From: Maylandia zebra
Taxonomy: Eukaryota; Chordata; Actinopteri; Cichliformes; Cichlidae
NCBI RefSeq assembly: GCF_041146795.1
Contig: NC_135185.1
Span: 10,535,529 to 10,599,528, forward strand
Direction of reading: 5' to 3'
Length of the DNA: 64,000 bases
This document shows positions 1-64,000 of the stretch, one piece after another. The position numbers and the translations under genes were made by a program. The first letter of the stretch is position 1. Each line of letters begins with the position of its first letter. The notes under the pieces are model-generated. The model saw nothing but the letters and a program-made list of their open reading frames with translations, did no database searches and was not told the origin of the DNA.

Positions 1-1685
1 GACACGGTCTCATCCCCCTCGTTAACTCCATGGACGTCCCGGGCATAATGACACGCAGCGTGAACGATGCGGCCGTCGTCTTAGGTGAGAATCCCCCAGG
101 TGACCCTGGACATCAACACGCAGCAGCTCTATGATTAAGAATGTCTGAATAAGAATGTCTGCCGCTCTAAAGGAAACTGCAGCTGTCTCATTTCGCAGCA
201 CATCGGCCAAACGGCACGACTCACCTGGGATTATGTTGTCGTGTCGTGCAGGTATCCTCCAAGGCCTCGACGTCAGAGATTCAACAACAGTTCCCGCCCC
301 TTCATCACTAACAGAGCTTCCTGAAGACTTTGATGTTAAGAACATCTGTGTGGGCATCCCTAAGGTGACACTACAAACTACCTCAGCATTACACGCCAAC
401 ATATTACTTTGCAGGAGTGAATATTGAGGTCAGCACTGAGATGAACCTTAACATGGAAGCTGCTGAGATGATTGCATTGATTGCAAAGGCAGGTAGATGA
501 AAGTCGAGTATGAACAACATGTTGAGCTGTTGTTCTGTCTCTCCTGTGCTGCACGTCAGGAGTATCACGCCCCGGGCCTCTCCGAGGAGACTCTGGCCCA
601 GTGGAGCAGTGTGGCCGACTTGTTTGAGGAAGCTGGAGCGCGGGTGGAGCGAGTGTCGCTCCCCCATACGCAGTACTCCATCGTGTGCTACCACGTCCTG
701 TGCCACGCCGAGGTGGCGTCCAACATGGCCCGGTTTGACGGCCTGGAATACGGTAATGAATCGTGCTGTGGTGTGTGGGTTTGGCACTTCTTATAGCGGA
801 TGTGATGAAGTCTGACTCTGCCAGCAGGCCACCGCAGCCAGATGGACACCTCGACAGAGGTCATGTACGCCTCGAGCAGGCACGAGGGCTTCAACGACGT
901 CGTCAGAGGGAGGATTCTGTCTGGGAACTACTTCCTGCTAAAACGGTGAGACTGAGCCGTCGTGTTTCCGAGCCATGGAGGGATCCTGTGATCCTCTCCA
1001 TCTCTCGATCTTTTTCTAAAGAATAATTGTGTCCTTTTATTTTCCCCCTAGGAACTACCAGCACTACTTTGTGAAGGCTCAGAAAGTTCGCCGGCTCATT
1101 GCGAATGACTTCCAGCGCGTGTTCAGCTCTGGTGTCGATGTACTGCTGACGCCCACCACGCTGACGGATGCGGCTCGTTACCACGACTTCACTCAGGAAG
1201 ATAACCGAACGCGCAGCGCACAGGAAGACGTCTTCACGCAGCCCGCCAACATGGCAGGTAGGCACTGAAGCTGCATGCAGAGGAAGTGTGGGAGGAGCAT
1301 TTAAATATGTTGGGGATAAGCACACCATGCACACCTGTAACTGAGGAGCTTAAGAAGCTGCTTCTCGTTTCCCTCCTGCACATGAAGTGAAATGAAACTG
1401 GTGTTTTTGAGCCGAAGCGGCGTTCTCTGTTCACTCTGTGACTTAGAGCATCCAGCTTCTCTCAACTCTCTCTCTCTCTGCACACCAGGTCTCCCTGCTG
1501 TCTCTGTGCCGACGGCTTTGTCGAGACGGGGCCTTCCCATTGGCCTACAGCTCATAGCTCCCGCTCTCCAAGACCGAAAGCTGCTCAGCGTGGCCCAGTG
1601 GATCGAGCAGAGGGTTGGTTTCCCCTCGATCAGTGACTTTGAGGACTCGGGAATGACGAGACGGGAGCAGACGGGAGCTGCGTGA
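1..1685 (+). CDS. qrsl1: Glutaminyl-tRNA synthase (glutamine-hydrolysing)-like 1, mitochondrial GatA subunit (3' part)
   Basis: This is the amidase subunit of the mitochondrial GatCAB complex, which converts Glu-tRNA(Gln) to Gln-tRNA(Gln). Six exons are visible: 1-84, 252-364, 560-752, 828-945, 1052-1257 and 1489-1685. All have GT-AG borders, and from base 3 the joined frame is 303 codons ending in TGA at 1683-1685. Recognisable blocks, in order, are [88 protein letters not shown] and [12 protein letters not shown], all typical of animal QRSL1. The 5' exons, with the mitochondrial presequence and the catalytic Lys and first Ser of the amidase triad, lie off the left edge. Introns are compact (75-231 bp). 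I see no frameshift or internal stop. The family assignment is confident; the species ortholog is inferred. Confidence 0.95.
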
Positions 1686-1746
1686 GGAGCTTGAAGCTTC
1701 TCCGTTACCTTGACTGTCTGTCACAGCTGACTTTATTTGTCGTGCT

Positions 1747-1752
1747 AATAAA
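1747..1752 (+). terminator. qrsl1 polyadenylation signal AATAAA
   Basis: A canonical AATAAA lies 62 bp after the qrsl1 stop codon, followed by a T-rich stretch at about 1771-1783. It would give a very short 3' UTR. Position and sequence are seen; its use is inferred. Confidence 0.7.
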
Positions 1753-2490
1753 CACATGCATTTGTTCTAAGGTCTTTTTTTTACTCCTCAGCCTTTCAGG
1801 ACATTCTTAGGATCCATAGGGACGCTCAGTTTAAACAGCTTGGATCTCGTATCTGTATGAGTGGCTGCCTAATATAGCCATGTCTGGTATCTCAAGCCCC
1901 TCCCACCTGCTCTTTATATCTTCTATAGCCAATCAGAGGAAAGTTGGCTAACAGCCACACGAGAGTAAAAATAGAGAAGCAATATCTAACTCCTAAGAAA
2001 CAACGGTTGCCCAGCATGTTGCAAGTAGCTTTGGTGACCAAATGGTTACCCAGAGGCTGAGCGAGCAGTGCCATGAGGCTTTGTTCACACAGCGATCGTC
2101 TCCACACAGATGTTGCCCAGTTTGGACCTTCTGCAGTCACTCTGAAGGTTTTCACATCATTTCCATCTAATTTATAAACGGGCAGATTCAAATATACTCA
2201 CAACTCATTTGTGACGAGTCTCTTTGCCAAAGAGCACTCAAGCCAACTGGTCGCTAACTGGTTTCTTCTGGTTTCCTGTTTAACAGCGAGGTTGTAGAAC
2301 CTCTGTGTCACGTTGCAGTCCTGGAGCAACTACATCACGAACCAGGCACAGCCTTCTCCCACGACCCTTTAGTCTGAAGGCAGAGAGACGTGACAAAAGC
2401 CAGAGATTAATCTTAACTAACACATAAACACAGAATGACGAGGAAAAGCTCAATGCATCATGGGAATCCTCCCGCAGCATAACTAAGGGA
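1753..2490. other. Intergenic, no gene seen
   Basis: This is the spacer after qrsl1. Both strands carry only short open frames with no family resemblance, and I see no RNA gene or clear element ends. Confidence 0.5.
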
Positions 2491-2494
2491 GGAT

Positions 2495-2960
2495 TCAGGG
2501 TCACCTGGTCCAGCCCTAACTGTATGCTTCAGCAAAAAGGAAAGTTTGAAGCCTAATCTTAAAAGTAGAGATAGTGTCTGTCTCCTGAATCCAAACTGGA
2601 AGCTGGTTCCACAGAAGAGGGGCCTGAAAACTGAAGGCTCTGCCTCCCATTCTACTTTTAAATACTCTAGGAACAAGTAGGCCTGCAGAGCGAGAGCGAA
2701 GTGCTCTAATAGGGTGATATGGTACTACAAGGTCATTAAGATAAGATGGGGCCTGATTATTTAAGACCTTGTATGTGAGGAGCAGGATTTTGAATTCTGG
2801 ATTTAACAGGAAGCCAATATAGGAGAAATCTGCTCTCTCTTTCTAGTCCCTGTCAGGACTCTTGCTGCAGCATTTTTATGGAGTTTTTTGGGACATCCTG
2901 ATAATAATGATTCATAATAGTTCAGTGTAGCAGTGAGAGAAGTACGTGCAGGCTGTAAGT
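2495..2960. repeat. Dispersed fish repeat, copy 1 (class not assigned)
   Basis: A block that includes AATCCAAACTGGAAGCTGG, CTGCCTCCCATTCTACTTTT and GGCCTGATTATT recurs almost unchanged at 44.9-45.2 kb. The minus strand reads VEWEAEPSVFRPLFCG in both copies, a translation I recognise from many spurious fish protein predictions. This marks an interspersed repeat rather than a gene. I could not identify its termini, a target duplication or its class. Confidence 0.6.
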
Positions 2961-5900
2961 CTATCGCAGTGTCGTCATAATTCTGTGATGCCACAGATCT
3001 CAGACTGCTGTTGTCTCTGTGGCATCAAACAGAGGCTGGTCTTAAAGGGACAGGAGCCAACTACGTCAGTACAAACAGGAAGGAAATTAATAAACAAAGA
3101 TTTCATAATCAGCCTAGTATGCATGCATGTACTGATCAATGCTCTTCGGGCTCTTTGTGCATCACAAATGACTGTCTCAGAATTACTTAGTTTGCACTCA
3201 AATGCTGGAATTAACCCAGAGTGAAATCTGTCCCGTCAGCCACTTAGTGCTGGGAGCTGGCCTCTGTTCACAAACAGGGTCCTGATCTTTAAAGCAGTCT
3301 TTATAAGGCCGGACAGATCTGGGCTCTGACTGCTCTCACAGTGTACGCTGATTATATTAGCAAAGTCGGTTTTATTTCTATAACACTCGTCATTACATGA
3401 AAACTCAATGTGCTTACTGCAGTTCGAGGATCTGTGAGATCAGGGAGGAAGTATTTGAAAGGTAACTTAATTATAAGATCCTTAAAATGTCAAACTGTTC
3501 ATCAAACAAGGTCTGTGATACATGAAAACTTCACTTCAAGTTGCAGTTATGAAACATCAACAATATTTCAGACGGTCACATGTTCTTGGGAACATCGAGA
3601 CGATGCGTCTCCGTTTTCCTTACTTCAGATTAATATTAATTTTTACCTGAATTGTCTCATTTTGTCTTATCTGATCATGTAAGTTAGGAAAACTTCAGCT
3701 TATGCTTTCATTTTTGCGCAAAACCCTTTGAGACGTTCTTTAATGTCATTAGAAGTCAGATATGTGAAGTTTCATAATTTTTGTAAGGAGGTTAAAACGG
3801 ATTCCCAACTGAAATACAAGCTGAGAACGTTTGGAGATTTTTGTCATTTTTGCAGCATTTTGAGCCCTCGTGACTTCATAAACACGAGTACAAATATCCA
3901 CATGAACTTTCAGGAGTGCAAAACACATTTAAGCTCAACGAATCAAGTGTCAGAGTCTAAAGCCTGATCCTTTGTTCATCTTCCTGCTGTGGCTGCCTCT
4001 GACAGCTGGAACAAATAATGGCAGGGTCTGCACCCAGCAACATGTTGATCGTGTTGGAGCTATTTGTTCTTTATTTTTATTATTCTGAAATTTGTAAAAG
4101 TTTGTTGTTAGTTTACTTATATTTTGGGGATTATTTACAAGTTTTATTTGTAGGTCATTATTTGTTTAAATGTTTTGTTTGCTTGGCGTTTACCTTGTTA
4201 AGTCAGTCATTAAGCGCTGTAGGGCCATGTTTTCTATAAATAAAGAGACTGGTATAGGACCAGCATGCACTGGGGGGGTGGGGAGGGGGGGGTGATCTTG
4301 TTATTGCCAAACTGGATGAATAAACCATAAAAACGCAACTTTTAAGTTTGGACAGTGGACTTCTTTTGCCTGCGTACAAAATATGATCTCAGTGCAGCAG
4401 GGGCTTGTTGACTTTTAATTGTGGGATGTTTGGTTTGTCAAACAAAAGAAATTGTCACTACAGATAGTATGAAGGTAAAAATGCGCCATTGTTTCTCACG
4501 TTGTCCCCTGCAGACGTGAGGATTTATTTGACCCCTCCCACCTGCCCGACTCTTTCCATCGCTCCTCATCTGATCCCGGTCTTCATTACAAAGTCGCCCA
4601 CATGAGGAGGACGTGCAAGCGAAGAGCAGAGGAGTGGTTCCTGTTATGCTTGATAATAGCATGCAGGCGCCGGTCTGCAGCTGTCAGACTGAACGCTGAT
4701 GTGTAAAAGGCTTTGAAAGCTTTTTTTCACGCCACACAAACATTGTGTTTTCCTGGACTCGTGTCACATGTCAGGATGTAAACAACAGTCTGCTGCACTC
4801 TTCACAGCTCAGCCTCTGCTGTCACGAGCTGCTCGTTCTTCAGCTGAGAGCTTATTTCTGAATCCAAACATCACCGGGGTGCTTTAGTTTTATTGCTAAC
4901 ATGCTAACATGTCTGTGACCAGGCTGGATCATGAAGTCTCATCTTTTTATTTTCTGATTCGTATAGTTGCCTCCTTTGGTCACTGTTAGAGTCAGAGACA
5001 CTAAATCAGTCTTCCTCAGTAGGAACCACTTCAGACTTCAACTCTGTGCTGGTTTGACCCAGGCTGTGTTTACCTCATCTAACCAGTGGTGATATCACAA
5101 TGGTGACATCCATCTTTGACATACAGTCTGTCAAAGGTTCTTCTTGCCTGTGATTTGTCCATTAGATCTGATTCCACATTCATGTTTCCCTGTGGGTCCA
5201 AAGCTGCAGCTCTGAAGTGCTGGAGATCGATGTCACTCCATCATCGCACCAGTTTCCCAGCAGGACGCTCGCTTCACCCGACAGCTCTGAGGGGGAAGTG
5301 AAACGAAAAGCTGATGTTGTTCTCATGCGAAGGCCGTATCACTGAGAACACTTCCCATTAAGATGTCATCATCTGCTCCAAGACTTCACAGCATAACCTG
5401 AAATGTTTTCCTCTGTTAGTCCAGACTAAAATATCCCAACGTGTGTCGTCTTCATGAGTTTCAGAGACTGCAAGAAATCCTAACGGGTAGCACAGATACT
5501 TTCTGCATTATCAACATCCTTTATTTAATGCAGATTTTCAACATGTTTACAAGAGTACGACTGGAAATGGAAAAATCAAAAACAATCCTCACTTCAGCCA
5601 CTGCAGTGTTAACACACTGTAAACGTGTTATTCACACTGTGACAAACTACAACAGAAACGAGGTGAGTGAGAGGAAAAGCTGACTTTTATGCAGAGTAAG
5701 CAGTGAAGATGTGAACAGAGTGCGTGGGCCTGCGAGGATGAAGCAGCCAGTCTCAAAGTAATGCTGCGCGTTTCCTTTACCGTTTGAAACTGCTGCTGCT
5801 TTCTGCAGGTTTCCTCTTCCTCTGCAAAGATGTTCTGAAACATAACGGCCCCTAACTCCTGCTGTTCACCTGATGCTGGTGGATTTAAATTTTTTTTTAA

Positions 5901-7060
5901 AAAGATGATAAACTTGTCTTGAAGCTCGTGTTTCAGCTGGTATCTGTGTCTGTGTGATGAAGCCCTGCAGTCTATGGATGCAGCCGGGTATCCAAGCTAG
6001 CTGAGGATTCAACTGTCCAAAAACATCCAACACAGCATGAGCCAAACTATCAGTGCTTCAAAATGCAGAGGTTATACACCGACTGGAGATGTCAGGGTAA
6101 CTAGCTCCATCTTTTACATACAGTCTATGGTTTAACCAGTGTTAATGCATCCCAACTCGCTGTCACTCAGCTGGTGTGTGCATACTGGGTTGAGCCCTGA
6201 GTTCTGTTATTTACCTGAAGGAGTCCTTAAAGCAAATGTGTGATGCACACATTAAGGTTTTGTGATTGTGTGAAAGAGAGGAAATGAAATGAGGATGTGT
6301 GAGAGGATGCATTTGCATGCATTAATGCTTAAACCTCTGGGAATCTGAGATCACTGTAGTAAGTCCCTGTAGTACAACAGGAATACTACAAACAACAAAT
6401 GTTTCATCTCGAGCGGTGAAATCAATTAAAATCATACATGCTGGTTTCTGTTGTCTTTGTACCTTATCTTCCATTTTTCTACAGGATGTGGTGATGGGCT
6501 CAAATGAGCCTCCTTGTCATGGTGCTGCATGCCCAGTTGTTTCCAAGAGTACAGTATGTTTTTAATGATATGGTTCTACACATCATAAAATTATTAAAAT
6601 CATCGTTCTGCCTCTGCTGAAGTGTGACGGAGGCGCCGTTTCTGTTCCTCAGTTTGAAGGAATCTGCATGCTCTTAACTAATGAGGCATGAGCTTAAAAC
6701 CGCACATAACAGTCAATACGATCCTTTAAGGTGATAAACATTACACCGAGCCTAGCTTCCTTTGTGCTGTTGCTTTGCACTGTTGCACTGAGCAAATGGG
6801 GTTAAAATATGCTGAAGACGACTGAAAACGTCAATGAACATGCAAGACCAGAGCTCTGCTCTCTGCATTTAACCCTCCTCAGGTACAACGAGCGGAGGGC
6901 GGCTCCACAGAAGAACAAAGACTATATAAAAGACAAGAAAACATCATCACCCACTGGTTTCTGGGTTTTCATTTTAAACCTCCAACAACTGTGACCACGT
7001 TTGGATGGAGCGCTAAGTTATCTTTACTCCGAAACTGGAGTATAGTTAAGCAAACAGCAT
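2961..7060. other. Intergenic, no gene supported
   Basis: About 4.1 kb of AT-rich spacer. Open frames up to about 90 codons exist on both strands, but none shows a family motif, a splice-framed extension or biased composition. A T-rich tract with short frames (4020-4240) and a G-run at 4270-4293 are the only compositional features I noted. Confidence 0.5.
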
Positions 7061-7062
7061 GC

Positions 7063-7148
<86 letters not shown>
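7063..7148. repeat. (TAA)n / (ATT)n microsatellite
   Basis: AAT/ATA triplets run to about 7100, pass through four ATTATC units, then become ATT triplets. The two halves are nearly complementary, so the tract could fold back on itself. Confidence 0.9.
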
Positions 7149-7500
7149 GACACCTCATAAAAAAGCTTCCAACAGCACAAACAGTCCAGAGGTCCACTTC
7201 AGGTCAAGCCTAGCAGACAGCTAGCAACTACAGCTGCCTGTGTCACCAACCACCATCAGACAAAGAAGCCACGCCCCCAATAATGCAAACTTTAAGCTTC
7301 AATATAATTTAAAAAAGGTGAGTTATGAGTCATTCTCCACCTATACAGTTGTTATGAAGGGGGAATTTTTATAGAGACCAAAACCTGGTTTTATAGCAAG
7401 ATTTCAATCGATTGTGGGGAAATAAAGTTAATCAGAGAGATCCAAGGGAAAAAAACAACTAAGAAAAACAGGATTTACCAACCAGACACTGACAGAGTAC

Positions 7501-7840
7501 AGATACTTTTAATGCACCGCCATCAGGTCAAGAGCAGGATGTAAGTCAGGGGAAGAGGAAACCAGCACGAGTCTCAAACATACACACAGTATTATTTCAC
7601 TGAAGGTTACGTCATCCTCACAGTCACACACACACTCACGTCTTCATCACTTAGCATGCACGGATGTCATCTTCTTCTCACTCAGCCTGTTTGTGTTGTC
7701 ATTTGGCACTTTATCCACCGCAGCCAAGTGTGAAGAGCATGTGTACAGTATCGGCACAGACACGAATGTGGAATTAGATTTATGAGATAAAACTGGTTCA
7801 GAGTGCACGAAGCATGAAATAAGCAGGGCCTTCAAAACTC
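7501..7840. repeat. CD24-array flank duplicon, copy A
   Basis: This segment contains CACGAGTCTCAAACATACAC, GTTACGTCATCCTCACAG, TCTTCATCACTTAGCATGCA and GAGCATGTGTACAGTATCGG. The same landmarks return in the same order at 8726-8940 and, more diverged, at 19622-19830. It lies on the 3' side of CD24-like copy 1, while the 19.6-kb copy lies on the 3' side of copy 3. It therefore looks like flanking DNA that was duplicated with the genes. No reading frame is conserved between copies, so it is probably non-coding. Confidence 0.7.
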
Positions 7841-8725
7841 ACTCGTTTTGTTACATTCAGCTGCTTATTAACACAAACGTCAAAACAGCCAATCACATGG
7901 CAGCATTCAGGCAAGGGGATATGGCAAAGAAGCCTTGCTGAAGGTCAAACAGAGCATCAGAATGAGGAACAAAGGGATCTGCTGGGATGTTTAGGCACCA
8001 CGACCTCTGAAGTTCACAGAGTGAGACACTGCATGAGCAGCAGTTCTCCGTTGATGCCAGAGGTCAGAGGTCAGAATGACAGACTACTCTGAGTTGACAG
8101 GAAGGCAACAAGCTCAAATATCTACTCGGTATAACCACGGCCACAACAGGTGGAACCTTGGAGCAGATGGGTTGCAGCAGCAGAAGACCACACCAGGTGC
8201 TCCTCCTGTCGGCTAAGACCAGGAGCCCGAGGCAGATGGTTTAAAAGAGAAGTGAAAGAAGCCATCACCCAAAACTTGTCTGATTGGGACACACACCCGT
8301 TTTCACACCTTGGCTTTGTGATTAAGTAGAAGATCAACGGGGGTCCAAATCTGGGACTCTTCACTATTTGACCCAGGAACTGAAGAAGTCCAGATGATTT
8401 TCTCTCCAAGCTCTTTAGACCCTGCTCCGTAACCTGACCGCTCAGCAGAAATGTGTCTACGTCTTAGAGACGGTCCCCAGATCATCCAGAAACACAAGCT
8501 GCTGCACCTGAAGAAAGTGGCTTTATGGAGGAAAGATCCTGACCTGAAGTGAGCTGCACGTCACGTGATCGGACGCGAATGCAAATCCAGTGAAGCGAAC
8601 CTCCTATTGAATAAAAGAAGTCATATAGAAACTGAAAAAAGCATAGAAAAAATAACATTTAAAAAATAAAAACCCCAAAACAGACAATTACAGATACATC
8701 CTGCTCGTGTGCACGTTATAAATAA
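7841..8725. other. Spacer between duplicon copies, no gene seen
   Basis: There are short unconserved frames only (for example a 95-codon minus frame at 8122-8409). No motif, element end or RNA gene was recognised. Confidence 0.4.
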
Positions 8726-9320
8726 GTGAGGGGAAGAGGAGACCAGCACGAGTCTCAAACATACACAGTATTATTTCACTGGAGGTTACGTCATCCTCAC
8801 AGGCACACACACACTCATCTCTTCATCACTTAGCATGCACGGATGTCATCCTCTCACTCAGCCTGTTTGTGTGTCGTTCGGCACTTTACTCACCTCAGCC
8901 AAGTGTGAAGAGCATGTGTACAGTATCGGCACTGCATACACTAAACTGAGGATTGGTTTCCATTTCCAGTCCGGCCCGCATTCAAAAAGGTCGCTGTGTC
9001 TGTGCACATGTTATTTTTTGGAAGTCACTGAGAGTCTCAAAGCATGATGAGATACTTGAGTCTGCACTTACAGAGCAAACCACTGCACTCTTCAGCCTTC
9101 ACATGAGAACAACAGCAGCTTTTCCGAGCTCAGAGCTTCCAGGTGAAACCACAGCTATGGTGGAGGGACCTCCGTATCCAGCACGTCAGAGCTGTTATTG
9201 ATGAGCAGCAGAGTCTGAGCTCGTGTTTTAGACCCAGACATGAATGTGGGATTAGATCTAACAGATACAATTGGTTCCGAGTGCACGAAACATGAAGCAA
9301 CCAAGGCCTTCAAAGCCCAT
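8726..9320. repeat. CD24-array flank duplicon, copy B (interrupted)
   Basis: Bases 8726-8940 match copy A closely, including the CACGAGTCTCAAACATACAC landmark and GAGCATGTGTACAGTATCGG. The continuation of copy A (GAATGTGG.ATTAGAT, then GAGTGCACGAA.CATGAA) resumes only at about 9236-9320. About 295 bp (8941-9235) therefore separate the halves. Part of that insert, around GAGCTGTTATTGATGAGCAG, is shared with about 19.95 kb, so copy A may have a deletion rather than copy B an insertion. Confidence 0.6.
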
Positions 9321-9600
9321 TCAGCCGCCCATCCTCACACAGGGGCGTCCTTTGAAGGCGGCAGGTGGAGGAGGAAGGGCATCAGTTCTTCACTCAGTCT
9401 CGGTCAATTACTTCTATTTGTCTTGACCTCACAGCCCTTTGTGTTCACAACATTGAGTCAGAGGGGTGATGTGGTTTCTGCTCGTCAACGGAAGGGAGAA
9501 TTTTTCACGTGTTTCAGATTTTTTTCAAACTTGTTTTCCCATCAAAGCAAACGAAAGTAGTTTATTTTTCATCTTATTTTCAATGGTGGAGGTTTTCTTC

Positions 9601-9654
9601 AACCAGCCCGTCTTCAAAAAGTAGTGACGTCACTACTTTGAAGACGGGCTGGTT
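9601..9654. repeat. Long palindrome with a central CRE (TGACGTCA)
   Basis: The arms AACCAGCCCGTCTTCAAA and its reverse complement flank the self-complementary core GTAGTGACGTCACTAC. The 28-base left arm matches the 26-base right arm except for two extra A bases. The exact centre is TGACGTCA at 9625-9632, a perfect cAMP-response element. An ATT microsatellite begins 15 bp later. This is unrelated to any gene model here. Confidence 0.85.
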
Positions 9655-9664
9655 TGTCTTTTTA

Positions 9665-9668
<4 letters not shown>

Positions 9669-9710
<42 letters not shown>
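9669..9710. repeat. (ATT)n microsatellite
   Basis: Uninterrupted ATT triplets followed by a T-run, directly after the CRE palindrome. Confidence 0.9.
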
Positions 9711-9712
<2 letters not shown>

Positions 9713-10406
9713 TTTTTTTTAAGACAAATGGGGGAAACGGGAAGTTATCATCTAACAGTATCCAGTGATCCGGCTGCATCCATGGACCGTATGGAAGAGC
9801 GCACAGAGCTGGAGCTCAGCCTGCTGGGACGGTCTGTTGGCACGGAGCTCTCACAGCAGCCAGATTATGTCAGATACAGTAAGTAAACGCGCTCCAGCAG
9901 CACAATCACGGCCCACGGGTTCCATTCAGCCGCTTGGATCAGCCAATTAAAAAAGAAAAAGAAACGTAAGCATGTGTGACGGTGCATGCAGAAGTAGCGC
10001 AAAGAAATCCATGAAATTACAGCACAGAGGATTTAAAGACGTGGGGGGGGGTTGTTTCCCCACTTTATCTATTTATTCTTTTTAAATAAAAACATCCATG
10101 AATTGTAGCTTTTAAGGCAACGTCCGTTACAAGCTGATAACGTGCATGCAGAACTTCCGACAGAAACTCCGTTTAATGCTCATGTTTAACCTGTAAAAAC
10201 AGGATTACACGTTTACCTTCACCTGGAACCAAATTTAGAGTCTGATACACCCCCGCACCTGATCCAGATGTGATGCTCTTGGCTCACGTTTGAGGCTTCT
10301 GCACATTTTTCCTCTTATACGTCATGAAATCCAGGAAATTACACAAAAACAAACAAAACCCCACCACAAATAAAACACTGGACTATATATTTTTTACAAT
10401 TTAAAG

Positions 10407-10412
10407 TTTAAT
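10407..10412 (-). terminator. Candidate polyA signal ATTAAA of CD24-like copy 1
   Basis: On the minus strand ATTAAA lies 372 bp after the copy-1 stop. Copies 2 and 3 have AATAAA at comparable places, in similar T-rich surroundings. An AATAAA at 10725-10730 (minus) is a closer alternative. Confidence 0.4.
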
Positions 10413-10783
10413 TTCACAGCATTCACATGTCAAACATCAGATTTGCATCATTCTGAAAGTACAGAACTCATTTACATACAGTCGTTGTCAGACACATGAA
10501 TACACATGTTTTCCACAGGGTTCAATATTTCTGAATTATCATCGAGCATGTTCCGTTACTGGCGGGAGGATTGGTTGCGTTTCAGAGTTGATGAAGAGCA
10601 GGATGCGGAAAGGAGCAGGGCGCGCCCCGGGCCCCGTCGCGCCCCGGGACGCGTCGCGCTCGTTTCGCCCGCTCAACAGTAAATAGTTAAGCTCCCTACT
10701 TTATGTGATTTCCTTTTTCTGCCTTTTATTAAACACTAACGTTGTGTCCCCTGCCGGCTTCCGAATGTCCAGCGCGGATCAGA

Positions 10784-11354
10784 TCATCCGGACCAGCCGT
10801 GCAGGAGAACCGTGGACAGAAGCAGCGGAGCGACGAGCAGCGTGAAGGCGGCGGGACTCCCGCTGGCGCTCGACGGTGCGGCTGTAGTCGAGTTCTGGGT
10901 GTTGGTGCCTCCGGTTCCGCTTTTACCTTGTGCCTCGGCCACCTGCAAAACATGAGATAACCACATGAGTTTAACGAATAGACACTGCACCAGGACACAG
11001 GAGTCACTCTCATCATCACCGCCTTCAGCTCAAATTGAATTATTCACGCACTTCACTCCAGGCTCCCCCCCCCCCCCCCTTCAGGTTTTGAATCAAAGTC
11101 TGTCAGAGAATCTTTCGTCTCCATTTCTGCCAAACACTGAACTAAATTCTGAGCTGAAGCTGCAGACAGCTGCTGCTCTGGCAGTTGTGCATTTAATTAT
11201 GCGCAAACAAGCTGCGTTACGCACGGCAGTTTGCGCCTCTTCTGTGAGGGAAAATGTGTAAAAAGATGCTTTAAACACGGGCTGAACTGACCTGGGAGGT
11301 GAGATTGAGAGCCAGCAGCAGGACTGCGACGAAAACGATGCTTAGCTTCTTCAT
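10784..11354 (-). CDS. cd24: CD24-like GPI-anchored mucin peptide, copy 1
   Basis: Two coding exons read leftward. Exon 1 (11354-11292, 63 nt) encodes a 21-residue signal peptide starting MKKLSIVFVA and ending in a GTCAGT donor. Exon 2 (10942-10784, 159 nt) starts after TTTTGCAG. The product is 73 aa. After VAEAQG the mature part is only about 30 residues of Gly/Ser/Thr (GTGGTNTQNSTTAAPSSAS, one N-glycosylation sequon, NST). A hydrophobic tail follows (LLVAPLLLSTVLL, ending HGWSG), the arrangement of a GPI-attachment signal. The size, the two-exon layout, the signal/mucin/GPI order and the place next to qrsl1 all match CD24, a heavily glycosylated cell-surface adhesion and signalling molecule. 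Sequence identity in such short peptides is low, so orthology rests on architecture and synteny. Confidence 0.8.
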
Positions 11355-11424
11355 GCTGATGTGATGGGAAACTGCTGCGCTCGGTGGAGGAAAGGCAATT
11401 GAAACAGGAGGCGCGCAGTCGCAC

Positions 11425-11432
11425 CTTTTATA
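11425..11432 (-). promoter_or_regulatory. TATA box of CD24-like copy 1
   Basis: TATAAAAG on the minus strand ends 70 bp before the copy-1 ATG, followed by GAGGCGC-like and GGAGGAAAGG motifs. The same TATA with a GGGGGC flank precedes copy 3 at a similar distance, which supports a shared core promoter. Confidence 0.7.
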
Positions 11433-11750
11433 GCCCCCACCCAACCGACACAGAAACCGCCTTCATCATGCTGCTTTCAGGCGCTTTCAGGCGGAGATAG
11501 AGCTGCTCAAGGAGCAGAAGACAGCATAATATAATGCTATATAATGTTTAATTAAAACAGTATTTTAAGCACCCTGGGATCGTCTTTCACACCAAATCCC
11601 CCGAATAACTCAAGACAATTATGCAATGGTTCTCAGTTGTTTTTTGCTTTTCCCCGCCATTATAACTACATGTTTGTTCCGTGTGTTCTTTTGTTTGTTT
11701 GTCAAACAGCTTATTCTGCATTGTGAGCATCATCGTCTGTAGCCTGCTCC

Positions 11751-12381
11751 TGTTAGGTGACGGCTGTGTGCAAACAGGAATAGGACCCAAGGTGCAGACT
11801 CCGGAGACAGACGTGAACTCAAAAAGGCTTTAATGCTGAACGCAACATGACATAACTAGAAAAACTCAAAATAAACTTACACCGGTGGACAGGTAACACA
11901 CACAGCAAAATAAACGGTAGATCGCGACACGGACACAGAGAAACACAGGGCTTAAATACACAGAGGGAGCAATCAGGGAATGAGTAACAGGAGGGAAACA
12001 CAGCTGGGACAAATCAGAACTGACGAGACCAAAGAAGCGTAAACTGAACACACTGAGAAAAGACAGAGACCTTCAAAGTAAAACAGGAAACACATAACAC
12101 AGACTGAACAAAGACACAGCCTCACATGTAGGCACTACAGAGGGAACAGAGACGTGGGACCAGGGCAGACACAAACACTGAGTGGACACGGGGATATAGG
12201 AACTAAGGATACACATAGACGCGAACTAGACAAGGGGATGCAGGTGATAGGGGAGACAGAGCAACTAAAGAAGACAGAGACATAAACCATGAGACAGAAC
12301 TCAAAGAAACCAAAAAACTAGAAAATATAAATAATATCATACACTCAAAAACCCTGGGTCAACGACCCAGGCATCCTAACA
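11751..12381. mobile_element. Probable solo LTR (631 bp, TG...CA, 5-bp target duplication)
   Basis: The element begins TGTTAGG and ends CCTAACA, and both sides carry GCTCC (11746-11750 and 12382-12386). TG...CA ends with a 5-bp duplication are the mark of an LTR insertion, and no coding remnant lies inside. Near the right end is a perfect GGGTC/GACCC dyad. A DNA transposon with similar ends cannot be excluded. Confidence 0.55.
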
Positions 12382-12455
12382 GCTCCATTGTAAAGCGCTT
12401 TGAGTGCTCAGATGAGTAGAAAAGCGCTGTATAAGAACCAGTCTATTTACCATTA
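12382..12455. repeat. SINE / L2-type 3' tail
   Basis: The stretch holds TTGTAAAGCGCTTTGAGTGC, then AGAAAAGCGCTGTATAAGAA, the familiar tail shared by fish tRNA-derived SINEs and L2-like LINEs. The LTR at 11751-12381 directly abuts it and appears to have split it. Confidence 0.65.
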
Positions 12456-15400
12456 TACACTGGTAAAAATAATAATAATAATAATAATTAAAGTAGCGTT
12501 CAAAGTTCATCAGATTTCAGTGGGGTATAAATCATGCTGAATACCTGCACTGATGTGCACTGGGTCATGTGTCAGGAGTGAAAGGATGCCAAGAAATTAA
12601 AGTAGCCTGCAGAGGGCACATACCTACAGACACCTGAAAATCAGAGTGAAAACACACGGAGGGACAATGTCAGTGGCCTCCGTCTGTAAAATCATTCCCG
12701 ACTCGGAGGTTGTCTCACTTTTAGCCCTCTGGTGCACTTGTTGTTAATTTCATTAGCACCAAAGCAGCTTAAACTGATTAGCATCCTCCTCTGCTACTTG
12801 ACAGCCCAGATCTATATCCTAGAAGTTTAACTTGATGCTCTGATCGGAAAATGCTTCTTTAATTTGATTGTATTACCCTTTAATAAGCAGGGATATAGGT
12901 TTTGAATTTTTCCTTTAATTTGTCATCTAAGGCTTCGATTTAACTAACGATAGATAAATGACGACCTCTAGTGGTCAGTCGCTGTCATTGCCGCTTCAGA
13001 TTCTCCTACGACATGCGTTTAAAGCTGGAGGGTGCTGAGGTGTCTCCGTGTATCACAGGGACCGCTCAGACCCAATGGTTTGGAGGTCAAGTTAGAGAGA
13101 AAAGGTCAAGATGGTTGGTATCATCATCATCATCATCATCACCATGGTTGAAAACCAGGAAGCTGACAGTCCAGTTTCCAAACATGTCAGAGTACTGGCT
13201 TCTGAAGTGTGTGAGCCGCCTGGAAGCATTTTAAACACTTTGATTTCTAGTTGTTATTACTAATAATTACTGGTAGTAGCCATTGTAGTATTATCCAGTT
13301 AAAATAAAGGTTACATAAATAACCTTTATTGTTATAATAGAAAAAAAAAACGCATCTTTACGTTTAAATAAGGAAATACAGTCTTAGAGTATGTCTGATA
13401 GAGCCTTGTGGAACTCCAGATGCAGAAATTTAACTGAGAAATTCCTTTAAAAATCACATTTACACCAACTTAAAGCCAAACTCAACTCTTGCACAATATG
13501 ACAGAAAGTGTCCTGTAGGTTTCACACTACATTTATTCTTTTACAAATGTCTTCAAGAGTTCAGCTAAGCACAGATCTCCACTTGTTTTCTACAACGCAG
13601 GGAAACAATATTCCACATTTTTATCCAGTCGCTCAGATTTATTTTGCACAAACATGTAAACCCGGTTGCTAATCTACTAATCAACACACTGAACATATTG
13701 TGTCATTTCCAGCAGACTGAGCTGTCATGTATTAGTGAACTTCATCAAAATTTCACAACCGAAAATTAAGAAACTTTGGCCACAAACATCTGAATGTACA
13801 GAAACACAAAAGCTTCAAAGAACCATTTTAAACAAGTACAGGAAGTACATTTTATTTAAACTCTCAAGTCTGTATCTGCACAGAGCCTTCGACATGCATG
13901 TTTGTACATTACAACCTTTTTTGTAAAAGAAATAACCAGAATAAATAAACGAATTAAACTTGTCATGTTTTTCTAAACTGGTTAAATAATTTAGTAGTAG
14001 TAAGTACGCCTGAGTATTTAGAGCAGTACAAACAAACGTTTGCTCGTGCCTGACTAGCAGCAAGCTCAGTCTAAAACAATCCACACTGTGTACTTTAGAG
14101 TTTTTGTTTAAAATGTCTGAACCGTCTCAGGTTCCAGTTTTTACAGGATGTAGTGACAGGCTGAACATGTTGCATCAGTGCAGCATGTTTAAAAAGGGAA
14201 CTTTATGATCGTATAGACAACAAATTACTCATCATGGCTGAGGTGCTGCTTCTCTTTTTGTTCTTATTCTTGGTGAAATCTCTACATCATCTACTGTACA
14301 GCGTCGATATAATCCTTTATAACGTCGACTGAGCCGAGTCAGGCATCCTGCAAACCACCAGATTGCTAATTTTGCTGGTTAACCCCGTTTCTTCTTCAGA
14401 GCCATCACCATATATAAGGTCAAATACGAGTCCTGACAGTGCTGACCGTGTAACAGCTGGGATGGGCGCCAGCAACGCTGAATTAGACAAGGAAGGAAAC
14501 GAATGGATGGAATTCCGAGTTTTTCGTGTAATCTAGTGGTAGGACACACCTGAGGGAAGAATCATGACACAGAGTGCATACTGTGTTCCCACTGCACCCC
14601 TTAGTGTCACCACTGTGGATCCTCTGCCATCATCTCATTGGATGCTCAGCATCAGAGATGATAGATAATCAGGTTGGCACAGTTTTTGGGTTATGTCTTT
14701 GTTGTACTGCAGCATGTTGAACAATAATTAAAAGCTACACTTTCACTGAGTGTAGGCCCTCCAGACCGGCCCATCACTCCAAAGTGGGTCGACCCACCGG
14801 GAAAACCCCCAGTATGTCAGATTGCATCCTCCTCTGCACAGTTTCCACTGGTGACCAACACCAGGTCTCTTTAACCCCGACTGATCCAGCACGGAGATGT
14901 TATTATTGATGATCCACGTTTGATGTGAATGCCCGACTGCCTCAGTTAAGGTCAGAGGTCATGATTCAACTGTTAAAAAAAAATAAAAAAGACTGTGGGA
15001 GAGTCCAAGAAAACCACTGCTGACCAAAAAGATCACAAAAGCTCATCTCACATCTGCTAACAAACATCTGGATGATACCCGAGACTTCAGTGAAATATTC
15101 TGTGGACTGATAGCAGAGGCTGAACCATTTCCTGTTAGATTTGCGTCAGACTCACAGCGTTTCATAAAGGGAACATCCCAGCAGCAGGCAGACACTGTGG
15201 TGGTTTGGGATGCAGTGTGACTGAGGGAATTGTGCTCTCCACCAGGAAACCCTGAAGGAGGATGTCTGCCCATCAGCTCAGTCATTGTCCTGGTGTATAT
15301 TCATTTCACACAGCACTGGCAGGTTTGAACAACTTTGTTTTAACAAAGAAAATCTGCATTAAAACAAAAACACCACGTTGTATTCACTGACTTTCTCCAA

Positions 15401-17737
15401 CACTGTACATCATGCGGGTTTATTAGCAGGACTGATTTCTGAATGTTACGATACTGACTTTACCCACAGCCTCACAGTAACATCCTCGTACCCTTATCAT
15501 CATATCTCCAGGTTTTTGAGGGAAATGCAACCTCAGATAAACACCATTTACAAAATGCAGAAGCACCATCTGAAACACTGAGTCTGCACCATCATCAGCT
15601 CAGAAAACCACTTTCAGCAGCAATAGCTTGAAGTACTGGTTTTCTGTGTTACTTTATAAGGCTCGCACATCATTCTGGAGGAAATTTTACTTCTGCTTTA
15701 CATCATTGCTTCAGTCGAGGTCGGTGGTTTGGGCTAGTGCAACCCAGGCTTCAGCTGCCGCCAACACTTTAGTACACAGGAGCTCACGGCCCGCACCACT
15801 GCAAGGTGCCCACATCATCAGCTGTGCTGAGTTTGGTTTTTCTTGAAACACGCGCTCTGCATTACAGGCAAACGCCTCCACTGTGTGTGAAAGGACAGAT
15901 TTCTTTCTCTTCTCAGTTTTTACAGAGAAGAGAAAGACTTTTTTTTAGAGAGAGGGGAAGTGCTGATTGGGCCGTATCATTAGCAAATTATCTTAAAAGT
16001 CTTTCTTTGGCTCGTGACTTCGTTTACTTCATCTTGGGTTTGATTATTTATTTTAATTAACTGCTAAACTAACTGTTGGTTATGTTACTTACCAGATGAT
16101 TTTTTGAATATTTATTTCCCCCCATTGTATTGAACCGGTGTGATCAGCTACCATTTAAGTTTCCTTTATTTCCTGTGTGTTAGGCTGCTGTTATTCTGTC
16201 GAGCAGTCAGTTTGGAGGCTTGAGTTCAGGGGCTGCTGTTGTTAGTTTACTTTGGATATTTCTACATTTTGGGGTAAATAAAACCCACTTTTTCCCTAAT
16301 CACCACTAACTCACACTCACACGGACCTTGAGGTGAATTTCCTGGGAGTTTTGAGAAAACTGTGAGCCTCTTGAACGTCTTCCACTCATGGATAATCTCT
16401 CACTGCAGAATGATGATCTTTGTTCTTATGAACAGACTGAGTGTTGGTCTCTAACATCACTACTGACGTTGTGTCAACACACCTAAATGTTGCAGATCTG
16501 CTAACTGGTCTGACAGAGGTGCTCACACCTGATGAGGATCAGTTAAGTGTGTGTTTGATTAGCAGCACCTGGCTCATAGTTACTCTCATAATGAAGCAGC
16601 AAGGCTGGACTTTGGCTTCATGTTTGTGAAATAATGGTGACACATCATGTAATATATTGTTCATTTGAAGCTGTATTTACTTAACTGATCAAACCTTTAA
16701 ACCACCACATATTAAATAATCAGCATCGTCACATTTATCAAACTTCTCATACTGTTTTCAGCGCTGTGACTGAAACCTGCTTTATTTTTTCAGTTCATCC
16801 TCATTGGGTCTTACTTTCACCTGTGATCTACACCTGTCCATTATTCCCCAGCCACACCCCTGCATCCTGTCACAGTGTACACACTCCGTGTAGCCTACTT
16901 TACTAGATAGTCTTCCTCAGTTTGTCAGTCTTTCCTACTGTTTCCAGTTTTCACTTCCTTTTCATCTGTTTGTGTTTGAGCTTGTTTACTGATTCTGACT
17001 TCAGCTCCTCGTATTTTCCCTCTTCTTCCTCTGCGTGTCTCCCTTTTGAGTTCTTTCCCTCCAAGTTATCACAGATTCACTTTGCAAATATTATTTCATC
17101 TCTTGGATCTCTGAGCTCATACTGAAAATATAATATAAAGAAAGTTGGTATAATTTTACATTCCGCTCCACTTTTAAAAGTGATCCGTGCTTTTAACACA
17201 TCCAGGCCGAGTTACTGCAGTTTTGTGTCAGATGGGCCAAAACGCTCCTGGCGATGCGTCTACATGTTAGAATTCACTTCATAGTTTTCATACTGGTACT
17301 TTCAGCAAGTCTGCAAAGGTTAAACAAGCTGAACGTAAAAAAGCGATTCAGCTTTTGTGATGAGGTTCAAATTAAAAATAAAAGTTTTTTCAAGCGAGAT
17401 GTTTGACCATCACACCTCTACTGTACAACCAACGGTTCTATGCAACAGAATAAATGCAAGCAGCTGCGTAAATGTGCATAATTGCACATCTAGAGCAGAG
17501 CAGGCTTTAAAATAGCTGCTTTTCGATTCTATCAGCCGCACGTTTATTTACAGTCACCCGAAACCAGATTAAGCTGAGCCTGATAATCCGCCTGTGCGGC
17601 TGACACGGACACCAAACCTGATTATCAGTGTTCTCAGTTCACCTGCTCAACCTCTTCCAGCATCTATACTTCACATACCGTGACGCTCCACGGGGGAAAA
17701 AACAACAGCTCAGTCACGTGTTCCTACAATTTACAGT
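12456..17737. other. Spacer between CD24-like copies 1 and 2, no gene supported
   Basis: About 5.3 kb with only small simple repeats, (AAT)n near 12,470-12,488 and (ATC)n near 13,122-13,142. Open frames of up to 89 codons (13815-14084, minus) lack any family motif. No duplicon landmarks as strong as those on the 3' side of copies 1 and 3 were seen. Confidence 0.45.
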
Positions 17738-17743
17738 TTTATT
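17738..17743 (-). terminator. PolyA signal AATAAA of CD24-like copy 2
   Basis: AATAAA on the minus strand 246 bp after the copy-2 stop, in a TTTACAGTTTTATTC context that resembles the end of copy 3. Its downstream flank also shares GAAACCAGATTAAG with the flank of copy 3. Confidence 0.6.
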
Positions 17744-17988
17744 CTTTTTATAAAATTCGAGAAATCTGGTCTAAAGTACAAAACTCGTTCGTGTACAATC
17801 ACTTGAAACGGATTGTCTTCTTCACGGGTGCGTAAAGACAGCCAATCGGGGCGGCGAGCGCTCCTTTCAAAACATTTCCCATCAACACTGAAAACGATTT
17901 CACTTCAAAGAAAAAATACATTGAATCTGGAATAAAACTAAAGATGCGTCTCCAGTCCACGCGTGACGGCTGTGCCGTGTCCGCTCGC

Positions 17989-18720
17989 TCAGGCGTGAAA
18001 CAGAAGAGCCGCGAGCAGCAGCGGGGACAGCAGCAGCGTGGAGAGGGCGGGACCTCCGCAGCCACTCTTAGTGGGTTCACTGGTGGAGATGGAGGTGGAG
18101 CTGGTGGTGGAGGTGTTGGTGCTGGGGAGGGCGGTGCTGGCTGCCTCGGCCCTCTGAAACACACAAAAGCGAACTGCGATCACGGAGGGTCACGACAAAC
18201 TCCTGATCCCGTGAAAACTTTAAACACCACGCGAGCGAAAATCTTCATTTTAATCATTTCATCAAAATTCCACAAAAACAGAATTTCCCCTCACGTTTAC
18301 TTCTACCCTCAAATCTGGTGTAAGGAATCTTCCACTCGGGATTCTTTGCGCTCCCACGATAAATGTTACTCATTCCACATTTTAACACTGACGTTGTTTT
18401 TTACTCATCAGGCCCGGGGGCACGAAAAACCCGCCGGTCTTTATTTCTGCCCAACGTTATTTCCACAGCTCTAAACTCGGAGTTTGTGGAAGTTTGGAGT
18501 TTCTCCTTCAGTCTCGGATGCTCCTCAACATAAGCCTTAAAGCTCCTTATGTCCGCATTTAATTAGGCGCAAACAAACTGCGTTTCCGCCGCATCTTTAA
18601 AAGAAAAGGTGCTGAAAGATTTAGTTTTTATTAAAAAGATGCAATGGTGAAACTGACCTGAGAGCTGAGACGGAGAGCCAGCAGCAGAACTGCGAGGGAA
18701 ACGATGCTCAGCGTCTTCAT
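17989..18720 (-). CDS. cd24: CD24-like GPI-anchored mucin peptide, copy 2
   Basis: Exon 1 (18720-18658, 63 nt) encodes a 21-residue signal peptide starting MKTLSIVSLA. Exon 2 (18153-17989, 165 nt) follows a TTTCAG acceptor in the same phase as in copies 1 and 3. The product is 75 aa. The mature stretch is almost pure Ser/Thr (STNTSTTSSTSISTSEPT), with one NTS sequon. A Gly-rich hinge (KSGCGG) and a hydrophobic tail (LSTLLLSPLLLAALLFHA) give a typical GPI signal. The signal peptide is nearly identical to that of copy 1, and the two introns share a conserved block, so these are tandem duplicates. The role is inferred from CD24: a glycan scaffold on the cell surface. Confidence 0.8.
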
Positions 18721-18792
18721 GCTGGAGGTGATGGAGGCTCGTTTTCTCTGTCGGGTGGAGGAACAGTGAATGAACGGGAGGCGCAGGTCGGG

Positions 18793-18800
18793 CTTTTATA
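18793..18800 (-). promoter_or_regulatory. TATA box of CD24-like copy 2
   Basis: TATAAAAG on the minus strand ends 72 bp before the copy-2 ATG. The 5' UTR has GGAGGCGC and GTGGAGGAA, as in its paralogs. Confidence 0.7.
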
Positions 18801-18873
18801 GGCTTTGAATTTACCGCTGATGTATATATGGTGACATCTAGCGGCCGCTCGCTGACTCACAGACGCTGCTCTG

Positions 18874-18875
<2 letters not shown>

Positions 18876-18967
<92 letters not shown>
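18876..18967. repeat. (GT)n microsatellite
   Basis: A perfect 92-bp GT run about 75 bp upstream of the copy-2 TATA box. Long GT runs can form Z-DNA, but nothing here shows a function. Confidence 0.95.
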
Positions 18968-18968
<1 letters not shown>

Positions 18969-19621
18969 TTTAACTCCATTCCAGCCACATGACTAGATGA
19001 GCACCGCACTATTCTCATTGTCATTGGCCTGTCAGTCAAAGCTGGAAAGGAATGACTTCTATTGACTTTATATTGATCATGTGTCATTGTTCTATTGAGG
19101 AAACGTTATTTTGACATCATTAACATGTCATCAGCTAAACAGCTGTAAAGACTGTGAACACACTGATTTCTGCTGGATGTTTTGGTGCACGACTCTGTGG
19201 GGACGTGTTTGCTGGGCAGCGAGCAGGAAACCCGTCCTCCAGCCTGCTGATTTAACCTCACAGTGCAACGGCCAGCTGGAGGTTACCTCACCAATGTGGA
19301 TTGTTTACCTGCAAGCCAGTAAGACTCCCGTTACTAAAAAAAAGTCGCCTGCAAGTCCCCAGCTTGTACACAATAACCTGCAGAAAGTGTTTTGTGAGAT
19401 AAGGTGGGCCGTGCATACCTGCAGGCCGTGTCGACAGGAGTCCGAACTGTTAGAAGTGATTCAGGCTTTTAACTGGCTGAGAAGAATCGAGGTGGCTGGC
19501 GGGACATGTTTGTACCAAATTTCAGTCCATTGTGCAGAAATAAAGAAACCTCAGAGGTCATATAGAAGAAACACTAACAGGCTACTCAGCTCTGCATCAT
19601 ATTTAGAAAATTACAGAGTGA

Positions 19622-19830
19622 ATTATGGAGGTTTTTAATGCAGCACCATCAGGTGAACAGCGTGAGAGAAAGAGGAAACTAGCACCCGTCTCAAACAGTA
19701 AAGGAAATACGCAGTTTTATTTTGAGGAAGATTACATCATCCTCACAGACCCACACACCTCGCTCACGTCTTCATCACTTTGCATAAACGTCCTCTTCTC
19801 ACTCGGCCCGTTTCTGTTGTAGTTTATCTC
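19622..19830. repeat. CD24-array flank duplicon, copy C
   Basis: A diverged copy of 7501-7720: CACCATCAGGTGAACAGC, GAGTCTCAAAC-like, TTACATCATCCTCACAG, CTCACGTCTTCATCACTT and CTCTTCTCACTC occur in the same order. It lies on the 3' side of CD24-like copy 3, just as copies A and B lie on the 3' side of copy 1. A further shared tail (GAGCTGTTATTGATGAGCAG) follows near 19.95 kb. Confidence 0.65.
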
Positions 19831-20595
19831 TAACCAACATGTTTCCAATGTTAACAGGTCTGATGTGTAAGTCTGAATAAACTAAAGGTTGTTAATAATT
19901 CAGAAAGTATCTGTGCAGGGAGGGATCTCTGCCTCCAGCATGCCTGTGGAGCTATGAGCTGTTATTGATGAGCAGAGTGAGCTGGTGTGACTCACAGGGA
20001 GACTAGCAAACAGAGGCTGGATCCTTTGATTTTGGACAGTAGTCAGACTTCGGTGTAAACATGCGAGCACCAATCCATCCTGCTTTATACCAGCAGCACA
20101 TGTTTGTCAAGGTGTGGGTAGATTTTCTTTAGACACTTCAGGCCCCTCAGAAAAAAACTGAGCCACGGTGCGTCCTGCTGGTAAAAGTGCACCTTCTAGA
20201 ATACACTGTATATAAGATGGACACAGTCACGTCTCAGTCCCGAAGCAGTTTTACATTTATGTTAGCTGTATATTTGAGTTCCAAATTAAAACCTTTCTGC
20301 ATGTACACACAGAAACTTCTGAATCTGGAGGCTTAGACCTAAGTTCACCACATGTGAGGCAGCAGGTGTGCCCTGTGTTGACTAGCATTACCACAGGAAG
20401 CTCAGATTTTCTCGTCAGGGTTAGGGTGCCAATTTAAAATAGCTGAAACCAGATTAAGAGGCTGAAGGAGCCTGATAGTCAGACCTGGTGTGACTGAGCC
20501 ACAGCGGGTCAGACCATCGGGGCTCTGAACTCACTCATGCAGCTTCACTTTTCCCGCACAGGAAGGAAACAGTCACGTGGTCTTAGATTTTAAGT

Positions 20596-20601
20596 TTTAT
20601 T
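20596..20601 (-). terminator. PolyA signal AATAAA of CD24-like copy 3
   Basis: AATAAA on the minus strand 190 bp after the copy-3 stop, close to the position of the copy-2 signal relative to its gene. Confidence 0.6.
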
Positions 20602-20790
20602 CAGTTGACATCAAAGCACAGCCTTTCAGTCCCAAATGTTTTACAGCATTTAGACAAACTTCATAGTCAGTGACACCGGAAACAGGAGCACCTCCATGAC
20701 TCACTCCTGTTCTCAGAGTTCAGGAGGAAACAGCTTTTTATTAAACCTCCTTTCCAAGTTTCCACGGAGTCCAGGCCGATCCGGATCCAG

Positions 20791-21451
20791 TCATCCGGAC
20801 CAGCTGTGGAGGAGAGCCAACAGAGCCAGCAGCGGAGTGCAGGCGGCGGGTCCCCGGGAGCCGGTCCCTGTCGGAGGCCTGCTTCTTGGAGAAGTCGCAG
20901 TCTTCACAGTGGAAAGTGTGGACGCCGTGGCAGAGACTGCCTTCACCGTGGAGGACTTTACTGTGGACGCCGCGGTCATAGTGGACAACGTAGATGCGCT
21001 GAGCGTGGAGGACTTGACCGTGGACGCCGTGGAATGGCTGACCGTGGAGGACTTGATAATGGACGCCGTGGACGGGCTGACCGTGGAGGACTTGATCGTG
21101 GACGACTTGATCGTGGACGCTGGGGACGCCGTGGACACGTGCCCCCGGGCCATCTGCAACACAAGAGACGCCATGAAGCTGAGGAAGTGCGGCTGCACAC
21201 CGTGGGGAGGCTGAGAGGCCCTTAGAGTTACCTCCACCTTTGATCAGGTGTTTAAATTTAACGTTTGACAAAAAGTTTGTCCCGCAGCCTCTCCTGCCCC
21301 TCCACGCGACATTTAAAGCTTCTTAACGTAATGCAACTCCTCAGCACGAACACGACACTCACGACACTTGGACAAAAACGTAACTCACCTGTGAGCTGAG
21401 CTGGAGAATCAGCAGCAGCGATGCGAGGACGACCACACGCAGCGTCTTCAT
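20791..21451 (-). CDS. CD24-like GPI-anchored mucin, copy 3, with expanded Ser/Thr repeat
   Basis: Exon 1 (21451-21389, 63 nt) encodes a 21-residue signal peptide starting MKTLRVVVLA. Exon 2 (21153-20791, 363 nt) follows TGTTGCAG in the same phase as in the other copies. The product is 141 aa, about twice the paralogs. The mature region is a degenerate repeat of STVKSSTVS-like units interspersed with Lys, with almost no other residue types for about 75 positions and no N-glycosylation sequon. A basic hinge (SPRSRPPTGTGSRGPAAC) leads to a short hydrophobic tail (LLALLALLHSWSG) that shares its WSG end with copy 1, so a GPI anchor is likely. Predicted role: a densely O-glycosylated surface mucin. 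No expression evidence is available here. Confidence 0.75.
20945..21140. repeat. Coding minisatellite, 39-bp unit, in CD24-like copy 3
   Basis: On the plus strand CGTGGAGGACTTGA starts at 21004 and 21043, with CGTGGAGGACTTGATCGTGG at 21082, an exact 39-bp spacing. A related start at 20947 is offset by 57 bp. The unit encodes 13 residues on the minus strand and keeps frame. Sub-units of about 15-18 bp are visible. Frame-preserving spacing suggests expansion under protein-level constraint or recent slippage. Confidence 0.75.
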
Positions 21452-21510
21452 GTCGGCTGTGCTCTGCTGGGGGGAGGAAAGGTGATTGACCACAGAGGCG
21501 CACAGCCCAC

Positions 21511-21518
21511 CTTTTATA
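21511..21518 (-). promoter_or_regulatory. TATA box of CD24-like copy 3
   Basis: TATAAAAG on the minus strand ends 59 bp before the copy-3 ATG. The flank GTGGGGGCTATAAAAGGTG is almost the same as in copy 1. Confidence 0.7.
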
Positions 21519-22108
21519 GCCCCCACGCCTCGACACACCCCTATCTGCTGCGTTCACGGGATGTCGCAGATGTCGCTTCTCAAGTCAACCGTGATCATGT
21601 TTAACACCTAATGTTGTTTTTATTTGTAAACACATATTTAACCAATGATGATCCAGAACAACCAAACAAACCGAAAAGTACAACAAATTGTAAAAAAAAA
21701 AGTACATTTTTTGCAGTTATTTATTGCATGTGATGAAATTTATGTCTGCATGCTTCTATCTGTCTGAGTCGTTGGCTATGTCCCAATTCAGGGTCTGCAC
21801 GCTTGAAGTACGCGCACTACGCGTACTACGTACGGTGCGTACTATGAGTACGAGAAGTGCGGAAGTGAGAGGCTTGTAAAATGGGACGGTATACGCTTCG
21901 TCGCGCTGTTCAGGTTGCCTAGCAACCATGATACTAACCGCGAGACACGTTACATACAGCTTTGTTTGACAGAAATGAAGGAGAAAAATGTTTTGTTGGT
22001 CATTCATTTTTGCCATGACATCACTTTGATTAGTTGAGTATCTGAGGCTGAGACCACGGGACTGTAAAACATGATTGTTGGGCTTCATTTCTGTGCTGAA
22101 CAGTCATA

Positions 22109-22125
22109 TATATATGACTGAACAG

Positions 22126-22164
<39 letters not shown>

Positions 22165-22171
22165 TACATAC

Positions 22172-22244
<73 letters not shown>
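22109..22244. repeat. (TA)n microsatellite
   Basis: TA repeats with a few CATATA interruptions run directly into the left end of the Tc1 element. TA is the target site of this superfamily, which explains the location. Confidence 0.9.
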
Positions 22245-22247
<3 letters not shown>

Positions 22248-23801
22248 GGAGTGCAGAATTATTAGGCAAATGAGTATTTTGTCCACATCATCCTCTTCAT
22301 GCATGTTGTCTTACTCCAAGCTGTATAGGCTCGAAAGCCTACTACCAATTAAGCATATTAGGTGATGTGCATCTCTGTAATGAGAAGGGGTGTGGTCTAA
22401 TGACATCAACACCCTATATCAGGTGTGCATAATTATTAGGCAACTTCCTTTCCTTTGGGTAACCGGGTTAAAAGAAGGACTTGACAGGCTCAGAAAAGTC
22501 TAAAATAGTGAGATATCTTGCAGAGGGATGCAGCAGTCTCAAAATTGCAAAGCTTCTGAAGCGTGATCATCGAACAATCAAGCGTTTCATTCAAAATAGT
22601 CAACAGGGTCGCAAGAAGCGTGTGGAAAAACCAAGGCGCCAAATAACTGCCCATGAACTGATAAAAGTCAAGCGTGCAGCTGCCAAGATGCCACTTGCCA
22701 CCAGTTTGGCCATATTTCAGAGCTGCAACATCACTGGAGTGCCCAAAAGCACAAGGTGTGCAATACTCTGAGACATGGCCAAGGTAAGAAAGGCTGAAAG
22801 ACGACCACCACTGAACAAGACACACAAGCTGAAACGTCAAGACTGGGCCAAGAAATATCTCAAGACTGATTTTTCTAAGGTTTTATGGACTGATGAAATG
22901 AGAGTGAGTCTTGATGGGCCAGATGGATGGGCCCGTGGCTGGATTGGTAAAGGGCAGAGAGCTCCAGTCCGACTCAGACGCCAGCAAGGTGGAGGTGGAG
23001 TACTGGTTTGGGCTGGTATCATCAAAGATGAGCTTGTGGGGCCTTTTCGGGTTGAGGATGGAGTCAAGCTCAACTCCCAGTCCTACTGCCAGTTTCTGGA
23101 AGACACCTTCTTCAAGCAGTGGTACAGGAAGAAGTCTGCATCCTTCAAGAAAAACATGATTTTCATGCAGGACAATGCTCCATCACACGCGTCCAAGTAC
23201 TCCACAGCGTGGCTGGCAAGAAAGGGTATAAAAGAAGAAAAACTAATGACATGGCCTCCTTGTTCACCTGATCTGAACCCCATTGAGAACCTGTGGTCCA
23301 TCATCAAATGTGAGATTTACAAGGAGGGAAAACAGTACACCTCTCTGAACAGTGTCTGGGAGGCTGTGGTTGCTGCTGCACGCAATGTTGATGGTGAACA
23401 GATCAAAACACTGACAGAATCCATGGATGGCAGGCTTTTGAGTGTCCTTGCAAAGAAAGGTGGCTATATTGGTCGCTGATTTGTTTTTGTTTTGTTTTTG
23501 AATGTCAGAAATGTATATTTGTGAATGTGGAGATGTTATATTGGTTTCACTGGTAAAAATAAATAATTGAAATGGGTATATATTTGTTTTTTGTTAAGTT
23601 GCCTAATAATTATGCACAGTAATAGTCACCTGCACACACAGGTATCCCCCTAAAATAGCTAAAACTAAAAACAAACTAAAAACGACTTCCAAAAACATTC
23701 AGCTTTGATATTAATGAGTTTTTTGGGTTCATTGAGAACATGGTTGTTGTTCAATAATAAAATTATTCCTCAAAAATACAACTTGCCTAATAATTCTGCA
23801 C

Positions 23802-23804
<3 letters not shown>
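22245..23804 (+). mobile_element. Tc1/mariner transposon (DD37E type), near full length
   Basis: The left terminus is CAGGGAGTGCAGAATTATTA and the right terminus reads TAATAATTCTGCACTCC. The last bases of the right end are replaced by the GT run. A second pair of inverted repeats lies inside: TGCATAATTATTAGGCAAC at 22426-22444 and its exact reverse complement at 23598-23616. A transposase frame lies between them. A deleted relative with intact ends lies at 62410-62852. Confidence 0.9.
22472..23479 (+). pseudogene. Tc1/mariner transposase, one in-frame stop
   Basis: The frame opens at 22472 (no ATG; KKDLTGSEKSK) and ends at 23479. One TGA at 22769-22771 interrupts it between TRCAIL and DMAKVRKAE. 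Visible parts are an N-terminal helix-turn-helix (VRYLAEGCSSLKIAKLLKRD), a Lys/Arg-rich linker (QQGRKKRVEKPRRQ), and a catalytic domain with VLWTDEM, FMQDNAPSHASK and CSPDLNPIENLW. Counting from the Asp of DNAPSH to the Glu of IENLW gives 37 intervening residues, so DD37E. The stop replaces an arginine-like position by what looks like a CGA-to-TGA change, typical of CpG decay. The element is young but probably dead. Confidence 0.85.

Positions 23805-23842
<38 letters not shown>
23805..23842. repeat. (GT)n microsatellite
   Basis: GT repeats that have replaced the final bases of the Tc1 right end. Confidence 0.9.
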
Positions 23843-23844
<2 letters not shown>

Positions 23845-23967
23845 ATATATCACTGACTTTCAGCTTGTTGTGTGTTTGTGGACATATGACTGACTTTAAT
23901 TATTAAACATTAGCACATAAGTGTCGTCATATTCAGTACTTTTGACAGTTCACTCTTCGGCCGCTCC

Positions 23968-24348
23968 AACTTATTAGGGAAATTCCACATACATAAATGT
24001 CAATTTCAAAACTAAACCCCATCATTTAATTTGTTTTTGATTGAAATTGAATATTACTTAAACTCTTAAACTTTTTTTTATTGGAAGTTAATTTATCATT
24101 GATTGAAATTCATTCAGAAATGTTTAAGGAATGAGCTGTCACAACTTTCAAGTACAAAGTTGTTATGAAGTCTGTCACATTCCCCCCCTTTTTTCTTTTT
24201 TTTTTTTATCATTTATTTATTTATCCTTCTTATTTCATTGTACTGTATATTGTTACTCTTATTTGCCTTGTATGTCTACTGTACAAACTGAACTGGAATG
24301 ACTGACTGTTCGCTTTATAATTTCAATAAAGTTTTGAAAAGAAAACCC
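23968..24348 (+). mobile_element. 5'-truncated L1-type LINE, 3' end only, with 15-bp target duplication
   Basis: The segment ends TTTCAATAAAGTTTTGAAAA and is flanked by CTCTTCGGCCGCTCC on both sides (23953-23967 and 24349-24363). It matches the 3' part of the L1 copy at 26.0-27.5 kb in inverse orientation (TCATTTAATTTGTTTTTGAT, TTGCCTTGTATGTCTACTGT). Only 3' UTR and the end of ORF2 are present. Confidence 0.85.
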
Positions 24349-24604
24349 CTCTTCGGCCGCTCCCTTCTGCCGTAATTTGCAGCAAAATTATCCACACCCA
24401 CCGCCACGCTATGAATTGTGGGATATATGGGACCACGAAGCGTGCACCGGACCACGCTTGATATTTGGGGAAATCGACGGCGCATTTGGAGTATGCATTT
24501 GAAGCACACTTCGAATTGGGACAGCCGTCGTCGCGTGGCGGTGACGTAACCGCACTTAAAATGCGTACTTCATTGGGACACAGCCCCTGAGTTGGGACAC
24601 AGCC

Positions 24605-25456
24605 GTTGGCACCTGCGTGAGTTCATCTCCATGAAGGATGTCTGCTTTGTCCAATCAGGATGAGCCTTCCACCTGTCAGGAGCCTGGTGGCTTCGGAGAC
24701 AGATTTTTCTATCCTCCAAAACAAAGCATGGCAAAAAAAAAGTTGGATATAATTTAACAAAAGTCTCATATGTTGAGGGTGTCACGAACATATTGTCTTG
24801 ATTTGACCAGGTTGGGTCTTCTCAGTGCTGTTTGAGCTCATTAATAAAGTGTAGGCTGGTTTGGTTCAGTAGGACATGATGAGTGATGACTGTGTGTCTT
24901 TAAATAAGAAACAACTGACAGGAGGCGATACGGTGTGAACTGCTCTGCATGAGACAGAAAATCATTTTGATTAAACATCTGACCCACCGTCACATCTCCG
25001 TCACTAAACCACATGTGATAAAGGAGAACCTGGTGTTTATATGAGATGTCCTTATTGTTCCATACTAAGGCTCTGTGTGGGGAGAAGAGGTGAATCCTGT
25101 GATCACAGGTCGTGGTTTCTCCTGATGATGTGCCACGTCCAGCACAGCTGAGGTGCTGCGATTGGCCTGAGGGACCAGATCTCCTCCACTCCTCTTTGAT
25201 GGTCTCAACAGAGCCTGAGGAACTCATTCATTTATTCTGCAGCTCTGTTATCTTTTCATCAGCTTCACCGTCTCCTTGAAGACTGAGATGAGAGCTTCAC
25301 TGATGGCTCTTGATTGTGTTTTTTGAATTTGATCTCTCGTTGATCTTATCACAAATATTATGAATGATATTGTTTTGGTCTTAGACACCTGAGAAGCTGC
25401 TCGGGTAGATGATGTTTCTTTGTGTTTGACACACAATCGTCCAATCTTAGATTTGC
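24605..25456. other. Intergenic, no gene seen
   Basis: A 128-codon minus frame (24841-25227) has no recognisable family, and its start falls in AT-rich spacer. Nothing else notable was seen. Confidence 0.4.
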
Positions 25457-25534
25457 ATTATATTTATATTATATTTATATTTATATTTATATTATATTAT
25501 ATTTATATTATATTATATTATATTATATTATATT
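25457..25534. repeat. AT-rich microsatellite (TATAT/TATTA units)
   Basis: About 78 bp of TATTA, TATTTA and related units. Confidence 0.85.
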
Positions 25535-26030
25535 GACCTATCATGAATAAATGGCGCCCTCTAACGGTCACTTGCTGTAACTGCTGCAAACGTGTTAATG
25601 CTTCATGCACGATCCTGCCGGGATTCCGTAGTTTTGCTTCCACATGTCATCAGGACGAACCGGCAGCTTCATACAAAAAGAATAAAAACTCAGAAATCTT
25701 GTTTAGTTTAAAAACACGAGACGTTTAAACTTCACGTTAATATTTTTTAAACTAACAAAAGTTATAAAATTATTAACGAAGGTTTGTTGTACTAATGTTG
25801 TACTAATGTTCGCTCAAACACACGTTTTAATATTTGGTTTGAAGACTTTATACAGCCTGAACATCATCATCATCATCAGCATTATTATTATTATTGTTTC
25901 AAATACTTCCCGCTGCTCGTCTTGCCTGCAGGTGAGGACCAGGTGTTCAATTAATTAATTAGACTCTTTAAATCCTTTGAATGAATCCTGATATTTAATT
26001 AAAACACCGGAGATCACGTGGGTTATGTTC

Positions 26031-27484
26031 TCTTTTTTTTCAAACTTTATTGAAATTACAAAGTGAACAGCCAGTCATTCCAGTTCAGCCTGAACAGTAG
26101 ACATACAAGGCAAATAAAAGTAACAATATACAGTACAATGAAATAAGAAGGATAAATAAATAAAGGAAAAAAAGAAAAAAAGAAGTGAAAAAAAAAGGGG
26201 GGGGGGGATGTGACAGACTTCATAATTTAGTACTTGAAAGTCGTGACAGCTCATTTGTTAAACATTTCTGAATGAATTTCAATCAATGATAAACCTTTTT
26301 TATTGGAAGTTAATTTAAGAGATTTTAAATAATATTCAATTTCAATCAAAAACAAATTAAATGATGGGGTTGAGTTTTGAAATGTACATTTATGTATATG
26401 GAATTTCCCTAATAAGATATAAACATTGACAATGGCACATTTTTTTTTTCTTTAGTTTCAAAATAAGTGATAATGTTCTTCCCTTCAATTTTGATTTCGT
26501 ATGTTGTCTTGCACAGTATATAATTTTCAAGCTCTCTCCAAAATGTAGCACTATATGAACAGCCATAAAACAAATGAGTAACACTTTCAAGTTCAGTTTT
26601 ACAAAAGGTACATTTTCTATCAATGTCACAGAATCTTGAAATGTACATGTTGGATGGATATATGTTATGTAATATTTTCAAATGTAATTCTCTAACTTTG
26701 TTTGTAATACAAAATCTAAAAGGAACAAGCCACGCTTTATCCCAGTTGATATTATCAAAAATAGCATTCCAAAAAAACTTCCCTCTTGGAGTTATTTTCT
26801 TTGCATTATACAAACATTCTCTAATATGTTTATTGGTGCATTTGTTGCTTAAGAAATCAATACCATTTATATAAAGAGTGTTAACGGATGCATGTGGTGT
26901 GTTCTGTTTTTGTAGCTTTTCATCAACTCAGTCAGTCCGCTGGGAACGGACTTTATTACAGAGCTAAAATCTTTAAATTTGATAGGGAATGTTTTTTCTG
27001 TAATAAAGTCATTGTAACTAAGTAGCTGGCCTTCAGAGTCAAATAAATCTTTTAAATAGATTATATTTTTATCAATCCAATTCTGCAAATATAGTGATTT
27101 GTTCCTCTTAGTAATACATTCGTTATTCCAGATAATAGATCTATGTGGAGAAAAGTTATGTGAATAACATAATTTCCAAGCCAACAATGCCTGTTGATAA
27201 AATGCAGACATTTTAACTGGTAACTTTGATATACTGTAACTACAAGACAATAGGAAGTGTAAACCTCCAACATTTCTAAAAATGTTATGTGGAATGAAAT
27301 GCCATAATGATCCAGGAGATTTTAAGCGTTCTTTTAGCCATTTCACCTTAAATGTATAGTCCAGGACCCATGAAGTCCAGAAGGCCAAAACCACCTTTAT
27401 CTTTAGGTCCACAAACAATGATTTTTTTAGATGATGGTGCTTATTCTTCCATACAAAGTTAACAAATAAGTTATTAACATTTTT
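26031..27484 (-). mobile_element. 5'-truncated L1-type LINE with 15-bp target duplication
   Basis: The element lies on the minus strand with its 3' tail (AATAAAGTTTGAAAAAAAA) at the left. ACGTGGGTTATGTTC flanks it exactly (26016-26030 and 27485-27499). The minus-strand frames 27484-26867 and 26813-26409 together give the C-terminal part of an L1-like ORF2. They include the knuckle CTFCKTELESVTHLFYGC with C-x2-C-x8-H-x4-C spacing. The two parts are in different frames, so at least one frameshift is present. No reverse transcriptase core remains. Confidence 0.9.
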
Positions 27485-27547
27485 ACGTGGGTTATGTTCC
27501 CAGGTTCTCAGATAGATTATGACTGACGTCATGTACTTCCTGCAGGT

Positions 27548-27574
27548 TCACGTGACGCTCTCACGGTCACGTGG
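27548..27574. promoter_or_regulatory. Paired CACGTG E-boxes (M-box/CLEAR-like) upstream of lgals8
   Basis: TCACGTGA at 27548-27555 and TCACGTGG at 27567-27574 lie about 215-240 bp before the lgals8 ATG. TCACGTGA is the core bound by the MiT/TFE factors (TFEB, MITF). The motifs are seen; their use is inferred. Confidence 0.5.
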
Positions 27575-27627
27575 GTGGGCTTCATCCGTGTTGTTGTTGA
27601 TCGGGTGCCGATCACATGGTAGGATTT

Positions 27628-27639
27628 TGCGCATGCGCG
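27628..27639. promoter_or_regulatory. NRF-1 site in lgals8 promoter or 5' UTR
   Basis: TGCGCATGCGCG matches the palindromic NRF-1 consensus YGCGCAYGCGCR at every position. It sits in a locally CpG-rich stretch (27.6-27.8 kb) and suggests a TATA-less, broad promoter. Confidence 0.6.
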
Positions 27640-27788
27640 AGCTGTTAATGGCTGATGGAGAGAAGATGCCCACTGCCTCCATCCCCGTGTAGCGCAGGAG
27701 AGCTCCAGCCCGCTCCCGTTTGGCGCGCATTGCGCAGACTGCCGTTTTTCTGCACAGCTGCAGGCCGCAGTCCGACACGAGAGGCCCG

Positions 27789-30700
27789 ATGTCCGTGGCT
27801 AACGCTAAACACACGGTTCTGAATCCGGTAAGCGGATTATTATTATCATCATCTCCATCAGCCCTCTGATGGCTGCATGCTCTGCTGTCTGCACGCATGC
27901 AGTTTCTAGCGCTGTCCGCACATCTGCCCACACACCTGTCCACATCTGTCTGTCTGACCACACTCGAATGAAGACACGAGGCTCTCTGAGGTTTCCATGT
28001 CCGCTCTGCAGGTGATCCCATACACTGGACCCATACCTGGTGGCCTGCACCCCGGGGAGATCATCATCGTCCAGGGCACCGTCCCCCCCGATGCTGACAG
28101 GTAAGATTCAAATCAAACAGCAGCAGTTTGTTCTGTTCATGCAGGAAAACTAACAAAGAAAAAATCTCCCCCTGCAAACATTTTCAGCTAAAAGAGAATG
28201 AAAGTTGACCCATGACGCTGTTTTCAGGTGTGTGTGATATTTACTGTATTACTGAACTCTTCCATACCTGCTTTGCTTGATTTAAAGTTCACAATAATCC
28301 TTCTGTATATTATTCTGGGACTAAGTGCAGCATCTCAGTCCATCCTGCCTGAAACAAGCCCCCTTTGTTCTGATTGGCTGCCCCTCACCTGTCAAGTTTG
28401 GTTTATGGATTTTGCTGCAAATTCAAAAACTTCATTTTGTGTTGATTTGTAAAATTATTTATACTTAATAGTTTCACAAGTTGTATAAGCAAAGGATATT
28501 TAAAGTGCTTATTATAAACTGTGGCACCTTTCACAATCATATAGATTATATTATTGAACCATAATTATTGATCTTTGTATAACTTTAATGTTCTAGCTGC
28601 TGCTGATTGAGATGATTTTTATATTGCAGGGTAGCTTGTATCTGTGCAGGTGTGCTGTCACATGTTACCGATGCTGCTCTGTCACAGAGGGGAAATGCTC
28701 GAGAACCTGCTGACGTGAAATATTCAGTAATTCATATTTTGGTGAAAGCAGCAGCATTACATGTGAAGCAAATGAGTGAAGCTGAAAAGAGGAAGTGATG
28801 GTGAATAGTTTGTTTTTATTGAAATAGTGTTTCCACACACAGCGAGGCCTCCTGTGGTTTGTTGTTTCCAGATGTTACAGCTGTTTTATGTTCGCTGATA
28901 AAACGAAACTTAAATCTTTCTGCTGTGAGTTTGTAGCACAAACGTCTCTGACTGCAGGTGCTGTCCGTGGTTCTGATCAAAAGGTGAAACGATGTTGAGG
29001 TTACTGCTTATTGATATGTGATATTATTTTGGTGTGTACAGTGTGCGTGGGGGGTTGTGTGTCTGTTTAGGTACGATGTAGCAGCAAGGACCCAAAAACT
29101 CCGGAGCCTCTCACAGAGCTGTTCACTTCTCACTCATGCTGGAGACCCAATCTGCTCAGTTCTGTTTCTAGATTAGAGATCAGCAGGTTTGAAATCATCG
29201 TCTGCTGGCCAATCAGAAAAGTGCCGCTGTTCCTGGACCCTCACAGGGTCTGACGGTTTTTACCATCCAAAGTCTTTATGTCATGAGCATCAGTGAGAAC
29301 TATAGAAACTTAATTCCTGATTTATTTACATTTCCTCTTTCCTTAAACAGCTCCGACACTGCAGCTCAATCAAATGTCTCACTCACATCTAAATGTTCCT
29401 TTAACCTCCTAGGACCTCCATCCACATATGTGGACATCACATTTTGGGTTATTTAGACCAAAATACTCAATTTTGCTCTACGAGGGCCTGATATCCACTT
29501 ACGAGGACATTATGCTGCCACTGTTCTATCAGAATTTTAAATGAATATCCTCATATGTGGCTCTGATTTTTCTTAAAAACAAAAATAAGGTAAAAAAGAA
29601 AATCTGGTAATTCTTTGTTTTTACATTCATCGGGCCCCAATGAGCCCAAATATCAAAGAGAAATTAAAAATGCTGCTGTGGAAGAGTTCAGGTCTTAGGA
29701 GGTTAATGAAGATCCGTTCACTGCCAACTCTTTCCTTCCTGATTCAAATAAACTTTATGAACACAGACTGACTGAGCAAAGCTCTGGATGCTCACACACA
29801 CTCAGTCTGTATTTAACTCGTCAGCTTTGTCTTCATCTGTACACTCAGCCACTTCACTGTCAGTAAACCTGATTGGTCAGATGCTGAAACCCCGCCTCCT
29901 GCTGGGTTTACTGGGATCGCTGAGAAGTTACCCTGGATGTGCTGATCTGTGCACATTCAATTCCAGTTGCAGAGAACAGGTCCAGGATCAGTTTGGCTGA
30001 TATCAATGAGGTTGTTATTCTCTTCGGTGATCATGCATCGCTCCCAGCTCTGCTACAGTCAGACCACTCAAAGTCTCTCTCTCTTTTCTTTAAATCACAT
30101 CTGAGAGCTCAGCTGTTCTGCCAACTGGGTTCAGAATAAAAGGATGGAGTTACATCCACGTGGAGTTTAAGTTAAACGTTGATGCACGACATGATTTAAT
30201 GGGCAGTTAAACTTTGTGCAGGTTTCAGATCGACCTGTCGAGTGGCTGCAGCACCAAACCACGCTCTGACGTCGCCCTCCACTTCAGCCCTCGCTTCAAG
30301 GGCTCGCCCTGTGTGGTGTGCAACTCCCTGCTGCAGGAGAGCTGGGGCAGAGAGGAGACGCTCCACCAGCTGCCCTACAAGCGCGGCGCCCCCTTCGAGA
30401 CGATCATCCTGGTGCATGAAGACGCCTTCAAGGTCTGTGAGCCCGAGCTGGTGGAGATGGTAGGCCTGCATGTGGAACCGAAAGATAACGCTCCTTGTTC
30501 ACCTGCAGGTGGCGGTAAATGGAGCGCACCTGCTGGAATACAAGCACAGAATTCCTCTGAACAGGGTTGACACCTTCTCCATCTGTGGGAAAGTCAGGGT
30601 GAACGCTATCGGCTACATCCCAAACTCAGTGAGTACATGTCTTTCTCATATTTCAGGTTTTTTGCCGCTCGTGTCTAAATGTGTGTTTTCTCCCTCTCAG

Positions 30701-31384
30701 GCAATATTCTCAGAATCAGGGGACCTGGTGAGTTTTTACCTTTAAACTGCTAAAACTCGATCACATGTCCAAACTCTTATCAGACGTTTAGGTTTCACTG
30801 CTGTTTCAGAGCCTCCCTTACAAAGGCAGCATCCTCAAAGGCCTGAGCCCAGGACAGCACATCACAATCAAAGGGCAGGTCAGCATGTATCCTCACAGGT
30901 AAACATTCAGACACGTATATGAATCTGTGTGCGAGTTATCCAGGACCGCCCATCTCACAGTGATGCACGCTCATACATTGCTCCAGTTTTACCGTGAACC
31001 TCCGGAACAGCCGGACGGAGAACATCGCTCTCCACCTGAACCCCCGCATGAAGTCCAGCGTGTTCATCAGGAACTCGTACCTGGGTGAGTCCTGGGGTCA
31101 GGAGGAGCGGGAGCTGCCCTTCTTTCCATTCTCCTCAGGAGAATACTTTGAGGTAAGGACCACCTGCAGCTTCTCAATGCTTTTAAAGGCCTTCTGCTTC
31201 TTCAGAGACTCTTTTTTTAAAATTTCTTCCTCAGATCCTTCTCCTCTGTCAGCCACATCGGTTCAAGCTGGCGGTGAACGGCTCGCACCTGTTCGAGTTC
31301 AGACACCGGGTGCAGGACCTGAGCAGCATCGACCAGCTGGAGATCATGGGAGACCTGGAGCTCACCGACGTCAAGCTGTGGTGA
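27789..31384 (+). CDS. lgals8: Galectin-8 (tandem-repeat galectin), complete
   Basis: The eight coding exons are 27789-27827, 28012-28100, 30222-30432, 30509-30628, 30701-30727, 30810-30898, 30987-31152 and 31235-31384. All have GT-AG borders, and the sum is 891 nt (296 aa plus stop). ATG at 27789 ([13 protein letters not shown]) is placed as in mammalian galectin-8. The first carbohydrate-recognition domain carries [18 protein letters not shown] and WGREE. The second carries [26 protein letters not shown] and ELTDVKLW. The Arg of KPR in domain 1 is the position that gives mammalian galectin-8 its preference for 3'-sialylated or sulfated glycans. Domain 1 has HFSPR where the usual motif is HFNPR. 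The linker is short, with a 9-residue exon. Galectin-8 binds cell-surface glycans and also marks damaged endosomes and lysosomes. No signal peptide is present, as expected for galectins. Confidence 0.95.
29405..29702. mobile_element. piggyBac-like MITE in lgals8 intron 2
   Basis: TTAA stands at both sides (29401-29404 and 29703-29706). The inverted ends CCTCCTAGGACC and CCTCCTAAGACC match in 11 of 12 bases. The body is 298 bp with no coding sequence. TTAA duplication is characteristic of piggyBac elements. Confidence 0.65.
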
Positions 31385-31649
31385 CTCGCACGGAAACCGG
31401 CGTCACCGATGCTCCTGGGTTCTGGTTATCGTGCTAAATTAGCTTAGCCACAGCAACCTGGGCGTGGATGGTTCTAAGCTAGTCTGGCACGGAGGCCGTG
31501 GACGGGTCTTAAATGAACGGTTTCCAGCTGAGACTGGATGATGCATGACAGTAAGCCGTGCTGCAGCTGACTGTGGTGTCCCTGGACCGTTTCTTTTCTT
31601 GTCTCTAGTGCATCTCTGCTGTGATACAGCCTGTGTAACTAAACCCGGA

Positions 31650-31655
31650 AATAAA
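31650..31655 (+). terminator. lgals8 polyadenylation signal AATAAA
   Basis: AATAAA 266 bp after the stop codon. No further exon-like sequence follows before the convergent zdhhc14 end. Confidence 0.65.
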
Positions 31656-33277
31656 TGTGAATGTTAAGAAGCTCTCGACACCTGGCTCTGCTTACGTGTT
31701 AATTATAAGACTGTCAGCAAAACAGTGAAATAAATACAAGGACTGCATTCTTCTGTACAGCTCACATAGAAAACAAAATCCAGGAAGTGCAGTTTTTACT
31801 GCATCATTGAAGTCACAGCTTTCATTTGCATTAGTTTTTAATCACTTTAAAATAATATTTGAAATACATGAAAATGTCCCACACACCTGACAGGCAGCAC
31901 TCTGTGCAGCGCGAGATAATAAGATTTAAATAACTGACAGGTCCGTCAGAGGAGCGAGTCCTGCTCCAGTAATCTGAGGTTCCCTCTCGTCTCCTTTATA
32001 ATCACCTGTGGTTAAAAATGTAACCCAGTCAGGCTGCATGTGTCACACATTATTTAATGACAAACGTGTTCCTGTTATCCTGCTGTTATCATTCAAACCT
32101 GAGGATGATCAGCAGCCTTCAGCGATTCTTCACCTCCTCAGATCCATCATCGGGAGCCTTTTTTAAATTTTATAGCCTCACATGTTCGCCGGCCTCCGTG
32201 GATTTGGACCCCCATAGCAAAGATTTAAAAGTGTGCTCTCCAGAATTGTCTCGCCAGTAATAAAACACGTAAATAAAAACAAAATAAACCTGAATTTCAT
32301 TCATAACAGAAAGGAAAACATCAAATGTAAAGCTCATTTTGAATTTGATGACAGCAAAACGTCAAAGAGAAAAAGGTTAAAAAGCAGCTGGAGGAACATT
32401 TTTCAGCAGCGCAGTCATGTGACTGGGTACTAAAAAAAAAAAAAAAAAAAAAATACACAGAACAGAGGTTCACAAAAAACAGTTTATAAAATGTTCCTGA
32501 CACAAATGTGAAGATTTCAAACGTGTGCAGACTTTTAGAAACATGTTGCTGCCCTCAAAATCAAAATTAGCCAATGCGCTTCATCTTCTCAGTTTGAATA
32601 TTTGAAATGTTTTTTTGTTTATGTTCTATTATGAATAAATTATGGGTTTAAGAAGAATATCCTTAAATCTTATTATTTACATTTTAATTCCTCCCAACTT
32701 TCAGGAATTGTGTTTGCAATTCTTTAACTTCCCAAACACAAACATGGTTTTACTGTAACCGCCCACAGAGGGGTCACAGACTGATGACGAGGCTCAGATA
32801 TTTTTGTGGCTTTTGTTGGTCAAAAACTGAAATTCAGGGATCCTTAAATAATAATGTGATTTTTGTTCGTCTCAGCAGACCAACAGAGAACTGAGTCATC
32901 ACGCCGTCTTTTAGCCTTTAAAGTCAGCCTACAGCTGGTGTGACATCACACTAATGTTAGTAAAGATGAGGCTGATATCCTTTCCTCTTGGTTTCATAAG
33001 AGTATGTAAATTTAAATCTTAGCTGCAGTGTTTCTGCTCGACCACAAGGGGGTGGAAGAGCATTAAAGTGGGAGTGTCAGTTTCTACCAAACCATCAGCG
33101 TCTTTGGCCACAGACTGACCCTCTGAGGTGTGGACCCACAGCTCTTCTGTTTCAGGCCTTTTCTGTGCGTCCAGCTAAGAGCTCAAAATCATCCATAAAT
33201 GTTAAAACGTCAGCATCACATGACTGTCACACAAACGCCTTCGATAGAAACGCAGCCAAATGTGATAAAAAGATGGT
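31656..33277. other. Spacer between convergent lgals8 and zdhhc14
   Basis: AT-rich DNA with a 21-bp A-run near 32,431-32,451 and no supported gene. The two genes end tail to tail here. Confidence 0.5.
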
Positions 33278-33283
33278 TTTATT
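33278..33283 (-). terminator. Candidate zdhhc14 polyA signal AATAAA
   Basis: AATAAA on the minus strand 500 bp after the zdhhc14 stop codon. Other, more distal signals are possible because mammalian ZDHHC14 has a long 3' UTR. Confidence 0.45.
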
Positions 33284-33782
33284 AATATCCACAGGAAATA
33301 TAATCTGTAAGTTGTAATAACCATAGTACAATACAACAGTCTCTTTTACATAGAAAAGCCTGATGATATGCAACATGAAGACATCAACCATCGCACTGCT
33401 GACCATGTCCAAGAAAAGAAGGCAAGAAGACACCGTCCAATCAGCAACGGGCACACAGGAGAAGGTTTTAGAAAAGAAGTGAGTCAGAGCTGCGACGCTC
33501 AGCCTTCTCACCCAAACTTTTATTTTGGATTGAAGTGGAACAAAAACCTGAAACGTCTCCTGTGAAGTTTCCAAAGAGTTAACGGATTAAACTTCCCCGG
33601 AGTTTCAAACAAAAATAACAGGAAGGATCTTCCAGCTCCAGCTGCAACGTTTGGGAAGAAAAACGTCAGAAGACAAATCTGATTTAGGTCCACAGGTTCC
33701 AACAGCTGAGTTTAAACCACCACCTGTGAGCGTGGGTGGGGGTCAGCAGACTTCGGTGATCTCAGTGTTTTCATTGGGGGCG

Positions 33783-55210
<21,428 letters not shown>

Positions 55211-56032
55211 CTTGGGGAAAATAAAGGAGAGAGACATAAAGATCAAAGAGAAAAGACACCTGATGTCAAAGCTCCCACATACGCTGCAGCGTGCACGTGG
55301 CGTTATTGCTGTGGGCGTGTTATCACTACTGCACTGGTAGGGTGACACCAGATTCAAATACATTAAAAACAAGGAGAATACTTGTCACAGGATTACTACT
55401 GAAGTGCCAAAATTTAACTCAATATTAGACAGAAAATCTAGTGCATGATGCATGTTATGAAAGGTGATCCTGTCCACTACTGAACTGATAAATCCATTGA
55501 TAATCCTGGTCTTTACATTTAAAATGATCCAGTTTGCTTTTGAGTGCCTGAATATGAGTAACTATAGATGGAAATGGTTGTAATTCCTAAACAGTTAAAG
55601 CAACACTTGCTGAATCAAAGCTGAAAGTCTGCACTATAATCACGTCTTGATCCTGTGTGGTTAACAGAGGCAAAACTACACACCGTGTGTCGCTGTTCAA
55701 ATACTAACGAACCTGACTGTAAAACTGCACCCAGGTCAGGCACTACTAAGTGGAATTAATACAACAATGCTCAGATTCCATTATGAAAAGAAAAAAGAAA
55801 ACCGCTGCCAAGCTGCTCTGAATGGCTTCTGGTGGCGGAAGACAGCGGAGATGACAGGCTAAACGGTAAAGATGAGCGCGATGGCGGTCGTGAAAAGGTA
55901 TAGACTGGATCCCATTATTGCTCTGCTTGCTTTGAGCACTCTTACACATGCTGAGAGCAGGAGATTGTGTGAGTGGGAAGATAATTTTGTGATCATTTAC
56001 ACAGAAGCCTGTAGCATTGCCAACAGAGTGGT

Positions 56033-56033
56033 G

Positions 56034-56092
<59 letters not shown>
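56033..56092. repeat. (TGCG)n tetranucleotide microsatellite
   Basis: About fifteen TGCG units. Alternating purine/pyrimidine with CpG makes it a strong candidate Z-DNA former. Confidence 0.95.
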
Positions 56093-56977
56093 AAGGGGTA
56101 CGGGCTGACAGGCTTATGTGGGTGTTTGACATTTCTAAAGGCAAGCAGAGGAAATGCAGCCACAAAGTTCTCTTCTATTGAATTTGTCTCATTGTGGTCG
56201 CTGCCTACAGAGCGCCATCCCAGTCTCATACTCACACTCGTCCCGTTTCTCTGCCGACTCAAACAAATGAGGGTGAGAACAACTCAGAGCTCTGTTCACC
56301 TTCCACGGCGTTAATGCTGCATCGTTTAGGTATTCTTTGCACAGTAAAATCTATATTTAAATTAGCTCCTATCAAGCCAAATAAAGAACGATGATAAGCG
56401 GAGGGTGTTTCTGAAGCATCAGAGTAAAATCTTTGTCAAGCACATTCTCTGATCTCTGTAACGCTGGAAAGAAGAGAAAGGCACATACTGACAGACTCGT
56501 GTCACGTCATACAGTAATTTTTAGCAGCAGAGAGGCAGAATCAGAAAGTCAAGCACACATTTTTAAATCTGAATATTGTGAGTTCTCTTTCAAACATTCA
56601 CTTCGGTGTCTCACTACGGGGAGCACTCTCTCAGCGTCATCCTCTGAAGTTTCTACATCATTGCTCCAACCAGGATCGGCTGGCAGTCGTGACGCTTGTG
56701 TCACAGAGGGGCCACCCTCCTTCCTTCTTAGAAACCCCGTCTCTCCTGACTGCTAACCTGAGAGCTAGCTTGACGGTCCACTCAAGCAAGCTAACACCTT
56801 GGTCATCGGGCGCTAGCGTGGCTCACATTGTCAGTCGCCTGCTCTTCACCATAGAGCCAGGTTGGAGAGTATGTTAGCTGCCACCACACACCTACCGCTA
56901 GAGCTGGGCCATATCATACTGTTCACAGTAACACCGGTATAATGTTGGGCAACGATAAGAAAATGAGATATCACGAT

Positions 56978-57860
56978 TAGGGATGGGTACTGGTGTCCGG
57001 TGCCATGATGGCACCGGTTCTGACATAAATGGTAGTAACCAGACCGAAAAGCAGCGCACATTTCGGTGCTTTTTTTCCCTGAGCTGTGATACACTTCTAG
57101 CCAATCATTTTACGTTTCCGAGGATAGTAGGCGGGGCCAGGTACGTACGTTCTTTTATGCAGAGCTACAGATTAAAAATGCCCAAGGCGAAGCGGTCAAA
57201 AGTCTGGCTGTACTTCACTGCAAAAGATGCAAACTCAGCATCCTGCAACAAGTGCTTTAAGCTGATACTGTGATACTGTCAAAGGAAGTAACACCTCGAA
57301 TCCGATGAAACACCTGGCGACGCATAGCGGTTTTTTTTTTTTAAAAGCCGAGAAATGCGCCGTATTTGATGGCAGCAGCAGCCGTTCTTCTCTGCGTGAG
57401 TAGCTTCATGTTGTTCGTGTGTAATTTACGTTGAATAGGCTAACCATGTTATTACATTAATGCATGTAAGGTGAACTAGCAAACATCATCATAGCTACAT
57501 GCGGCTGTCTTCTTGTTTGATGGCAGATACTCCCTTCACCCTGGCCAAAAAGGCTAAAATGACCAAAGAAAAAGAGGGAAACAGCTAAACATAAGAGGTT
57601 TTTGGACAAAGTTTGTGTTTTTTCCATTGTTTAAGCACTGCTTCCAGCCAAGAGTGATACCATATATGCCCCATAGCTGCAGAAAAGGATAACATTGTTA
57701 TCTTTTTACAAAAAACAAGCTGAATATGAGAGGTTTTTGGACCAATTTTGTGTTCTCCATTCTTTAAGCACCGGTTTGAGCACCGTTTGAGCACCGGCAC
57801 CGTTTCAAAAGTACCGATTTGGCACCGGTATCGGATAAAACCTAAACGATACCATCCCTA
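56978..57860. mobile_element. Non-autonomous hAT-like element D (nested)
   Basis: The ends are TAGGGATGGGTACTGG and, inward from the right, TAGGGATGGTATCG. The duplication ATCACGAT is perfect (56970-56977 and 57861-57868). The element is 883 bp and GGCACCGG-rich near both ends. Confidence 0.9.
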
Positions 57861-57872
57861 ATCACGATAGAA

Positions 57873-58948
57873 TAGTGATGTGTCGGTCGCGAACGAAATG
57901 GCTCTTAGAGCCGGCTCCTTATCGCATGCCGTGGGGTTCTCTCTCTCTCTCTCGCACTTTTTTCCCGCTTCACTCCGCACGCGAGCCTTGTGCTTTGGGC
58001 TGAACAGAGGGGGGAGGGGCGGTAGTTACACTCGCAGTAGCACAGGAACAGAGCGGGAGGGAGGGAGAAAGAAAGAGAGCCAGAGACAACATCGTCACAT
58101 TAGAAAGGTATAGTAATCATCCACAACTATTTTCAGTTGCAGATGATAAAGGATTCAGAAAGTTTATTCATGCAGGTCCATATGACAGAGAATATGCATG
58201 TTCTTTTTGTTTTCATATTATAATTTATATTTAATTGTGTTGTGGTTTGCAGCGTTTTGTGTTATTTCATTTTTAATTTGTTTTAAAAGGAAAAAGCTGA
58301 AAATTTAAATAGTTAAAAGTTGAACTGTGACTAGTTGGTTTTTGTATTATACGATTTATTTATTTCATTTTATGTGGAGTGCATAAATAAAAGTATATTT
58401 ACAGTGGCCCCTACAGACAAAGCAGCACGCAAAAACTCCAAAACACGCAAAAACTCCAAAACACATAAAAACACAACAGAAGTGCTCCAGGATGCTGGGC
58501 GCAGTGTTGAGCTTTTGTTACCTAGTGGCTACACAAGCCAGCAAGTACCAACGACCGGATTTGGTGTGTGGTAGTAACCGGTAAATGAACTTTTTTTTTT
58601 TAAAAATTATTTGAATATATATGAGTGCTTGTGTATAAATACACAAACAATACACACATGCTTTCAACTGTGTAATTTAAGTGATGTAGGTAGCTCTGTT
58701 TTGAAGTTCAGTTAACACTAGAAATGTGTTTTGGAGTTTGTACGTGCTTTGTCTCTAGGGGGCACCACATATATTTTTATATAAACATATATAAATAAAA
58801 CCACTTTTTTTAACATTAGTAATTCCTTTTGTGCATAATTGTATATTATTGTTAATAATAAATTAATTAGAGCAACAAAACAACCTGAAGAGCCGGTTCG
58901 GAGCCGAAAGAGCCGGTTCTCTAAAAAGAGCCAGAAATCCCATCACTA
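57873..58948. mobile_element. Non-autonomous hAT-like element E (nested, beside D)
   Basis: The ends are TAGTGATGTGTCGGTCG and, inward from the right, TAGTGATGGGATTTCTGG. The duplication CGATAGAA is perfect (57865-57872 and 58949-58956) and overlaps the right duplication of element D by four bases. The length is 1076 bp. AGAGCCGG motifs recur near both ends. Confidence 0.9.
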
Positions 58949-59484
58949 CGATAGAATATGGGTAAAACGCGTATGTGCAGTGCCTTTGTTTTCATACACA
59001 CATGGCGGAAAAGCATGGCGGCGACGGAGAATGACAAGGGCGAAACCGGATCGTTGAATGAAACTGATGAACCAGAACTGGTTTTTAAAAATGCTGCAGC
59101 TTCAGTGGTGTGGAACTGGTTTAGCTTTCGTCCGTCAGATACACAACAAAGCACTATTTTTGGTAGAGCATGCTAGCGGGCCGTCGTTATTACCGTGCTT
59201 TTCAGAAAATACGGCACACTTAAAAATCAATCCTTTGATTTTCTGTAAAGTCGACAGTGCCCCTTATAATCCCGTGTGCCTTATGTATGAATTCTGGTTG
59301 TGTTTACCGACTTCGAAATGGTTTTATGTACACGGCGCTCGAAAATCTGTCAAAATGTTTTAGTCCGACTTTGCTAAGCTACGAAGCCGCACCGCTTGAT
59401 GGATTGTCGGAGCATTACGGCTATCGTAGGCGGAGCGATACGTGCTGTGCTTCAACATACCGTAATATTACCGTATTGTGTGTG

Positions 59485-60494
59485 TAGGGCTGCCACAAAC
59501 GATTATTTTGATAGTCGACTAGTCACCGATTATTTATGCGATTAGTCGACTAATCAGAGCATCATCCACTGGACGTAAAACTACAGCTTATTGCACCAGC
59601 AGCATCTGCTCTTATATAACTATCATTAGCTTACAGCTTTAAGCTTTTAAGGTGCTAACTAAAAATAAAGACAAGATGATAGTTTATTAAATTTTAATGA
59701 AATTTGCAGATTGTTTCGGTAAAGTTTAATAAACTCCTTGCTATCTAAAATATAACAGGACACCGGAGTATATTCTCCAGCATCTCACACTTCTGATAAT
59801 CAGCTGTCTGCTTGACGTTTATTCAGCTGTGTAAAAACTATAACTTTAATCTCAGCCAAACCGATTTACTCAGGAACAAATAAAATACTAAAAAAAAAGC
59901 CAAACAATAACATTTTTAATTTATCTAAGTGACTTATATATGTTTAACCTGAGTAGCGAAAGACGGCGGTGGGTTTGAAAACAATTTGCCGGGAGTCCGG
60001 TGTTCTCACGGCGCTAGTGACCTAGCCCCCGGCTAGCTATCGAGCTAGTGGGTAACAGACGTCTCCGAAAACGTCGGAGCGCTTTTGAAAATATGTGGTG
60101 TCCTGATAAACTGAGCAGATATTTGAGGTTTACACAGCTACATTCTCGCCTGAAAATATGTGAAACGTTTATTTTGTGACCCAGAAAGAATAATAAGAGT
60201 AATATTAAAACTAACTAGCTACCGCCATTGTTGGAAACTAAGCTGGGCCGCGCTATGAATTCTGGGACACAGCTGCTTCTTCTTCTTCGGGGTTTAACGG
60301 CAGCTGGCAACCTTGTACATGCTGTGCTGCCATCTTCTGTTTCAGTCCGTTATTACACTCTTAAATCCTGCTATTATTCCTGCGTCTTTTGCGATCTTAC
60401 AAAGCTTCAAACGACACGTCGACTATTAAATCAGTCGTCGACGATTTTGATAGTCGACGTAATCGTGACTAGTCGACAAATCGTGGCAGCCCTA
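59485..60494. mobile_element. Non-autonomous hAT-like element A2 (nested)
   Basis: The sibling of element A1: ends TAGGGCTGCCACAAACGATT and, inward from the right, TAGGGCTGCCACGATTTG. The duplication is TGTGTGTG (59477-59484 and 60495-60502). It is 1010 bp, uninterrupted, and very similar to A1 along its length. It keeps one ATTCTGGG where A1 carries element B. Confidence 0.9.
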
Positions 60495-62409
60495 TGTGTG
60501 TGTATAAGCTCTTTTTAAGTGTTGTGGATATTATACATTGTTATGCTGAGGATATGTCGGCCAGTTTCCACTGGAAATGTCTTTTGGTTAAACTGTCAGC
60601 AAGGAATTTGCATTTGCACTGTTACATTTGTATATTACTTTAATGCACATAATACAGCTGCTTGTTGAAGTGAAAATATATTGAAAGAGGTTTATTGCAC
60701 TAATAAAGTTGTGGAGTAAAGTATTTTGTCTTGTGTCAATTATATTGTTATCGCAAATTTTCAAAAATGTATCGTGATAAATATTTTTGGCCATATCGCT
60801 CTGCTCTACCTGGCACAGCACCTAGCTCAGCAGTCGACACCCCCGGCAAAATCTATTCTGACCCCTGAACCTGGAACATCAGGCACTAAGAAATACTCCA
60901 AGTGTTACAGTTTTTTTCTTTAATTATTTTCTTGCTCAGGTTTCCTGATGTGATTTCCTGTGCTCTGTAAAGTACTGTCAGCTACTGTGACAGTTTTGAA
61001 AAGTGCCATAAAATAAAGTTTTATCCTTCTTCATGTTTTCACACAGATGCCAATCTACTCACCGCCCGGCCTTAATCGCCACTATTACTGCAAATCGACA
61101 GCATGCACACCTTAAGCAGCCCATCAACATTCAGTGCACGCTACACTCAAAGCAGCTTTTCTGCTGAACAAAGCCGTTCGAACACTCGGCCGACGGGGCA
61201 GCCGAAGCTTAGCCTTACATCAGTGTCTAGTGGGAGATCCCTCAGAGAGATAGGCCGGGTCCAAGAGCTTGAAGCGAGATAATAAGGCAGACTGGAAAGT
61301 GATGTAACACAACACACAAGCATGCACACGTACACAGTGTGTGCCCACTTACACCCTCACACTCAAAGTTAAATGAGGATTCAATGTCAGCCAAACTGGG
61401 CTTGGTGCTGCCTGCTGAGGTATAAAGAGAATCTAATCGCCATCGCCATTGTGTACACGCAAGAGGAATCTGCACAAGGTCTGCTGGAAAACAACTCCGG
61501 TACAAAACACACACACACACACACACCTTTAACTGAAAGCCAAAATTTAAAACTAAAACCAGGTGCAGCACAGAACTAAGAAATACAAAGATGCAAATAA
61601 AACAATGATATAACCCGTTCAAATAGCAAAAACAGGCTTGTCTCAGCAGTATTAAAACACAAAGCTCTTTTTAAAAACATTTGCATCTGTTTGCTATGAA
61701 TTTTATAGCAAACGAGTTAAAAACAACAATCCAGTGCAGAACAGAGTCTGTGATCAGTTTCTAAAGGATCAGTATCAGCTGGTGTTAAATATTTGGTCTA
61801 ACTACAGCCTAACACTTGATTTTATTATGAAACAGCTGCTGGTATGATGGCCGCTGCCATTGTTGTGGTCACCGCGCACACCGAGGCAGGACCAGCGCTT
61901 TGTTTCCATTTAACCAAAAAGCAGTTCTGGAACATTCAAGCACGCTGTGGTGATCCTGGTTTGACTTCATCAAGCTAAATAATGATAATAGTAACGGTTA
62001 AGATTTTTTGTGTATGTAATATCCAAGTTTGACATTTTTGCTTTTATGAAGCTTTGATGATTTATTTTCACACAGTCTCTGTACTTCAGTCAGTTATAAA
62101 AAGACTCTTCAGTGCAGCTACTCTGGACTTTGTGAAGTTCACCTTCTGCACATCAAGTCAAACTGTCATGTCAGACAGTTAAAACCGAGTGGATATTTTT
62201 CAAAATGGAACTCCTTTAAAAACAGCCTCACACATAATAATTTAGTAATTACACTTTCCACCTTCATCCAAAGCAGCAAAGCGTCAGTTCAGGACTGACA
62301 AAATGACAAAGTTTGTCGAGTGCATTTCAAACCTAACATCCAGCTCCTTTCCTGGAACATCTGCTTATTTTTGTTTGCCACACCAATCTGCTTTTACTCA
62401 GGCTTCATA

Positions 62410-62852
62410 CAGGGAGTGCAGAATTCTTAGGCAAATGAGTATTTTGCCCACATCATCCTCTTCATGCATGTTGTCTTACTCCAAGCTGTATAGGCTCGAA
62501 AGCCTACTACCAATTAAGCATATTAGGTGATGTGCATCTCTGTAATGAGAAGGGGGGTGGTCTAATGACATCAACACCCTATATCAGGTGTGCATCAGGT
62601 GTGCATTAGGCAACTTCCTTTCCTTTTTGCCAAAGGAAAGGAAGTTGCCTAATAATTCTGCACAGTAATAGTCACCTGCACACACAGATATCCCCCTAAA
62701 ATAGCTAAAACTAAAAAAAAAAACTAAAAACTACTTCCAAAAACATTCAGCTTTGATATTAATGAGTTTTTTGGGTTCATTGAGAACATGGTTGTTCAAT
62801 AATAAAATTATTCCTCAAAAATACAACTTGCCTAATAATTCTGCACTCCCTG
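62410..62852 (+). mobile_element. Internally deleted Tc1/mariner MITE
   Basis: The ends are CAGGGAGTGCAGAATTC and GAATTATTAGGCAAG-type repeats ending CTGCACTCCCTG, with TA on each side (62408-62409 and 62853-62854). The left half (to about 62608) and the right half (from about 62650) match the ends of the transposon at 22245-23804. The transposase is missing, and an 18-bp perfect hairpin replaces it. It probably moves, or moved, with help from the larger element. Confidence 0.9.
62609..62649. repeat. Perfect hairpin at the MITE deletion junction
   Basis: GGCAACTTCCTTTCCTTT (62609-62626), a 5-base loop TTGCC, and the exact reverse complement (62632-62649). Confidence 0.9.
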
Positions 62853-62854
62853 TA

Positions 62855-64000
62855 TGTGTGTGTGTAATACAACTGCTGTGTTCTCTGTTCAGGGGACTGA
62901 ACTCCATGTTCCATGTTCTTTAACAACTTTTCAGAGTGGATTCTTTCGTCAAAGCTCGGTCTAGAACAATCCAAACTGTTTGCCAGAATGAGAGGTTGAC
63001 GTGCATGCAGCCTTTCACAGTCACACCTATGATATCTTAGCTAATCTGGGAGGAACAGAGACCACCTACACAGACCCGTGGAGAGCATACTTGTGTGGGT
63101 CTAAGACTCTTAGTCTTCTAGACTATGTACTGTGTCTCCGAGGTAAACTAAGAAAGACCATGAAGACTCGATTCTGCAGAGATGTGACCTCTGCCTGTGT
63201 GAGATATGACAACTAGGAAGGAGACTGCTGCTGCTTCACCGAGGACTCCTGACCGGAGAACAACGAGACCACCGGGAAAGACCAGGCAAAGACTAGTGCT
63301 AAAGTCATTCTTAGGCACGTGGTCCGGCCTGCACCGTGTATCTAAGGGGACAGGGTCAATCCAGGCCAGTGTAACGGCTCCACGCCAAGTTTGTTTGTCA
63401 CTGTCTGTTATTTCTCTTTTCTCCTGTGAGCTTCAGTGAAACAGCTCTACAGTGACGGCTCTATTTGTGTGCACTCCTTTGTTAGAGTCCCCTGCAGCTC
63501 TGTCATCGACTCATCTCTTTCTCCTCACGTCCACGTCACTGTAGATCTGCGAACGAGCCATCAGCAGCCTCGACACAGAGGAGACAAAGACTAGAGAAGA
63601 TGGCGGTTTTACATCAGCCCCAGTGAAACGACTCCAGAGCACACTTGATCATGACACAAACTGTCAAGGGTTTGGATGAACCTGTGTGTTTGTTACATAA
63701 CACTGCCCTGGGTCTTTGCACGCAGATGCCACATGTAGAAACCGTCACTTCAGACGACATTTAAACACAGGCAGCACCTGTGGCTCACACCTTTGGTCAG
63801 TTCTGTTTCTTCCCAATTAGCCGTCTGCACACCTTCCCATGCCTCCGAACAGTTTCTCTGTGTCTCGGTGTGATGATGAACCCTGTTGAGCTTTTCTTTC
63901 TTTGATGACGTCCCTCCTTTATCAGGAGATCCATGTAAAAGTAATTCACAGATGCTGAAGTGAAGCTTTGTAACAGAGCCTCTTTCCACTAGCTGCAAAC
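62855..64000. other. No feature supported
   Basis: The right edge of the window, expected to lie in the long 5' intron of zdhhc14. The open frames (63001-63216, 63206-63439, 63750-63998) have no family motif. None encodes the missing zdhhc14 exon with its first membrane helices. Confidence 0.45.

What the first reader, a model, noticed from the sequence alone, without database searches (positions are those of the whole stretch)
10784..21451. Tandem array of three CD24-like genes
Three minus-strand two-exon genes share a 63-nt signal-peptide exon, phase-0 intron, mucin-like mature part, GPI-type tail and TATA box. As I recall, CD24 is usually a single gene next to QRSL1 in tetrapods, and qrsl1 is next door here. 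A local triplication with diverging mature peptides suggests selection on cell-surface glycan scaffolds. Simple similarity searches could miss these genes because the mature peptides are so short.
Basis: partly seen in the sequence, partly recalled or inferred. Interest (0 to 1): 0.75.

Follow-up and report, generated by a model that had tools for sequence, protein, structure and literature searches.

The report
Four CD24-like genes in a fish
A fish chromosome carries three neighbouring tiny genes, plus a distant fourth, that look like relatives of the mammalian cell-surface sugar scaffold CD24, a gene that two papers say fish lack; this makes the question testable but is not proof of function.

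Summary
Three minus-strand two-exon genes (A 73 aa, B 75 aa, C 141 aa) lie exactly at window 10784-21451, with 63-nt signal-peptide exons, phase-0 GT-AG introns after codon 21, and TATA boxes. A fourth gene, D (69 aa), lies outside the window, 2.1 Mb away on the same contig. Exon 1 is 44-54 of 63 nt identical in the 6 pairs of the four genes, above every shuffle. An exon-1/donor pattern with up to 3 mismatches finds just these four places in 962 Mb, none in the reversed control. A GatA-type amidase (qrsl1) on the plus strand ends near window 1.7 kb, with an rtn4ip1-like gene beyond. Best reading: a small fish CD24-like family beside the usual CD24 neighbours. Membership is not proven: Pfam's CD24 model misses all four proteins although it finds recalled human CD24, and only D clearly resembles human CD24 beyond shuffles. 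Two papers say fish lack CD24. Gene C has a 39-bp in-frame repeat and no N-glycan sites. Selection was not shown; no expression data or other fish genome was available.

The parts
11292..11354 (-). gene A exon 1 (21 codons, signal peptide)
   Evidence: whole-genome pattern hit
10784..10942 (-). gene A exon 2 (S/T-rich mature part, hydrophobic C-terminal tail, stop); protein 73 aa
11426..11432 (-). gene A TATAAAA box, 78 nt before the ATG
18658..18720 (-). gene B exon 1 (21 codons, signal peptide)
17989..18153 (-). gene B exon 2; protein 75 aa
18794..18800 (-). gene B TATAAAA box, 80 nt before the ATG
21389..21451 (-). gene C exon 1 (21 codons, signal peptide)
20791..21153 (-). gene C exon 2; protein 141 aa, long S/T/K-rich part
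20981..21104 (.). 39-bp tandem repeat (3.2 copies, 83% matches, 4% indels) inside gene C exon 2; 39 bp is 13 codons, so in frame
21512..21518 (-). gene C TATAAAA box, 67 nt before the ATG
1..1685 (+). 3' part of qrsl1 (GatA-type amidase), exons and introns; the rest lies to the left of the window

Best explanation
These are three tandem members, with a dispersed fourth (D, G000 C19:8421084-8421743), of a fish gene family that most likely descends from the same ancestor as tetrapod CD24. Exon 1 encodes a cleaved signal peptide. Exon 2 encodes a very short Ser/Thr-rich stalk that is probably covered with O-glycans (and N-glycans in A, B and D), followed by a hydrophobic tail that is probably exchanged for a GPI anchor. 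The protein core would act as a scaffold showing sialylated glycans to lectin-type receptors, as CD24 does. Shown: the paralogy, gene anatomy, copy number by pattern, and neighbours. Inferred: expression, signal cleavage, GPI anchoring, glycosylation, CD24 orthology and receptor binding.
For: Same exon 1 length, intron phase and position in four genes. Four exon-1/donor pattern matches in the genome, none in the reversed control. qrsl1 (+) beside the array, its central piece (two exons joined) matching GatA structures best (E 1.6e-22, against 8.7e-11 for the best FAAH), with an rtn4ip1-like dehydrogenase (-) beyond. QRSL1, RTN4IP1 and C6orf203 are among six genes named as very close to human CD24 in PMC6581687 (passage). 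In human CD24 codon 57 lies in exon 2 (PMC4442284, passages), as the mature part does here. Hydrophobic N-terminal and C-terminal ends, as in recalled human CD24. Ser+Thr 32-61% of the core. D aligns to recalled human CD24 better than 998 of 1000 segment-wise shuffles.
Against: Pfam CD24 (PF14984) matches none of the four proteins at E up to 10 (3, 1), though it finds recalled human CD24 at 5.5e-25; it also matches nothing in the genome, a search without a working positive control. A, B and C do not clearly exceed shuffles against human CD24 (54, 41 and 530 of 1000). Profile against profile (D, A, B against recalled human and mouse; C left out) gives 37% probability, E 0.00035, and covers just the signal-peptide region. 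The copy most like human CD24 (D) is the one not beside qrsl1. The right-hand neighbours are a galectin and, outside the window, an ARID-domain gene, while a bend3-like gene is 4.5 Mb away. No expression evidence.
Confidence: 0.7

Rival explanations
1. A separate fish family of short signal-peptide, S/T-rich, GPI-tailed peptides that is not descended from CD24 and merely sits beside qrsl1.
For: Pfam CD24 misses all four. Weak similarity to human CD24 for A-C. Such low-complexity anatomy can arise repeatedly; recalled human CD24, A and B all give a weak match below the cut-off to the unrelated New_glue model.
Against: Location beside qrsl1 with an rtn4ip1-like gene beyond, on the minus strand facing qrsl1, the two-exon plan, and the Gln of the exon junction aligning with a Gln near the end of the human signal peptide (the human intron position is recalled).
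Confidence: 0.22
2. Gene C is no longer a CD24-type anchored scaffold but a secreted or degenerate mucin-like peptide.
For: 39-bp repeat expansion, no N-glycosylation sequon, 9 Lys/Arg in the core, a less hydrophobic tail than A, B and D (best 15-residue mean 1.88 against 2.26-2.39), and a tail shorter than that of A (by eye, sequences).
Against: The human tail (recalled) is less hydrophobic still (1.66); the frame stays open for 141 codons with splice sites, TATA box and final LLHxWSG, as in A, intact.
Confidence: 0.3
3. Some of the copies are unexpressed pseudogenes left by tandem duplication.
For: No transcript data; pN close to pS in exon 1 for 4 of 6 pairs.
Against: All four keep start, donor, acceptor, open frame, TATA box and a poly(A) signal despite divergence of 9 to 19 of 63 nt in exon 1.
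Confidence: 0.15

Closest known systems
CD24 (mammalian; heat-stable antigen; Pfam PF14984)
   Same: Tiny precursor, signal peptide, S/T-rich mature core in exon 2, hydrophobic tail ending near LLH (LLFH in B), neighbours QRSL1 and RTN4IP1 (human sequence recalled).
   Different: Four copies, where mammals have one (single copy recalled); no match to the Pfam CD24 model; C is nearly twice as long, with an internal repeat and no N-glycan sites; D is away from qrsl1.
CD52-type and other short GPI-anchored glycan scaffolds (recalled, not compared here)
   Same: The same design idea: a minimal peptide carrying glycans on a GPI anchor.
   Different: No sequence or position comparison was run.

Membership tests
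CD24 | match to the family profile PF14984 | tested here: not met
   0 of 4 proteins at E up to 10; positive control with recalled human CD24 at 5.5e-25; 0 matches in the genome, where the answer itself warns that no control genome rang
CD24 | genomic position beside QRSL1 and RTN4IP1 | tested here: met
   Met for A, B and C; not met for D, which lies near a class I tRNA synthetase (iars2-like) and a RAB3GAP2-like gene
CD24 | two-exon coding region, mature part in exon 2 | tested here: met
   4 of 4 gene models, without transcript proof; human codon 57 in exon 2 per PMC4442284 passages; the exact human intron position is recalled only
CD24 | sequence similarity to mammalian CD24 beyond composition | tested here: inconclusive
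   Shuffles reaching the score, of 1000: D 2, B 41, A 54, C 530; profile comparison 37% probability, E 0.00035, signal region only
CD24 | S/T-rich, glycosylatable core | tested here: met
   S+T of core A 42%, B 61%, C 52%, D 32%; N-sequons in the core of A, B and D, none in C
CD24 | GPI anchoring | not testable with these tools
   Only the hydrophobic C-terminal end was measured; no GPI predictor or assay available
CD24 | ligand for Siglec-type receptors | not testable with these tools
   Needs binding assays

The most novel reading that the evidence does not exclude
Fish do have CD24, contrary to two papers, and in this lineage it became a four-gene family in which one copy (C) grew a repeat-built mucin core. 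This would be a set of diverged glycan scaffolds, possibly marking different cell types, including fish B-cell stages.
Probability: 0.4. Interest if true: 0.65.

Novelty: new variant of a known kind. Interest (0 to 1): 0.45.

Why it matters
Two papers say that fish lack CD24: one lists CD24 among B-cell markers without orthologues in fish genomes (PMC8227096, passage), the other says it seems to be missing from fish and several tetrapods (PMC9141580, passages). If these genes are CD24, the gene is far older than those papers say, and fish immunology gains up to four candidate surface markers. The case also shows how position plus a signal-peptide exon can find genes whose mature peptide is too short and too variable for a profile search.

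Tried and rejected
Rejected: a fifth copy at C17:1015749 (E 0.18); no signal-peptide exon seen there (read by eye). A scan of 174 kb around the window and 100 kb around D with nucleotide profiles built from the four genes found no further copy: beyond the four (recovered by construction) the hits were, for the promoter-exon 1 profile, E 0.0069 (window-relative 79317, outside the window, no such exon seen by eye) and 0.29, for exon 2 none, and for the downstream profile E 0.00077 (antisense, inside gene C's own downstream flank) and 0.43 (sequence at 79317 printed). A motif search for the amidase signature inside the window found none, because that exon lies left of the window. Four-taxon trees of promoter, exon 1, exon 2 ends and downstream DNA disagree, with bootstrap support of 41-76, so the order of duplication is unresolved; promoter similarity highest for A-C but exon 1 similarity highest for A-B hints at gene conversion. 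Selection: exon 1 is too short. Structure prediction was not run because the mature part is expected to be disordered. Literature: ten searches. No listed title is about a fish CD24 gene, but several lists were cut (30 of 92, 15 of 4,474, 20 of 4,114), the library holds only part of the literature, and gene databases could not be consulted, so these genes may well be annotated somewhere. Passage look-ups in PMC11426453, PMC8828949, PMC9630641, PMC4598043 and PMC5525251 gave nothing on fish CD24.

Genome searches with recalled human CD24, with gene A protein, with promoter-exon DNA and with the SOBP family got no answer because the machine was busy (see below), so those four tests are missing.

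Full report
Observation. Three minus-strand genes were rebuilt from the DNA: A (73 aa), B (75 aa) and C (141 aa), at exactly the coordinates given. Each has a 63-nt first exon ending in a CAG codon, a GT-AG phase-0 intron (349, 504 and 235 bp), an open second exon, and a TATAAAA box 67-80 nt before the ATG. Against 300 mononucleotide shuffles, exon 1 and exon 2 score above the shuffle maximum in 6 of 6 pairs of the four genes (D included), the 150 bp upstream in 4 of 6, the 500 bp downstream in 4 of 6 and the introns in 2 of 6. Exon 1 identity is 44-54 of 63 nt. They are diverged paralogues, not assembly copies.

A fourth gene. Reading the DNA showed a complete gene D of 69 aa with the same exon 1 length, a like donor, the same phase and a TATA box, and searching with D recovered both of its exons. 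A 34-place pattern over the end of exon 1 and the donor matched four places in the 962-Mb genome, all without mismatch, although 3 were allowed; the reversed control matched none. The pattern was derived from these four genes, so a more diverged member could escape.

Neighbours. An amidase gene on the plus strand starts left of the window and ends near window 1.7 kb. Its central piece (two exons joined) matches bacterial GatA structures best (E 1.6e-22), ahead of other amidases (next kind 4.3e-18) and FAAH (8.7e-11), which fits qrsl1. Left of it, minus-strand pieces match zinc-type dehydrogenase domains in the manner of rtn4ip1 (the gene name is by recall). PMC6581687 names ATG5, C6orf203, QRSL1, PREP, RTN4IP1 and AMD1 as lying very close to human CD24 (passage). 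On the right the synteny is not kept: a galectin gene in the window, an ARID-domain gene beyond it, and a gene with three BEN matches in one 741-codon open frame (bend3 by recall) 4.5 Mb away on the same contig. D lies near tRNA-synthetase and RAB3GAP2 genes on one side and a SPRY-domain piece (ryanodine receptor by recall) on the other.

Is it CD24? For: position, orientation facing qrsl1 (the human orientation is recalled), two-exon plan with the mature part in exon 2 (PMC4442284 passages), S/T-rich core, hydrophobic ends. Against: Pfam's CD24 model misses 4 of 4 proteins, although recalled human CD24 scores 5.5e-25; it also rings nowhere in the genome, but that search had no working control. 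Global alignment with recalled human CD24 beats segment-wise shuffles clearly only for D (2 of 1000 shuffles reach it; B 41, A 54, C 530). Profile comparison (C left out) aligns only the signal-peptide end, at 37% probability and E 0.00035, with the junction Gln of the fish genes in register with a human Gln. I therefore describe the genes as CD24-like and probably orthologous by position, not as proven members.

How they probably work. By anatomy: signal peptide, short glycan-bearing stalk, probable GPI tail. Core S+T is 42, 61, 52 and 32% for A-D; N-sequons are present in the cores of A, B and D but not in C. C carries a 39-bp repeat, 3.2 copies and in frame, and a less hydrophobic tail than A, B and D, though not less than recalled human CD24. 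Glycan display to lectin receptors is inferred from mammalian CD24 and was not tested. Trees of separate gene parts conflict (support 41-76).

Context in print. [quoted passage not shown] In ten literature searches no listed title is about a fish CD24 gene, but several lists were cut, the library is partial and gene databases were out of reach, so annotation elsewhere as CD24 or CD24-like is quite possible.

Limits. Human and mouse CD24 sequences, the single copy in mammals and the exact human intron position are recalled. Genome searches with human CD24, gene A, promoter DNA and the SOBP family did not complete.

Noticed in passing
G000 C19:8421084-8421743 (L004, L011, L012): Fourth CD24-like gene of the same build, 2.1 Mb from the array, near iars2-like and RAB3GAP2-like genes.
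   Followed up: yes
window 20981-21104: 39-bp in-frame tandem repeat in gene C exon 2; may vary in number between individuals.
   Followed up: partly
window 22772-23476, +: Long ORF that reads like a Tc1-type transposase (by eye) between gene C and the galectin gene.
   Followed up: no
window 30226-30495, +, and probably on to about 31434: Galectin exon (Gal-bind_lectin E 3.3e-18), further exons by eye: a glycan-binding protein next to glycan scaffolds, probably coincidence.
   Followed up: partly
window 33786-34304, -: Open segment with coding-like codon use and no Pfam match at E up to 0.01.
   Followed up: no
G000 C22:3207013-3313111: Tandem cluster of amidase genes, probably FAAH-like: seven places match the same part of the amidase profile.
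   Followed up: no
near window 10412 (A), 17743 (B), 20601 (C); C19 near 8422157 (D): Stretch around the poly(A) signal is alike in the four genes: TAAATTGT just after it in A, B and D, and CACGTGACT or CACATGACT further on in B, C and D (by eye in the alignment).
   Followed up: partly
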